Assembly (NCBI GenBank): GCA_028282725.1 | Contig: JANQHF010000073.1 | Location: 40,349 to 104,348 of the forward strand | DNA from: Saprospiraceae bacterium | Lineage (GTDB): Bacteria; Bacteroidota; Bacteroidia; Chitinophagales; Saprospiraceae | Reading direction: 5' to 3' | Length of the DNA: 64,000 nucleotides | Shown: positions 1 through 64,000 of the stretch, piece after piece | How the letters are laid out: each line of letters begins with the position of its first letter | How positions within the stretch are numbered: position 1 is the first letter of the stretch | The notes under the pieces: generated by a model | Seen by the model: the letters and a program-made list of their open reading frames with translations, nothing else | The model's database searches: none | Told to the model about the DNA's origin: nothing | Position numbers and translations under genes: made by a program

Positions 1-3000
1 ATAAGAACGGAAGATATTTTAATTACAGCATGGCTTGTCCGGCTTCCTTCCCAACAGTAGCTAAAAAGGAAACAATCATCAGCGCATGTGAGACACCCGT
101 ACTCAAAATGCAATGCGATGTATGTGTGATACCCGGACTGGCAAAGGCAGTTACTAATGTTGCGACAGCAAGTAGTGGAGTTCAGGGTAATGTAGATGTA
201 ACTTTTAAATTCACCCTCACGAATACCGGACCGGCAGAGATGATCAACTTGCAGATCAATGACGACCTGGCATCTTTGCCCGGCTATGTTGGCATCATAA
301 ACGGACCTACGATTACCATGGATCAAGGCAGTGTGCCAGCCGTGGTGAATCCGGCTTATGCCGGGATGGGCAACCTGCTCAACGGGACATCCGGAAGTCT
401 GAACGATGGCGAGGACCTTTGCGTAGAAATCGTTATTGAGTTTGATCCGACCAATACACCAAATGGTACGGTGAATACAGCAACAGGTGGAGGAACCCCA
501 CCAACCGGATCACCTGTCCTTTTGGATAATTCCAATAATGGTCTGAATCCGGATCCGAATGGTATGGTACCGACTCCTTTGAACCTCCCGAGAATAGATC
601 TTGCAAAGGAAATTACCAATTTAATGCTTGCCGGGGCACCTGGTAAGTTTCTTGCGGAGATCACCCTCAATGTCATGAATACCGGTAATGTAGTCCTGAA
701 CAACGTGGTTATCGTCGACGATATAGCCAGTCAATTAGGTGCATCATTCGTGGGTATGAATACACCTCCGGTTGAAGATCCAAATTTTGATGGCAGGACC
801 GATACCGATATTCCTATAGGAACCCTCGCAATAGGACAAATGAGGACTGTTGTCTTTACGATCGAGATCATGTCACCAGTCCCAGGCTCCAACCAGGCAA
901 ATGCCAGTGGTCAGGGCCTTGGGCCGAATGGTATGACCATTACAGTCACGGATCCGTCGGATGCAGGTTTGGATCCCCAATCCACAAATCCAAATTCGCC
1001 CTCTGTAAATGGAACAGGGGTGCCCAATACTGCGACCAACCCGACCCTTTTCGGTCCGGGAGCAACACGCCTGGCCAATGGTTTGACAGGAAGTCTTTCC
1101 TGTCCGGATCAAATGAACGTCGTACTTGGTAGAAATTGTACCGCAAAGTTGCTGACCAATTTTGCCGGAAACGGTCCTGCAGGTGGCTTGTATGCCGTTG
1201 AAATATTCGTTGAGGGCGTTTATGTAGGTAATATGTTAAACAGGAGCCATGTAGGGAAAAAGATCATTTACAAGTTTACCGATCTCTCTACGGGAGCGAG
1301 CTGTTGGGGAAATATCAACCTGGAGGACAAAAATCTTCCTGAGCACAAGACATCTACTCAAACCGTCATGTGCAGCGCACCACTTCCCGGACTGGAGAAG
1401 CTGGCAGACGTAATTAAAAGACTGGATACCGAATGTGGAACGCCTGTCACCGATGTTGTAGAAAGCTTTGTAACAGAAGGGAATACCTGCGGTGGGCTTC
1501 GCAGTATCAGGAAAATTACAGGGGTAGCAACCATTGATGGCAATAAGATGATTGTTCCATTGCGAACAGATACAATAATAGAAACACCCCTGGATACAAG
1601 TATGGTAACCTGTCCAATAGGTGGTCCCACGCAACGGGATGCTTTGAAATTGAACTGTGAAGAACTTGATTTCCAATACCCCACACCCGAAGTGGTTGAA
1701 TACTACTACACGGAATACTTTAAGTCAAAAGGATATAAGGCGGCAGCAGCAAAAGCAAAAGCCATTCAAAGAGCTTATCCTCATGTGGAAAAAGGTATTG
1801 TACCGGATTCCGTCATCGATCGGATCAACCGTACGATTACGAGCACTACGGTTCCTACCAAGGTCCTGCTTAATGGTGTATGGGTCATATTGGATATCGT
1901 ACAAAAAGATACCACCTACGATACGATCTGGAAGAGAACGGACTATCCAGGCCTGATTCCATTGCCTAAAGGAGTAACGTGCAATATAAGTGTGAAATGC
2001 ACCGATTGGCATTTTCCGGGATGTACGGGTGACAGTGCTAAAATCATGAGAAACTGGCAGCTCCTGGATTGGTGTAACGGAAGGATCAAGGAGTGCACCC
2101 AGTGGATTCTCGTAGAACCCAAAGATCCACATTTTACAAAAGTCTTGGGTAAAAAGGTCACGAAGAATAGTGATGGGTCCATAGACTTTTACAAAATGTG
2201 GCCAAACAAGATTGTACCTGTTGGCATTGCTCCGTGGACATGCGCAGCGGAATTACAACTAAGTGCTATGGTGGATTGGAGCTGTATATCCGATGGCTAT
2301 GTGGGATGGACAACAAGTGCCGGAACTATTGGAAATGATCTGGTCTTGCGTGGATTGTGGTTGGGAGAAGAAGCAGAAGTGACTGCTACCTTGCTGGGTT
2401 GCCATAGTCTTGCTGTTCCGGTGACTTTCACCTTTACAGTCAGGCCAATCAATAATATCTATCCCGTACCGATTGCAGAGGATCAGGTATATGTCACCAT
2501 TACAGGAGATCCTACAGGAACCGTTTCGCCTGATGGTGGAGTGGCCAAGGTATTTGTTGATGCCATCGATGCAGGATCGCATAATGCGGGCTGTGGCGAT
2601 GTCGAGGGATGCCTGCTATTAAAAGAAGAGTTGGAAAATCCAGTCATCATTGGTGGTGTACATGTATCCGTGGGTGGACACCTGATCTATCATGCAGCCC
2701 AATGTGTACCTGACGGAATCCTGAAAGGAAAACCGGAGACAAAGTTGACACCGGCCATTCCCGATATTCCATATGTCTATTGTAAGGACTATGTCAAATT
2801 CTGTTGTGCTGATGTCGGAGAAAATCAAGTGGCACTTGTCGTTACAAACGAGGGTGGCCGAACAGCCTACTCCTGGTCGACTGTCGTAGTTGAAGATAAA
2901 TCAAGTGCTTCCGCATTCTGTGTGGATGGTGTCATCGACTGTAGTGATGAATTTGATGTTAATGATTACAAACCTGTGATTCAATCTACTGTCTGTGCGG

Positions 3001-5672
3001 ACTATGAATTGATTCCTGAGGTTACTTATGATTTGGATGCTTGTGGCGCGGGTTACTATACCATCGTATGGAGCAATGCCAGTGGTGATGAAATATGTGT
3101 CAGTGATATTACGGTACTTGGAATAAACAACTTCAATCCTTATGAGATCAAATGGCCGAAACATTACACAGGTGAAGAAGTAAACGGCCTGATCAGAGAA
3201 TGTGAATTGTGGTTAAATGCAAATGGTGATCCCGTCCTGGATTCCAAAGGCAATGCGCAATATCGAATTGTAGAGTATTCAGGAAAGGTTGCAATGGGAG
3301 CGACCTTCGAATGTGTCGAAGGAGGCAATACCGGTGCACCAGTTTGGTGTGAAGTAGAGTGTTCATTGATCGGATCAACATTTGAACCATTGGAAGTTGA
3401 CGCATCCGAAGCATGTACCAAGGTAATCAGGAGGTGGACTGTAATCGATTGGTGTGTCTGGGATCCGAATTCAGCCAATCCGGATGATGACAATGATACG
3501 GAATACGATCAATTCCAGGCAATAGATGATGAGTGGTTGGATGACTATGATCCTGCACAGGCAGGCAAGTGGTTTACTGATTATCGTCAGGCATACGAGA
3601 ATGGACCGGTGAATTATCCTGATGGAATTGGTGTCGTTACAAAGTTGGCTTGTGAATCATGTGATAAAACAAATGGTATTGCAGATGCGGTGTACTTCAG
3701 GTATAAGCGCGTTGATCCCGATGGTTATTATACCTTCGATCAAGTCATTAAAGTGATTGATAATTATCCTCCGACGATTGATGCCGAAGATCTCGTTATC
3801 ATTTCAGTATCAGAAGGAGCGACGGCTAAAGGTGATCCCACAGATGAATGTTTCACCGATGAGGATATTCCTGCAGCAGTAACTGATCTATGTGGTGAGA
3901 TTGACATTGCCACTGATGGTGCATCATGGTGGGTTGAAGTGTATGAGTCGGATGCAGACGGAGCAAAGGGCGATTTAATTACGGCAACTTCAAAATTTGG
4001 CTCCTCGATAGCGATGAACAGCCAGACAGGTTATCCTGGTGATTATCACCTCATCGTTTGGCTTGTCAAAGATGGTTGTGGTAATGAGGGAACAGCCAGC
4101 ACTCTTGTCTATTTCAAGGACCAGACACAGCCTACGCCGATCTGTATCCAGGATTTGAGCACGGCCATCATGCCGTCAAACGGAAGGGTAGAGATCTGGG
4201 CATCCGATTACGATCTTGGATCTTTCGACAATTGTTCGGAAGTGGAATTCTACTTCCTTGTCGATTCACTTGGAGTACCCACTGACGACCAGGAGAACGG
4301 TACATATACTCCAAATTTAGAAGTGACCTGTGATATTCTGAGTGCATTAGGTGGGTCTGAGACCATCGTTCTGGGATTATATGTAAGTGATGCAGAAGGC
4401 AATATTGACTTTTGTAACATCTCCCTGAATGTCAATGGAGCACAAGACATTTGTAACTTCAACTCAGGTGCTGCCCTGATTTCCGGTTTGGTCATTACAC
4501 CATTCGGCGATCGCGTAGAGCAAACTGAGATCTCCCTCAACGTCGGAGCTAAAGATCTCACGGATGTGGATGGTACTTATGCCTTTAACGGAAATGAAAT
4601 GTATTTGAGCTATGACTTAAAGGCACAAAAGGATGTCGATTATGCCAATGGTATATCTACCCTGGATCTCGTACTGATCCAAAGACATATTTTAGGTGAA
4701 GAGATTATCGATAATCCATACAACCTGATAGCAGCTGATGTAAATAATGATGGTCGAATCACTGGAATAGATCTTGTTGATTTGAGAAGATTGATCCTGG
4801 GAATTACCGATGACTTCCCGAGCAATGAAAGTTGGCGCTTTGTTGATGCCAAGGAGCAATTTGACGATCCGTCGAGCCCATTCCCGTTCACTGAGATTCT
4901 GAACATTTCAAGTCTTGACAAAAATATGATGGACGAGAACTTTATCGGTGTTAAAATTGGTGATGTGAATGGAACTGCTCGTGCCAACAGTCTTGTATTG
5001 GCAGATAGCAGGGCTTCCAGGGGTATTGAGCTCTATATGGAGAATGTGAGCGTTGGTCCGGGAGAGATCATTGAAGTTCCTGTGATTCTAAAGTCCAGCG
5101 AAGCACTGGTAGCCTTACAATTAACGCTGGAACTTCAATCCGTAGATTTTGTAGGCCTGAGACCTGGCGGAATGAACGTTGCTCCTGATCAATTTGCATT
5201 GCTTGATCAAAACACATTGACAATGGCCTGGTCGGCAATTGATGCTGCTCATTCGGTGTCCAGACTTTATACCCTGATATTAGAGGGACGGGAAAAAGCA
5301 TTATTGAGTGAATCGATCAGTCTGAGTTCGAGAGTAACCGAAGCGAGAGCCTATACTTCCGATGGAGAGCGACTTGATATAAATATGTCATTTGAATCTA
5401 TTGGTGCTGGTGAGTTTGCACTATGGCAAAACCAACCCAATCCATTCAGAGATGTTACAAATATTGGCTTTGATCTTCCGGAAGCAGGCCAGGCTACTCT
5501 GAGGATATTTGATGTAACCGGCGTAGAGATCTATGAGATCAATGGGGATTACCCAGCCGGATATAATGAAGTGATACTTAGGAAATCTGATCTATCCGGA
5601 TCGGGAGTCTTATATTATGAGTTGATGAGTGGAAATCATACTTCGACAAAACGAATGATACTCATTGAATAA
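1..5672 (+). CDS. Very large secreted surface protein, 5'-partial: DUF11-like repeats, dockerin type I-like pair, cohesin-like region, T9SS type A C-terminal sorting domain
   Basis: Frame is open upstream of the listed ATG at 30 (aag aac gga aga tat ttt aat tac agc atg), so the CDS probably begins outside the window. DUF11-like text 'FTLTNTGPAEMINLQINDDL'; dockerin-like 'DVNNDGRITGIDLVDLRRLILG'; C-terminus 'LWQNQPNPFRDVTNIGFDLPEAGQATLRIFDVTG...STKRMILIE'. Confidence 0.9.
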   Translation, partial: KNGRYFNYSMACPASFPTVAKKETIISACETPVLKMQCDVCVIPGLAKAVTNVATASSGVQGNVDVTFKFTLTNTGPAEMINLQINDDLASLPGYVGIINGPTITMDQGSVPAVVNPAYAGMGNLLNGTSGSLNDGEDLCVEIVIEFDPTNTPNGTVNTATGGGTPPTGSPVLLDNSNNGLNPDPNGMVPTPLNLPRIDLAKEITNLMLAGAPGKFLAEITLNVMNTGNVVLNNVVIVDDIASQLGASFVGMNTPPVEDPNFDGRTDTDIPIGTLAIGQMRTVVFTIEIMSPVPGSNQANASGQGLGPNGMTITVTDPSDAGLDPQSTNPNSPSVNGTGVPNTATNPTLFGPGATRLANGLTGSLSCPDQMNVVLGRNCTAKLLTNFAGNGPAGGLYAVEIFVEGVYVGNMLNRSHVGKKIIYKFTDLSTGASCWGNINLEDKNLPEHKTSTQTVMCSAPLPGLEKLADVIKRLDTECGTPVTDVVESFVTEGNTCGGLRSIRKITGVATIDGNKMIVPLRTDTIIETPLDTSMVTCPIGGPTQRDALKLNCEELDFQYPTPEVVEYYYTEYFKSKGYKAAAAKAKAIQRAYPHVEKGIVPDSVIDRINRTITSTTVPTKVLLNGVWVILDIVQKDTTYDTIWKRTDYPGLIPLPKGVTCNISVKCTDWHFPGCTGDSAKIMRNWQLLDWCNGRIKECTQWILVEPKDPHFTKVLGKKVTKNSDGSIDFYKMWPNKIVPVGIAPWTCAAELQLSAMVDWSCISDGYVGWTTSAGTIGNDLVLRGLWLGEEAEVTATLLGCHSLAVPVTFTFTVRPINNIYPVPIAEDQVYVTITGDPTGTVSPDGGVAKVFVDAIDAGSHNAGCGDVEGCLLLKEELENPVIIGGVHVSVGGHLIYHAAQCVPDGILKGKPETKLTPAIPDIPYVYCKDYVKFCCADVGENQVALVVTNEGGRTAYSWSTVVVEDKSSASAFCVDGVIDCSDEFDVNDYKPVIQSTVCADYELIPEVTYDLDACGAGYYTIVWSNASGDEICVSDITVLGINNFNPYEIKWPKHYTGEEVNGLIRECELWLNANGDPVLDSKGNAQYRIVEYSGKVAMGATFECVEGGNTGAPVWCEVECSLIGSTFEPLEVDASEACTKVIRRWTVIDWCVWDPNSANPDDDNDTEYDQFQAIDDEWLDDYDPAQAGKWFTDYRQAYENGPVNYPDGIGVVTKLACESCDKTNGIADAVYFRYKRVDPDGYYTFDQVIKVIDNYPPTIDAEDLVIISVSEGATAKGDPTDECFTDEDIPAAVTDLCGEIDIATDGASWWVEVYESDADGAKGDLITATSKFGSSIAMNSQTGYPGDYHLIVWLVKDGCGNEGTASTLVYFKDQTQPTPICIQDLSTAIMPSNGRVEIWASDYDLGSFDNCSEVEFYFLVDSLGVPTDDQENGTYTPNLEVTCDILSALGGSETIVLGLYVSDAEGNIDFCNISLNVNGAQDICNFNSGAALISGLVITPFGDRVEQTEISLNVGAKDLTDVDGTYAFNGNEMYLSYDLKAQKDVDYANGISTLDLVLIQRHILGEEIIDNPYNLIAADVNNDGRITGIDLVDLRRLILGITDDFPSNESWRFVDAKEQFDDPSSPFPFTEILNISSLDKNMMDENFIGVKIGDVNGTARANSLVLADSRASRGIELYMENVSVGPGEIIEVPVILKSSEALVALQLTLELQSVDFVGLRPGGMNVAPDQFALLDQNTLTMAWSAIDAAHSVSRLYTLILEGREKALLSESISLSSRVTEARAYTSDGERLDINMSFESIGAGEFALWQNQPNPFRDVTNIGFDLPEAGQATLRIFDVTGVEIYEINGDYPAGYNEVILRKSDLSGSGVLYYELMSGNHTSTKRMILIE

Positions 5673-5764
5673 CTGGAAATACGTTGCATAAATCATGAGA
5701 TTGAGAAGAAAATTGTATTTCCATCCGTAATAGCAGATTAATATCGGTTGGTCCGCTAAGAATT

Positions 5765-5794
5765 CCCGCCCTTTCTAAAGAGGGCGGGTTTTTT
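5765..5794 (+). terminator. Rho-independent terminator after the giant T9SS protein
   Basis: CCCGCCCTTTCTAAAGAGGGCGGG followed by TTTTTT; 7 bp GC stem extended by T-A/T-G/T-A. Confidence 0.85.
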
Positions 5795-5961
5795 ATTTAA
5801 TGAATCCGCCATCTCAATCAATAGATACCCTATATTGAAGAGAAGAAGTATGTTAAGTTTAACACATATTACTTACCGCTGATCACTCAAATATCCATAG
5901 ATATGCTAATTCACTACAATAAAAGTTATCATTGTGTATAGGGTAAAAGAAATCAACTAAT

Positions 5962-6681
5962 TTGAAGGTATTAATAATAGATGATGACTTTTCCTTCGTC
6001 ACCGAACTGAAAATGAATCTGGACAGGATCGGTGTAAGAAAGACTCAAACTGCAGCTACCGAAAGTGCGGCTATTAAGACTATTGTCGAATTTGAACCGG
6101 ACTTTGTCATTTGCGACATCAATCTGGGTGGTGAAAATAGTGGTCTCGTACTTTCCCAATTTCTTGCATCCCGTAAGATCCCATTTATCATTGTTACACA
6201 GTTTAAAGACGAGGATCTATATGATAATATCGTCAATTTCCAGCCTCTGGCTTACTTCATTAAGCCGCTTGATTATATAGCACTGAAATATACCATTAAC
6301 AATTTGTCCAAGGATCATATTATAGCACCTTCTTCCGGTGACCTGCACAGCGACACCTTTGGAGATTATGTCTTCATAAGGAAGAAGTCGAAATACGAAA
6401 AAGTCAATTATGCGGACATCGATTATATTGAAGCAGAAGGTAATTATATCACTTTCCACTGCCAGGGCAACAAATTTATCGTTAGGAGCTCGTTAAAAAA
6501 GTGTCTTGATCGGTTGTCATCTGACGATTTTGTTCAGGTACACCGGAACTACATTGTCAATATCAACCGGATCAAATCATATGATTTTGATAAAAACCAA
6601 ATCCTTGTAGAAGACGAAATATTGCCGGTTGGCCGATCCTTCAAATCAGCATTTAGAAAAGTACTACCACTGTTGAAATAA
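5962..6681 (+). CDS. LytTR-family response regulator (REC + LytTR), TTG start
   Basis: 'KVLIIDDDFSFVTELKMNL...FVICDINLGG...' receiver; 'IDYIEAEGNYITFHCQGNKFIVRSSLKKCLDRL...FVQVHRNYIVNINRIKSY' LytTR domain. Confidence 0.9.
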   Translation: MKVLIIDDDFSFVTELKMNLDRIGVRKTQTAATESAAIKTIVEFEPDFVICDINLGGENSGLVLSQFLASRKIPFIIVTQFKDEDLYDNIVNFQPLAYFIKPLDYIALKYTINNLSKDHIIAPSSGDLHSDTFGDYVFIRKKSKYEKVNYADIDYIEAEGNYITFHCQGNKFIVRSSLKKCLDRLSSDDFVQVHRNYIVNINRIKSYDFDKNQILVEDEILPVGRSFKSAFRKVLPLLK

Positions 6682-6821
6682 AACAGGGATGTGAACATCC
6701 AAAAGGTGTATTCCTGAGTTTTTGAAGTTTATCTCATTAGGTTTGTCATTGTATTCCCTGACAAAGTGGGATATTCGCCTGGTTAGATTGAAAGAATAAT
6801 TGTTGCAAACCCGCTCCGCTG

Positions 6822-7694
6822 ATGCTTATACTCTCGACTTGTATCCTGTGTAACGTCGTACTGGCCATTATTTTTAAATTTTTTCAGCGGTATCAAATAG
6901 ACAATTTGAATGCCATTATTGTCAATTACATAGTTTGCGTGCTATTTGCTTCCGTCTTACTGGGGGAAAGTGCTATTCCCGCGGATCTTTTCAACAAACC
7001 GTGGTGGGCATACAGTTTTTTGTTGTCATTTATCTTCATAACCGGATTTAACATTCTCGCTTTATCATTTCAAAAAAGCGGCGTAGCATTGACCGTCATT
7101 ATTCAAAAGATGTCGTTGATTATTCCGGCCGCTGTAGCAATTGCTCTGTATAATGAGCCTCTGGGGTTATTTAAGGGGCTCGGCATCCTCCTGGCCTTGG
7201 TTGCGATTATATTGGTCAACCTTCCTTCGAGGAATGATCCGAATTCAATTTCGATCTTCCACCCATTGATCATATATCCGCTGCTTACGTTTTTGCTCAG
7301 TGGGATCATCGAAGTCGTATTGTTCTTTGTAGAGGTAGAGGGAATGATTGAGCATGAGGGCATGCATTTCACTGCGACTTCTTTTGGAGGAGCAGCCGTA
7401 CTTGGGGCGATATACAGTACATATCGTATACTATCCGGAAAAGTCATACCACGGGGCAAAGAGATCCTGGCCGGAATTATTTTGGGTCTTCCCAATTACC
7501 TGACTATATATTTACTAGTGCTACTTTTGAGCCAGGGATGGCAAGGCTCAGTCTTATTCCCGGTGAACAGCATAGGCATCTTAATTTTGACCGCCGTGGT
7601 AGGATTCCTGTTCTTCAAGGAAAAAGCTGATCAAATGAAATTAGCAGGTATCGTCCTCGGTGTCTTGTCAATCCTATTGATCTCACAGGCATAA
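6822..7694 (+). CDS. EamA-like / DMT-superfamily transporter
   Basis: About 10 hydrophobic segments; 'KMSLIIPAAVAIALYNEPLGLFKGLGILLALVAIILVNLPS' and a second repeat 'FKEKADQMKLAGIVLGVLSILLIS'. Confidence 0.75.
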   Translation: MLILSTCILCNVVLAIIFKFFQRYQIDNLNAIIVNYIVCVLFASVLLGESAIPADLFNKPWWAYSFLLSFIFITGFNILALSFQKSGVALTVIIQKMSLIIPAAVAIALYNEPLGLFKGLGILLALVAIILVNLPSRNDPNSISIFHPLIIYPLLTFLLSGIIEVVLFFVEVEGMIEHEGMHFTATSFGGAAVLGAIYSTYRILSGKVIPRGKEILAGIILGLPNYLTIYLLVLLLSQGWQGSVLFPVNSIGILILTAVVGFLFFKEKADQMKLAGIVLGVLSILLISQA

Positions 7695-7738
7695 ACAAAG
7701 GTTAACCAGATGATCCATTCGAATAATTAGAAAGCACT

Positions 7739-9613
7739 ATGAACATCAAAATCTACCTTTTTCTATTCATCCTCCTGGCCGCTTCCTGCAACCAGTCAAC
7801 CGGGCCGGCTCAGCAACCTGGTTTGATCTCTGCAGATTCTAAGATTGAAGCAACTACAGATTCCTACTTATCTGAAAGACAGGCCTTTTTTGGCGATCTT
7901 CATATACATTCCGGCTGGTCTTTTGATGCCTTTATCTATAATGTGAGAACAGATCCGGGAGATGCTTATAGCTATGCCAGGGGAATTCCCATTAAAAGTC
8001 CGGCAGGAACCATCAAAATCAAGCGGCCATTGGATTTTGCCTCGGTCACTGACCATTCGGAATATCTTGGGGTCATGATGCAAATGATCAATCCCGAGAG
8101 CCCGCTTTATCAACTTGATATTGCCAGTAAAGTAAGGAGTCCGGATAGAGCCCAATCCATTGCCGCCTTTGGGGAAGTAGGAACAAGTATTGCCTCAAAT
8201 GTCCCTTTGGATCAACTATATGACCCTTCCATCATGTCCACGACCTGGGAAAAAGCCGTGGAAATTGCAGACGATCACTATGAACCGGGAGTCTTTACTA
8301 CGTTCCCCGGATACGAATGGACTTCTTCTCCCCGGTTTGGAGATGATCCCGAAAATCTTTATGCGGCAAATCTTCATAGAAATGTCATCTACAGGGGCAA
8401 CAAGGTAAGTTCGATTCCTTTTTCTTCATTTGACAGTCAGGATCCGGAAGAATTATGGAAATGGATGGAAGGGGAGAAAAGCAAGGGAATAGATTTGATC
8501 GCAATTCCACATAATGCCAATATGAGTGATGGGCTGATGTTTCCAAAAGAAACATTCAGCGGCAGACCAATTGACAGGAATTACGCACAATTGAGACATG
8601 ATAATGAGCCCTTGCAGGAAGTCGTACAAGTGAAAGGGCAATCTATGTCTCATCCTTTGCTACAAACTAATGATGAATTTGCCAATTTCGAAATCTATGC
8701 CTTCACTTTTGCTATAGGAGCACCTCCTCCCAGCAGACCGGAAGGAAGCTATGTCCGCGAGGCATTTGGAACAGGACTTCAAATGGGCGAGCAATTTGGC
8801 GTAAACCCATACAAATTTGGGATCATCGGTTCTTCCGATACTCATAATTCCGGGGGAACGATTGAAGAAGACAATTATTCCGGAAAATTCGGAGGGCTGG
8901 ACGGTACTCCCGGGCAACGATTGGCATCGGACAGTGCAGATGCCGTTGTCCGGTTCAAATATATGAGTGCTGCAGGTCTGGCTGGTGTATGGGCCGAGGA
9001 GAATACCAGGGAAGCTATTTATAAAGCACTCAAAAGAAAAGAGACATTTGCTACGTCCGGCACACGTCTTCAACTGAGATTTTTTGGTGGATCTGATTTC
9101 CGGGATCTCGATTTTGAAGATAGCGATTGGGTTAAAAAAGCCTATACCCAAGGAGTGCCAATGGGAGGCGATCTTCGGGATTTCAATGAGGCGCCTGCTT
9201 TTTTAATATGGGTCGCCAAGGATCCTGATGGTGCCAATCTGGACAGGGTGCAGATCATCAAGGCCTGGATTGATCAAAATGGAAACCCTGCAGAACGCAC
9301 TTATGACGTTCTCTGGTCAGAGGACAGGGAGCTTGATACAAATGGCGACCTGCCACCCGTTGGAAGTACTGTGAATGTCCCGGATGCATCGTACACAAAT
9401 AGTATCGGTGCCGTATCCCTTCAAGGAATTTGGAAAGATGTCGATTTCGACCCGGCAGTACCGGCGCTTTACTTTGTGAGAGTACTTGAAATCCCAACCC
9501 CTCGATGGAGTACGTTTGATGCAAAGGAATTGGGTATCGAGATCCCCAATACACTGGATGCCACCATCCAGGAGCGAGCTTGGTCAAGTCCCATATGGTA
9601 TCATCCCAACTGA
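7739..9613 (+). CDS. DUF3604 domain lipoprotein (PHP-like)
   Basis: Lipobox 'LLAASC'; 'AFFGDLHIHSGWSFDAF', 'SVTDHSEYLG', 'FPGYEWTSSP', 'GIIGSSDTHN', C-term 'ERAWSSPIWYHP' typical of DUF3604. Confidence 0.9.
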   Translation: MNIKIYLFLFILLAASCNQSTGPAQQPGLISADSKIEATTDSYLSERQAFFGDLHIHSGWSFDAFIYNVRTDPGDAYSYARGIPIKSPAGTIKIKRPLDFASVTDHSEYLGVMMQMINPESPLYQLDIASKVRSPDRAQSIAAFGEVGTSIASNVPLDQLYDPSIMSTTWEKAVEIADDHYEPGVFTTFPGYEWTSSPRFGDDPENLYAANLHRNVIYRGNKVSSIPFSSFDSQDPEELWKWMEGEKSKGIDLIAIPHNANMSDGLMFPKETFSGRPIDRNYAQLRHDNEPLQEVVQVKGQSMSHPLLQTNDEFANFEIYAFTFAIGAPPPSRPEGSYVREAFGTGLQMGEQFGVNPYKFGIIGSSDTHNSGGTIEEDNYSGKFGGLDGTPGQRLASDSADAVVRFKYMSAAGLAGVWAEENTREAIYKALKRKETFATSGTRLQLRFFGGSDFRDLDFEDSDWVKKAYTQGVPMGGDLRDFNEAPAFLIWVAKDPDGANLDRVQIIKAWIDQNGNPAERTYDVLWSEDRELDTNGDLPPVGSTVNVPDASYTNSIGAVSLQGIWKDVDFDPAVPALYFVRVLEIPTPRWSTFDAKELGIEIPNTLDATIQERAWSSPIWYHPN

Positions 9614-9655
9614 AAAAGATAATTTACAAATGTCATCATAAGGTTCTTTCCCAAA

Positions 9656-10477
9656 ATGAAACTGCTTAAGGACCCTTTCATTCATTTTTTAATCTTAGGA
9701 TTGCTTGTATTTATAGCCAATGGTGTGTTTAATAGAGGTGACCGGGAAGAAGAGATCATTATTACGCAAGATGACATTTCGCGTTTGCAAAGTTTATATA
9801 AGCAAAACTGGAACCGGGCACCGGATAGTACCACCTTGAATCGTCTCATAGATGATTTTATAGATTCTGAGATCCTGTACCGGGAAGCACTCCGCCTCAA
9901 TCTTGACCATAATGATGAAATTGTAAAAAGAAGATTACGTCAGAAATTTGAATTCCTGGCACAGGATCTCGCAGACCTGAATGATCCTGATGAATCTGCC
10001 CTTAAAGACTACTATGATGCGCAAATCGATCAATATAAATCAGAAAAGACGATCACATTCTTTCACTATTATTTCAATCCGGATCGGCAAGAAAATCCAG
10101 TAGACCAAGCCAATCTGCTCTTACGCCAATTAGAGGCTATGATCCCAGAACCATCAAGTGATTATGGTGATCCCATCCATATCAACTCTTTCCAGGATAA
10201 ACGATCAAAGTGGATGGTTTCACGGGATTTCGGAATGGAATTTGCCAACACCTTGTTTCTGAATGATCAGCCGGGTTGGTCCGGACCGATCCGGTCAGGA
10301 CTAGGCATTCATATTGTCTATATCAGTGAGGTAATTCAAGAAAGAACGCTGTCCCTCGAAGAGGTCAGTGATCAGGTACTCAGTGATTGGAAACTTGCGA
10401 ACAGAGAAGCTGTCAACGCGAACATCTTAGATAATCTAAGAAAGAAATACACAGTGATCAGGTCGTATGAAAAGTAA
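9656..10477 (+). CDS. Membrane-anchored PpiC/parvulin-type peptidyl-prolyl isomerase
   Basis: N-terminal TM; 'LNRLIDDFIDSEILYREALRLNLDHNDEIVKRRLRQKFEFL' chaperone-like region, 'GLGIHIVYISEV' PPIase end. Confidence 0.75.
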   Translation: MKLLKDPFIHFLILGLLVFIANGVFNRGDREEEIIITQDDISRLQSLYKQNWNRAPDSTTLNRLIDDFIDSEILYREALRLNLDHNDEIVKRRLRQKFEFLAQDLADLNDPDESALKDYYDAQIDQYKSEKTITFFHYYFNPDRQENPVDQANLLLRQLEAMIPEPSSDYGDPIHINSFQDKRSKWMVSRDFGMEFANTLFLNDQPGWSGPIRSGLGIHIVYISEVIQERTLSLEEVSDQVLSDWKLANREAVNANILDNLRKKYTVIRSYEK

Positions 10478-11471
10478 TTACCTCCGAATATTTCTCTGTT
10501 GGACCTTTATTTGGTCTGTTGCATCGTCTGATTGTCTGGCCCATGAAATCAGACCTGCCTATTTAGAAATCAATGAGGTCGGAGTGAATCAATATGCCAT
10601 AACTTTCAAAGTACCCGTCCTGAATGACCGGCTCCCCAGGATTGTTCCAATATTTGCAGTTGACTACGATTCGACCACTGTATCCATCCAAAGAAATGTC
10701 GATGCACGTATTTCAAAATGGTTGCTCCATACAGACAAGAGTATTTCCGGAACATCATTGTCCATTCAAAACCTGGAACGCACGCTAATAGATGTGATCC
10801 TGCGCATAGAGTTCAACTCGGGTGAGGTCAGTACCCTCGTGATCCAACCTTCAAAACCTTCAGTGATCATCCCCGTCCAACAGAGTTCCTGGCAGGTTTT
10901 CAACACCTTTGGAAAACTCGGCATCGAGCACATACTCCTGGGATGGGACCACTTGCTTTTTGTTCTTGGCCTGATGCTCCTGATTCCTTCTGTCAATGTA
11001 TTGATCGGGACCATTACTTCATTCACGATCGCCCATAGCATAACGCTTGTGCTTTCTTCCCTGGGAAAGATGAGTCTGCCTTCTGCTCCTGTTGAAACCG
11101 TCATAGCATTAAGTGTAATTTTTTTAGCCAGGGAATACATCATGTTGAGCAGGGGGCAACAAAGTATAACGACCCGGTACCCATGGACCATTGCATTTGT
11201 ATTTGGCTTGTTGCACGGCTTTGGTTTTGCCGGTGCATTAAGGGATATCGGCCTTCCCGAACATGCCCTCCCGGAATCACTTTTGTCATTCAATCTGGGT
11301 GTCGAATTCGGACAAATACTGTTTGTATGCCTAATCATTTTTGTATATAAATTACTTTTGCCACTTTTCAGAAAGATTCCATCTTTTTGGCTACGATACC
11401 TGCCAGGATATTTTATAGGCGGGATAGCCTCGTATTGGTTCATCGACCGACTGATGGGGATATTTATTTAA
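10467..11471 (+). CDS. HupE/UreJ family membrane protein
   Basis: 'GIEHILLGWDHLLFVLGLMLLI', 'FTIAHSITL', 'GLLHGFGFAGAL', 'FNLGVEFGQ' are HupE/UreJ-type motifs. Overlaps the upstream gene by 11 bp. Confidence 0.88.
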   Translation: MKSNYLRIFLCWTFIWSVASSDCLAHEIRPAYLEINEVGVNQYAITFKVPVLNDRLPRIVPIFAVDYDSTTVSIQRNVDARISKWLLHTDKSISGTSLSIQNLERTLIDVILRIEFNSGEVSTLVIQPSKPSVIIPVQQSSWQVFNTFGKLGIEHILLGWDHLLFVLGLMLLIPSVNVLIGTITSFTIAHSITLVLSSLGKMSLPSAPVETVIALSVIFLAREYIMLSRGQQSITTRYPWTIAFVFGLLHGFGFAGALRDIGLPEHALPESLLSFNLGVEFGQILFVCLIIFVYKLLLPLFRKIPSFWLRYLPGYFIGGIASYWFIDRLMGIFI

Positions 11472-11475
11472 ATCA

Positions 11476-12528
11476 TTGAATAGAAGTATGAAGATTAATG
11501 ATATCAGGTCACATGGAGCGTATAGAGCTGCTGAAGATCGCTATGAAATAATCAATTATCGCAGATGCGGACGGAGTGGGTTAAAACTTCCGGCCGTATC
11601 GTTGGGGTTGTGGCACAACTTTGGGGATACGGATGACCTCAATGTGGCAAGAGACATACTGAGGATCGCATTTGATAACGGAATCACTCATTTTGATCTG
11701 GCTAACAACTATGGCCCTCCCTATGGTTCTGCTGAAAGAAATTTTGGTAAAATATTCAAGGAAGACTTTCGGCCGTACAGAGATGAACTGATTCTGAGCA
11801 CCAAAGCCGGTTGGGATATGTGGCCCGGGCCCTACGGTAATTTCGGATCGAGGAAATATATATTGGCGAGTCTGGACCAGAGCCTTACCAGGATGGGTGT
11901 GGACTATGTAGATATTTTTTACAGCCATCGGAGAGATCCTGACACACCATTGGAAGAAACAATGGGAGCATTGTCAACTGCAGTGCAACAAGGAAAGGCC
12001 TTATACGCCGGAATATCACAATACAATCCCGCAGACACCAGGAAGGCACACAAGATATTGCGAAGAATGGGTGTTCCATTATTGATTCATCAACCCAGAT
12101 ATAATATGATGGATCGATGGGTTGAGGCAGGCCTCACGCAAGTCCTTGACAAAAGAGGAATTGGGGCCATTGCATTCAGTCCTTTGGAACAGGGAATACT
12201 TACTTCCAAATATCTCAAAGGTTTTCCAAAGGATTCACGGGCTGTCAGGGATGGACGGTATCTGACGAAAGACCACATAACAGAAGAAGTGTTGTTAAAG
12301 GTCAGATCTTTGAATGAGATTGCCAGAAAAAGAAATCAGACGTTGGCTCAAATGGCCATTGCCTGGCTCTTAAAGGATGATAGAATAACCAGTGTACTGA
12401 TCGGCGTTAGTTCCGTAAAGCAGTTACTGGACAATATTGAAGCGACTGAAAATATTGTCTTTACAAAGAAGGAAGTGAACGATATCGAAGCTGTACTCAT
12501 GAATAAGCCTGAGCTTGAAGAAGGCTAG
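11476..12528 (+). CDS. Aldo/keto reductase, YghZ/Gpr-like (real start possibly 11488)
   Basis: 'INYRRCGRSGLKLPAVSLGLWHNFGD', 'YGPPYGSAERNFG', 'STKAGWDMWPGPYGNFGSRKYILASLDQSLTRMGVDYVDIFYSHR'. Confidence 0.9.
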   Translation: MNRSMKINDIRSHGAYRAAEDRYEIINYRRCGRSGLKLPAVSLGLWHNFGDTDDLNVARDILRIAFDNGITHFDLANNYGPPYGSAERNFGKIFKEDFRPYRDELILSTKAGWDMWPGPYGNFGSRKYILASLDQSLTRMGVDYVDIFYSHRRDPDTPLEETMGALSTAVQQGKALYAGISQYNPADTRKAHKILRRMGVPLLIHQPRYNMMDRWVEAGLTQVLDKRGIGAIAFSPLEQGILTSKYLKGFPKDSRAVRDGRYLTKDHITEEVLLKVRSLNEIARKRNQTLAQMAIAWLLKDDRITSVLIGVSSVKQLLDNIEATENIVFTKKEVNDIEAVLMNKPELEEG

Positions 12529-12549
12529 CCCTTGCGGACCCAGGGTGTA

Positions 12550-13050
12550 CTACATCTTGACCTTTGCTATTTGCCTGTGTAAGTTGTTGACCTCTTTTAA
12601 GGCGGCAGATCCATACCAGGGATGGAGCTCCATTTCTAATCTTCCCGCAATGATTGCCGGATCGGTTTTTGTCAGTTCCTCTGCTTCTTCCACAGATGAT
12701 ACATTGAAAATGTAAATCCCTCTCAATTCGCCATCATCAAGGAACGGACCGGCAAGGGACAACTTCCCTTCATCTGCTAACCGGCTGATGTTTTCGAGAT
12801 GGGCAGATTGTAATTGTGCTGCAGTAGTTGAATCCTGGGACCTGTTGGGCCCCGATTTCAAAAGAACCATGACGTATTGACTCATTCCGTAGGGGTCTGC
12901 ATCTAATTTCTTTGCAAGAATAGAATCGAATGTGATTTCATTCGCGTTGCCAGGGTCCTCTTCATCTACGGGGGGATGATCGTTGTTGCAGGAGACCAGA
13001 AGTAGAAGTGCACCAATAAAAATGAGCCCTATTGGATTGAAAATATTCAT
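12550..13050 (-). CDS. YciI-like domain lipoprotein
   Basis: Start at CAT 13048-13050 (MNIFNPIGLIFIGALLLLVSCNND, lipobox); 'YVMVLLKSGPNRSQDSTTAAQLQSAHLENISRLADEGKLSLAGPFLDDGELRGIYIF'. Confidence 0.8.
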   Translation of the reverse strand: MNIFNPIGLIFIGALLLLVSCNNDHPPVDEEDPGNANEITFDSILAKKLDADPYGMSQYVMVLLKSGPNRSQDSTTAAQLQSAHLENISRLADEGKLSLAGPFLDDGELRGIYIFNVSSVEEAEELTKTDPAIIAGRLEMELHPWYGSAALKEVNNLHRQIAKVKM

Positions 13051-13114
13051 GATTTCAATTTTGATCAAATGAAGATAGAGGACATTTCTGGAAGATTTAA
13101 TAGCTTTCCGTCTT

Positions 13115-14095
13115 ATGTCAAATTTGATTAAAAAGTGGAAAGCCCTTTGGGATCCCGATAGATACCACGGTTGGGGTAAAAACAGCAATTACTTTGAAGG
13201 ATGGTATTTCAAAATAGTGACCGGCGATGAATCATTGGCAATGGCATTGATTCCGGGTATTTCCATGGATGATGAAGGAAGGTCACATGCTTTTATTCAA
13301 ATGATCGACGGTTCGAGGGGTGAGACCTTTTATGATCGGTTTGCTCCCGATGAGTTTACCCCAAATCCCGATGTTTTCGAATTGAACATTGGTGACAATT
13401 ATTTTAGCGGTGAGAAGCTGGTCGTCGATCTGCCGTGTATTCAAGGTGAAGTGGAATTCAAGGAAGCTGTCAAATGGCCGGTCAAAATCCTGAGTCCGGG
13501 AGTCATGGGTTGGTATTCATTTGTACCGATGATGCAGTGTTATCACGGTGTGGTCAGTATGCATCACCGCCTGGATGGGTATCTGGAGTATAATCATAAA
13601 GGATTCAATTTTCAGAATGGGTTGGGATACATTGAGAAGGATTGGGGCTCTTCATTTCCCAAATGCTGGATTTGGATGCAAAGCAATCATTTTGATCAAT
13701 TGGACAGGAAGGTATCCTTTATGGCTTCTCTGGCTCATATTCCATGGTTGGGGCGGTATTTTGTTGGATTCCTGTCGGCCATCTACCTGGATGACGAACT
13801 GATACAATTTACAACATACAATAATGCCAGAATGACGTCATCACTCGATGAATCTCACGTGTATTTGACGTTCCGAAGAAGGGACTATCGACTGGAAATT
13901 ATTGCTACGAAAGGATCAACCGGAGCATTGATATCACCGATCAAAGGAGGGATGACCGGAAAGGTCAGTGAAAGTTTGACCGCATCGATAGAGGTGAGAT
14001 TATATCGAGGAGGAGCATTGATTTATGAGGGGACCGGACGAAATGCAGGACTCGAAGTAGCGGGAGACGTTGAAATTCTATTGACTGATCAGTGA
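13115..14095 (+). CDS. Tocopherol cyclase-like protein
   Basis: 'WDPDRYHGWGKNSNYFEGWYFKIV', 'LGYIEKDWGSSFPKCWIWMQSNHF'. Confidence 0.85.
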   Translation: MSNLIKKWKALWDPDRYHGWGKNSNYFEGWYFKIVTGDESLAMALIPGISMDDEGRSHAFIQMIDGSRGETFYDRFAPDEFTPNPDVFELNIGDNYFSGEKLVVDLPCIQGEVEFKEAVKWPVKILSPGVMGWYSFVPMMQCYHGVVSMHHRLDGYLEYNHKGFNFQNGLGYIEKDWGSSFPKCWIWMQSNHFDQLDRKVSFMASLAHIPWLGRYFVGFLSAIYLDDELIQFTTYNNARMTSSLDESHVYLTFRRRDYRLEIIATKGSTGALISPIKGGMTGKVSESLTASIEVRLYRGGALIYEGTGRNAGLEVAGDVEILLTDQ

Positions 14096-14096
14096 T

Positions 14097-14759
14097 ATGG
14101 ATGTCTATGCTCACAATGTGATTCTCGGGATTAGAGATTATTACGGTGATCTGTTATTCAATTACCCGAAAGATCTGACCATTCTTGAAAGACTATCCAG
14201 GTTGTCAAACCGGCTTTGGGAGGCATTCACTCAGGATAATGACTGTATTCTGAATGAAATCAACAATTATCATCCTGCCTTTATCGGCCAATCCTGGAAT
14301 GAAATCAGGGATAATGAGTTTTCCAGGTCAGATGCCGAGATCACCATTGCCCGGCAGTATGGGTATGCGAGTTTCGCGGAAATTCCCGACATCAAAATTG
14401 ATGCGCTATTCGAAAGATCAGTAGATGTGATGCTCAGTGGAAGACTCGATGAATTAAAGCATTTAATTGAAGATGATCCCAAACTGATCAATCAAAAAAG
14501 CAATTACGGTCATGGTGCCAGCCTGATACACTACCTGGGTAATAACGGTGTTGAATTGTACAGGCAGGTCGTCCCGTACCAACTGGCGGACATTCTTGAG
14601 TATTTGCTCAATAGAGGAGCAGATCCCAATTCTACGATGAATGTATACGGTGGGGAGTTTACCATGATCGCTCTTTTTTCTTCAAGCATTCATCCGAAAG
14701 AGGCCGGAATAGATAAAGAAGTCATGGAGCGGTATGCCAGAATTGTACAACAAAGTTGA
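14097..14759 (+). CDS. Ankyrin-repeat-like protein of unknown function
   Basis: 'GRLDELKHLIEDDPKLINQKSNYGHGASLIHYLG...LADILEYLLNRGADPNSTMNVYGG'. Confidence 0.65.
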   Translation: MDVYAHNVILGIRDYYGDLLFNYPKDLTILERLSRLSNRLWEAFTQDNDCILNEINNYHPAFIGQSWNEIRDNEFSRSDAEITIARQYGYASFAEIPDIKIDALFERSVDVMLSGRLDELKHLIEDDPKLINQKSNYGHGASLIHYLGNNGVELYRQVVPYQLADILEYLLNRGADPNSTMNVYGGEFTMIALFSSSIHPKEAGIDKEVMERYARIVQQS

Positions 14760-14787
14760 GCTGGATCAAATCTCTTGCCTTGTCTTG

Positions 14788-16155
14788 TTAATCGGTGTAA
14801 AAGGCTCCAAAAACGATCATCATTTCATCCTCACTAAGCAGGCCAAACCTCAACGTGCGACTGGTCGTATTGTTATAGGTGGCCCTGGCTGTAAACCCAT
14901 GACCCTTCTCCAGGATAATAGGAGGATCAAATGTCACCAAAGGTGGATGTTCCCAATCATTCGTGAAGTATACCAATTCTCCATTCCGGTCTCCACCTTT
15001 GATATAGATTTCAAATTCCGTCATATGTTGATGTGCATGCGAAGTCAGTTGAAAGACATGCATTCTTTCATTGAACGTACTGGCTCTTTCCAGGGTGGTG
15101 ATCTCTCCGGCCGGAAGTCTTATATCTTCATAACTTTCAAATAAATTCTCTGCTACATACTGCACCGCACTCTTGTCAAGTGTATGTAAGTTGACAGATA
15201 TCTCGCCTTCCTTCACCTCATCGGTCCGATTGACGTAATGAGAATTGAGGTCGAATCCCGTATTCTCAGGAATGCGCAGGGCCACTCCAGCTGGAAAACT
15301 ATAGTCCACGTTTCTCCATTGAGTACCAAATACGAATCTTTGATTCAGTACAGAAGCTGCGGTGAGTATATTGAAATTGCCGTCTTCATCATAGAAGTCA
15401 CGGTAGGACTCACTTACAGGTTGGTTTCCATTGGGATAATCATACAAGATGAAATGATGGCTGCCTTCTCTCATGGCAATTTGTACGCGGTTGACGAAAA
15501 GATCTTCGTCATTATCCAACTCTTTGTAGTAGAAGAATTCCCGTTCGCTTTTGGGTTGAATATCGAAAGGTCCGATATTCAATTGAAGACCACTACCAGG
15601 GGGCATCAGTCGTTCGAAAGGTTCTGTTGGTAATTCAAACCTTTTGGTATCCATCAATAATTCGATATTGGCCACATTTCCTGTATCAGGTGCCCCTTTT
15701 ATGATCCATTCCGTAATAAATCTCAATTCTCCATTTGTGAGCGCCTGACCACCCAAAGGCATCAATTCTCCGTATCCGGGATGATCATCATAGAAATGAG
15801 CATAGTCCGGGAAGTTGATTTTTTCCCAAAGAAAGCTATTGTGAATGCTTTGCAAGCCTTTTGTCCCGACCAATAGCAGGCCATCTGCACGAGCCGCCTC
15901 ATTGTGCGGTAGACGATTGACCAATTGATTGTAAGATTCACCTTTAGCAAGGATGAGATTGGATTGCCTGGCAAATGAAGTACCTGTCTGGTGACAAGTA
16001 ACACAATTCTTATCCCAGATCTCCGTCTGAATTATATCATAGGTACTGAGCGCTTCCTCTGCCATGATGGGTTCGGTCTCATCAGGACTATCTGTACAGC
16101 CGGTCAGCATCAGTGTCAATATGGAAAAGGGTAGAATGATATTTCGTATAATCAT
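14788..16155 (-). CDS. Lipoprotein with c-type heme site and Cu type II monooxygenase-like C-terminal region
   Basis: Lipobox 'LTGC'; 'NCVTCHQTG' heme motif; 'GSHHFILYDYP', 'TSHAHQHMTEFEIYI', 'NTTSRTLRFGLLSEDEMMIVFGAFY'. Confidence 0.7.
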   Translation of the reverse strand: MIIRNIILPFSILTLMLTGCTDSPDETEPIMAEEALSTYDIIQTEIWDKNCVTCHQTGTSFARQSNLILAKGESYNQLVNRLPHNEAARADGLLLVGTKGLQSIHNSFLWEKINFPDYAHFYDDHPGYGELMPLGGQALTNGELRFITEWIIKGAPDTGNVANIELLMDTKRFELPTEPFERLMPPGSGLQLNIGPFDIQPKSEREFFYYKELDNDEDLFVNRVQIAMREGSHHFILYDYPNGNQPVSESYRDFYDEDGNFNILTAASVLNQRFVFGTQWRNVDYSFPAGVALRIPENTGFDLNSHYVNRTDEVKEGEISVNLHTLDKSAVQYVAENLFESYEDIRLPAGEITTLERASTFNERMHVFQLTSHAHQHMTEFEIYIKGGDRNGELVYFTNDWEHPPLVTFDPPIILEKGHGFTARATYNNTTSRTLRFGLLSEDEMMIVFGAFYTD

Positions 16156-16438
16156 AACGAGAATGTTGTCCTATAAACGATCGACATCAAGATACGCATT
16201 GTCGATGGTTCTATCTTTCGATAATCTTAACGCACACTTAATCAATTCACTATTGTGATTTCACTCCTTTAGAAATAAGTACAATTCTATAGGACATAAA
16301 GGATGATTCCTTTTGAATATCCTGAATTTAGACCTTTCTTTGCGCCTCTGAAAAGTCCTTGTTCAGACAAACAAATTGTTTTAATGGGCGTCCCTGAACA
16401 AGTTGATCCTTGGATCATTTAGTCAAGAAATCGTTGCA

Positions 16439-17374
16439 ATGAGTGAAATAAAAACATGTGTGATCATTGGAAGTGGTCCTGCCGGTTATACAGCTGCCAT
16501 TTATGCTGCAAGAGCAGGTATGGATCCTATTGTTTATACCGGTCCGGAACCTGGTGGTCAATTGATGATCACTACGGATGTAGAAAATTATCCTGGCTAT
16601 CCGGAGGGCATTATGGGTCCTGAAATGATGGAGGATTTTAGAAAACAGGCAGAGCGATTTGGCACTGAAGTAAAGTATGAGATGATAACGAAGGTGGATT
16701 TTACGGGACCCGTTCATTCCATTTGGACAGAAGGTGGCGAAGAGATCAAGGCTCATACCGTTATCATTTCAACCGGAGCCAGTGCAAAATGGCTGGGGCT
16801 CGAATCCGAGCAACGATTGATGAATAAAGGTGTTTCCGCATGTGCCGTGTGCGACGGGTTTTTCTTCAAGGGGCTTGAGGTGGCACTTGTCGGAGGCGGA
16901 GATACAGCCGCTGAAGAAGCTACCTACCTTGCGAAACTTTGTCCGAAAGTCCACATGCTGGTTAGGAGAGATGAAATGAGAGCTTCAAAGATCATGAGAC
17001 AGAGAGTACTCGATACACCAAATATTGAAATTCATTGGAACACAGAGGCTGTCGAAGTTTTGGGAGATGAGGAAGTCGCTGGTGTCAGAATCGTGAACAA
17101 TAAAACGAAGGAAGAATCGACCATCGATGTTAAAGGATTCTTTGTAGCAATCGGCCATAAGCCAAATACCGATATTTTCAAGGGTTGGCTTGAAATGGAT
17201 GACACCGGTTATCTGCTGATCCAACCGGGAACATCTAAAACGAAAGTTCCCGGAGTGTTTGCCTCGGGTGATGCAGCAGACAAGGTGTATCGCCAGGCGG
17301 TTACCGCAGCAGGGACCGGATGCATGGCTACGCTGGACGCCGAGCGCTACCTGGTAGAACACGGTGTTATCTGA
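16439..17374 (+). CDS. trxB: Thioredoxin-disulfide reductase
   Basis: 'CVIIGSGPAGYTAAIYAARAGM', active site 'CAVCDGFFF', 'VALVGGGDTAAEEATYLAKL', 'VFASGDAADKVYRQAVTAAGTGCMATLDAERYL'. Start moved to ATG 16439. Confidence 0.95.
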   Translation: MSEIKTCVIIGSGPAGYTAAIYAARAGMDPIVYTGPEPGGQLMITTDVENYPGYPEGIMGPEMMEDFRKQAERFGTEVKYEMITKVDFTGPVHSIWTEGGEEIKAHTVIISTGASAKWLGLESEQRLMNKGVSACAVCDGFFFKGLEVALVGGGDTAAEEATYLAKLCPKVHMLVRRDEMRASKIMRQRVLDTPNIEIHWNTEAVEVLGDEEVAGVRIVNNKTKEESTIDVKGFFVAIGHKPNTDIFKGWLEMDDTGYLLIQPGTSKTKVPGVFASGDAADKVYRQAVTAAGTGCMATLDAERYLVEHGVI

Positions 17375-17412
17375 TTGTGGAGCACATTACGGTCTCAAAC
17401 CGTTCTAATGGT

Positions 17413-18120
17413 ATGAAGACAGCTACTCTTCTTGTATTTCTTTGTTCATTTCTTTGTCTTTCAGGTCAGAACACCATGACGACCCAGGCTGTCGAAATGA
17501 AAGCCATGCAGCGCTATGAGTCAATGGCATTAAAGAATAAAACAGTCGGAATATCAACCCAGCCCTACAATGATATTGATGGCAGCCCATATTATTATGA
17601 CAAGAAATGTACTGCAACCCTGATCCAGCACAACGGGGACTCAATTCACGGTATTCCGCTTCAACTAGATCTGTATGCGGGGGAATTTGTGTATACAAAT
17701 AGCGAAGGAGAAGAACTCTTCTTGGAAAGTAAATATTTCCGGGAAATCAGAATTCAAAATGAATCAACAAGAGATGTCTTCAGAAGGGCTTTTCCTCAAC
17801 AACCCAATAAGTTTTCAATAATAGAATTTGAAGGTGATGGCTTTATGGTGATCCGTGACCCCTTGGTTAAACTCGTTGAGATGTCCATGATCGTTGCCGG
17901 ACAGAGACAGAATACCAGTCGCTTCGAAAAAGGGACTTCATACTTTTTAGTGGAAGGTGAGCAACATCGCGAATTGACATTGAAAAAGAAAAAATTCTTT
18001 AAGGCATTCAACAAAGAAGAGCAGAAGAAAATGATGGACTATGCAAAGGAAAATGGTTTTAAATTTGAGAAAAACAGTGATTTCTTTAAGTTGATCAGTT
18101 TCGTGAAGTCAGCCGAATAG
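17413..18120 (+). CDS. Exported hypothetical protein
   Basis: Signal peptide from ATG 17413 (MKTATLLVFLCSFLCLSGQ); no family recognised. Confidence 0.6.
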   Translation: MKTATLLVFLCSFLCLSGQNTMTTQAVEMKAMQRYESMALKNKTVGISTQPYNDIDGSPYYYDKKCTATLIQHNGDSIHGIPLQLDLYAGEFVYTNSEGEELFLESKYFREIRIQNESTRDVFRRAFPQQPNKFSIIEFEGDGFMVIRDPLVKLVEMSMIVAGQRQNTSRFEKGTSYFLVEGEQHRELTLKKKKFFKAFNKEEQKKMMDYAKENGFKFEKNSDFFKLISFVKSAE

Positions 18121-18237
18121 ACAGACCGTTCAGGAACTCGTGATCGTACAGAATTGGCAAAGCATCAAAAATCGTGCACATTTTAGAGCAAAAGTTTTTA
18201 GATTCGCAGCGAGCCATCATCGTTTAATCAGAATACA

Positions 18238-18642
18238 ATGAAGCAATCATTTTTTATCGCAAGCCTCTTCATTTGTGGTGTACTTTTGACAGCTGCATGC
18301 AGTGGCAAATCGGATTCGGAATCCTCAACTTCCAACAGTGAAAAGACGCCCGCGAAGACAGAAACTGCCAGTACCGGGAAAAAAACTGACGACACAAAAA
18401 AGGCAGCAGGCACTAATCGAAAAGGCAGATTGGTTTACAAACAATACTGCGTCATTTGTCATGGTGCCGATGGGAAACTTGGTGTTAGTGATGCCAAAGA
18501 TCTCAGTGTTTCAACAATTGATATGGAAGAAAGAATCAACCAGATCACTAATGGTAAAGGTCTCATGACACCTTACAAGGATATATTAAGTGAAGAACAA
18601 ATCCAATCAGTGGCTGAATATCTGGACGAATTGCTCCAATAA
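18238..18642 (+). CDS. c-type cytochrome lipoprotein
   Basis: Lipobox 'LTAAC'; 'YKQYCVICHGADGKLG', distal Met in 'GLMTPYKDILSEEQIQSVAEYLDEL'. Confidence 0.85.
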   Translation: MKQSFFIASLFICGVLLTAACSGKSDSESSTSNSEKTPAKTETASTGKKTDDTKKAAGTNRKGRLVYKQYCVICHGADGKLGVSDAKDLSVSTIDMEERINQITNGKGLMTPYKDILSEEQIQSVAEYLDELLQ

Positions 18643-20680
18643 TATCAATTCACTATTCAAACCGCTTCATCTTCCCTTCTGCTTACTGATCGTCCTTTGT
18701 GACTTGTATGGTCAGACAGACACCTTGTCGATAGATACCATTTATATCTCAGCCGGGCGAGTGAGAACGACATATCTGACCGTTCCGGCTTCTGTCACAC
18801 AGATCAATCTAAAGGATCGAAACCAAAACATCTCACACTCCTCACTGCAAGAGTCCGTTAGTGAGGTGCCTGGCTTATTTGCGCTGAATGGACAAAATTT
18901 TGCACAGGATCTTAGAATTTCCATCAGGGGATTTGGCGCTCGTTCTGCGTTTGGCATCCGGGGAATAAAATTATTGATAGATGGCATCCCGGAGACTACC
19001 CCTGACGGACAAGGACAATTAGATAATATTGCCGTATCCGAGGTCTCTTCCATAGAAGTTCTGCAAGGTGCCAGTGCAGCACAATATGGAAATGCTGCTG
19101 GTGGTGTCATTGAGCTGACTACTACTGACCTGGAAGGCGATCCGGGAAGCGAGGTGTCCATTAGAACTGGTTCCTATAGTCTCCAACATTACAGGATCAG
19201 TAGTCGACTTAAGTTCGGAAGAACACGGCTCTATTTCGGGGGGGATCACATGCGTTCAGATGGATACCGCGAACATAGTAGGGTACGACAAACCAACTTG
19301 TTAGGTAAATCGAAAACGACTTTTTCTGAACATTCATCACTGACATGGCAGTTGAGCTATCTCACTAGTCCGACCGCTGAAGACCCGGGTGGTATTCATT
19401 TAGAGCAGGCCACCGATTTTCCTGCTTCAGCAAGAGATCGAAATGTTCTATTCGATGCCGGAGAATCCATTGATCACTGGAAATCTTCTTTAAAGTTCGA
19501 TCTGTCAATAAATCCAAATTTGGATTTGGACATCAGTGGTTTCTTTTCAGGGCGCAACTTTGATGGTCGTCTCCCATTTCAAAATGGTGGTGCAATCGAC
19601 TTGAGCAGGATTTATGGAGGGCAAATGACGCAATTGATCCATACCAAAATTACCGATACCTGGATCAACAAACTTTCCTTCGGGTTTGAATACTGGTCAC
19701 AACGAGATGATCGCGAACGCTTTGAAAATAATGAAGGAATCAGAGGGGCACAGACGCTTTCCCAAAATGAACGATTCAAGAATTTTGGAATCTATTTACT
19801 TGACCAGTGGTCCGGAGGGGATTGGACGCTAAAGGCCTCCTTGCGCTATGACAATAATGACATTAGTATTGAAGATAATTTTCTTTCAAATGGTGATGAC
19901 AGCGGAGAGAGAAAATTTAATTCATTTAACCAACACCTCGGTCTTCTGCGCCGGCTTGACGGTCACGCAATATTCCTCAACTACAGCACGAGTTTTGAAA
20001 CCCCTCTGCTGAGTGAATTATCGGCCAATCCCGATGGATCAGGTGGTTTTAACGCATCCCTGGAGCCCATGAAAGCAAGATCGGTAGAGCTGGGAGTAAA
20101 AGGTTTATTAAAGACTGTTCAATATGCCCTTACTCTATTTCACATTGATTCAAGAGACGAGCTTCTCCCATTTGAAATCCAGGATTTTCCGGGCCGGACT
20201 TTTTTCAGGAATGCAGGGAAGACCAGGCGTACCGGACTCGAAGCTATGTTGAGGTATAATGGATGGAAACACTTTGAAATTTCAGGGATCTATTCCATTT
20301 CGAATTTTACATTTGAAGACTATAGGGTTGAAGGTACTGATCTATCAGGATTCAGACTGCCTGGAATTCCAAGACATCAGTTTTCATCTTCCTTAACATT
20401 CCATCCGGATCCACTGTTTATCAGGATGAGCGGCCAATACTTCAGTTCACTGTTTCTGACCGATACCAACGATGTTCGGGTCGATTCCTATTCCATCTTC
20501 AATGCCCGGATGGGGTATGAAATGGCGGTACAGGATGTGGCAATGAATTTTTACATGGGATTGAATAATATCTTTTCGGAATCATACTTTGATAATGTAA
20601 GGTTAAATGCCTTCGGCAATCGATTTTATGAACCAGCCGCAAGAATAAATATAGAAGCTGGAGTTAACCTTAAATTTTAA
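18590..20680 (+). CDS. TonB-dependent outer-membrane receptor (FecA-like); start uncertain (GTG)
   Basis: Plug 'SSLQESVSEVPGLFALNGQNFAQDLRISIRGFGARSAFGIRGIKLLIDGIPETTPDGQGQLDNI', TonB C-term 'RFYEPAARINIEAGVNLKF'. Confidence 0.9.
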   Translation: MKNKSNQWLNIWTNCSNNINSLFKPLHLPFCLLIVLCDLYGQTDTLSIDTIYISAGRVRTTYLTVPASVTQINLKDRNQNISHSSLQESVSEVPGLFALNGQNFAQDLRISIRGFGARSAFGIRGIKLLIDGIPETTPDGQGQLDNIAVSEVSSIEVLQGASAAQYGNAAGGVIELTTTDLEGDPGSEVSIRTGSYSLQHYRISSRLKFGRTRLYFGGDHMRSDGYREHSRVRQTNLLGKSKTTFSEHSSLTWQLSYLTSPTAEDPGGIHLEQATDFPASARDRNVLFDAGESIDHWKSSLKFDLSINPNLDLDISGFFSGRNFDGRLPFQNGGAIDLSRIYGGQMTQLIHTKITDTWINKLSFGFEYWSQRDDRERFENNEGIRGAQTLSQNERFKNFGIYLLDQWSGGDWTLKASLRYDNNDISIEDNFLSNGDDSGERKFNSFNQHLGLLRRLDGHAIFLNYSTSFETPLLSELSANPDGSGGFNASLEPMKARSVELGVKGLLKTVQYALTLFHIDSRDELLPFEIQDFPGRTFFRNAGKTRRTGLEAMLRYNGWKHFEISGIYSISNFTFEDYRVEGTDLSGFRLPGIPRHQFSSSLTFHPDPLFIRMSGQYFSSLFLTDTNDVRVDSYSIFNARMGYEMAVQDVAMNFYMGLNNIFSESYFDNVRLNAFGNRFYEPAARINIEAGVNLKF

Positions 20681-20887
20681 ACACAGACCTGAATTTTGAT
20701 GTCAGAATTTTCCTTTATTACCCATGGAGGTTCAATTTGATTTCAGGAAGTTGAGATGATAGTGGAGGAATCTAATTCTTTGCTCTTTTTTCCAACCATT
20801 TTCTTCTATCTTGACACTACAACTTTCTACGCTGATACGTAATGATATATAGCATCATTACTCTTAATTAATAACATAACAAACATT

Positions 20888-23800
20888 ATGAAAAGACTAT
20901 TGGTAAGTTTATTTTTTTCATCTCTGACTTTGGTGCTCGGGGCACAGGTATCTGTTTCCGGTATCGTCACGGATCAGACAGGAAGTCCACTGATCGGTGT
21001 GAATATACTGGAGTCAGGGACTTCCAATGGAACCATTTCCGATATTGATGGTTCTTACTCAATCACCGTTGCTAATGGAGCAACGTTGACGTTTAGCTTC
21101 ACAGGAATGAAGACCATTGATGAATTGGTCGCAGGCCGTACATCAATTGATGTAATAATGGCGGAGGATGCGGCCCTCCTGGATGAAGTGATTGTTTCCG
21201 CCCTTGGTTTTAAAGTGAAGAAGGACGAGACAGGGTCTACGGCATCCGTTGTCAAACCGGACGATATTTATCGATCTGGTGAAAATACTTTGTTAAATTC
21301 ACTGGGGGCTAAAGCTTCAAATGTCCAGATCTCGAGGTCAAACGGTGACCCCGGTGCAGGTGCAACTATTCGTATTCGCGGTGCCAACAGTATCTCCGGT
21401 TCTTCCAATCCCCTGATCATACTTGATGGAGTACCAATTGCTAATAACACGCAATACGGTGGTGGAAATAATGCAACTGGCGGAAGAACGGGAGGAACCT
21501 CTCAGCAATCCCGGCTGAATGACTTGAATCCTGCCGATATTGAATCCGTTCAGATTCTGAAAGGAGCTTCCGCTGCAGCCCTTTGGGGATCGCGAGCTTC
21601 GAATGGTGTGTTGGTTATTACTACCAAGGAGGGAAGCCTCGGAAAGCCTAAAATCAGTTATAAGATAACCAAATCCTTTGATGAGGTCAACCAGCGATAC
21701 GAACTCCAGGATGTTTGGGGGCAGGGAAGAGCTGGAAGCTATTCACCTACCCGAGCTGAAGCCTGGGGCGATTATATTCCCGACCGATCCGGGGGTGCCG
21801 ATGTTGTAGATCAGGGTGGACAATACTTTGAAGCTGAAGATGGCACCCGGTACTACCCGATAGACGAAAAGAATTCCAGAGAAACTTTCAACGATAGTAA
21901 TTGGGACGGAGTGTTCCAAACCGGTGGATTCTTACAGCATGATTTGAGTATCAGCGGAGGTACTGATAAGTCGACTTACTTCTTTAGCATGGGTAGAATG
22001 GACCAGGAAGGCATAATACGAGAAAGTTTTTACGATCGTACCAATGTTCGATTAAACAACAAATTCTTCTTTACCGATTGGTTGACAATGTCTTCAAAGG
22101 CAGCATTTACCAATTCACAGTCCAACCGGATTCAACAGAGTTCGAATACAGCAGGCTTACTTCTGGGTCTGTTAAGAACGCCACCCGATTTTAATCAGGA
22201 GGATTATATTGGAACGTACTTCAACAATGGCGGTGAAGCTTTTCCATTGAGACACCGCTCCTATAGAAGGTACCTTGGAAACAACACAAATCCAATCTAT
22301 AACAATCCGCTATGGACCATCTTCGAACAAGATGCTACTACCAAGGTGAATCGTTTTATCATGTCAGCAGAAATCGATATTACGCCTACCGATTTTATGA
22401 ATATCACTTTGAGAGGTGGAGTGGATACATATGATGACAAGAGAGCCTATTTTTTCCCGATTGGGTCCGCAGGGGGCAGGGTGAATGGCTGGTTCACAGA
22501 GGATATTCTGGGTAGACAGGAACTCAACTTTGATGCCATTGCCAGAGCCAACTTTGACCTTACGGATGACATAGGTCTGGTGGCTAGTGTCGGATGGAAT
22601 ATTAACGATCGCAGGTTAACTTCGAACACAGCCGAAATCATTGGCTTCCTTGTCAACGCCCGAAAGCAAACAACGGATTTAAATACAGCAGCGGAATCTT
22701 CAACTGTTGCAAATTCAAAAACGAATTTGAGATCAAATCGTGGTTATGGCACATTGGGCTTTGACATCTTGGATAAAATCTTCATTAATGCTTCAGGAGC
22801 CATTGAAGCTGCATCTACAGTTTCGAAGAACTTCTTCTACCCTGCTGTTGACGTAGCATACCAATTGATTGAACCCAACAACATTAATAACTCTACAATC
22901 AGTTTTGCAAAAGTTCGTGCATCCTGGGGTAAGGTGGGCATAGCTCCACCTGCTCACGCTGCTCAGACACTGGCTGAAGGAGGATTTTCATATTCCACAT
23001 ATAGTGATCCACTGAGTATAGGATTATTCGGAGGGGGTTTCCGATTGGATGATGACAGGGGTAATCCGGACCTCGAGCCCGAAATCAAAACAGAGTGGGA
23101 AATTGGAGCCGACTTAAGATTCTTCCAGGATCGTCTTGCTTTGGGAATGACTTATTACCAAAATGATATTGAAGGAATTATCATTCGTACTGACCTGACT
23201 CCTTCCTTTGGGTTTGATACACAAATATCAAATGCCGCTTCCATGGAGAACAAAGGATTTGAGTGGGATTTGGACTATTCAGTCTTTAATAATGGCGATT
23301 GGAATATTGGCGTATATGCCAACTGGGCTACAAATGACAACCTCGTTACAAGTTTGGCAGGAACGGAAACTATTGACCTTTCAGGAGGATCCGTTAGTTC
23401 CAGGGCAATTGCCGGACAACCCCTTGGAACTCTTTTCGGTACAGGCTCAGTAACGGATGAGGCAGGAAACTTTGTTTTGAATGACGATGGATTCCCGATG
23501 ACCACTCCCAGCCCTATTGTATTGGGAGATCCTAACCCGGATTGGCGGGGAGGTTTTGGTATTCGGGTTAATTTCAAGGGATTCGCATTCAATGCACTAT
23601 TGGAGCACTCACAGGGAGGTGTGTTCATGCCAAGAACACTGCACGTTTTGAATCGTTTCGGAACCACTCAGGTGACCGCAACTCGACAGACATTGACACA
23701 GGATCTCGTGAACTATTCTGGAAACACAATTCCGTCCGGAACGACAGTGAGAGGGAATATTATGGATTTCGGTGGAGGACCTGTACTACTGGATGAGACA

Positions 23801-24112
23801 TGGTACCGTACAGGAATCGGTGGAGGATTTGGTGATAACCAGGCCTATAACTTCTCCTTATTCGATGCCACATTCTCAAGGTTGAGAGAATTGTCACTGG
23901 GTTACACATTACAGTCCGAAGCATTTACCGAAAAGACAAAGTTGGGCTCTGTGACTTTTTCTGTCACCGGTAGAAATATTTTCCTGTGGGATAATATTCC
24001 GGGAGTCGATCCGGAGATCAATCAGACCGGCGTCGGAAACGGACTGGGATTGGATTACTTCACGAATCCGAGTACCCGTTCCGTCTTATTCTCAATATCT
24101 GTTAACTACTAA
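20888..24112 (+). CDS. SusC/RagA-family TonB-linked outer-membrane protein
   Basis: CarboxypepD_reg-like N-term 'VSGIVTDQTGSPLIGVNILESGTSNGTISDIDGSYSI'; plug 'GATIRIRGANSISGSSNPLIILDGVPI', 'LKGASAAALWGSRASNGVLVITTKEG'. Confidence 0.95.
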   Translation: MKRLLVSLFFSSLTLVLGAQVSVSGIVTDQTGSPLIGVNILESGTSNGTISDIDGSYSITVANGATLTFSFTGMKTIDELVAGRTSIDVIMAEDAALLDEVIVSALGFKVKKDETGSTASVVKPDDIYRSGENTLLNSLGAKASNVQISRSNGDPGAGATIRIRGANSISGSSNPLIILDGVPIANNTQYGGGNNATGGRTGGTSQQSRLNDLNPADIESVQILKGASAAALWGSRASNGVLVITTKEGSLGKPKISYKITKSFDEVNQRYELQDVWGQGRAGSYSPTRAEAWGDYIPDRSGGADVVDQGGQYFEAEDGTRYYPIDEKNSRETFNDSNWDGVFQTGGFLQHDLSISGGTDKSTYFFSMGRMDQEGIIRESFYDRTNVRLNNKFFFTDWLTMSSKAAFTNSQSNRIQQSSNTAGLLLGLLRTPPDFNQEDYIGTYFNNGGEAFPLRHRSYRRYLGNNTNPIYNNPLWTIFEQDATTKVNRFIMSAEIDITPTDFMNITLRGGVDTYDDKRAYFFPIGSAGGRVNGWFTEDILGRQELNFDAIARANFDLTDDIGLVASVGWNINDRRLTSNTAEIIGFLVNARKQTTDLNTAAESSTVANSKTNLRSNRGYGTLGFDILDKIFINASGAIEAASTVSKNFFYPAVDVAYQLIEPNNINNSTISFAKVRASWGKVGIAPPAHAAQTLAEGGFSYSTYSDPLSIGLFGGGFRLDDDRGNPDLEPEIKTEWEIGADLRFFQDRLALGMTYYQNDIEGIIIRTDLTPSFGFDTQISNAASMENKGFEWDLDYSVFNNGDWNIGVYANWATNDNLVTSLAGTETIDLSGGSVSSRAIAGQPLGTLFGTGSVTDEAGNFVLNDDGFPMTTPSPIVLGDPNPDWRGGFGIRVNFKGFAFNALLEHSQGGVFMPRTLHVLNRFGTTQVTATRQTLTQDLVNYSGNTIPSGTTVRGNIMDFGGGPVLLDETWYRTGIGGGFGDNQAYNFSLFDATFSRLRELSLGYTLQSEAFTEKTKLGSVTFSVTGRNIFLWDNIPGVDPEINQTGVGNGLGLDYFTNPSTRSVLFSISVNY

Positions 24113-24123
24113 ATCTGAAGGAA

Positions 24124-25542
24124 ATGAAAAATATATTTAAAAGTTCAATATTAATTATTGCCCTTTTGGCCACTTCCTGCCAGGATTTAGTCGAAGGGAT
24201 TAATGACAATCCAAATAAGATCACTATTGAGGATGTAGATCCTACATTGTTCCTGACTGGTGCAATGTTGGCTAATACCTCTGCACAAGCGGGGCATTTG
24301 AATCGAATTGCCGGCATGTATAGTGGTCAGCTAACCGGGTTGAGTTCCTTGTATTCAAATATCTATGGTTATTCACTTTCCACTGCCGAATCCGTGGGGA
24401 CATGGAGTCGTATTTATATAGGAATAATCCCCAATGTCCGTCATATAAGGGAGCAATTGCCCGGCGATGCATTGATGCAAGGTATATGTAAGGTGCTCGA
24501 AGCCCATGCAGTAAGTACAGGTGCTTCTCTGTTTGGAGACATGCCTTATTCAGAAGTGAATAACGAAGAAATTGATGATCCCCGGTTTGACAGCCAGATG
24601 GACGTATTGAATGCTGTTCTGGCCCTACTGGATAGTGCGATTTCAGATTTGAGTGGTGCCTCGAGCAGAAACTTGGATGAGGACATCTATTTTGAGGGCG
24701 ATGCGGACAAATGGCTCGCAGTCGCCAATACACTGAAGGCACGCAATCTCATGCACATGAGAGATTACAGTGGTGCATATAGCGCGGCACAACAGGGAAT
24801 ATCCGATTTCAGCGGAAACATGAGACATATTCCAAGAGGAGATGCCAATGTAGCGGAGGGAGACAAAAACCTATTCTGGACAATATTGGAGGGATCGAGG
24901 ACTGGTGATATAGGTAGCGCAGGTAGCTATCTGGCAGACTTGTTGGATCCAGCTTCAGAAATTTATAGAGGCAATGCTAAAACCGACGAGACTGCTCGAG
25001 GCATGTATAATTTCATTTTTGAAACAGGTGGGGCTGATAATTTGGGAGTCATTGAGCAATTCGAACCGATGAACCTGGTGAGCTTTGAAGAGAATCATCT
25101 CATCCTCGCTGAAGCAGGTGCAAGGACTTCAGGTTTTACAACGGGATTGCAGCACTTGAATGAATTCAGAGCCTGGTTGAATACCGGAGGACGTTTGAAT
25201 GATAACTTTTCCGGTGAGCCGTTCTTATACGAAGCGTATGATGCTGCAGATTTTGATCCGGGAGGAATGGAAAATGCAGATAATATCGCAGCGGATCGTG
25301 CCCTTCTGAGAGAAATTATAGAAGAGCGGTATGTATCAGGATTCGGTCAATTCATGCCATATGACGATGCGAGAAGACTAAGAAAGGGTGATAATGACTT
25401 ATCCGTTCCTTTCCCATTGAATGTACCTGCTGCTTCACAACATCCTGAAAGAATGCCTTATTCTGATGACGAATTGAACACCAATTCGAATGCTCCATCT
25501 GAGGATCCTGGCATTTTTGTCAAGACGGAAGTGAATCAATAA
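24124..25542 (+). CDS. SusD/RagB-family lipoprotein
   Basis: Lipobox 'LLATSC', 'GINDNPNKIT', 'WLAVANTLKARNLMHMRDYSGA', directly after SusC. Confidence 0.9.
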   Translation: MKNIFKSSILIIALLATSCQDLVEGINDNPNKITIEDVDPTLFLTGAMLANTSAQAGHLNRIAGMYSGQLTGLSSLYSNIYGYSLSTAESVGTWSRIYIGIIPNVRHIREQLPGDALMQGICKVLEAHAVSTGASLFGDMPYSEVNNEEIDDPRFDSQMDVLNAVLALLDSAISDLSGASSRNLDEDIYFEGDADKWLAVANTLKARNLMHMRDYSGAYSAAQQGISDFSGNMRHIPRGDANVAEGDKNLFWTILEGSRTGDIGSAGSYLADLLDPASEIYRGNAKTDETARGMYNFIFETGGADNLGVIEQFEPMNLVSFEENHLILAEAGARTSGFTTGLQHLNEFRAWLNTGGRLNDNFSGEPFLYEAYDAADFDPGGMENADNIAADRALLREIIEERYVSGFGQFMPYDDARRLRKGDNDLSVPFPLNVPAASQHPERMPYSDDELNTNSNAPSEDPGIFVKTEVNQ

Positions 25543-25564
25543 GATAATCGATGCAAATCATTCA

Positions 25565-25597
25565 GAAGCCTTTCATTTTATGAGAGGCTTCTTTTTT
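25565..25597 (+). terminator. Rho-independent terminator after susD-like gene
   Basis: GAAGCCTTTCATTTTATGAGAGGCTTC followed by T6. Confidence 0.75.
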
Positions 25598-25682
25598 AAA
25601 ATGAACTGTAATTCTTTGGTCTTGCCAAATCACGACAATTTTCCCTACCTTAAAAACTCGGGAATTCGGATGACCTGATCAT

Positions 25683-26447
25683 ATGAGAGCTCTTTACGTC
25701 TTAATATTCCTCTTTGTTATTACTTCCTGTTTCAGTCAGGCAGACAATTCAAAAAAAGTTCTGTTTGTCGGAAACAGTTATACGTATTTCTGGAATTTGC
25801 CCCAAGTAATAGAGCATCTTGCGGAAAGCCAGGATATCCCTCTGATCGCCCGTCAATCAACAGCCGGGGGAGCACATCTTGGTCATCATTGGACAGGAGC
25901 ACGTGATCTCGATACCTACAACCTGATTAAAAATGGCAATTGGGATTATGTGGTCTTGCAGGATCATAGTCTGAGAACGATAGAAGCACTGGACAGTTTG
26001 ATAAAATATGTTGAGCTATGGAGTGATGTGATCCGCGAAAGTCAGGCTGAGCCCGTGCTATATATGACCTGGCCAAGGGCGTTTAATCCGCTCATGATTG
26101 AGAAGATTTCTTCAGGTTATCGGGAAGCGGGCCGGGGAGAAGGTCTGATCGTTGTGCCAGTGGGAGAAACGTGGTCTTTGGCGAGGGAGCTCAGGCCCGA
26201 AATAAATATTTATGACCCTGATGGAAGTCATCCTTCTCCACTGGGGACTTACCTCACAGCTTGTGTCTTTTTTAGAGCATTGACGGGACAATCACCATCC
26301 GGCCTTCCCGCCAGGCTGACCACAACGGATAGGAATGGAGAGAAGCTCTATCTTATGATCGTGCCACCAGACGATGCACGGTTTTGTCATGATGTGGTAG
26401 AATCAATATTTTCAAATTGTCTAAATTGTAAAATTGAAACAGACTAA
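25683..26447 (+). CDS. SGNH/GDSL-type hydrolase, exported
   Basis: 'VLFVGNSYTYFWNLP' (block I-like), 'WDYVVLQDHS', 'DGSHPSPLGTYLTACVFF' (DxxH-like). Confidence 0.8.
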   Translation: MRALYVLIFLFVITSCFSQADNSKKVLFVGNSYTYFWNLPQVIEHLAESQDIPLIARQSTAGGAHLGHHWTGARDLDTYNLIKNGNWDYVVLQDHSLRTIEALDSLIKYVELWSDVIRESQAEPVLYMTWPRAFNPLMIEKISSGYREAGRGEGLIVVPVGETWSLARELRPEINIYDPDGSHPSPLGTYLTACVFFRALTGQSPSGLPARLTTTDRNGEKLYLMIVPPDDARFCHDVVESIFSNCLNCKIETD

Positions 26448-29308
26448 TGTTTGATATGAGAAAATGTATTAAGTTTTTCGCAATAGCCACTGGCCTATTG
26501 GTCTACCCCCTGGAAAGTTATAGTCAGGATTTACTTGGTAATTTGAAATTTCGCAATATCGGTCCTGCCAACCAGGGAGGGAGGATCGTGGATATTGAAG
26601 CTCATACTGATGATTTTACAAAAGTCTATGTGGCAACCGGGTCCGGAGGGATTTGGAAATCCGAAAATGCAGGCACTACATGGAAGCCGATTTTTGATGA
26701 TTATGAGACAGCCTCCATTGGAGATATTGCTTTGGATCCATCGAATGAACAAGTAATTTGGGTTGGAACCGGGGAAGCGAATAATCGCAATAGTGTTTCA
26801 TGGGGGAATGGTGTTTATAAATCCGTTGACGGGGGAGCATCATTTGAACGAACCGGTCTCGAGTCCACACATCAAATCGCAAGGGTGCTTGTTCATCCCG
26901 ATAATTCTGAAGATGTATGTGTTTGTGCCATAGGCCATTTATGGGGATATTCAGGGGACCGTGGATTATTTCATACAAAGGATGGAGGAACCTCCTGGAG
27001 CAAACATACCAATGGTTTGCCAGATGATGGAAAAACCGGTTGTATCGACCTCGTCAGGGACCCGCAGAATCCTGAAGTGCTGTACGCTGCGTTTTATCAC
27101 CGGCTTAGAAAACCCTGGCATTTTCATAGTGGAGGCGGAGAAGGGGGTATCTATAAAAGTACGGATGGTGGCCAATCGTGGTCAAAGCTGACCAACGGCT
27201 TACCCGGAGGTCCAACGGGGAGAATTGGCCTGGCAATTTATCAAGGTAACTCCAACATCCTTATGGCCATTGTTGAGGCTGAACGTTCAGAATCATTGGA
27301 CAACCCCGGAAGCGGTATCTATCGTACAGAAGATGGTGGAGATACATGGCAATACGTCAATACTTATAATAATCGTCCCTTCTATTACAGTCAGATCAGG
27401 ATCAATCCTCATGACGATCAGAGGGTATATATTCTGACAACTACTTTCAGGGTATCTGAAGATGGAGGCACTACCTTGAGCGATGGGAGTGCTGACCGGG
27501 AAGTCCATGGAGATTTTCATGCCATGTGGCTCGACCCCTCCTATCAGGACCGCTATTACCTTGGGGCAGACAAAGGACTATCCATTACACATGATCACGG
27601 CAAGGGATTTCAGTTATTGGATAATTTGCCGATTGCGCAGTATTACCGGATCAACTATGATATGAGAGATCCCTATTATGTCTATGGGGGATTACAGGAT
27701 AATGGTTCGTATGCTACGGCCAGTTTTAGCAGGGACGCACGAGGGATACTCAATGATGACAATTGGAAAATGCATTGGGGAGATGGCCAGGACGCGGCAT
27801 TCAACCCGTTTGACCATACGGATGGGTATTCTTCTACGGAAAATGGAAACTATTTTAAATACAATCCTGACACCCGGGAGATCAGAAGAATCAGCCCAAC
27901 CTCCGCAAATACGATCAACCATAAAGATTACTTTCCCGATACGATTACTGATCTGAGATCAGCTATACGGTTTAACTGGTCTGCACCTTTGATCCTTTCT
28001 TCCCATGATCCCTCCACGGTTTATGTAGCGGGTAATCACGTATACAAATCGATTGATCAAGGAGATTCCTGGCAAATCATAAGCCCGGATCTCAGCACCA
28101 ACGATCCGGTTATGCGCAAACAGGGCGTTAGTGGTGGAATTACTCCGGACAATACAGGTGCTGAAACTCATTGCAGTGTTTATGCATTATCCGTTTCGGA
28201 AATTTCTGACCAAATCATTTGGGCCGGGACGGATGATGGAAATATTCAGATCACCAAAGATGGAGGCTTGCATTGGGAAAATGTCCGAAATAATTTGTTT
28301 GGTGTACCTGAAGGAATTTGGGTCAGTCGTGTGGAAGCTTCTAAGTTCAGCCCAGGTCGGGTATACGTGACCTTTGATGGGCATCGAAGTGATAACAATG
28401 GTACCTGGGTATACAAATCTGAAGACTTTGGACAAACATGGGAAAAGATCACAGAGGGGATTTCGGCCGGTGAAAGCGTCCGTGTGATCAGGGAGGACCT
28501 TGTCAATCCTGATCTCTTGTTCATTGGAACGGAGACGGGTGTCTGGTATTCTTTGAACAGGGGTTCATCCTGGGTTCGAATGAAACATGGCCTTCCTACA
28601 GTTTCAGTGTATGACATAAAAATTCATCCAAGAGAAAATGACCTCATCATCGGCACTCATGGCAGAAGTCTTTGGATCATGGATGATATTTCTCCATTAC
28701 AACAGCTGACCCAAAGTGTTCGCAATTCAACATTTCACCTGTTCGAGCAGGAGCCTGCTACGCTATGGCACAATGTGAGCAGGGGAGGACAACGAGGTCA
28801 TTTTTTATACGCAGGTGAGAATCCTGCTTACATTCAGAACACTTCCGATGTCCCCAGGGCAGGTTTTGAGAGCCTGGTGCCTATTACCTTTTATTCCGGA
28901 AGTGATGCTGAAACCATGCAACTTGCCATCCGTTCAAATTCCGGTCTTGAGGCAAAGATGGAACTCCCGGTTCACCAGGGAATAAACCGGTTTTACTGGA
29001 ATCGGGAGTTTGATGCACAAGAGTATACATCGGAAGAACAGGCTTCCATAGAAAACTTGTTGGAGGAGCTGATGAAGACCAATTTATCGTCCTACTTCAG
29101 AAGGCTTTATAACAGGTTTATGAATGCGGATACATCGAAGGAAAAAAGAAGAATATTATCTCCGCTCACATCCAGTTATCGAGGAGGTGCTGTGCCAGTA
29201 AAATATGGGATTCAGAAAGCAGGAGCAGGTGTATATACGATTGAGTTGTCAGTAGAGGGAGAAGTGCAAAGAGGAAGTGTTAGAATCGTAAATGATATTT
29301 TGAAATAG
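26447..29308 (+). CDS. Exported sortilin/Vps10-like BNR-repeat beta-propeller protein
   Basis: Repeated Asp-box-like text 'SGGIWKSENAGTTWKPI', 'GGIYKSTDGGQSWSKL', 'SGIYRTEDGGDTWQYV', 'VYKSEDFGQTWEKI'; overlaps preceding gene by 1 bp. Confidence 0.88.
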   Translation: MFDMRKCIKFFAIATGLLVYPLESYSQDLLGNLKFRNIGPANQGGRIVDIEAHTDDFTKVYVATGSGGIWKSENAGTTWKPIFDDYETASIGDIALDPSNEQVIWVGTGEANNRNSVSWGNGVYKSVDGGASFERTGLESTHQIARVLVHPDNSEDVCVCAIGHLWGYSGDRGLFHTKDGGTSWSKHTNGLPDDGKTGCIDLVRDPQNPEVLYAAFYHRLRKPWHFHSGGGEGGIYKSTDGGQSWSKLTNGLPGGPTGRIGLAIYQGNSNILMAIVEAERSESLDNPGSGIYRTEDGGDTWQYVNTYNNRPFYYSQIRINPHDDQRVYILTTTFRVSEDGGTTLSDGSADREVHGDFHAMWLDPSYQDRYYLGADKGLSITHDHGKGFQLLDNLPIAQYYRINYDMRDPYYVYGGLQDNGSYATASFSRDARGILNDDNWKMHWGDGQDAAFNPFDHTDGYSSTENGNYFKYNPDTREIRRISPTSANTINHKDYFPDTITDLRSAIRFNWSAPLILSSHDPSTVYVAGNHVYKSIDQGDSWQIISPDLSTNDPVMRKQGVSGGITPDNTGAETHCSVYALSVSEISDQIIWAGTDDGNIQITKDGGLHWENVRNNLFGVPEGIWVSRVEASKFSPGRVYVTFDGHRSDNNGTWVYKSEDFGQTWEKITEGISAGESVRVIREDLVNPDLLFIGTETGVWYSLNRGSSWVRMKHGLPTVSVYDIKIHPRENDLIIGTHGRSLWIMDDISPLQQLTQSVRNSTFHLFEQEPATLWHNVSRGGQRGHFLYAGENPAYIQNTSDVPRAGFESLVPITFYSGSDAETMQLAIRSNSGLEAKMELPVHQGINRFYWNREFDAQEYTSEEQASIENLLEELMKTNLSSYFRRLYNRFMNADTSKEKRRILSPLTSSYRGGAVPVKYGIQKAGAGVYTIELSVEGEVQRGSVRIVNDILK

Positions 29309-29319
29309 ATTTGACCTGG

Positions 29320-30828
29320 TTAACTTTCTCCCATCAGGAAGCTCCATACTTTATTGAAGATCACTTTACGAGCTGATTCCTGGGTACTGTTTTCTTTGGA
29401 TGCTTCATTGGTTATGGCGTCTGCGATTCCCGATTTACAATGTTCAAGACCGTCAAGGAACTGCTCCAATAACTGTTTGTCGGAAAGGAGCAGGGTAGAG
29501 AATGATTCCTTGTCGATGACCAGGACCTGGCAGTCTTCACGCGCCTTGATTGAAGCTGTGCGCGGTTCTCCTGTGAGCAAGCTTAACTCGCCGAAGAATT
29601 CCCCTTTCTCTTTTTGTGCTACTTCGATATCCTGTTGTCCCTCGGCTTCGACAAGCACCCGGATACCTCCTTTATAAATAATATACATCGAATTCCCGGT
29701 TGCACCCTGGTGCACGATGATATCGTCTTTTGCAAATAGTATATGACGACATTGATCTGACAACTCCCTGATTCTTTCATTATCCATATTCCTCAACCAA
29801 TCCAGTGAATTCAGGAATTGGAGGATGTCATCATCTTCCAAGCTGATAATCTCCACGTTAGAGTCCTCAACAACCTGCATTTGAATCTCACTGGTAGGGT
29901 ATGGAATCTTAATCTTGTGTCTGCTCAATGTGTACCATAATCTGGATAGTACTACATCCTGTATATAAAGTATATCTGCATAGTCATAGAGCCAATACCT
30001 CAAACAATATTTCACCCCGCTGTCCATATAATCGGTAACAAAAACGCCGAGATTACCATCTATTTCAACTTCGTCAATTTCATTGAGCAGGTTTTTCAGG
30101 ACATTTTTTACGCGATTGGGTGGGTGGCTGTAGTCCAGTACGATAAAGAAATTGTGGATTTGTCGACGAGTAGGTCTTGAGAAGTTGACTATTTTATCTT
30201 CTGAGACAAACCTGTTAGTTAATGAGATCCTGTGATTCTCCCGTGAAAGGATAGTAACAGTACGCCAGTTTTGGTCAACGACCTTCCCCTCAAATCCTCC
30301 AAGGTTTACCCAATCATCAATATTGAATGGAGATTCTATTTGCAGGGATATACCGGAAAACAAATTGCTGAGAGTGTCCTGAAGTGCTAATCCAATGACT
30401 GCCGCTCCAACTGTTGAAGTGACCAAGACACCGGTCAGTTGCTTGTTGAAGATGACGCCAATCAGAATGAGGATCACGACTACGACGATGAAAAAGGCAA
30501 GAATGTCAAAAACAAACCTTGGGAGTTTGAGCCATCTGCGATAATGCAAGAGTGCATAGGTGATCCAAAGTCCGAACTGTATGACTCCGTTGATGATCAG
30601 AATCAGGACTATAGTGGCAAATACCTTGTGAGGGTCACTAAGATTTTCCAGATTATGTATATCGAGATCTCCTAAGAAATAGGCAACAGTCGCCGTGAGA
30701 AAAGCAATGAGGTTAGAGAGAAGGGCTTTTCGGTCATATGAAATGCCCATCGCTCTTTTAAAATATACGGAAACAACGAGGACGAGCACAAAGAGTGCAC
30801 CAGTGTACAGAAATATGTTTCCATTCAT
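29320..30828 (-). CDS. MscS-family channel with C-terminal cyclic-nucleotide-binding domain
   Basis: 'TVGAAVIGLALQDTLSNLFSGISLQIESPFNIDDWVNLGGFEGKVVDQNWRTVTI' MscS; 'GATGNSMYIIYKGGIRVLVE...KGEFFGELSLLTGEPRTASIKA' cNMP-binding. Confidence 0.93.
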   Translation of the reverse strand: MNGNIFLYTGALFVLVLVVSVYFKRAMGISYDRKALLSNLIAFLTATVAYFLGDLDIHNLENLSDPHKVFATIVLILIINGVIQFGLWITYALLHYRRWLKLPRFVFDILAFFIVVVVILILIGVIFNKQLTGVLVTSTVGAAVIGLALQDTLSNLFSGISLQIESPFNIDDWVNLGGFEGKVVDQNWRTVTILSRENHRISLTNRFVSEDKIVNFSRPTRRQIHNFFIVLDYSHPPNRVKNVLKNLLNEIDEVEIDGNLGVFVTDYMDSGVKYCLRYWLYDYADILYIQDVVLSRLWYTLSRHKIKIPYPTSEIQMQVVEDSNVEIISLEDDDILQFLNSLDWLRNMDNERIRELSDQCRHILFAKDDIIVHQGATGNSMYIIYKGGIRVLVEAEGQQDIEVAQKEKGEFFGELSLLTGEPRTASIKAREDCQVLVIDKESFSTLLLSDKQLLEQFLDGLEHCKSGIADAITNEASKENSTQESARKVIFNKVWSFLMGES

Positions 30829-30878
30829 GATGGAAAAATAGTCACTATTTTTAAAAGAAGAGAATGAGCCCTGCTTTA

Positions 30879-31096
30879 GCTTTAAGCGTTTCGCTTAAAG
30901 CAACGGGAAGTTAAACAATGGGCTAAAGCCCATTGGATGTCACACTTTGATGGTCATGTCTCCTCCAAGGGGGTTTTAACCTTTGGATAATTAAACAATG
31001 GGCTTCAGCCCATTGGATGTCAGTAATTAGATTTTTGCATCACTCCCAAACTCAAACACTTCACGCACACATGACCCCAAAGGGGTTTCACCCCTT
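30879..31096. repeat. Cluster of REP-like palindromes
   Basis: GCTTTAAGCG-TTT-CGCTTAAAGC (30879-30901); CAATGGGCT-AA-AGCCCATTG (30916-30935); CAATGGGCT-TC-AGCCCATTG (30996-31015); CCAAGGGGGTTTTAACCTTTGG; CCCCAAAGGGGTTTCACCCCTTG. The 32-bp unit TTAAACAATGGGCT..AGCCCATTGGATGTCA recurs at 30911 and 30991. Confidence 0.85.
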
Positions 31097-31112
31097 GCTG
31101 CTGTATATACCC

Positions 31113-32588
31113 TCAAATATCCTCTCCGGAGGTGAGATCGTCAAACATACCGGCAAGGGGATCTGAGAAACTGAATTTCGAATCAAGAATATTTTTTCCA
31201 ATGACCTCAAAAGCAGCCAGTCCGTGCAGAATAAGTTCTTTGTACAAATATTTCATTTCATGATTGTCCGTCCTTCCATTGAGAATCTGGTCCATCCCTT
31301 GTACTTGATCCAGTTTAGTCCGGAAATCTTTTTCGTTGTCATCATTTAACAGGTCCAGATGATTTCCTGAGGCAAACCATGCCCTGGTAATACCGTAGGG
31401 ATCTTTTTCTCCCAATTTTTGACTCTTATCCGGATCGGGGAAGTGATCGAGAAAGAATTCCTTGATCGCTTCATCGACAAGATGCATGGCAACGGCATAG
31501 GGTCCGATTTGTTCTCCCTCATAGACCAACTCAACTTTTCCGGTAATAGCCGGCACCACACCCCAGAAATCGGTAATGCGGACCGAGGTACTTTGATCCT
31601 GGTTTTGTAGCATTCTACGTTCTGCAGCGCTAACGAGATTCTCAAGGGCTGAAATACTCAATCTTGCAGAAACACCGGATTTGTCATCGATATAATCACT
31701 TTCGCGTGCCTGGAAGGAAATCATCTCCAGAATAGTCCTGATCTCGTCACTGACAAGAATGCTGTTTTCTTGTTCGGCGGCTATAGATGATTCCTGATCA
31801 GTAATGGCCTTGGCAATATCAATTTCCTTTGGATAGTGCGTTAGAATCTGGCTTTCAATTCGATCCTTTAGGGGTGTAACAATGCTCCCTCTATTGGTGT
31901 AGTCTTCCGGGTTTGCCGTAAACACAAATTGGATATCAAGGGGAAATCGAAGTTTGAATCCCCTGATTTGAAGATCTCCTTCCTGCAAGATATTAAAAAG
32001 AGATACCTGGATCCTTGCTTGCAGATCCGGCAATTCATTGAGTACAAATATCGATCGATGAGCCCTCGGTACCAATCCGAAATGGATCACTCTTTCATCG
32101 GCATATGACAATTTGAGGGTGGCTGCTTTGATCGGGTCTACGTCACCGATCAAATCTGCAACACTGACGTCGGGTGTTGCCAGTTTTTCAACGAAGCGCT
32201 GACTTCGATGGACCCAGTCAACAGGGGTTTCGTCTTCCATTTTTTCAATAAGATCGATGGCAAATCTGGATAGTGGTTGTAACGGATCATCACTGATTTC
32301 GGATCCCTTTACAACCGGTATATACTCATCCAACAGCTGAGTCATCAACCTGGCGATCCTCGTCTTTGCCTGTCCTCTCAGACCCAACAATAATATGTTG
32401 TGCCTTGATAAAATGGCTCGTTCAATGTCCGGAAGGACCGTATCATCAAAGCCAATGATTCCTTCGAATATGGATTCATTTTTTTTGATTTTAGCGATCA
32501 GGTTTTCACGCAATTCCTGTTTGATACTCCTGGGACGATAATCACTTTTCTTAAGTGCACCCAGAGTGGTAATGTCTGGTTTGGCCAA
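31113..32588 (-). CDS. AAA+ ATPase, Mg-chelatase ChlI/BchI-like
   Basis: 'NILLLGLRGQAKTRIARLMTQLLDEYIPVVKGSEI', 'RAHRSIFVLNELPDLQARIQVSLFNILQEGDLQIRGFKLRFPLDIQFVFTANPEDYTNRG'. Confidence 0.88.
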   Translation of the reverse strand: MAKPDITTLGALKKSDYRPRSIKQELRENLIAKIKKNESIFEGIIGFDDTVLPDIERAILSRHNILLLGLRGQAKTRIARLMTQLLDEYIPVVKGSEISDDPLQPLSRFAIDLIEKMEDETPVDWVHRSQRFVEKLATPDVSVADLIGDVDPIKAATLKLSYADERVIHFGLVPRAHRSIFVLNELPDLQARIQVSLFNILQEGDLQIRGFKLRFPLDIQFVFTANPEDYTNRGSIVTPLKDRIESQILTHYPKEIDIAKAITDQESSIAAEQENSILVSDEIRTILEMISFQARESDYIDDKSGVSARLSISALENLVSAAERRMLQNQDQSTSVRITDFWGVVPAITGKVELVYEGEQIGPYAVAMHLVDEAIKEFFLDHFPDPDKSQKLGEKDPYGITRAWFASGNHLDLLNDDNEKDFRTKLDQVQGMDQILNGRTDNHEMKYLYKELILHGLAAFEVIGKNILDSKFSFSDPLAGMFDDLTSGEDI

Positions 32589-32620
32589 TGGATTTGATTT
32601 TATTTGATAATGAAATTGAT

Positions 32621-33721
32621 CTATTGTTTTCTTTTTCTTTTGTTGTCCTTGTAATCCATAAATATGAATTCGCCTAGTCCACGCAAGCTGCTGTAGAAAG
32701 CCTTCCCATCATTTGCCCTGGTAAACTGGTCGACAAAGTTCACGAGATAGGGATCGGTCGCAATCATGAATGTCGTAATGGGAATGCCTAGTTTTCTGCA
32801 CTTGGTAGCAAGACCCAAAGTTCGATTTAAGATTTTCCGGTCCAGTCCAAAGGCATTCTTGTAATATTTTTTACCTTTTTTCAGACAGGTGGGCTTCCCA
32901 TCGGTAATCATCATGATCTGCTTATTGGGATTTTTTCGTCTGCGTAAAATGTCCATTGCCAATTCCAGTCCTGCAACTGTATTGGTATGGTAGGGACCCA
33001 CTTGCAAGTAGGGGAGGTCCTTTATTTCGATCTTCCAGGCATCATTGCCAAAAACTATGATGTCAAGGGTGTCTTTAGGGTAACGCGTTTTAATCAATTC
33101 GGCAAGTGCCATCGCTACCTTTTTTGCCGGAGTGATCCGGTCTTCTCCATACAAAATCATGGAATGGGAAATATCGAGCATCAGCACCGAGGACGTCTGG
33201 CTTTTGAAGTAGGTCTCATGAACTTCAAGGTCATTCTGAGTCAATCTGAATTCGTCGATACCATGGTTGATCTGTGCATTTCTCAGTGACTCACTTACGG
33301 CAATGTTATCCAGTTTATCTCCGAATTGAAAAGGCCTTACTTCTGAAGTGAATTCGTCTCCATATCCCGTATTTCGCGTGATGTGGTTCCCTCGCTTGGA
33401 CTTTTGCAATTGATCGAAGATATCATCGAGAGCTTTGCGACGAAGTGCAATTTCCATTTTGGTGGTGGGGTTTAACAGTCCTCCTTTGGCCTTGCTTTCC
33501 GATATGTACCCTTTATCGATCAGATCTTGAATAAAATCTGAAATGCCGTAATTCTCATCCGTTAATTCGTACTGCTTATCCAATTCTGTCAGCCAGGACA
33601 AAGCTTCGCTGACATCTCCGGATGTATACACCAATAGTTCCTGAAAGATCTGAAGCAATCGCTCAAAGGGATCATCGGCAAATGCGTCTTTATCAAAGTC
33701 TGTAAATCGCCAACCTATCAT
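32621..33721 (-). CDS. VWA-domain protein, ChlD-like partner of the AAA+ ATPase
   Basis: 'SSVLMLDISHSMILYGEDRITPAKKVAMALAELIKTRYPKDTLDIIVFGNDA' MIDAS-type (DxSxS). Confidence 0.88.
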   Translation of the reverse strand: MIGWRFTDFDKDAFADDPFERLLQIFQELLVYTSGDVSEALSWLTELDKQYELTDENYGISDFIQDLIDKGYISESKAKGGLLNPTTKMEIALRRKALDDIFDQLQKSKRGNHITRNTGYGDEFTSEVRPFQFGDKLDNIAVSESLRNAQINHGIDEFRLTQNDLEVHETYFKSQTSSVLMLDISHSMILYGEDRITPAKKVAMALAELIKTRYPKDTLDIIVFGNDAWKIEIKDLPYLQVGPYHTNTVAGLELAMDILRRRKNPNKQIMMITDGKPTCLKKGKKYYKNAFGLDRKILNRTLGLATKCRKLGIPITTFMIATDPYLVNFVDQFTRANDGKAFYSSLRGLGEFIFMDYKDNKRKRKQ

Positions 33722-33818
33722 CGTAAATAATAACTGTATTCGAGACGGAATGTTTGAACTCCAATTTTTTGTTCAATCAGAAAAATCAGAAAATTCTGAA
33801 AAATAGAAATATTCAGCT

Positions 33819-33826
33819 TATCTTTG
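33819..33826 (+). promoter_or_regulatory. Bacteroidota -7 type box (TAnnTTTG) before the methyltransferase gene
   Basis: TATCTTTG ending 16 bp before ATG 33842. Confidence 0.5.
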
Positions 33827-33841
33827 TCGCAAAAGTAAGAT

Positions 33842-34468
33842 ATGGAAGACTTACAATCCAAACAATATTTTGAGACTGTATCGTCTGAATGGGATACGAT
33901 GGGCAATAGTTTTTTTGGTGATGCTCCACGAAACCGGATCTATAGTGAAATGTCCACAAGACCAGGACAAACTATAGCTGACATTGGAAGTGGCAGTGGC
34001 TATTTGTTGGAGGGACTGGTTGATCAACCTGTACACCTGGTAGCTATTGATCAATCTCCGTCCATGTTAGAGCAAATCCGGGAAAAATTGGGAGATCAGA
34101 TTGAAGTCATCGAGGGCACTTCAGAGAATTTGCCGTTGCAAGACGATAGTGTGGATTATGTTATTGCCAATATGTACCTGCATCATGTCGAGAGACCCGG
34201 AGCAGCGATCAAGGAAATGGTAAGGATTTTGAAACAAGACGGCACCCTTATTTTTACGGACCTGGACAAGCATGATTACGAGCAATTGATCACAGAACAT
34301 CACGACCGTTGGAAGGGCTTTGACAGGGAGGACATTAGGCAATGGATGACAGAGGCTGGACTGAAAGATGTTGTCGTTGATTGTCTGGGATCGGGATGCT
34401 GTACCACCACTTGCTGTGATGGGGATATTGCGATCGACATATTTGTAGCAAAGGGAATGAAGACCTGA
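33842..34468 (+). CDS. Class I SAM-dependent methyltransferase with Cys-rich C-terminus (UbiE/ArsM-like)
   Basis: 'IADIGSGSGYLLEGL', 'DYVIANMYLHHVERPGAAIKEMVRILKQDGTLIFTDLDKHDYEQLITEHHDRWKGFDREDIRQWMTEAGL', 'DCLGSGCCTTTCCDGDIAIDIFVAKG'. Confidence 0.88.
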   Translation: MEDLQSKQYFETVSSEWDTMGNSFFGDAPRNRIYSEMSTRPGQTIADIGSGSGYLLEGLVDQPVHLVAIDQSPSMLEQIREKLGDQIEVIEGTSENLPLQDDSVDYVIANMYLHHVERPGAAIKEMVRILKQDGTLIFTDLDKHDYEQLITEHHDRWKGFDREDIRQWMTEAGLKDVVVDCLGSGCCTTTCCDGDIAIDIFVAKGMKT

Positions 34469-34511
34469 TCATCGTTAATTGAGGGATCATTTATTATAAA
34501 AAAGAGAAAGG

Positions 34512-34787
34512 ATGTCAGAGAAAAATAATAATTGTACGCAAATCGAAGCGATTGTAAGTTTTGACGAAAGAGGTCAATTGGTCATACCCAAGGATCTGAG
34601 GAAAAAGTTCAACTTACAACCCGGTGACAAATTTGCATTGATCAGTTGTATGACAAATTGTGGAGATGGTAATTGTACGTCTGAGGAAACCACTCTTTGC
34701 TGCTTTACCCTTGTCCATACGGATCAGTTAAAAGGGGTTGTAAATCAAGCATTGGGTCCGGTGATGTCAGGGATATTTAACAATTGA
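34512..34787 (+). CDS. AbrB/MazE/SpoVT-type protein, resembles HgcAB-associated family
   Basis: 'IEAIVSFDERGQLVIPKDLRKKFNLQPGDKFALIS' swapped-hairpin motif; 'NCGDGNCTSEETTLCCFTLVHTDQLKGVVNQALGPVMSGIF'. Confidence 0.8.
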   Translation: MSEKNNNCTQIEAIVSFDERGQLVIPKDLRKKFNLQPGDKFALISCMTNCGDGNCTSEETTLCCFTLVHTDQLKGVVNQALGPVMSGIFNN

Positions 34788-34845
34788 CATATGGGATTTT
34801 GTCTATCATATTTAGATCGAGTATTCACTTATTAAATCAATAGTT

Positions 34846-34917
34846 ATGGGATTTCTAACAATTCTATTGTCAGCACTTTGTCCAATACCTGGTTGTTGTG
34901 ACGATGACTGCTGTTAA
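34846..34917 (+). CDS. Cys-rich micro-ORF, 23 aa: MGFLTILLSALCPIPGCCDDDCC
   Basis: ATG-to-TAA ORF 59 bp after the AbrB-like gene on the same strand; below the length cut-off of the supplied track. Confidence 0.45.
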   Translation: MGFLTILLSALCPIPGCCDDDCC

Positions 34918-34925
34918 TAGCAGTA

Positions 34926-34966
34926 TGCATGCATCCCGGTCAATTCGTTGATCGGGAGTGCATGCA
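34926..34966 (+). terminator. Strong stem-loop with UUCG loop, possible RNA 3' end or processing element
   Basis: TGCATGCATCCCGGTCAA-TTCG-TTGATCGGGAGTGCATGCA: near-perfect stem with one bulge and one G-T pair. No T-tract follows, so intrinsic termination is uncertain. Confidence 0.5.
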
Positions 34967-35191
34967 CCTCATTGAGATTTCTATAACAAATATAGCGATT
35001 TGAGTAGTACAGTTCCCTTGCTGTAAAAGTCAAAAGAAGGACAGGCTCTTTACTTCTAACATCCTATCAATTGATATCTCTTTGAAATTCATTCATCTCC
35101 CGGGGAGTGGTGATCGCCTGTTTTTTGTTCAGCAACGTCCTCAACATTTCATTATGGATAATTTTCATACCTATGTGGATTATACGCGATT

Positions 35192-36700
35192 TTGTCAAAG
35201 ATCAATTACAACATCTTTCTTCCTCCCATTATCGTCCTTGTCCTTGTACTCGGAGGAACTCTTCATGATGCCGTTGCAATTACCCGGGTCCTTCAATATT
35301 TTAGAGAAGTCATCCTGCTTTATTTTGATTGGTTGTTCAATCTGACCGTATTTTCTTTTGGCATTATTTGTCTCATCATTTATTTTTCACCTTTGGGAAA
35401 ACAAGTCATCGGAGGGCCTGACTCCAAGCCTATTCTTGACAAAAAAAGATGGTTTGCAGTTGTGCTTTGTACTACAGTGGCAACGGGCATCCTATTCTGG
35501 GGCTCTGCCGAACCGCTTTTCCATCTTCACGAACCTCCGTCCTACAATATAACACCATCTTCAAAAGAAGCTGCTGTCACATCGATGTCCGCCTTATTTA
35601 TGAATTGGACCATACCCCCTTATGCATTGTATACATCGGTATCGCTTTTGTTTGCGTGGTCATATTATAATAAGAAACGCCCCTTTCGCGTGTCTTCTGT
35701 CATTTTTGACTACAAACAGAACAAGAGCCGTTGGTTTCATGATGTAGTAGATAGCATTTGTCTGTTGTCTCTTGTTGGCGGGATGGCGGCATCATTGGGC
35801 GCAGGAGTGCTGACTATTTCCGGTGGGCTGGATCGGAGGTTTTCATTTTCCCAGGGACCTGAGCTATGGACATTAATTACAGTAGCTATTGTCCTTGCAT
35901 TCGTTATTTCTGCGGCCAGTGGCATTCAAAGGGGGATCAAGTGGTTGTCCCAGATCAATGTACTTCTCTTCATAGCCTTAATCGTGATATTTACCTATAG
36001 CCTGATGAATGCAGATGCTCTGATTATATCGTTGAATGCAATTCCGGAATTCATTGTTCATTTTGTTCCGAGAAGTCTGGGGATCTCTGATTTTGATAGA
36101 AGTTGGGAACAAGCCTGGATGTCCTTTTATTGGGCCAACTGGATGGCCTGGGCCCCTGTGACTGCCTTGTTTTTGGGAAGACTTGGGGTTGGTTATTCTG
36201 TCAGAGCATTTATTCGAGTGAATTTATTATATACTTCCTTGTTCAGTGCGCTCTGGATGTGCATTTTTGGAGGAATTGCTCTGAGTATTGATATGAAAAG
36301 TAATGGAATCTTGTATGAAATCCTGGTCGACTCAGGGCCTCAGGATGTTCTTTTTGAGTTGATCTCCAGGATTCCTTTTGCCCCGGTCATCTCCATACTG
36401 TTTTTGATCGTCGTCTATGTCTCTTATGTCACTGCGGCTGATTCCAATACCTCTGCTATGAGCGGACTGAGTGCCCGGGATGTTAATCCGGATCATCCTG
36501 AAGCCTCACTTGTCATTAAGATGATATGGGGCTCATTCATTGCTGTCCTGGCATTGATCATGATCATAACAGGTGGAATTGAAGGAATCAAGACCATTTC
36601 AATTCTCGGTGGATTTCCGATTCTCTTTTTATGTTTGGCAGTGCTATTCAGGCTATCACAATGGGTCTATGCATCGATGAAAATCACAAGATCTCCCTGA
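35192..36700 (+). CDS. BCCT-family (betaine/carnitine/choline) transporter, TTG start
   Basis: 'GILFWGSAEPLFHLHEPP', 'SFYWANWMAWAPVTALFLGRLGVGYSVRAFI', 'YVSYVTAADSNTSAMSGLSA'. Confidence 0.92.
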   Translation: MSKINYNIFLPPIIVLVLVLGGTLHDAVAITRVLQYFREVILLYFDWLFNLTVFSFGIICLIIYFSPLGKQVIGGPDSKPILDKKRWFAVVLCTTVATGILFWGSAEPLFHLHEPPSYNITPSSKEAAVTSMSALFMNWTIPPYALYTSVSLLFAWSYYNKKRPFRVSSVIFDYKQNKSRWFHDVVDSICLLSLVGGMAASLGAGVLTISGGLDRRFSFSQGPELWTLITVAIVLAFVISAASGIQRGIKWLSQINVLLFIALIVIFTYSLMNADALIISLNAIPEFIVHFVPRSLGISDFDRSWEQAWMSFYWANWMAWAPVTALFLGRLGVGYSVRAFIRVNLLYTSLFSALWMCIFGGIALSIDMKSNGILYEILVDSGPQDVLFELISRIPFAPVISILFLIVVYVSYVTAADSNTSAMSGLSARDVNPDHPEASLVIKMIWGSFIAVLALIMIITGGIEGIKTISILGGFPILFLCLAVLFRLSQWVYASMKITRSP

Positions 36701-36710
36701 TCAGGAAAGG

Positions 36711-37919
36711 TTATTTGTCAATGGCACCGATCACCCTTTTGACAATGCCGTCCATAGCGTTGCGATTGATCCATCTGGCTACAATCACCAAATTGTGTTC
36801 CGGATCGACATATACCATATTAGTTCCGGCACCCAAATGGAAAAAGGACGATTCTGGTGCACTGGGCAATCGCTCCTGGTCAGTATTCAGAAACCAATTC
36901 ATGTATCCATAAGTCTTCATTGCAGGCCCAGGTGTCAATGATTTTTTTACCCAATCTTCAGAAAGTAACTGTTGATTCTTCCATTTACCGCGATTCAGTG
37001 TCAGGTACCCAAACCTGGCCTGGTCGTATGCATTAATAAACATTCCTCCTCCCCAATGACCACCTCCACTAGGGACCTGGACTGCCTTTCCGTCCATGAT
37101 GATCCATGAATTCTCATATCCCATCCAACGCCAGGTCCTGGATGCGTCTATTGGGTCCATTACATATTCCTTAAGGACTTCTTGCAAGGGTCTTCTCCAG
37201 ATATTCGTGCCGGCGAGGGCAAGCAGATTGACCCGGGTATCATTGTATTCGTAAACGGTTCCGGGTTCGACTCTCTCCCTGCTGATCCACTCTGATCTCT
37301 CCCCGCTCGGCCTGTCAGCCCAATCTGGTTTTCCCCATAATGAACCCTGCCAATCACTTGTCTGACGGAGCAAATCGTCCCATGTTATTTTACTGTTGTG
37401 CGTGGATTGAAATGGTTCTAATACCAGTGGTTCTCCAATATGATCGGCCTTATTCACCCCACGGGCACTTTGAAGAGACATGACCGGAGCCATGTAATCA
37501 GCAACTCTATCATTGACATCCCTGATCAATCCCTGATCATGAGCCACGCCGATCGTTGCCGACAGGAAACTTTTCGTTACAGAAAATGTCATATCCACTC
37601 GATCAGGCTCGCCCCACTCTGCAATAATATAGCCATCCTTTACTATGATGCCCGTCTGATCACCCCTGGTTTTGAATGGTCCGATCCCATCACCAAAAGG
37701 CTCTCTTCCAAATCCCAGGTAGTGGTTGATTTCCAGGTTTCGGGGACTTTGACTTTCATTTGAATAAGCATATTGAATTGCTGATGCTATACTGTCCGGA
37801 TTAAGGCCTAACTCGGAAGGGCTCTTGCGCTCCCATTGATCCGTAGGACCGGGAAAATATGTCTGAGCGTCCAAACCGATGGTCAGGACAATGAAGATGA
37901 TGAACAATGCTCTATTCAT
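36711..37919 (-). CDS. Serine hydrolase, class C beta-lactamase-like, exported
   Basis: 'MTFSVTKSFLSATIGVAHDQG' (SxxK), 'YEYNDTRVNLLA' (YxN), C-term 'HLGAGTNMVYVDPEHNLVIVARWI'. Start at CAT 37917-37919. Confidence 0.88.
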   Translation of the reverse strand: MNRALFIIFIVLTIGLDAQTYFPGPTDQWERKSPSELGLNPDSIASAIQYAYSNESQSPRNLEINHYLGFGREPFGDGIGPFKTRGDQTGIIVKDGYIIAEWGEPDRVDMTFSVTKSFLSATIGVAHDQGLIRDVNDRVADYMAPVMSLQSARGVNKADHIGEPLVLEPFQSTHNSKITWDDLLRQTSDWQGSLWGKPDWADRPSGERSEWISRERVEPGTVYEYNDTRVNLLALAGTNIWRRPLQEVLKEYVMDPIDASRTWRWMGYENSWIIMDGKAVQVPSGGGHWGGGMFINAYDQARFGYLTLNRGKWKNQQLLSEDWVKKSLTPGPAMKTYGYMNWFLNTDQERLPSAPESSFFHLGAGTNMVYVDPEHNLVIVARWINRNAMDGIVKRVIGAIDK

Positions 37920-37935
37920 TCCAATTAAATTTTGA

Positions 37936-38673
37936 TCAAGATAAGATGATTCCTGGCTTCGTATCCTCAAGATTCGATTTTAAACCCAGGATGCTCAGCG
38001 CCTTTCGAAAGGGAAGACTCAAGGGAGCAGAAATAACAATGTCTTCTTTGTTGGGGTCGCACAGCACCACCTGACGGGCATGTAGCAACATTTCGGGAAT
38101 ACCCAATTTTTGTTTCCAGATCCTGTTTTGTTTATTGCAACCGTGAGGCCGGTCTCCGATAACAGGATGATCAATATGTGCCAAATGTTTGCGGATTTGA
38201 TGAAATCGTCCGGTTTCAGGCAAGACATTGATCAGACTGTAACGCGATGTATTAAATTTTCCGGAGGGAATATTCAATTCAAATTGTTCGATACGATCAT
38301 AGTGAGTGATGGCTGACCTGACCTTGCCCTCATGCTTCAAGTCATAGTTGATCGTACCCCTTTCATGCATATATCCTCTCACAACTGCGATATAATTCTT
38401 TCGGACCTTTCGCTCCCGGAATTGCTGCTGATAATACTGATTCGCTTCTTTTGACCTGGCAAATAACAAGACTCCTGAAGTTTTTCTGTCCAAACGGTGC
38501 ACCGGGTATACCCTGTGGCCCACTGCTCTTCTCAAGGACTGAAGGGCAAATTCTTTTGCATCCGCCGCTATTTTTGTCCGGTGCACCAGAAGGCCGGGGG
38601 GTTTATTAATGGCAATCAGATCTTCTCCTTCGTAAATGATCTCTAATTGTGAAATTGCCGTATTCATACCCAA
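37936..38673 (-). CDS. truC: RluA-family pseudouridine synthase, TruC-like
   Basis: 'IYEGEDLIAINKPPGLLVHR', 'VYPVHRLDRKTSGVLLFARS', 'TGRFHQIRKHLAHIDHPVIGDRPHGCNKQNR'. Confidence 0.8.
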   Translation of the reverse strand: MGMNTAISQLEIIYEGEDLIAINKPPGLLVHRTKIAADAKEFALQSLRRAVGHRVYPVHRLDRKTSGVLLFARSKEANQYYQQQFRERKVRKNYIAVVRGYMHERGTINYDLKHEGKVRSAITHYDRIEQFELNIPSGKFNTSRYSLINVLPETGRFHQIRKHLAHIDHPVIGDRPHGCNKQNRIWKQKLGIPEMLLHARQVVLCDPNKEDIVISAPLSLPFRKALSILGLKSNLEDTKPGIILS

Positions 38674-38733
38674 TGGAAAGTTAAGCTGAAATCATATACT
38701 ATTGTATTTTTCACAGTCATTTATAAACCTGTA

Positions 38734-39738
38734 TTGAATCCGGCATCTTCTCTTGTAAGCATATTGATGCCTGTCAAAAATGCAGCAGCATTTTTGAATG
38801 AGTGTATTGATTCTATCATCAACCAATCGTGGAGTAGTTGGGAATTAATTGCTGTCCATGATCATTCATATGATGACAGCCTTAAAATTTTACATCAATA
38901 TGACGGGCAAGACCCCCGCATAAAGGTTTTAGAGAATAAAGGACATGGGATCATTCCCGCTCTTCAATTGGCATTTCAACAATCCAAAGGCACATATATT
39001 ACCCGCATGGATGCTGATGATATCATGGCTGAAGACAAAGTAGAATTGATGGTCCGGGCTCTATGGGAAAAAGGAGAGAATTCCCTGGCTGTCGGACATG
39101 TCGAATATTTTAGTCATTCGGAACTGGGTGATGGATACAAGAAATATGCTTCCTGGTTAAACGGCCTAACACAGTCCGGAAGTAATTTTTCAGAAATCTA
39201 TAAGGAGTGTACCATACCTTCTCCCTGCTGGATGACAAGCCGTTCCGATCTTGTAAGATGCGGAGGTTTTTTTTCAGAGATCTATCCCGAGGATTATGAC
39301 CTTGCTTTTCGATTTAAGAAGGCCGGACTGTCTATTGCTCCGGTAAATAAAACGGTACACAAATGGAGAGATCACCCCGACCGGGCATCGAGAAATGATC
39401 CCAATTACAAGGACAATGGTTTTATCCAGGTAAAAATTCAACATTTTCTGGAACAGGAACTTAGCCCCAAATCAAAATTAGTCATTTGGGGTGCGGGCAG
39501 AAAGGGGAAACAAGTTGCGAGGTCATTATTAAAACGTGAAGTCCCATTCACTTGGATGACTGATAATTTGAAGAAGATAGGCCGGAAGATTTATGGTATT
39601 CTTCTGCGATCATCCAATGAAATGTGTAGCATTGAACCGTCACAAGTGATCGTTGCCATTGCGGCCATTGAATCACTTGCCTTGATTGACAAAACTATTG
39701 AAGAAAATGAACAGCATGCATTCTATCGCTTTTGTTGA
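38734..39738 (+). CDS. Family 2 glycosyltransferase
   Basis: 'VSILMPVKNAAAFLNECIDSIINQSWSSWELIAVHD', 'YITRMDADDIM', 'GGFFSEIYPEDYDLAFRFKKAG'. Confidence 0.9.
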   Translation: MNPASSLVSILMPVKNAAAFLNECIDSIINQSWSSWELIAVHDHSYDDSLKILHQYDGQDPRIKVLENKGHGIIPALQLAFQQSKGTYITRMDADDIMAEDKVELMVRALWEKGENSLAVGHVEYFSHSELGDGYKKYASWLNGLTQSGSNFSEIYKECTIPSPCWMTSRSDLVRCGGFFSEIYPEDYDLAFRFKKAGLSIAPVNKTVHKWRDHPDRASRNDPNYKDNGFIQVKIQHFLEQELSPKSKLVIWGAGRKGKQVARSLLKREVPFTWMTDNLKKIGRKIYGILLRSSNEMCSIEPSQVIVAIAAIESLALIDKTIEENEQHAFYRFC

Positions 39739-39779
39739 CTTTCTTCAGATACAATCCAAAGTTGCTTTTTAGGACATAA

Positions 39780-42227
39780 TTATTCTGACCTCAGAGATTC
39801 AACGGGATTGGCTCTTGCCGCCCTGATACTCTGAAAGCTCACTGTTAAAAAGGCAATCAGGATCGATATCAGTCCCGCAAAAACAAAGATCCACCATTCG
39901 ATAGACACCCTGTATGCGAAATCCTGCAACCAATTCCTCATTGCATACCAGGCAATCGGGCTCGCTATGATGATGGCCACAATCACCAACTTCAGAAAGT
40001 CTTTAGACAGCAGTTGTACTATACCTAACGATGAAGCACCCAGCACCTTTCTGATTCCAATTTCTTTGACTCGTTGTTCAGCTGTAAAGGCTGCCAGTGC
40101 AAGTAGACCAAGGCAGGCAATGAAGATAGCAAGGATACTGAATGTACTAAAGACCTTGCGTGCGGTCATCTCTCTGTCGTATAGGTCTGCCCATTCCCGA
40201 TCCAAAAAGGCATACCGGAACGGCAAGTCGGGTTGAAATTGCATCCACAAATTTTCTATGCTTGACAGAGTGGTTTGAAATGCATTCGGATTCATACGAA
40301 CTGTAATCAGATTATCAACACCGGGAGTGCCGTTTCTTAAATTACTGACCAGGAACAACGGAGAGATTGTCTGATGTAATGATTGAAAGTGATAATCTCT
40401 TACCACACCGACAATAGTATATACGCTTTGAACATCCGGGATGGGATTCAAGAAATTAGCCGGAGAAATTACTTGAGTGCCGATCGGGTCTGACAAGTTC
40501 ATTTCTCTTACAGCAGCTTCATTTACCACTATAGAAAGGGAGTCAGCGAATTCTTCCGAAAAACTTCGTCCGTCAATAATTTCCATTTTCATACATTCCA
40601 CATATCCATCATCGACGATTAATCCACTCCCTGTGGTCATTTCAGTTTCACTTTGAGGCCGGAATGAAATTCCAAAAAACTGTCCTCCCGGTTGTGTACT
40701 ACACCCACTTACGGCGATTACTCCAGGCAAGTTTTCAATCTCATTTTTCAATGTTTCTTCCTGAGACAAGGTCATTCCTCCTGCTCCCTGCAATGTGATG
40801 AGATGATCCTTATCAAATCCCAATTCCTTGTTTTGGGCAAATACCATTTGATTATAAATCAGGATAGTACTAATTATGAGAAATACAGAAATTCCAAATT
40901 GAAATACAACGAGTGCATTTCTGAGGATGGCCCCTTTTTTAGTCTTGGAAAATTGCCCTCTTAATACCTCGATTGGTTTGAATGATGACAAGGCAATGGC
41001 AGGGTAGGTCCCCGACAACAATCCTGTTAATCCTGTTATGCCCACAAACGTCAATAAGTATTCTACGCTAGTCAAATCTGTTGAAGCGAAATTCTTTCCT
41101 GTTAATTCATTAAAATGAGGCAATGCCACGGAATGAATAAGCAAGGCGAGCACACCGCTGATCAGGGTAACCAGGAGGGCTTCTGCAAAAAATTGAATCG
41201 CTATTTGAGATCTCTCTGATCCAAGCGTCTTTCTGATCCCTACTTCTTTGGCTCTTGTAGCAGACCTGGCGGTAGCCAGATTCATGAAATTAATGCATGC
41301 AATAATTAGAATGAGAATGGCGATTACCAGGAAGAAATATACCCGTTGCCTTGAGCCCGGTGGCTTAATTTCACTTTCCAATTTTGAGTCCAGGTAGATA
41401 TCCTCCAGGTGCTGTAGTGTATAGTTATATCCATTTCCCTGATTTTGATATTCGGCATAATCAACTCCAAAGTTGTTTAAGATCTGGCCGCTGGCATACT
41501 TGACTACGAGATCCGGAAATTTAGATTCTAATATGCCGGGATCTGTTTCAGGATGTAACATGAGATATGTCAGTGCCGAGAAACTGATGAAATTAGGAGC
41601 CTGTATAAAATTCAGACTTTTGGAAGAAATCAATAAGTCAAATTCGAGATGACTATTGTGTGGAATATCCTCTACAACACCACTTACCAGGTAGTCATTG
41701 TTGTTTTGAGGAAGTTCCAATGTTTTGCCGACTGCACTTTCTCCCTTGAAGTATTTATCTGCAAGAGTTTTGGTCAATACTACTGTATTCGGTTTGACAA
41801 GAACTTCAGCCGGATTTCCTTCTAATAATCCTATATCAAAAAAATCGAAGAAATTGCTATCCGCCCACATATACCGTTCCTCTTCATAAATTATCCCGTT
41901 GTGTTTAATTACAATAGGGTTGCCAGCAAAGTAGAAAATCCTTGTTGCGGCTTCTACTTCGGGAAACTCATCATTCATAGCTTCCGCATAGGAATGTGGA
42001 ATGATAGCATAATTTCTGGTTCTGCCCGGGTACTTTCTCTCTAATGCAACTCTGTAAATTTGATCTCCTTTTTCATGCCACTTGTCATAACTCAATTCAT
42101 CCTTTACAAATGTCATGATGATCATAAAACATGCTAAGCCTATTGCCAGTCCGAGTATATTGATCAGGGTATAACCCTTGTGTCGGAGAAGATTTCTAAA
42201 AGTGATTTTAAAATAGTTCTTTATCAT
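39780..42227 (-). CDS. ABC transporter permease (MacB/FtsX-like), paralogue 1 of 5
   Basis: 'MIKNYFKITFRNLLRHKGYTLINILGLAIGLACFMI', 'EQRVKEIGIRKVLGASSLGIVQLLSKDFLKLV', 'ARANPVESLRSE'. Confidence 0.93.
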   Translation of the reverse strand: MIKNYFKITFRNLLRHKGYTLINILGLAIGLACFMIIMTFVKDELSYDKWHEKGDQIYRVALERKYPGRTRNYAIIPHSYAEAMNDEFPEVEAATRIFYFAGNPIVIKHNGIIYEEERYMWADSNFFDFFDIGLLEGNPAEVLVKPNTVVLTKTLADKYFKGESAVGKTLELPQNNNDYLVSGVVEDIPHNSHLEFDLLISSKSLNFIQAPNFISFSALTYLMLHPETDPGILESKFPDLVVKYASGQILNNFGVDYAEYQNQGNGYNYTLQHLEDIYLDSKLESEIKPPGSRQRVYFFLVIAILILIIACINFMNLATARSATRAKEVGIRKTLGSERSQIAIQFFAEALLVTLISGVLALLIHSVALPHFNELTGKNFASTDLTSVEYLLTFVGITGLTGLLSGTYPAIALSSFKPIEVLRGQFSKTKKGAILRNALVVFQFGISVFLIISTILIYNQMVFAQNKELGFDKDHLITLQGAGGMTLSQEETLKNEIENLPGVIAVSGCSTQPGGQFFGISFRPQSETEMTTGSGLIVDDGYVECMKMEIIDGRSFSEEFADSLSIVVNEAAVREMNLSDPIGTQVISPANFLNPIPDVQSVYTIVGVVRDYHFQSLHQTISPLFLVSNLRNGTPGVDNLITVRMNPNAFQTTLSSIENLWMQFQPDLPFRYAFLDREWADLYDREMTARKVFSTFSILAIFIACLGLLALAAFTAEQRVKEIGIRKVLGASSLGIVQLLSKDFLKLVIVAIIIASPIAWYAMRNWLQDFAYRVSIEWWIFVFAGLISILIAFLTVSFQSIRAARANPVESLRSE

Positions 42228-42286
42228 TTTTGCTCGCAGATTAGGTGAACAATATTCAACCGGTTCCTGGAATTAGTAGATTATCA

Positions 42287-44704
42287 TCATTCATATCTAA
42301 GGGAATTAATAGGGTTGTCAAATGCAGCACGAGCGGTCTGAAGACTGACCGTGATCCAGGCAATAAGCATGGCAATTCCTGCGGCGACTAAAAATATCCC
42401 CACCCCAATAGGAATTCTATAAGCAAACTCTTGCAACCATCCTTTCATTAAATACCAGGCCAGTGGCGATGCAATTAAAGCAGATATGATTACCAGCAAA
42501 CTGAATTCCCTGGAAAGCAACATCATTATATTTCCACTTGAGGCACCTAATATTTTCCTGATACCAACTTCTTTCTTTTTTTGTTCGGCCGTAAAAGATG
42601 CCAATCCGGCAAGGCCAAGGCAGGCTACGAAAATGGCAAGGAGGGCAAATATTCCGAAAATCTTACCTTGCCGCTCTTCAGCCCGATATAGAGCCGCGTA
42701 ATTTTCATCTACAAAAGTGTATTCAAAGGGGACCTCCGGGTTAAATTTTGTGAAGACCTCTTCAATGTATTGAATTGTCTTTGGAATATTATAAGGTCGT
42801 ATACGCACCGCATAATTCCAGGCCATATACGGTGCAATAAAATATACGGTTGGGATGATGGGCTTTTTTAAAGTCTCAAAATGGAAGTCCTTGATGACTC
42901 CGATTACCTGACCATCGCGTTCGACCCACTGGCCGGAATTCCAATCTGTGATTTCCGAACTCCCAAATGTCTTACCGATGGCATTCTCATTCGTCCAACC
43001 CAGATCCCTGACGGCTGCTTCATTCAGGATAAACGCACCTTTGGAATCACTTGGAAAATCCCGGGAAAAACTTCGACCGGAAATCATTCGAAAACCCATT
43101 GTTTCTATAAAATCGTAATCAGTCCAGACGGTTTGCATTCCCTTCCTCTGATCTTCAGGTACTCCTTCAGGCCTGGTTCCCAGTGAACTACTGAGTCGTC
43201 CCGGTGGAACTCTTGAGGATCCTCCGCCAGAAATGACAGAAGGATTTTTCATAAGTTCATTCGTGAATTGTTCATACTGACCCCGCAGTTCAAGTGGGGA
43301 ACCCATCAGGACAATATGATCTTTATCGAATCCCAAATCCATAGTTTTGCAATAGTCCAACTGCTTGTATACCACTCCGGTAACGACCAGTAAAAATATG
43401 GATGTGGCAAACTGGAATGTCACTAATATTTTTCTCAATGTACCTCCCCTGCTTCCCGTATTCAACTTACCTGAAAGCACATTGACAGGTTTAAAGGAAG
43501 AAAGGAGTAATGCAGGATAACTGCCTGCTGCTATACCGACGAATATGGTGATGAGGATCAATCCTCCAAAAAGGGGAAGGTTATCCAGAAGATTAAGGCT
43601 GAGATTGGCTTCCGCCAGTTCACTGAAAAACGGTAAACTGATACGCACAAAAATTAATCCCAGTATCAAGGATATAAATGCCAGAATTGTGCTTTCACTT
43701 AGAAATTGACCGACAAGTTGCCCTTTCAGTGCGCCCACCACTTTTCTCAGCCCGACTTCTCTTGCTCGCATACTGGATTTGGCAGTAGAGAGATTCATAA
43801 AATTGATACAAGCAATAATGAGAATGAATAAGGCGATGAATGAGAAAGAATATACATAATTGATATCTCCACCTGTCGCAAATGAGCTAATATCCTGGGA
43901 ATGCAGATACATATCTGTCAAGGGCTGCATGACAATGGCGGGTGAGAATGATTTCCAGGATTCAAGTTTCACATCGACAAATCTGGCGAGACGATTTTCT
44001 AAACTTGAAGATTTGATACCCGGAGGCAACATTGCAAATGTTTCTACATATCCTTCACCCCAATTTTCCAAAACAATTCTTGAAAACACCTGCTTTCCAC
44101 AATTCATGGACACCATCATATCAAATGGGAATTGAGAATTTTCCGGGATCTTTTCTAATATTCCGGTTATTTCAAAATCTTCATCACGTACTTTCAATAC
44201 CCGCCCGATCCCATTTGACGTGCCGAAATATTTGTTACTTATTTCTTCCGTAACGACAAGTGAAAAGGGATTTTCAAGGGCAGTTATTGGATCTCCATGC
44301 AGAAGGTTGAAATCAAAAACCTGAAAAACTTCAGGATCAACGAAAGTCAGGTTTTCTTCTACAAATACCTGATCTTGATATTCTATGGACTCACGATTCT
44401 GAGGTGCAAAACGAATGATGTGCTCAAAGTCAGGGAAATCCGGCTCTAATTCATCTGCCAATCGATAGGGCCCTATGGCTCTTTGATTGACATCACCGGT
44501 CTGAGGATTTGTAGTCTGGATAGTAAGACGGTAAATCCGATTTTTATTTTGGTGAAAACTGTCAAAGCTAATTTCTCTTTGAACATAGAGCATAATGAGA
44601 ATAACACATGCCATTCCAATAGCCAGGCCCAAAATATTAATAGCGGTAAATCCTTTGTGACGAATGAGATTTCGGATTGCTATGGTTATATAGTTTTTAA
44701 TCAT
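42287..44704 (-). CDS. ABC transporter permease (MacB/FtsX-like), paralogue 2 of 5
   Basis: 'AIRNLIRHKGFTAINILGLAIGMACVILIM', 'EQKKKEVGIRKILGASSGNIMMLLSREFSLLV'. Confidence 0.93.
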   Translation of the reverse strand: MIKNYITIAIRNLIRHKGFTAINILGLAIGMACVILIMLYVQREISFDSFHQNKNRIYRLTIQTTNPQTGDVNQRAIGPYRLADELEPDFPDFEHIIRFAPQNRESIEYQDQVFVEENLTFVDPEVFQVFDFNLLHGDPITALENPFSLVVTEEISNKYFGTSNGIGRVLKVRDEDFEITGILEKIPENSQFPFDMMVSMNCGKQVFSRIVLENWGEGYVETFAMLPPGIKSSSLENRLARFVDVKLESWKSFSPAIVMQPLTDMYLHSQDISSFATGGDINYVYSFSFIALFILIIACINFMNLSTAKSSMRAREVGLRKVVGALKGQLVGQFLSESTILAFISLILGLIFVRISLPFFSELAEANLSLNLLDNLPLFGGLILITIFVGIAAGSYPALLLSSFKPVNVLSGKLNTGSRGGTLRKILVTFQFATSIFLLVVTGVVYKQLDYCKTMDLGFDKDHIVLMGSPLELRGQYEQFTNELMKNPSVISGGGSSRVPPGRLSSSLGTRPEGVPEDQRKGMQTVWTDYDFIETMGFRMISGRSFSRDFPSDSKGAFILNEAAVRDLGWTNENAIGKTFGSSEITDWNSGQWVERDGQVIGVIKDFHFETLKKPIIPTVYFIAPYMAWNYAVRIRPYNIPKTIQYIEEVFTKFNPEVPFEYTFVDENYAALYRAEERQGKIFGIFALLAIFVACLGLAGLASFTAEQKKKEVGIRKILGASSGNIMMLLSREFSLLVIISALIASPLAWYLMKGWLQEFAYRIPIGVGIFLVAAGIAMLIAWITVSLQTARAAFDNPINSLRYE

Positions 44705-44736
44705 TTTACAGTGATTATATGATTTAAAAATTTTGG

Positions 44737-47166
44737 CTATTCGTTTCTTATGGAATCTACAGGGTTTGCGATTGCAGAGCGTATTGAATGATAACTGACA
44801 GTAAATAATGCAATGAGAATAGCAGAAAGTCCGGCAAAAATAAATATCGAGTAGCCTACATTTACCTTATATGCAAAACTGGAAAGCCATTGGGACATTA
44901 AATACCAGGCAATCGGTACTGCAATAATCAAAGCCAGGAAGACCAACTTTAGAAAGTCTTTTGATAAAAGACTTACAATTCCAAATGTAGTTGCACCCAG
45001 TACTTTTCTAATTCCTATTTCGCGGGTTCTTTTTTCGGTTGCAAAGGCTGCAAGCCCGAACAAACCGAGACAGGCTATAAATATTCCCAAGCCCGAGAAT
45101 ATCGAGAATATTGTGCCAACTCTCAATTCTGTACGATAGATGTTGTTAAAGGATTCATCCATGAACCTGTAGGAAAAAGGTTGACCAGGCGCTAATTCTT
45201 TCCAGCTTCGTTCTGCATGTGCAATCGCTTCCGAAGGATTCCCGGGTGTAAGCTTTACGGAAAGAGATCCCGAACTTTCATTTAACATAAATCCCAGTGC
45301 ACGTATATTTTCTCTTAAACTTTCATAGTGAAAATCTTTGGCAACGCCGATGATCTTTAGTGGAATCGATGCAAATCCTGCATCGGGGCCGGCATCCGCA
45401 CTTCCATATATTGTCTTTCCCACCGGATCTTCAAGCCCGAATAACTTAACTGCCGTTTCATTCAAAATTACTGCCTGGGAGTCCGTCGCCATCGCAATAT
45501 TAAAATCCCGCCCTTCTTTCAGCTCAATGCCCATTGTTTTTATATAATCTTCGTCGATATCCCAATTTTGCATGGCTACGCAATTATCCTCCCTTATTTC
45601 AGCACTCTTACAAAGCGGTGAATCACTTCGACTCGACGGCACAGGAAGATAACTGCTGTAAGACGACATAACTATTGAAGGGTGCTCACTTAGTCTCTTC
45701 TTGTATGCATTTTTATTATTACCCAAGGCATAGGCATCATCAATGACCAGAACGTGTTGCCGGTCAAATCCCAGTTTTTTATTTTGGATATAACTCAACT
45801 GTTTACGTATACCCATAGTCGCCACAATCAGTACAACTGCAATGAGAAATTGAAAAACTACCAAGCCATTTCTTAAGGTTACATTTCCTTTTTTGTCAGA
45901 CAGACGTCCTGTCAATGTTTGGATGGGCTTGAATCCGGATAAATAAAAAGCAGGATAGCTACCTGCCAGTAGCCCTATCAGGAATGTTCCCGAAAGGGCT
46001 ATCGTCCAGAAAGAAGGATTGGAAAAAGGTATTGATAAGTTTTTATTGGCCAGTTGATTATATGCCGGAAGGGATATATGAGCCAGGGCCAGCCCCAAAA
46101 GAAATGCCAGAAAGGTTAAGATGAGAGACTCACATAAAAACTGACTGATTAAATTACTTTTTAGTGAACCCATCACTTTTCTCAGTCCAATTTCTTTTGC
46201 CCTGAGCGCTGATTTGGCAGTCGTCAGATTCATAAAATTGACAACTGCGATGATCAGGATAAAAATTGCCGCGGAAAGAAAAATCCACACGTATTGTATA
46301 TTCCCGTTGGGGGCCAATTCTGCTACCAAATCGGAATGCAGGTGAATTTCTCTCAAGGGTTGATAGAAGTATCTGATGAATGCACCGGATTTGGCTATTT
46401 CATCGTAGGTTGCCCCCATAATATTTTCAATTTGAGGGCCTATATATTTTTCCAATAAATGTGGAAATACTTTGGCCTCAAATGCTTTGTGATCAACACC
46501 TTTTTTCAGTACGTAATAAGTTGGAAAATTATTGCTGACCCATATTCCATTATTGGCTTCCTGACCACCGGTAAGACTGACGAAAAAATCAAATCTAAAA
46601 TGTGAATTTTCAGGCATGTCTTTTATGATCCCGGTAATCTCATATACCTCGTTATCGTCAAAGGTCAATGTCTTGCCCAGTGCGTCCTCATTATTGAAGT
46701 ATTTCAATGCTGCCGTTTCACTGATGACAACAGAATTAGGTTCCGTTAAAGCAGATTTACTTCCGGCAATGAGCTTTAAATCAAAAACATCAAAGAGCGT
46801 AGAGTCAGTGAAAACTATATCTTCTTCTTTGTAGTTTTGTACATCTCTCTTGACTAAAAATGAGCCATAATCTCTGAATCTTACGGCACTTTCCACTTCG
46901 GGAAAGTCGCTTACCAATGCTTGAGCAAGTGGTGCAGGTGAAACGGCATAGCTTTGATGCGTTCCTGCAAAATTGATTTCAGATGCGACCCTGTAAGTTC
47001 TGTCCGCCTTGGAATTCCAATTATCATAGCTCAATTCATCACTCACCCATAGCATGATCAGGAGACAACCGGCTATTCCAATAGAAAGACCAAGAACATT
47101 AATAACTGAATTGCTCTTGTTTCTCGTGAGGTTACGGAGTGCTATTTTTATGTAATTTTTGTACAT
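44737..47166 (-). CDS. ABC transporter permease (MacB/FtsX-like), paralogue 3 of 5
   Basis: 'ALRNLTRNKSNSVINVLGLSIGIAGCLLIM', 'EKRTREIGIRKVLGATTFGIVSLLSKDFLKLV'. Confidence 0.93.
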   Translation of the reverse strand: MYKNYIKIALRNLTRNKSNSVINVLGLSIGIAGCLLIMLWVSDELSYDNWNSKADRTYRVASEINFAGTHQSYAVSPAPLAQALVSDFPEVESAVRFRDYGSFLVKRDVQNYKEEDIVFTDSTLFDVFDLKLIAGSKSALTEPNSVVISETAALKYFNNEDALGKTLTFDDNEVYEITGIIKDMPENSHFRFDFFVSLTGGQEANNGIWVSNNFPTYYVLKKGVDHKAFEAKVFPHLLEKYIGPQIENIMGATYDEIAKSGAFIRYFYQPLREIHLHSDLVAELAPNGNIQYVWIFLSAAIFILIIAVVNFMNLTTAKSALRAKEIGLRKVMGSLKSNLISQFLCESLILTFLAFLLGLALAHISLPAYNQLANKNLSIPFSNPSFWTIALSGTFLIGLLAGSYPAFYLSGFKPIQTLTGRLSDKKGNVTLRNGLVVFQFLIAVVLIVATMGIRKQLSYIQNKKLGFDRQHVLVIDDAYALGNNKNAYKKRLSEHPSIVMSSYSSYLPVPSSRSDSPLCKSAEIREDNCVAMQNWDIDEDYIKTMGIELKEGRDFNIAMATDSQAVILNETAVKLFGLEDPVGKTIYGSADAGPDAGFASIPLKIIGVAKDFHYESLRENIRALGFMLNESSGSLSVKLTPGNPSEAIAHAERSWKELAPGQPFSYRFMDESFNNIYRTELRVGTIFSIFSGLGIFIACLGLFGLAAFATEKRTREIGIRKVLGATTFGIVSLLSKDFLKLVFLALIIAVPIAWYLMSQWLSSFAYKVNVGYSIFIFAGLSAILIALFTVSYHSIRSAIANPVDSIRNE

Positions 47167-47176
47167 GATTATTCAG

Positions 47177-49600
47177 TTATTCTCTTTTTAAATACTCTGT
47201 CGGGTTTGAAACAGCCGCTTTGGTACTAGTTAAAAGAATAGTGCAAAATGATATACTTATGATCAAAATACCGGCAGCGGCAATTATACTGAAGGGTACA
47301 TCAATGTGGTAGGCAAAATTCTGAAGCCACTTTTGCATTACATAGTAGCCTATTGGTCCTCCAATGAGGAATGCAAGAATTACAATTTTCATTAAATCAA
47401 ATGATAACATCTTAAAAATCCCGGATACAGATGCACCTAAAACCTTTCGAATGCTAATTTCTTTTTTTCTTTCTTCAATTATAAATGCTGTTAAACCCAA
47501 GGCTCCGATGCAAGCAATAAAAATTGTAATTATGGAAAATATTCTTAAAAGTAATTGGAATTCTCGCTCTTTCGCATAAATGTGATTATAAAATTCTGAC
47601 ATAAAATTATAATTGAATGGATCTACAGTTGTGGCGTGTCTTTCCCATATATTTTGAATTACTCTTATAGTTGATGAAATATGTTTGTCCGATATTTTTA
47701 TAAACACCATGGGTGAGTGATTGCTATAAACCATGATAAAGGGCAGGATTTCAGAATGCAGACTTTCAAAGTTAAAATCTTCCAGAACGCCTATAATTTT
47801 ACCTTTTTGGCCATCATAGATTACTGTATGCCCGATAATATCGCGAGGAGATGAAACACCAATACTCTCCATTGCTGTTTCATTGATCAGATAGCCGATT
47901 TCGTTATCGGCTCTAGTATCCCGTATCTCAGAAAATGTACGTCCTGCAAGTATATTCAACCCAAAAACTTCGGCAAAACCAGCCCCAACCTCTATTTTTC
48001 GCAAAGGAGTGGTTGGCTCAACGAATTGATTGCCAATTTTAACACGCGTTGGTGTAGCAGGTAATGATGCGTGCATGTCATATAATGGTCTAACAGCTGA
48101 GCGGCCTACACTTAAAATCCTTGGCTCTTTAAGCAATTCTTCAATAAATGATTTATTGCCGGTCGAACTGTTGCTTGGGATAGATGTAAATACAATTTGT
48201 TCTTTATCTAAGCCTAAATCAGTTTGATGTAAAAAGTTGATTTGAGACCATACGGTACCAGCTGCAATTACAATTAGTGTCGCTAGCGTGAATTGTACAA
48301 GAACAAGAGACTTCCTTACTGTTGCCCTATTCCCACCTAAACTGAACTGACCTTTGAAGATATCAATTGGTTTAGTCAGGGACATTTTGACACCCGGATA
48401 TATCCCGGATATCACGCCCAACAAGATGGCAAAGGACAATAATATATACCAGGATTGATGGTAATTAATGGAGAGGTCCATTTGAATAAATGAATTGTAC
48501 ACGGGTTGAATAATTTCAACTACCGTTAATGCCAGGATCATAGCGAGAATCGATATTAAAATGGATTCGACGAGGGATTGAACGATAAATTGTGTTTGGA
48601 GTGCCCCAAGCGATTTCCTTATTCCCATCTCTTTCGTTCTTTTAGAAGATCGTGCAGTTACCAGGTTTATATAATTAATGCTGGCGACCAATAATATTGT
48701 CAGGGCAATTAGTACAAATATTAGAATAGTCTGCCTGTTACCAGTCTTTGCCTGATCTGAATCCAGATGATCAGAATAGAGATATATGTCTTCAACTGGT
48801 TGAACATGAATTGTTGATCGCCGGGCAATTTCCGAACCTGATCTTCTTTTTAGAAATTCGGGAAATTGTTTGATCAATTGTGATTTGGATGCACCATCCC
48901 TTAAGAGGACATAAGTGAATACATCACGTGCTAGCCAATCCTGGTTATTCAAATACTTATTGGGGTTAATTGATTCTAAAGTGTTATATGATATTATTGA
49001 CTCAAATGAAAGATGTGAATTTGGTTGTTCGTTTTCAATAATTCCAGTCACTTCTAATTTTTGATGATCCCGGCCATACGTGTGAAACTCAAGGTGTTGA
49101 CCAATCGGATCAAGTGTGCCGAATAGCTTGTGAGCCAGGCCCTTGTTTATTACAATGGAGTAAGGTTCAGAGAGGGCGGTTGAAGGATTTCCGGAATACC
49201 ATGAGTATGAAAAAAGATCAAAAAAATGCGATGAAGCATACCAGGTTTCTGAACCACCTGGAATGACATGATTCCCTTTAAAGCCCAATCTTACCGGAGC
49301 CGTAAAACCCATTTGAACCACTTGTTCAATCATTGGGAAATCCTCAACCAATGCCGGTCCTAACTGGGTGCTAACGAAAGGTAGATGGCTTTGTTGGCTT
49401 TCATTTTTTGTCGATTGCGTAATTCGAAAGATCCTGTTCTTTTTAGCATGAAATTGATCATAACTATGTGCATCTACTATAAACTCACTTAACAAAATTG
49501 TGCAGGCAAATCCCAGGGCAAGGCCCAAAACCATGATAAGGGCAAACCCTTTCTGACGGTTGAAATTTCGAATGGCAACTTTGAGATAATTTCTAATCAT
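47177..49600 (-). CDS. ABC transporter permease (MacB/FtsX-like), paralogue 4 of 5
   Basis: 'AIRNFNRQKGFALIMVLGLALGFACTILL', 'EERKKEISIRKVLGASVSGIFKMLSFDLMKIV'. Confidence 0.92.
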   Translation of the reverse strand: MIRNYLKVAIRNFNRQKGFALIMVLGLALGFACTILLSEFIVDAHSYDQFHAKKNRIFRITQSTKNESQQSHLPFVSTQLGPALVEDFPMIEQVVQMGFTAPVRLGFKGNHVIPGGSETWYASSHFFDLFSYSWYSGNPSTALSEPYSIVINKGLAHKLFGTLDPIGQHLEFHTYGRDHQKLEVTGIIENEQPNSHLSFESIISYNTLESINPNKYLNNQDWLARDVFTYVLLRDGASKSQLIKQFPEFLKRRSGSEIARRSTIHVQPVEDIYLYSDHLDSDQAKTGNRQTILIFVLIALTILLVASINYINLVTARSSKRTKEMGIRKSLGALQTQFIVQSLVESILISILAMILALTVVEIIQPVYNSFIQMDLSINYHQSWYILLSFAILLGVISGIYPGVKMSLTKPIDIFKGQFSLGGNRATVRKSLVLVQFTLATLIVIAAGTVWSQINFLHQTDLGLDKEQIVFTSIPSNSSTGNKSFIEELLKEPRILSVGRSAVRPLYDMHASLPATPTRVKIGNQFVEPTTPLRKIEVGAGFAEVFGLNILAGRTFSEIRDTRADNEIGYLINETAMESIGVSSPRDIIGHTVIYDGQKGKIIGVLEDFNFESLHSEILPFIMVYSNHSPMVFIKISDKHISSTIRVIQNIWERHATTVDPFNYNFMSEFYNHIYAKEREFQLLLRIFSIITIFIACIGALGLTAFIIEERKKEISIRKVLGASVSGIFKMLSFDLMKIVILAFLIGGPIGYYVMQKWLQNFAYHIDVPFSIIAAAGILIISISFCTILLTSTKAAVSNPTEYLKRE

Positions 49601-49669
49601 GAGATTTAGGCAAATTGAATCTGTTAAAAGAGGTTATGAGATGTCATCATGCTGATTTGTATTTTCTAT

Positions 49670-52108
49670 TTATTCCGTTCGAAGACTTTCTACAGGATTT
49701 GCCCTGGATGCTCTGACACTTTGAAAACTCACAGCTATAAGTGCTACTGATGCTGTCACAATTGCAGCCATGACAAATATCCACCAGCTGATACCTACGT
49801 GAAATTCGAAATCCTGAAGCCACTTTGTCATTGCATACCATGCCAGAGGCGAAGCTATCATTGCTGAAATGAAAATCAATTTCAGATAGTCCATGGATAA
49901 CCAACTTAAGATGCTCGAAGAACTTGCTCCCAGTACTTTCCTGATTCCGATTTCCTTTGTCTTGTGTGAAATCTTCAATGCCGAGATCCCAAACAGACCC
50001 AGGCAGGCTATGAAGAGAGCAAGAACCGTAGCATATCCGATGATGTTGCTCAACTTGGTTTCTTTACGATAGAGCATATCGATGTCATTGTCTATGAAGC
50101 TGTACGTAAAAGACTGATCAGGAGCCACTTCTTTCCAGGTATTTTGAATATCTCTGATCGTTCTCTGAAGATTCCCCCCCTTTACCTTAACCGAGAATTT
50201 TGGATTGATGGGATCCATGGAGCCCATATCCGGGGCTGCCCGAATGAGTGGCAGCATATCATAGGACATAACAAGGGGATCTACCGGATTGTGCAAGGAT
50301 GAAAAATGAAAGTCACCAGTCGTACCCAGGATTTTATAATCATTAAAGGGTTCGGGAAGTAACTTGCCAATCGGATTTTCTAAATTGTATTCGCTTATCA
50401 TCGCCTGATTGATAATCACCCCCTTCTCGTCTGTGTCGAATTCTTTAGAAAAATTCCGCCCATCGACGATATCTATTTCCATCAATGGAAGAAAGTTTTC
50501 GTCGACCTGGATCGCATTGAAATTTCTGAACTTGTTTTGTACTTTGTCCGTATAACCCAGGCTCAGCCAACCGACGCTTCCCAATGCATGAGAGGATATT
50601 GAAGTGCCCAGGATCGAAGAATTAGAAGCCAGCCTGTCCTTCAGGCGTGCGTGAATTTTATTGCCATCTTCCCAGACTTTTACGAGTCCTTCACCAGACA
50701 CGTTATAAGGGAAGGTGATTACCTGTGATTTTTCGAAACCCAGATTTTTATTTTGTAAATAAGACATCTGGGTTTGCATAATTCCGGTACAGATGATCAG
50801 GACTACGGAAAGAACAAACTGGAATCCTACTAGCCAGGTGAGTATAGATGCTTTTGATTTTTTTCCGGTAGCAGCAATTCCTTTTAACGCGTGAATGGGT
50901 TTGTATCCTGATAAGACCAGTGCGGGATAAATACCTGCTACGATTCCGGTAATGATAAAAATGCCTCCAAGACCCATAACAATGCTTGGGTTGGGACTTA
51001 ATAAGAGATTCTTGTCTGCAATTTGATTAAAAAATGGCAGGCTGAATTTTGCCAGGATTATTCCTAGGAGTACACCTGCAAAAACTGTTAAAAATGCTTC
51101 ACTCCAAAATTGAAACATAATTTGTGGTCTTGTCGCTCCGGTCACCTTTCTGACGCCAATTTCTTTTGATCGGCTTACTGACCTGCCTATGGCGAGTGTT
51201 GTAAAATTAATACACGCAAGGAGCAGAATAAGAAGGGCAACACCGGAAAGAATATAGGGGTAACGACTATCACTCACTGCAACAATGCCCTGCGGGATGT
51301 CATTGTTCAGATGGATATCAGCAAGAGGTTGGAATCCCACTATATACTCACCCGGTTTATAATCCCGAGCCACTTTTTTATCGATAAATGGAGCGACGGT
51401 TTTTTCAAATTCATCGACGTCCTGACCTTGGTTCAGCAAGACATATGTTTCGACCGATACACAGGTCCAGCATTGCATTCCAAACTCAGACATATAAGAA
51501 GTAGTATTTTCAAAAGGAATGAGAATTTCATATTGAATGCTTGAATTAAAAGGAGGATCTTCCATTACGGCACCAACGGTAAAGTCTGTCCATTCTCCTG
51601 CGACTTGAAGCACAATATTTTTTCCAAGAGGAGAGTCATCGCCAAAATATTTTTTGGCACTTTTTGTCGAAAGAATAGCATGATGTTTTTCCTCTAATGT
51701 GCTGCTGGAACCACTGAGAATATTAAAGTCAAATACATCCAAAAATGAAGGCTCGACAAGATGTACATCCTGCTCTTCTACGTTTCCATTCTTTTTGACG
51801 AGACTGTTTATTGTGGTGTACCGGACCGTTTGTTCAATACTCGGAAAATTGTCATTGAGCTCACTTCCTAAGGGATACGGTGTAATACTATTGAAAAAAA
51901 TGTCACCTTTAAAGTGCTCCTTGACCCATGCTCTATATATCCGGTCACTCTTAGAATGAAATTTGTCGAATGACCATTCATCATTGACAAAAAGAAATAT
52001 GAGTATACATATTCCAATTCCCATGCCCATCCCTGTTATATTGATCACGGAGTACGTCTTTCCTTTTAAGAGATTTCGCCATGCGGTTTTCAGATAGTTC
52101 TTAAACAT
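49670..52108 (-). CDS. ABC transporter permease (MacB/FtsX-like), paralogue 5 of 5
   Basis: 'AWRNLLKGKTYSVINITGMGMGIGICILI', 'KTKEIGIRKVLGASSSSILSWLSMDYLKLI'. Confidence 0.93.
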   Translation of the reverse strand: MFKNYLKTAWRNLLKGKTYSVINITGMGMGIGICILIFLFVNDEWSFDKFHSKSDRIYRAWVKEHFKGDIFFNSITPYPLGSELNDNFPSIEQTVRYTTINSLVKKNGNVEEQDVHLVEPSFLDVFDFNILSGSSSTLEEKHHAILSTKSAKKYFGDDSPLGKNIVLQVAGEWTDFTVGAVMEDPPFNSSIQYEILIPFENTTSYMSEFGMQCWTCVSVETYVLLNQGQDVDEFEKTVAPFIDKKVARDYKPGEYIVGFQPLADIHLNNDIPQGIVAVSDSRYPYILSGVALLILLLACINFTTLAIGRSVSRSKEIGVRKVTGATRPQIMFQFWSEAFLTVFAGVLLGIILAKFSLPFFNQIADKNLLLSPNPSIVMGLGGIFIITGIVAGIYPALVLSGYKPIHALKGIAATGKKSKASILTWLVGFQFVLSVVLIICTGIMQTQMSYLQNKNLGFEKSQVITFPYNVSGEGLVKVWEDGNKIHARLKDRLASNSSILGTSISSHALGSVGWLSLGYTDKVQNKFRNFNAIQVDENFLPLMEIDIVDGRNFSKEFDTDEKGVIINQAMISEYNLENPIGKLLPEPFNDYKILGTTGDFHFSSLHNPVDPLVMSYDMLPLIRAAPDMGSMDPINPKFSVKVKGGNLQRTIRDIQNTWKEVAPDQSFTYSFIDNDIDMLYRKETKLSNIIGYATVLALFIACLGLFGISALKISHKTKEIGIRKVLGASSSSILSWLSMDYLKLIFISAMIASPLAWYAMTKWLQDFEFHVGISWWIFVMAAIVTASVALIAVSFQSVRASRANPVESLRTE

Positions 52109-52153
52109 GGTGTTTATATTTTTTACTGATTTGAATTGCCTTCTATTGATCCA

Positions 52154-52834
52154 TCAATCCGTCTTTGTAGAGTGCTCCTTTGCAAAACCGTCCAACAAGT
52201 TGATAATACGGGTCCCGTAACTTGCGTTTTTTTCCGAGTGTGTGACTTGAATTATTGTCATTCCATCATCATGGAGGGTTTTAAATAATTCCATAATCTG
52301 CTCACCCTGGGTTGAGTGTAAATTACCCGTAGGTTCATCGGCCAATAGTAATTTTGGTTTTCCGACTATGGCTCGTGCAACGCCCACTAATTGTTGTTGT
52401 CCGCCCGATAGCTGACTTGGAAACAGGTCTTGCTTTGCTACAATATTAAACCGGTCCAGTATATCAGCTACCATTGCTTTCCTGTCTTTGCCCTTTACTT
52501 TTCTGTACAGCAATGGAGTTTCAATATTTTCATAGACCGTTAGTTCATCGATTAAGTGATAGGCCTGGAATACGAAGCCTATGTAGTGTTTATGAATTTC
52601 CGTTTTTTTCCTTTCACTTATTTTATGAACAGGTTCATCAAGGAATTCATAAGTGCCGCTATTAAAGTCGTCAAGCATTCCTATGATATTGAGCAGAGTG
52701 GTTTTGCCAGATCCACTGGGTCCCATTATTGTGACAAACTCACCTTCATTTACGGCCAGTGATACATCTTTTAATACCCAGTGTTTTCGTAAACCGGTGC
52801 GGTAGTATTTTTCAATATTCGATAATCTAAGCAT
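52154..52834 (-). CDS. ABC transporter ATP-binding protein (MacB/LolD type), copy 2
   Basis: Walker A 'GPSGSGKTTL', 'QLSGGQQQLVGVARAIVGKPKLLLADEPTGNL'. Confidence 0.95.
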   Translation of the reverse strand: MLRLSNIEKYYRTGLRKHWVLKDVSLAVNEGEFVTIMGPSGSGKTTLLNIIGMLDDFNSGTYEFLDEPVHKISERKKTEIHKHYIGFVFQAYHLIDELTVYENIETPLLYRKVKGKDRKAMVADILDRFNIVAKQDLFPSQLSGGQQQLVGVARAIVGKPKLLLADEPTGNLHSTQGEQIMELFKTLHDDGMTIIQVTHSEKNASYGTRIINLLDGFAKEHSTKTD

Positions 52835-52867
52835 GTTTGAGAAAGTGTCCCTGTACTGATGAAGATC

Positions 52868-53554
52868 TTACAGATATTGCTTCACGAGGTTCTCAGTCAC
52901 TACTTTTCCATCTAACATTCGGATGATGCGATTGCCAAATTCTGCACAATACTGTGAATGCGTAACCATTACGATTGTGGTTCCTTCTTCATTTAATTTG
53001 GTAAGTATCCGCATCACCTCATTTCCATTGGTGCTATCCAGGTTTCCGGTAGGTTCATCCGCTAATATCAGCTTAGGGTGATTTACAATAGCCCTGGCAA
53101 CGGCAACTCTTTGTTGTTGTCCTCCAGACAATTGTTGTGGAAAATGATTGCGACGATGCATAATATTCATTCCTTCCAGGAGCTCTTCAACTCTCGCTTT
53201 CCGATCATTAGCTGCAACCTTTGTGTATAACATCGGAAGTTCTACATTTTCAAATACCGTTAATTCATCAATTAAATTGAAACTTTGAAAGACGAATCCT
53301 AAATTGTGTTTTCTGATATTTGATCTTCCTCGTTCAGAAAGATGACCAATTTCCTGGTTCATAAAGTAGTATTCCCCGGAAGTTGGACTGTCGATCATCC
53401 CAAGTACGTTAAGAAGGGTAGACTTTCCACATCCCGAGGGACCCATCACAGAAACAAACTCTCCTTCCTTAATTTCTAAATTCAATTCATTGAGAGCAGT
53501 TGTTTCAACTTCATCGGTCTGGTATACCTTTACTAAATTGACTGTTCTTATCAT
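52868..53554 (-). CDS. ABC transporter ATP-binding protein (MacB/LolD type), copy 1
   Basis: Walker A 'GPSGCGKSTL', 'QLSGGQQQRVAVARAIVNHPKLILADEPTGNLDS'. Confidence 0.95.
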   Translation of the reverse strand: MIRTVNLVKVYQTDEVETTALNELNLEIKEGEFVSVMGPSGCGKSTLLNVLGMIDSPTSGEYYFMNQEIGHLSERGRSNIRKHNLGFVFQSFNLIDELTVFENVELPMLYTKVAANDRKARVEELLEGMNIMHRRNHFPQQLSGGQQQRVAVARAIVNHPKLILADEPTGNLDSTNGNEVMRILTKLNEEGTTIVMVTHSQYCAEFGNRIIRMLDGKVVTENLVKQYL

Positions 53555-53597
53555 AACTTTTATTTATTGTTAGAATTTGTGTTTTTTGAATTTCATT

Positions 53598-54848
53598 TTA
53601 TTGTAATACTAATTCTTCATTGTTTCCAAAATTTTCGTAACTGGAAGTGATGACCACGTCTCCGGGGGAAAGGCCTTCCAGTATCTCGAATGCATTCGGA
53701 TTTTGCTGACCTACTCTTATGTCTCTTCTTTTTGCAATTTTTCCGGATGGGTCCAATACGTAAATCCAGTTACCACCTGTAGTCTGATAGAAACTTCCTT
53801 TCGCCACGAGGAGTGCTTCTTGTTCAGCACTCAATTGTAATTTGACAGATACGGTTTGTCCCCGTTTTATCCCCTCAGGTGCGATACCAGTGAAATGCAT
53901 GTCAGCCTGAAAAGTGCCATTTGTGACTTCGGGATATATCTTTTGTATAAATAATTGATATTGCTGGCCGGCAAAATTAAACGAACCCTGTTGTTGGGTG
54001 AAAATCCGGGATATGTAAAATTCATCGATTTGAACCCTTATTTTAAAATTGGACAAATCGTCTATTTGTGCAATCTGGCTACCTTCAAGAATTAATTCAC
54101 CTAACTCTGAATTCAGGCCCGATAGTTGACCTGAGATCGGAGCTTTAATGACGAGGTTGTCCAAACTTTGTTTAGCTATAACCAAATTGCGTTGCATCAG
54201 GTCGAGCGTTGTTTCCATCTGTTGTTGCTGAAGTTCAGTCGACAGACTATCCTTTATAAGAGTCCTCGCCAGCAATCCTTTTCTTTGAACCAAACTTTCA
54301 TATTCAAATTCAGTTTCCATAAACTCTACCTCGGGAATAACTCCGTCTTCCATAAGTTTCCTGTTGCGCTCCAGACGCTGGGATAAAATGTTTAAACGAT
54401 AATCAACGTCGATGGCCGTCTCTTTTAGATTGAGACTTTGTTGTTCCATCAGCAAACTGTTGCTTCGGATTTGATTGATCTGTGAAACAATATTAGCTTC
54501 CTGGTTGAGATAATTGAGTTGAAGATCGGGATTGCTCAAGCGCAAGATGGGCTGTCCCGGTAAAACCATTGTGCCGTCTTCAACATATTTCTCATCGACT
54601 CGTCCTCCTTCTATGGCACCAATCAGAACATTCTTGATAGGAAGCACAACACCGGTCACAGGAATAAATTCCTGGAAGATTCCTCTCTTCGCCGTATCAA
54701 TGAGTATCCGATCTGACTGGACATTCAGTTTTGAGGTTCCGGCTGTCTCATACATCTCTTTGGCAAAATATCCAGCAACCGCGATGACGACAATAAGGAT
54801 CGCAATTCTTTGCCAAGTCCATTTCTTCTTTTTTACCTGTCTGTCCAT
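53598..54848 (-). CDS. HlyD-family efflux periplasmic adaptor
   Basis: 'IPVTGVVLPIKNVLIGAIEGGRVDEKYVEDGTMVLPGQPILRLSNPDLQL', coiled-coil hairpin, 'VLDPSGKIAKRRDIRVGQQNPNAFEILEGLSPGDVVITSSYENF'. Confidence 0.93.
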   Translation of the reverse strand: MDRQVKKKKWTWQRIAILIVVIAVAGYFAKEMYETAGTSKLNVQSDRILIDTAKRGIFQEFIPVTGVVLPIKNVLIGAIEGGRVDEKYVEDGTMVLPGQPILRLSNPDLQLNYLNQEANIVSQINQIRSNSLLMEQQSLNLKETAIDVDYRLNILSQRLERNRKLMEDGVIPEVEFMETEFEYESLVQRKGLLARTLIKDSLSTELQQQQMETTLDLMQRNLVIAKQSLDNLVIKAPISGQLSGLNSELGELILEGSQIAQIDDLSNFKIRVQIDEFYISRIFTQQQGSFNFAGQQYQLFIQKIYPEVTNGTFQADMHFTGIAPEGIKRGQTVSVKLQLSAEQEALLVAKGSFYQTTGGNWIYVLDPSGKIAKRRDIRVGQQNPNAFEILEGLSPGDVVITSSYENFGNNEELVLQ

Positions 54849-54929
54849 TTATGAGTTTTAATATAGTCGTTTCAAAAAGGGGATTACAGTGAAAGAGTCT
54901 TTACACTTACGGAGACTCAATATATTACT

Positions 54930-54946
54930 AGCTATAGATATGCCAA
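54930..54946 (-). promoter_or_regulatory. Sigma-54-type -24/-12 element upstream of hlyD-like gene
   Basis: Minus strand TTGGCATATCTATAGCT: GG-N10-GC spacing, matches YTGGCA...GCW; about 80 bp before the start at 54848. Confidence 0.65.
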
Positions 54947-55010
54947 AATATGTACCTTATTGACAATCAACGAGTTATAATCAATACCTCAAATCGAAAC
55001 CCATTGAGAA

Positions 55011-55047
55011 TGTTCATTTATGAACAATGAGTGTGCGATAATGAACA
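55011..55047. promoter_or_regulatory. Two tandem 16-bp dyads, putative enhancer sites for the adjacent NtrC-type regulator
   Basis: TGTTCATTTATGAACA (55011-55026) and TGTGCGATAATGAACA (55032-55047), 21 bp apart, about 80-110 bp upstream of the -12 element. Confidence 0.6.
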
Positions 55048-55383
55048 ACTTCATTTGTTTTTATCGCGATTTCTATCTATCGCAATGACGGATGTGTAAG
55101 CCTTGCGAGATCTTTAAATCGTTCCATCTTGTTCTTCCGATTTGTCAAAGGGAGCCATGATCACAATTTGTCCGGTTGAATTCAAAGTGAAAGAACACGG
55201 GAGTCCTGCAATGAAGTTGATTTTTAAAGACTGTATCAATGTAAATGATCTGAAGAGTGGAATAGGGGACCCGGAGTTTAGAGGGGGAAGGTAATCGAGG
55301 TCAGAACATTTCAACCCGGTCGATTATCTCATTCGTAATTAAAGTCAGATCTTGTGAATGCACGTGTCTGGTTGGAGTAAATC

Positions 55384-55548
55384 CTAGTCTTCAGTATCAG
55401 GATCTATACCCATTCTTATTTTTTCTTTACGCTCAACATGCGCATAGTGATTTTTCAGGCCTTTATTAACGTAATATCCAATGATCGCCACAACCGGAAT
55501 TAAAACCCAAATAATCCCGGGATCCATCAATTTTTCTAAAGCTTCCAT
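55384..55548 (-). CDS. Small single-TM protein, 54 aa
   Basis: MEALEKLMDPGIIWVLIPVVAIIGYYVNKGLKNHYAHVERKEKIRMGIDPDTED*: TM segment plus charged tail; below track length cut-off. Confidence 0.65.
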   Translation of the reverse strand: MEALEKLMDPGIIWVLIPVVAIIGYYVNKGLKNHYAHVERKEKIRMGIDPDTED

Positions 55549-55752
55549 AATTCAATCGTTATTTAGGTGATTCGATTCAGATTAAAGTGCAAACAGGTTG
55601 AATGACTTCTCTACCTATCATTTACCTGCACAAGCTACGATTTTTCCATAATGTTTGATAGGCGATATCGACCACTAACATCACTAATTAGACTAGCACC
55701 CATCATTGACTTCCTGTATGAATCAGAGAATATTGGGATCGGTAGAATAATA

Positions 55753-56245
55753 ATGAAAAGCTCGTCTGTCACATCGGTCATTTTTCTCTTTTTGGATTGG
55801 TTTTTATCATTTCTTGTGGAGATGATGACGATGGTAATGATTGTATAGATGGAAACGGCCCGATCACCTCTGAGACCAGAATGTCGGATGATTTTCATAG
55901 TGTTAGCTTTGATGGAGCCGGTACCATTTTTCTAACCCAGGGTTGTCCATAATCATTTCGTATTGAAGCGCTAGAGGAAATTATTGATATAATAGAAACA
56001 AACGTAGTCAGTGCTGAACTGACTATGAATATGAGATCATTTGGTTGCATTAAAGGTTCGATAGACAAACTGGGCATTTATATTACCATTCCTGAAATTA
56101 AAAGATTGAGTATACAGGGAGTGGGGAATACAGAGGTCAGGGTAAGGACAATTTAAATGTAATATTCACCGGAAGCGGAAATGTGTCTTTTGAGGGGAAC
56201 CCAACTATTTCCGTCGATATCACGGGCTCAGGAAGTCTTAATTGA
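55753..56245 (+). pseudogene. Disrupted GIN-domain (DUF2807) lipoprotein gene
   Basis: Fragments in three frames join as MKSSSVTSVIFLF/FGLVFIISCGDDDDGNDCIDGNGPITSETRMSDDFHSVSFDGAGTIFLTQGCP*SFRIEALEEIIDIIETNVVSAELTMNMRSFGCIKGSIDKLGIYITIPEIKRLSIQGVGNTEVR/GKDNLNVIFTGSGNVSFEGNPTISVDITGSGSLN*. One in-frame TAA at 55950-55952 and two apparent 1-bp deletions. Confidence 0.8.
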
Positions 56246-56435
56246 TGCCCATTAATCGTACAATCATTCCATGGGTGACAATGATATCCCGGAAGCAAAA
56301 GCCGTGTACGGCAATAGGTCTCACCACGTAAGTATGATAGATGTCCCCCGGTTTCAATTGCACTTATGTCTTGCATGTCGCTTGTTCAGTGTAAACTGTC
56401 CAGGATACCTTTCGTCCTCAAATCAAGATGCTAAG

Positions 56436-56481
56436 TGTTTGAAAATGAACAGTTAGTCTAAATACTGTTCGATAATGGTCA
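56436..56481. promoter_or_regulatory. Second pair of the 16-bp dyad at the NtrC-type regulator start
   Basis: TGTTTGAAAATGAACA (56436-56451) and TGTTCGATAATGGTCA (56466-56481), 20 bp before ATG 56502. Confidence 0.55.
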
Positions 56482-56501
56482 TTTTTGGATAGCTTAGTTA
56501 T

Positions 56502-57884
56502 ATGAAGAGAGACGGAAGAATATTGATAGTGGATGATGAAGAAGATATTTCATTCGCCCTCCGATTATTACTCAGTCAGCATTACGAAGAAGTATTTACT
56601 GAGAATAATCCCTTTCATATTCCCAGGTTATTGAGACAAAGAAATCCGGAAGTGGTGCTACTCGATATGAACTTCAGCAAGGGAAAGCAGGACGGCAGTG
56701 AAGGTCTTCATTGGTTGTCCAAGATTAAAGAACTGCAGCCAAATGTACAGGTATTAATGGTTACGGCTTACAGTGATGTTCATACAGCTGTTGAGACATT
56801 AAAAGCCGGAGCTACAGATTTCATTGAAAAACCATGGCGCAACGAAAAATTACTAGCTACAGTCAGCAGTGCATTTGAACTTCATGATTCGAAAACGAAG
56901 GTTGAAAATCTTAACGAACAGAAGCAGTTGCTCAATAAGACTTTGGATGAACCATATAGCGAGATTATCGGCACTTCCCCTCAAATGAACAGTATCTACC
57001 GCACTATTGACAAAGTTGCAGCAACGGATGCTCATGTATTGATCATGGGAGAAAATGGGACAGGAAAAGAATTAATTGCCAGAGCCATACATAGAAAATC
57101 TGTACGCCAGGACCAGGTATTTATTCCAGTGGACCTGGGGGCTCTTCCGGAATCTCTCTTTGAATCTGAATTATTTGGTCATATCAGAGGTGCTTTTACG
57201 GATGCACATGAAGACAAGATAGGTAGATTTGCTGCTGCCGACAGTGGTACGATTTTTCTTGATGAAATTGGAAATATTGGTCTCGGTTTACAGTCAAAAC
57301 TACTTCAGGTTCTACAAAACATGATTGTGACCCCTATAGGAGGACATCAGGCTGTGCCGATCAACGCTCGCGTAATCTGTGCTACGAATATGCCGTTGTA
57401 CAAAATGGTAGATGAAAAGTCATTCAGACAGGATTTGTTGTACAGGATCAATACCGTTGAGATTAATGTGCCCCCCTTGAGGGAGAGAAAAGGAGATATC
57501 CCTTTGCTGGTTGAACATTTTATCAGGCAGCTGAGAAAAAAATATAACAAGCCCGATATACAGCTACATCCTTCTGCACTTCCAAAATTAGAAGCTTATT
57601 TCTGGCCCGGAAATATTAGGGAGCTCAGACATCTTGTGGAACGCGCAATAATTCTTTCAGAAAATGATATCATCGAACCCCATAAATTTATAGCTCCTCA
57701 AAGAGTCAAGGAATCTGATTCTATGACTTTGAATCTGGATGAGTTAGAAAGAAAATCCATTTTAAAGGCACTCGAAATTCATAATGGAAATATTACCAAG
57801 GCCTCAAAGGATCTGGGAATAACAAGAGCAGCACTGTATCGTAGAATTGAAAAATACAAGATTGATGACGCAAGGCCTTCTTAG
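56502..57884 (+). CDS. Sigma-54-dependent response regulator (NtrC family: REC-AAA-Fis HTH)
   Basis: 'ILIVDDEEDISFALRLLL', 'GENGTGKELIARAIH', 'ESELFGHIRGAFTDA' (GAFTDA sigma-54 contact), 'LKALEIHNGNITKASKDLGITRAALYRRIEKYKI'. Confidence 0.97.
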   Translation: MKRDGRILIVDDEEDISFALRLLLSQHYEEVFTENNPFHIPRLLRQRNPEVVLLDMNFSKGKQDGSEGLHWLSKIKELQPNVQVLMVTAYSDVHTAVETLKAGATDFIEKPWRNEKLLATVSSAFELHDSKTKVENLNEQKQLLNKTLDEPYSEIIGTSPQMNSIYRTIDKVAATDAHVLIMGENGTGKELIARAIHRKSVRQDQVFIPVDLGALPESLFESELFGHIRGAFTDAHEDKIGRFAAADSGTIFLDEIGNIGLGLQSKLLQVLQNMIVTPIGGHQAVPINARVICATNMPLYKMVDEKSFRQDLLYRINTVEINVPPLRERKGDIPLLVEHFIRQLRKKYNKPDIQLHPSALPKLEAYFWPGNIRELRHLVERAIILSENDIIEPHKFIAPQRVKESDSMTLNLDELERKSILKALEIHNGNITKASKDLGITRAALYRRIEKYKIDDARPS

Positions 57885-57907
57885 CGATCGCTCTTACGAA
57901 TGTTAAA

Positions 57908-59260
57908 ATGCTTCAGGGAAAGACATATACGCTTGGCCGGTTCAAAATGAAGGTGATCGTATACATTGCGATGATTACAGGGATTTTATTGCTCGAGACC
58001 TATCTGATCATTACCGGACAATCTTATTTTACGATCAGTGTCATTGCTGTTTTTCTATGCTATTTTATCTACAGGCTGTTTTCACTTGTAAATAAAACGA
58101 ATCGTGATCTGACCAATTTTCTCATGAGTATTCGCTATAATGATTTTGAAACCACCTACAGTCAGAATAGTAACCAATCTGAAGACAAGGCATCACTTTA
58201 CAATGCTTTTAACCTGATTACGGGAAAATTTCGCGATATCCGATCCGAGAAAGAAGCTCAACATCAATTCCTGCTTGCTCTGGTGGAACAAGTTGAAACA
58301 GGAATTATTTGTTTTGATCAGGAAGGAAAGACGATATTGATGAATCACGCCTTGCAGAAATTATTGCATAAATCCTATTTGCCTTCAATTGAATCACTTA
58401 AAAGGGTCAATGAAGATCTTTATCAAAGTATCATGGAATGTCATCCGGGTGAACGTAAGCTTCTCGATGTCAAAATTGAAAATGACATTCTTCAATTAGC
58501 CTATGAGGCAACTTTGATCATCATGAATGAGGAAACACTTAGATTGTTTTCATTTCATAATATCAGATCAGAACTGGATTACCGCGAGATGGAGTCCTGG
58601 CAAAAACTAATTCGGATCCTGACCCATGAAATTATGAATTCGGTAAGTCCGGTCGTATCACTGGCTTCAACCACCGATCATATTATAACTAATGCCAAAG
58701 GTCTGGATGAGCAAACCAGAACTGACATTCATCAGGCCATCAGTGCCATTCAAAAGAGAAGTGAATTTTTGCTGGATTTTACAAGTAAATATCGTCAACT
58801 GACGCGGGTACCACCTCCTGAATTTGCAATGTTTGACGTTAAGGAATTATTCGAAAGACTGATCATACTGCACAAAGCGGAAATTGATGACCAATCAATT
58901 ACATTGATCAAACAATTCCCTGAGCACAAGGTGATGCTGAATGGTGATGCGGGTCTTTTAGAACAGGCTTTTATTAATTTGATAAAAAATGCGATTGAAG
59001 CCCTGGAAGGTCACCAGGGCCCGATTCTAGAAATTCGCTTGTACAAGGATGTAGAAAATGTAATCATTCAAATTGCAGACACCGGAGATGGCATCGAGGA
59101 AAGTATGTTGGATCAGATATTCATCCCATTTTTTACAACAAAAAATAGAGGTTCGGGTATTGGGCTAAGTCTTTGTCGTCAAATTATCGTTGCCAGCCGT
59201 GGAAGCATTGATGTTCAAAGCGTAAGGGGAAAAGGGACAATCTTTACGATCAAATTGTGA
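57908..59260 (+). CDS. Membrane sensor histidine kinase, NtrB-like
   Basis: Two N-terminal TM segments; 'LIRILTHEIMNSVSPVVSLAS' H-box, 'FINLIKNAIEAL' N-box, 'IADTGDGIEESMLDQIFIPFFTTKNRGSGIGLSLCRQII'. Confidence 0.95.
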   Translation: MLQGKTYTLGRFKMKVIVYIAMITGILLLETYLIITGQSYFTISVIAVFLCYFIYRLFSLVNKTNRDLTNFLMSIRYNDFETTYSQNSNQSEDKASLYNAFNLITGKFRDIRSEKEAQHQFLLALVEQVETGIICFDQEGKTILMNHALQKLLHKSYLPSIESLKRVNEDLYQSIMECHPGERKLLDVKIENDILQLAYEATLIIMNEETLRLFSFHNIRSELDYREMESWQKLIRILTHEIMNSVSPVVSLASTTDHIITNAKGLDEQTRTDIHQAISAIQKRSEFLLDFTSKYRQLTRVPPPEFAMFDVKELFERLIILHKAEIDDQSITLIKQFPEHKVMLNGDAGLLEQAFINLIKNAIEALEGHQGPILEIRLYKDVENVIIQIADTGDGIEESMLDQIFIPFFTTKNRGSGIGLSLCRQIIVASRGSIDVQSVRGKGTIFTIKL

Positions 59261-59411
59261 CAATCATGATGATTTGAAATTGTGTCGATCCGAGAGATTG
59301 CTTGAAATTGCCTCCACAGAAAAGAGGTTTTACAGAAGATATTGGCTGAGGAAGGCGGGCAAGTATTTCGTATAATATTTCCAACTACCAAGGGCTGCCT
59401 TAACTGTATTT

Positions 59412-59861
59412 TTGTTTTTATATGCCGTACTAAAAAGTAAGTCTTTATTTCACGAATTTGTACCTGTTTTATCGATAATTGCATTTGACATTTATTTTAT
59501 CGTTATTATCGGGCAGGGATATGAAAACTATAAAAGCGATCATTCTTATCCCCCACCACTCTTGACAGCTCATTTTTATAATTGGGACCTTTGTTCTATT
59601 CCGGCAAGCGTGATTTTGTTCTATCAGTATTTAAGTTTGGATACTTTATCATTTTCAATCGTCACTGCTGTAATCACATCGGTAGAATTCAGTCTATTAT
59701 TGATCATGATCCATGCCTGCATATTTGTTTTTCCAAAAATGGCTCAGGGGGCATTCAAAAGAATTACCAATATCCGGGTATTGTCTGAAGCAATACCGTC
59801 TAAAATTTCACTTGCACAAAATCCAATTTGGAATCCGGGGAAACGGCAGAAGTCAATGTAG
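59412..59861 (+). other. Possible membrane-protein remnant, doubtful ORF
   Basis: Hydrophobic text with 'SYPPPLLTAHFYNWDLCSIPASVILFYQYL', vaguely CBO0543-like; 3' end overlaps the opposite-strand ORF. Confidence 0.25.
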
Positions 59862-60396
59862 AAATATTGAGTCCGTTTACCCCGAAGGCCATCAGTAGAT
59901 CTTTTATGGCCTTGGCTCGATTACGTGCCAATGAACGAGAACGGTAATTATCCAGATGATAGCTGATGACTGTGATTGATTGGACGACTCCTACTTCGAA
60001 TTGATCCGCGATCTTTCGAATCTGATCGACTGCTGTATTCAGCAGCAATGCTCTTTCGGGGCTGAAACCAATATACTGGCTGCTGCCGGTGATAATGGGT
60101 TGCTTATTTTCTTCAGAAAAGGAGGGAATGGGTTCTTCTTCTTTTTCAAAAAAGACTATTTGTCCCGATGGAGCAGGTTGATCTTTTGATAACCTGTCAA
60201 TAATCGAAGTTGTAGATTCTCCTGAGGTGAAGAGGCCTTCTACTCTTTGGTAGATTGCTACCAGGTCACCATTGACAGCCACATCGACCAAATGTGCATT
60301 TCCATTGATCAGAACAATTGTTCGGACAGGATCTTCCTGGGCATTGAGATATGCACCTGAAATCAGAAAAGCGATCATCATCATCACCTGTGACAT
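59800..60396 (-). CDS. Exported hypothetical protein with OmpA-like C-terminal region
   Basis: Signal peptide 'MMMIAFLISGAYLNAQ'; 'ALLLNTAVDQIRKIADQFEVGVVQSITVISYHLDNYRSRSLARNRAKAIKDLLMAFGV'. Confidence 0.6.
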   Translation of the reverse strand: MSQVMMMIAFLISGAYLNAQEDPVRTIVLINGNAHLVDVAVNGDLVAIYQRVEGLFTSGESTTSIIDRLSKDQPAPSGQIVFFEKEEEPIPSFSEENKQPIITGSSQYIGFSPERALLLNTAVDQIRKIADQFEVGVVQSITVISYHLDNYRSRSLARNRAKAIKDLLMAFGVNGLNISTLTSAVSPDSKLDFVQVKF

Positions 60397-60509
60397 CCCG
60401 GTTGTAAGTTTATCGACCCTTTACGGTCTGATTTGGGAATGTAATGTATAACACTAAGTCGTGAATTTCAAGACCAGAAGAACGGTTGACCTGTTTTTGG
60501 ACCTAGATT

Positions 60510-60912
60510 CTATTCCCACAATCGTTCAATGGTGGATATCTTTTCAAATGATAAGTAAACTTCAGTTTCGGATCCTTCCTTCCTCAATTCGACCAAATCA
60601 TGAACATTATCAGCAAGGCATAATACGCCGTCTCTGGCTTTGACAAAGTATCCGATGGATGATTGATTATTAATGTCTTTGATTATGAATTTTAATTTTT
60701 GGGATGATGTGCAATGAAGAAATGGAGTTCGTTGAAATAGTCTTTTTCTTTTTTCAGAAGATCATTATTCTTCTCATTCAAAAATTCTCTTTTGAGATCT
60801 CAAAATTGAGAGATAGTAATTCTTTACCGGTGATCGTCTTTCTGTTCTTCCTGTTGGTTGTTGTTATTAAATTTGCCAGGACAACAGCACCGAAATTGAA
60901 TATTATTGGCAT
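60510..60912 (-). pseudogene. Disrupted gene: TM segment + coiled coil + small C-terminal domain
   Basis: Restoring one T and one A in two homopolymers gives MPIIFNFGAVVLANLITTTNRKNRKTITGKELLSLNFEISKENF/LNEKNNDLLKKEKDYFNELHFFIAHHPK/KLKFIIKDINNQSSIGYFVKARDGVLCLADNVHDLVELRKEGSETEVYLSFEKISTIERLWE*. Confidence 0.55.
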
Positions 60913-61436
60913 GTAAAAACTGATTGGCAGATTTGAAATCAGCTTTGCTATATAAAGTGAATCCAGTGGCTAAGAAAGCCGTTGATATCGTATTGGTAAT
61001 CTATCCCCAGGAATTTTATTTTGGAAATGAGACTTGTTGAATAACAACATCTGAAATTTATTTACATGTAGTGCACCAGCTTCTTATGGCTTCCTCGAAT
61101 TCACTTTTTATAGAAATTATGGTTACAAGTGGGGGTCGATATCATAAATAAAAGCTCTGACATTCTTACCGTTGACCAGTTGGGTCTTTTTTTTGTAAAA
61201 CTCTGATCGTTTATTTTGAAAGGCCGGTTTTGAAATTAGCGATTGAGAATACGAATTATTTGTGATCATTATTGCAATAGTGATCATACATATATGAAAG
61301 AATCATGTTGTCAAACTGGAGATCTTAGAACAATTTTTTAGAGTGGGAACGGTTGATCAGCTTCGATCATTCAGCGATAAGATACATATTCTTTTAGCTG
61401 TATTCAATTCAAATAACCGGGTATTCAATTTCTATA

Positions 61437-63473
61437 TTATTGATCCAATAATTGTAACACGTGGTCAACTACATTTTCCGCTGTATATCCAAACTTTTCA
61501 TCAAGTACCTTGTAAGGTGCCGAATAGCCGAAATGTGTCATTCCATAGACTTTGCCATTATTTTTGACGACACCTTCCAGGGTGACTGGCAATCCGGCAG
61601 TCAAGCCGAAGGTAGGGATGTCATCAGGCAGTAATTCGTTTTGGTAAGCTGTGCTTTGTGTCCTGAAAACACCTTCTGACGGAATGGAAACAATTCTTAC
61701 TTTAAGTCCCCTCGATTCCAGAAGAGGAGCTGCAGAGACAAGAGTCGACACCTCTGAACCGTTGGCCACAAGGATGATATCCGGCGTACCGGATCCTTCC
61801 TGAATAAGATATGCTCCCTTATACAAATTCATTGCATGGTACAGCCTTGTCAAGCCTTCCGTACCAGGAACATCGGTAATATTTTGTCTTGATAATATGA
61901 GACCTGCTGGTCTGTCTTTTGTTTCAAGTGCTAATTTCCATGCTGCCACGGTCTCTGCACTATCGGCCGGTCTTAGGGCCAGAAATGCTGATTTGCCAGA
62001 GTGATTATGCAATTTTTCCAATAATCGCAATTGCGCCTCCTGCTCAATGGGTTGATGAGTCGGTCCGTCCTCACCCACCCTGAATGCATCATGGGTCCAA
62101 ACAAATTTGACGGGTTGCTCCATAAGAGCTGCAATCCTGAGGACGGGCTTCATATAATCTGAAAAAGCGAAAAAGGTCCCGCAAACTGGAATGATACCAC
62201 CATGGAGCGCCATTCCCGTTGCCAATCCTGCCATCGTCAATTCGCTGACACCGGCCTGCAAAAAACCGCCGGAGAAATCTCCCCGGGTAAAAACTTTGGA
62301 CTTTTTCAGAAATCCATCGGTTTTATCGCTGTTCGAAAGATCTGCTGACGCTACGATCATATTTTCCACACGTTCAGCAAGAAATCCGAGTACCCTGGAA
62401 GAAGCATTTCTCGTTGCTTCATGCTCTCCAAGAACAATTTGACTCCAGTCGAGCATTGGCAATTCACCTGAAAGGAATAGATCTAGTTTTTTGGCCAATA
62501 CCACATTGTTTTGTCGCCACGCAGAATATTCATCCTTCCTTTCATTGGCATCCGATCGCTTTTGTTCCAGCACAGCGGAATAGTATTCGGAAACGTCCGT
62601 AAAGATTTGAAACGGATGTTCCGGATCACCACCGAGATTTTCGATGGTCTTGTTAAAGGAAGCATTTGACTTACCTAACGGCTTGCCATGGGTTTCCACT
62701 TCTCCTTCATGAGAGCTGCCATCTTCTTTGACAGCACCCTTACCCATGACTGTATGACCTATAATCAATGTTGGCTTTTCTTTTTCGGCTTGAGCTTCCT
62801 GTATGGCTTTCCGTATTTGTTCTTCATCATTACCATCTATACTCATGACATGCCAATTCCAGCTTTCATATTTTTTAGCGGTATCTTCAGAAGTTACTTC
62901 GCCGACCATGGTGCTCAGCTGTACCTCGTTGGCATCGTAAAACATAATCAGGTTTCCAAGCCCCAGGAAACCAGCAATACGGCCTACTCCCTGTGATATT
63001 TCTTCCTGGACACCTCCGTCTGAAATGTACAAAAAGGTGTAATGACTCAACCAATCTCCGAATCTCTCAACTAAAAATCGCTCGGCAATTGCTGCTCCGG
63101 CACCAAAGCAATGACCCAGGCCGAGAGGGCCGCTGGTATTTTCGATGCCACGTTTGATGTCGATTTCAGGATGACCGGGTGTGGGACTTTTCCACTGGCG
63201 GAAGTTCTTGATGTCATCCATGGACATGGCATCACACAACAAAAGTTGCGAATAGAGCATGGCAGACATATGTCCCGGATCCAGGAAGAATCGATCCCTC
63301 ATGAACCATCCCATATCATCCGGGTCAAATTGAAGAAATTCACTGTACAGGATATTGATAAAATCCGCTCCTCCCATTGGTCCACCAGGGTGACCGGAGG
63401 AGGCTCTTTCTACCATGGCTGCTGATAAGATCCTTATGTTGTCCGCACATTTTGTAGCAATGGATTTGGCCAT
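61437..63473 (-). CDS. tkt: Transketolase
   Basis: 'ANGSEVSTLVSAAPLLESRGLKVRIVSIPS', 'GHTVMGKGAVKEDGSSHEGEVETHGKPLG', 'VWTHDAFRVGEDGPTHQPIEQ', 'ERASSGHPGGPMGGADF'. Confidence 0.96.
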   Translation of the reverse strand: MAKSIATKCADNIRILSAAMVERASSGHPGGPMGGADFINILYSEFLQFDPDDMGWFMRDRFFLDPGHMSAMLYSQLLLCDAMSMDDIKNFRQWKSPTPGHPEIDIKRGIENTSGPLGLGHCFGAGAAIAERFLVERFGDWLSHYTFLYISDGGVQEEISQGVGRIAGFLGLGNLIMFYDANEVQLSTMVGEVTSEDTAKKYESWNWHVMSIDGNDEEQIRKAIQEAQAEKEKPTLIIGHTVMGKGAVKEDGSSHEGEVETHGKPLGKSNASFNKTIENLGGDPEHPFQIFTDVSEYYSAVLEQKRSDANERKDEYSAWRQNNVVLAKKLDLFLSGELPMLDWSQIVLGEHEATRNASSRVLGFLAERVENMIVASADLSNSDKTDGFLKKSKVFTRGDFSGGFLQAGVSELTMAGLATGMALHGGIIPVCGTFFAFSDYMKPVLRIAALMEQPVKFVWTHDAFRVGEDGPTHQPIEQEAQLRLLEKLHNHSGKSAFLALRPADSAETVAAWKLALETKDRPAGLILSRQNITDVPGTEGLTRLYHAMNLYKGAYLIQEGSGTPDIILVANGSEVSTLVSAAPLLESRGLKVRIVSIPSEGVFRTQSTAYQNELLPDDIPTFGLTAGLPVTLEGVVKNNGKVYGMTHFGYSAPYKVLDEKFGYTAENVVDHVLQLLDQ

Positions 63474-63555
63474 TTGTTCTGTCTTTTTTTAATAAGCGGC
63501 AAAGGTAATTATTTAGTTATACGGTTGTAATTTTTGAGTTTTGAGTTTTGTCCCG

Positions 63556-63893
63556 ACGATTCGCTTTGCGAATGTACGGGATACCTGTCTGACAGATCGC
63601 ACCAACCCGTCCCAGATCAACAAATAAACAGATCAACAAATAAACAGTCGATGGTTGATAGTCCATTGTCCATTTTAATGAGCATGTCTAATAGTCAAGT
63701 TGCCCTCAGGCACATACCCGTACTCAAGTCATCACCCGACTTTAAGTCGAGTGATGCAACCACGCCCTGCAATCAACTTCCAAACTCCAAAACCCAATGA
63801 CTAATGATTAAAAAGCCCTGTAGGGGCGAAATATCTGTAGCCCGGGGTAAGTGCGCAGCGCGCGACCCTGGGCGGAAGAGTCAAGGACACAGC
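63556..63893. repeat. Second cluster of REP-like palindromes and short tandem repeat
   Basis: CCCGACG-ATTCGC-TTT-GCGAAT-GTACGGG; AGATCAACAAATAAAC x2 (63614-63645); ATCACCCGACTTTAAGTCGAGTGAT; AGCCCTGTAGGGGCGAAATATCTGTAGCCCGGGG followed by GTGCGCAGCGCGCG. Confidence 0.75.
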
Positions 63894-64000
63894 AGTTTTG
63901 GCGGTAGACGGAATACGGTAATTGGCAATTGGTCTTTAGTTAGTTTGAGGTTAATGGTCGATGGACTTTTCAACCTAGGTTGATGCCCGAAGGCCGATCA

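Follow-up and report, generated by a model that had tools for sequence, protein, structure and literature searches.

The AbrB-type regulator HgcC and a cysteine-tailed micropeptide encoded directly downstream of it form a conserved gene pair in the Saprospiraceae, and with moderate confidence we read this pair as an autoregulated soft-metal(loid) operon in which HgcC would repress its own promoter, a thiophilic ion would release it and the micropeptide would be the dedicated output that chelates or traffics the ion. Computational genome comparison establishes the gene content of the locus, its conservation, the linkage of the micropeptide with a cysteine-type regulator and the operator in front of both. 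The locus lies in a stretch of 64,000 nucleotides (the window; G000:C64:40349-104348, with position 1 at 40349) of a 5.06-Mb Saprospiraceae genome, and has the following features:

33777-33799, no strand: proposed binding site of HgcC, an operator made up of three 9-bp repeats in tandem, TCAGAaaaaTCAGAaaatTCTGA (sequence comparison)
33819-33826, + strand: putative Bacteroidota -7 promoter element TATCTTTG, 15 nt 5' of the first ATG (read from the sequence)
33842-34468, + strand: class I SAM-dependent methyltransferase, 208 aa, an optional operon member (Pfam, fold, orthologues)
34512-34787, + strand: HgcC, AbrB/MazE-type regulator, 91 aa, with an N-terminal Cys, Cys46 and vicinal Cys63-Cys64 (NF040962)
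34846-34917, + strand: CC-tail micropeptide gene, 23 aa, MGFLTILLSALCPIPGCCDDDCC (orthologues in 21 genomes)
34907-34924, + strand: small hairpin overlapping the final Cys codons and stop of the micro-ORF (RNA fold)
34926-34966, + strand: strong stem-loop 3' of the micro-ORF, a terminator-like operon end (RNA fold)

The putative -7 element resembles the Bacteroidota -7 consensus TAnnTTTG. A preliminary description of the window had reported three same-strand ORFs with cysteine motifs, which are present as listed, and had treated them as a three-gene cassette; what is conserved is HgcC plus the micropeptide, the methyltransferase adjoining them in only 4/21 loci. Its reading of an HgcC-family regulator, a thiophilic module and a micropeptide that may chelate is supported, whilst the methyltransferase as a defining part, and its likeness to ArsM-type enzymes, are not; the operator upstream of the operon was absent from that account and was found in the present analysis. 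A MoxR-like AAA ATPase and VWA-domain gene pair (31113-33721, - strand) lies divergently upstream of the operon and a BCCT-family betaine/choline transporter (35192-36700; PF02028, 371 bits) lies 3' of it. The VWA gene holds the same place in several relatives and in other genera (e.g. loci L011, L013, L056 and L060), and the locus is therefore old in the Saprospiraceae; the operator may also act on the divergent MoxR/VWA genes.

The AbrB-like protein, which the preliminary description had likened to the HgcAB-associated family, scored 88.3 bits against NCBIfam NF040962 ('HgcAB-associated protein HgcC'; cut-off 70) over positions 1-69 of 70, and also passed the AbrB/MazE DNA-binding domain models TIGR01439 (35.2 bits, cut-off 28.3) and PF04014 (25.4 bits, cut-off 24.7). 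C46, C63 and C64 were invariant across 18 sequences. The structure model of the protein was weak (pLDDT 70.8) and a fold search with it returned weak AbrB-type matches, so that we draw no argument from the geometry of the cysteine site. The open-access literature yielded nothing direct on HgcC or the HgcAB-associated protein, and in the part of it searched neither an operator nor an effector peptide was described for the family.

A scan of genome contigs together with a search of 398 genomes of the family, many of the surveyed genomes being MAGs, found HgcC in 32 genomes from 10 genera, including 6/6 genomes of the genus of the window, in each of which a short CC-ending ORF follows it. The family cysteines were present in 22 of the HgcC-bearing Saprospiraceae genomes, and a micropeptide gene, always directly downstream, accompanied 21/22 of these Cys-type HgcC genes across 9 genera. 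The exception is G922 (58% complete), in which the copies of the methyltransferase, HgcC and micropeptide genes appear degenerate, reflecting either joint decay or poor assembly; it was excluded from intact-locus counts, and 21/21 intact Cys-type loci hence carry the micropeptide. In genus g257, HgcC scores above the NF040962 cut-off yet lacks the vicinal Cys, and the 8 loci examined there have terminator-like sequence in place of a micropeptide. In a tree of 76 columns, in which many deeper forks were unresolved, the proteins split into two sister clades, one of 21 Cys-type and one of 8 Cys-less members. The micropeptide is thus paired specifically with the Cys-type regulator.

Three TCWGA cores, spaced with a 9-bp period, precede the first gene of the operon. 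The repeat, TCWGAWWWWTCWGAWWWWTCWGA, precedes HgcC genes in three phyla, with 60/69 loci positive vs 0/476 control windows drawn from the same loci, when the best site within 300 nt upstream was scored over 15 core positions and 13 or more was taken as positive. By group, the positives were 20/20 Saprospiraceae, 11/11 Chloroflexota, 23/30 archaeal and 6/8 Cys-less loci, the archaeal failures lying mostly 5' of ACR3. Periods of 7, 8, 10, 11 and 12 bp scored as background, the signal being specific to 9 bp. We predict from this comparison an HgcC DNA site common to Bacteria and Archaea. The operator of the window matches at 15/15 core positions and ends 19 nt 5' of the TATCTTTG box, a distance at which it would reach the -33 region, and archaeal operators abut A/T-rich, TATA-like sequence; from these positions we infer a site suited to a repressor. 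Its exact sequence occurs once in the 5.06-Mb genome, and the operon itself is therefore the apparent regulon; across the 21 genomes, no second target with up to 2 mismatches recurred among the matches listed. An exact, A/T-spaced copy was observed at G023:C23:208754-208776, in a genome in which HgcC was not detected.

The HgcC survey reached the phylum of the Saprospiraceae, the archaeal phylum of G522 and the Chloroflexota, with HgcC in 42/247 genomes of the second and 11/201 of the third. The gene directly 3' of HgcC was of the ArsM type at 11/11 Chloroflexota loci, as called by sequence likeness to the archaeal representatives, and of the HgcA, ArsM or ACR3 type at archaeal loci, where representatives scored above curated cut-offs (HgcA, NF040863, 450 bits; ArsM, NF008823, 348 and 353; ACR3, TIGR00832, 454). 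These neighbours support the earlier proposal of a thiophilic metal/metalloid module, since HgcC adjoins arsM, acr3 or hgcA in other phyla. HgcC stands beside arsM or acr3 about as often as beside hgcA (loci L138-L148 and L077-L106), and the name 'HgcAB-associated' understates its link with arsenic; because many family members adjoin arsM or acr3, adjacency to hgcA/hgcB is not a real requirement of HgcC. A scan of the genes adjacent to HgcC in the window showed no hgcA, nor was one seen beside Saprospiraceae HgcC loci, whose neighbours included none recognised as an arsenic or mercury gene. In archaeal mercury methylators, a 'TA gene', prlF/abrB, annotated as antitoxin PrlF/MazE, has been described upstream of hgcA (PMC10349881), and this gene probably belongs to the HgcC family.

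The one-to-one pairing of micropeptide and Cys-type HgcC, with a sister clade that has neither trait, and a regulon limited to the operon (exact site; up to 2 mismatches among the matches listed) would also be expected were the micropeptide a co-regulator, which in its ligand-bound form would bind HgcC or shuttle the ion to or from it and so tune the switch and not detoxify. No such peptide was found, however, near archaeal and Chloroflexota HgcC loci, and we consider a co-regulatory role unlikely.

The Saprospiraceae micro-ORFs start with ATG, encode 15-29 aa and lie 25-111 nt from the upstream HgcC gene. In many loci a conserved U-rich motif, typically TTATTTTTTCACC, is found between the two genes (34788-34845 in the window), and a GTGTCGACGGAGC-like stretch lies 5' of the micro-ORF in two genera. 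RNA folding placed stem-loops 3' of the stop codon in the 21 loci folded and a hairpin over the stop codon in part of them. Several features recall a regulatory leader or arrest peptide: the Cys codons extend as far as the stop, a strong stem-loop comes next, and in several loci a hairpin covers the last codons. In such a peptide, metal or the supply of Cys would be sensed by the Cys codons or by the nascent Cys-rich tail, with control of a terminator hairpin as the outcome; the copper-responsive CruR offers a precedent (PMC9426467). Only some loci have the stop-codon hairpin, though, and the conserved downstream gene that a CruR-like leader needs is absent at micropeptide loci: the gene that follows differs from genus to genus and lies on the opposite strand, convergently, in at least five loci (G004, G005, G867, G849 and G915), leaving the micro-ORF with nothing downstream to control. 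As the micro-ORF moreover appears to end its operon, such a leader role is unlikely.

The encoded peptides, exemplified by the orthologues MFTLLSLLACCFPGCCDIPCC, MNALILLASLMSGLGCCGLGCC, MACLFGLVASLLFGGGCCSGTGCC and MIPIDLICSILGCCSGCC, have a hydrophobic start, often a CCxxxCC motif (the spacing is not universal) and in all cases a CC end; 24% of their residues are Cys and 82% of the first 11 are hydrophobic. The hydrophobic N-terminal half, and the antitoxin annotation of the equivalently placed archaeal gene upstream of hgcA (PMC10349881), would fit a small hydrophobic peptide acting on a transporter or on membranes, or a toxin-like partner of AbrB/MazE, with cysteines serving disulfides or membrane insertion and not metal. 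The paired Cys are nevertheless the most conserved feature of the peptide, and the regulator's neighbours in two other phyla are arsenic or mercury genes and not toxins, which makes this explanation improbable.

An ATG-started ORF of 15-30 codons with a CC end within 230 nt downstream was present at 21/21 loci, vs a mean probability of 0.0016 per locus in dinucleotide shuffles, and at 0/155 control genes. Seven close pairs, not fully independent of one another, differed 36, 27 and 67 times at codon positions 1, 2 and 3, and of their 37 Cys codons 31 were common to both members, 11 of these with a TGT/TGC switch; third-position excess and Cys kept through such switches are the pattern expected of selection on protein. 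A conserved RNA element misread as an ORF, as the U-rich motif 5' of the start and the stem-loop 3' of the stop might suggest, is a very improbable explanation given this excess, the whole-codon length changes, the TGT/TGC switching and an ATG and stop conserved in 9 genera. The preliminary description had named lack of conservation of the micro-ORF as grounds for abandoning its reading, and the survey, now run, returned orthologues in 21 genomes. NCBIfam and Pfam searches gave no profile match to the micropeptide, and a strict GCCxxxCC-stop pattern searched in 297 other Bacteroidota genomes gave no convincing stand-alone micropeptide among 20 loci fetched, where the matches re-found lay within or overlapped longer ORFs. 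Nothing direct on such a Cys micropeptide was found in the open-access literature, and the peptide is apparently undescribed in the sense of being absent from there and from the profile libraries used.

The methyltransferase carries a GSGCCTTTCC motif near its C-terminus, matches Pfam Methyltransf_11 (81.7 bits) and is modelled (pLDDT 83) with the fold of class I methyltransferases; C186-C187 are invariant in four orthologues. The suggestion that it is of the ArsM type fails by NCBIfam, with 47 bits against the NF008823 cut-off of 263 and a true ArsM located elsewhere in the genome (G000:C74, 306.7 bits). Its best NCBIfam match, the DVU_1556 family (NF045667), also fell short, at 75.1 bits (cut-off 155). 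An atypical arsenite methyltransferase is known from Thermus (PMC8649762). As a core of the system the methyltransferase was also discarded: it adjoins the HgcC locus upstream in G000, G004 and G209 and downstream in G816, stands away from HgcC in G001 and G002 (L107, L108; with an NANCCADSC tail and a MarR-like regulator adjacent), and at E ≤ 1e-25 has no match in the remaining genomes searched, which are the majority.

In the operon model that we favour, HgcC, with its AbrB fold and vicinal cysteines, would sit as a repressor on the three 9-bp repeats at its own promoter until released by a thiophilic ion that its cysteines capture. The likeliest such ion is As(III), our best guess because HgcC is linked to arsM and acr3, with Hg(II) or something similar as a possibility; the signal could be another thiophile instead (Cu, Cd, Zn, Sb, Bi or reactive sulfur). 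The genes released would be arsM, acr3 or hgcA in archaea and Chloroflexota and, in the Saprospiraceae, the gene for the micropeptide, whose 15-29 residues comprise a hydrophobic N-terminal half and a tail of vicinal Cys at the C-terminus. We regard this peptide, which is presumably translated, as the likely functional output mainly because it is encoded by the sole non-regulatory gene behind the operator in most Saprospiraceae genomes. Its composition suggests that it is probably a miniature metal(loid) binder, plausibly a chelator, which would hold or pass on the ion through its paired cysteines and is probably membrane-associated; its small size, below that of an ordinary metallothionein and insufficient for a full transmembrane helix, counts against the model. 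In a few genomes, including that of the window, the added small SAM methyltransferase with its C-terminal CysCys would presumably act on the captured ion or on a thiol.

The arsenite pump gene acr3 occurs in 0/21 micropeptide genomes (that of the window included) vs 8/20 HgcC-less relatives, a contrast with a simple hypergeometric probability of ~0.001 by genome and 0.03 by genus that is confounded by phylogeny (9 vs 20 genera). A wider claim would make a membrane-associated vicinal-Cys micropeptide the only product controlled by an AbrB-type repressor that responds to As(III)/Hg(II), and would see in it a new class of metal(loid) defence, replacing efflux where the arsenite pump is absent and using an operator common to Archaea and Bacteria; this is possible but on balance doubtful. 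If the operon model is right, it adds a micropeptide gene family too short for standard annotation and provides HgcC with a predicted regulon and DNA site. It would also suggest that, depending on the lineage, a single switch governs the methylation of arsenic or of mercury, the efflux of arsenite, or a peptide chelator. With the predicted operator, how hgcA is regulated in archaeal mercury methylators becomes open to direct test.

Amongst known systems, the closest is HgcC itself (NF040962), the regulator of the window scoring above the family cut-off; archaeal loci found here share the place before hgcA, whereas the window regulator precedes a micropeptide. The ars operons (ArsR-arsM, ArsR-acr3) likewise have a small Cys-bearing regulator, with a site at the promoter of its own gene, directly 5' of genes for detoxification, and in Chloroflexota and archaea HgcC takes the place of ArsR next to arsM and acr3; they differ in that HgcC has an AbrB fold and ArsR a winged helix, and in that the proposed output in the window is a peptide from a family of 15-29 aa. 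The arsenic metallochaperone ArsD and bacterial metallothioneins have vicinal or dense Cys, like those proposed as the metal(loid) site of the micropeptide, which is several times shorter and hydrophobic at its N-terminus. CruR (PMC9426467), a copper-responsive upstream ORF of over 140 aa, is similarly a peptide with a Cys motif encoded in a metal-regulated operon, but heads that operon, whereas the 23 aa micro-ORF of the window appears to end its own.
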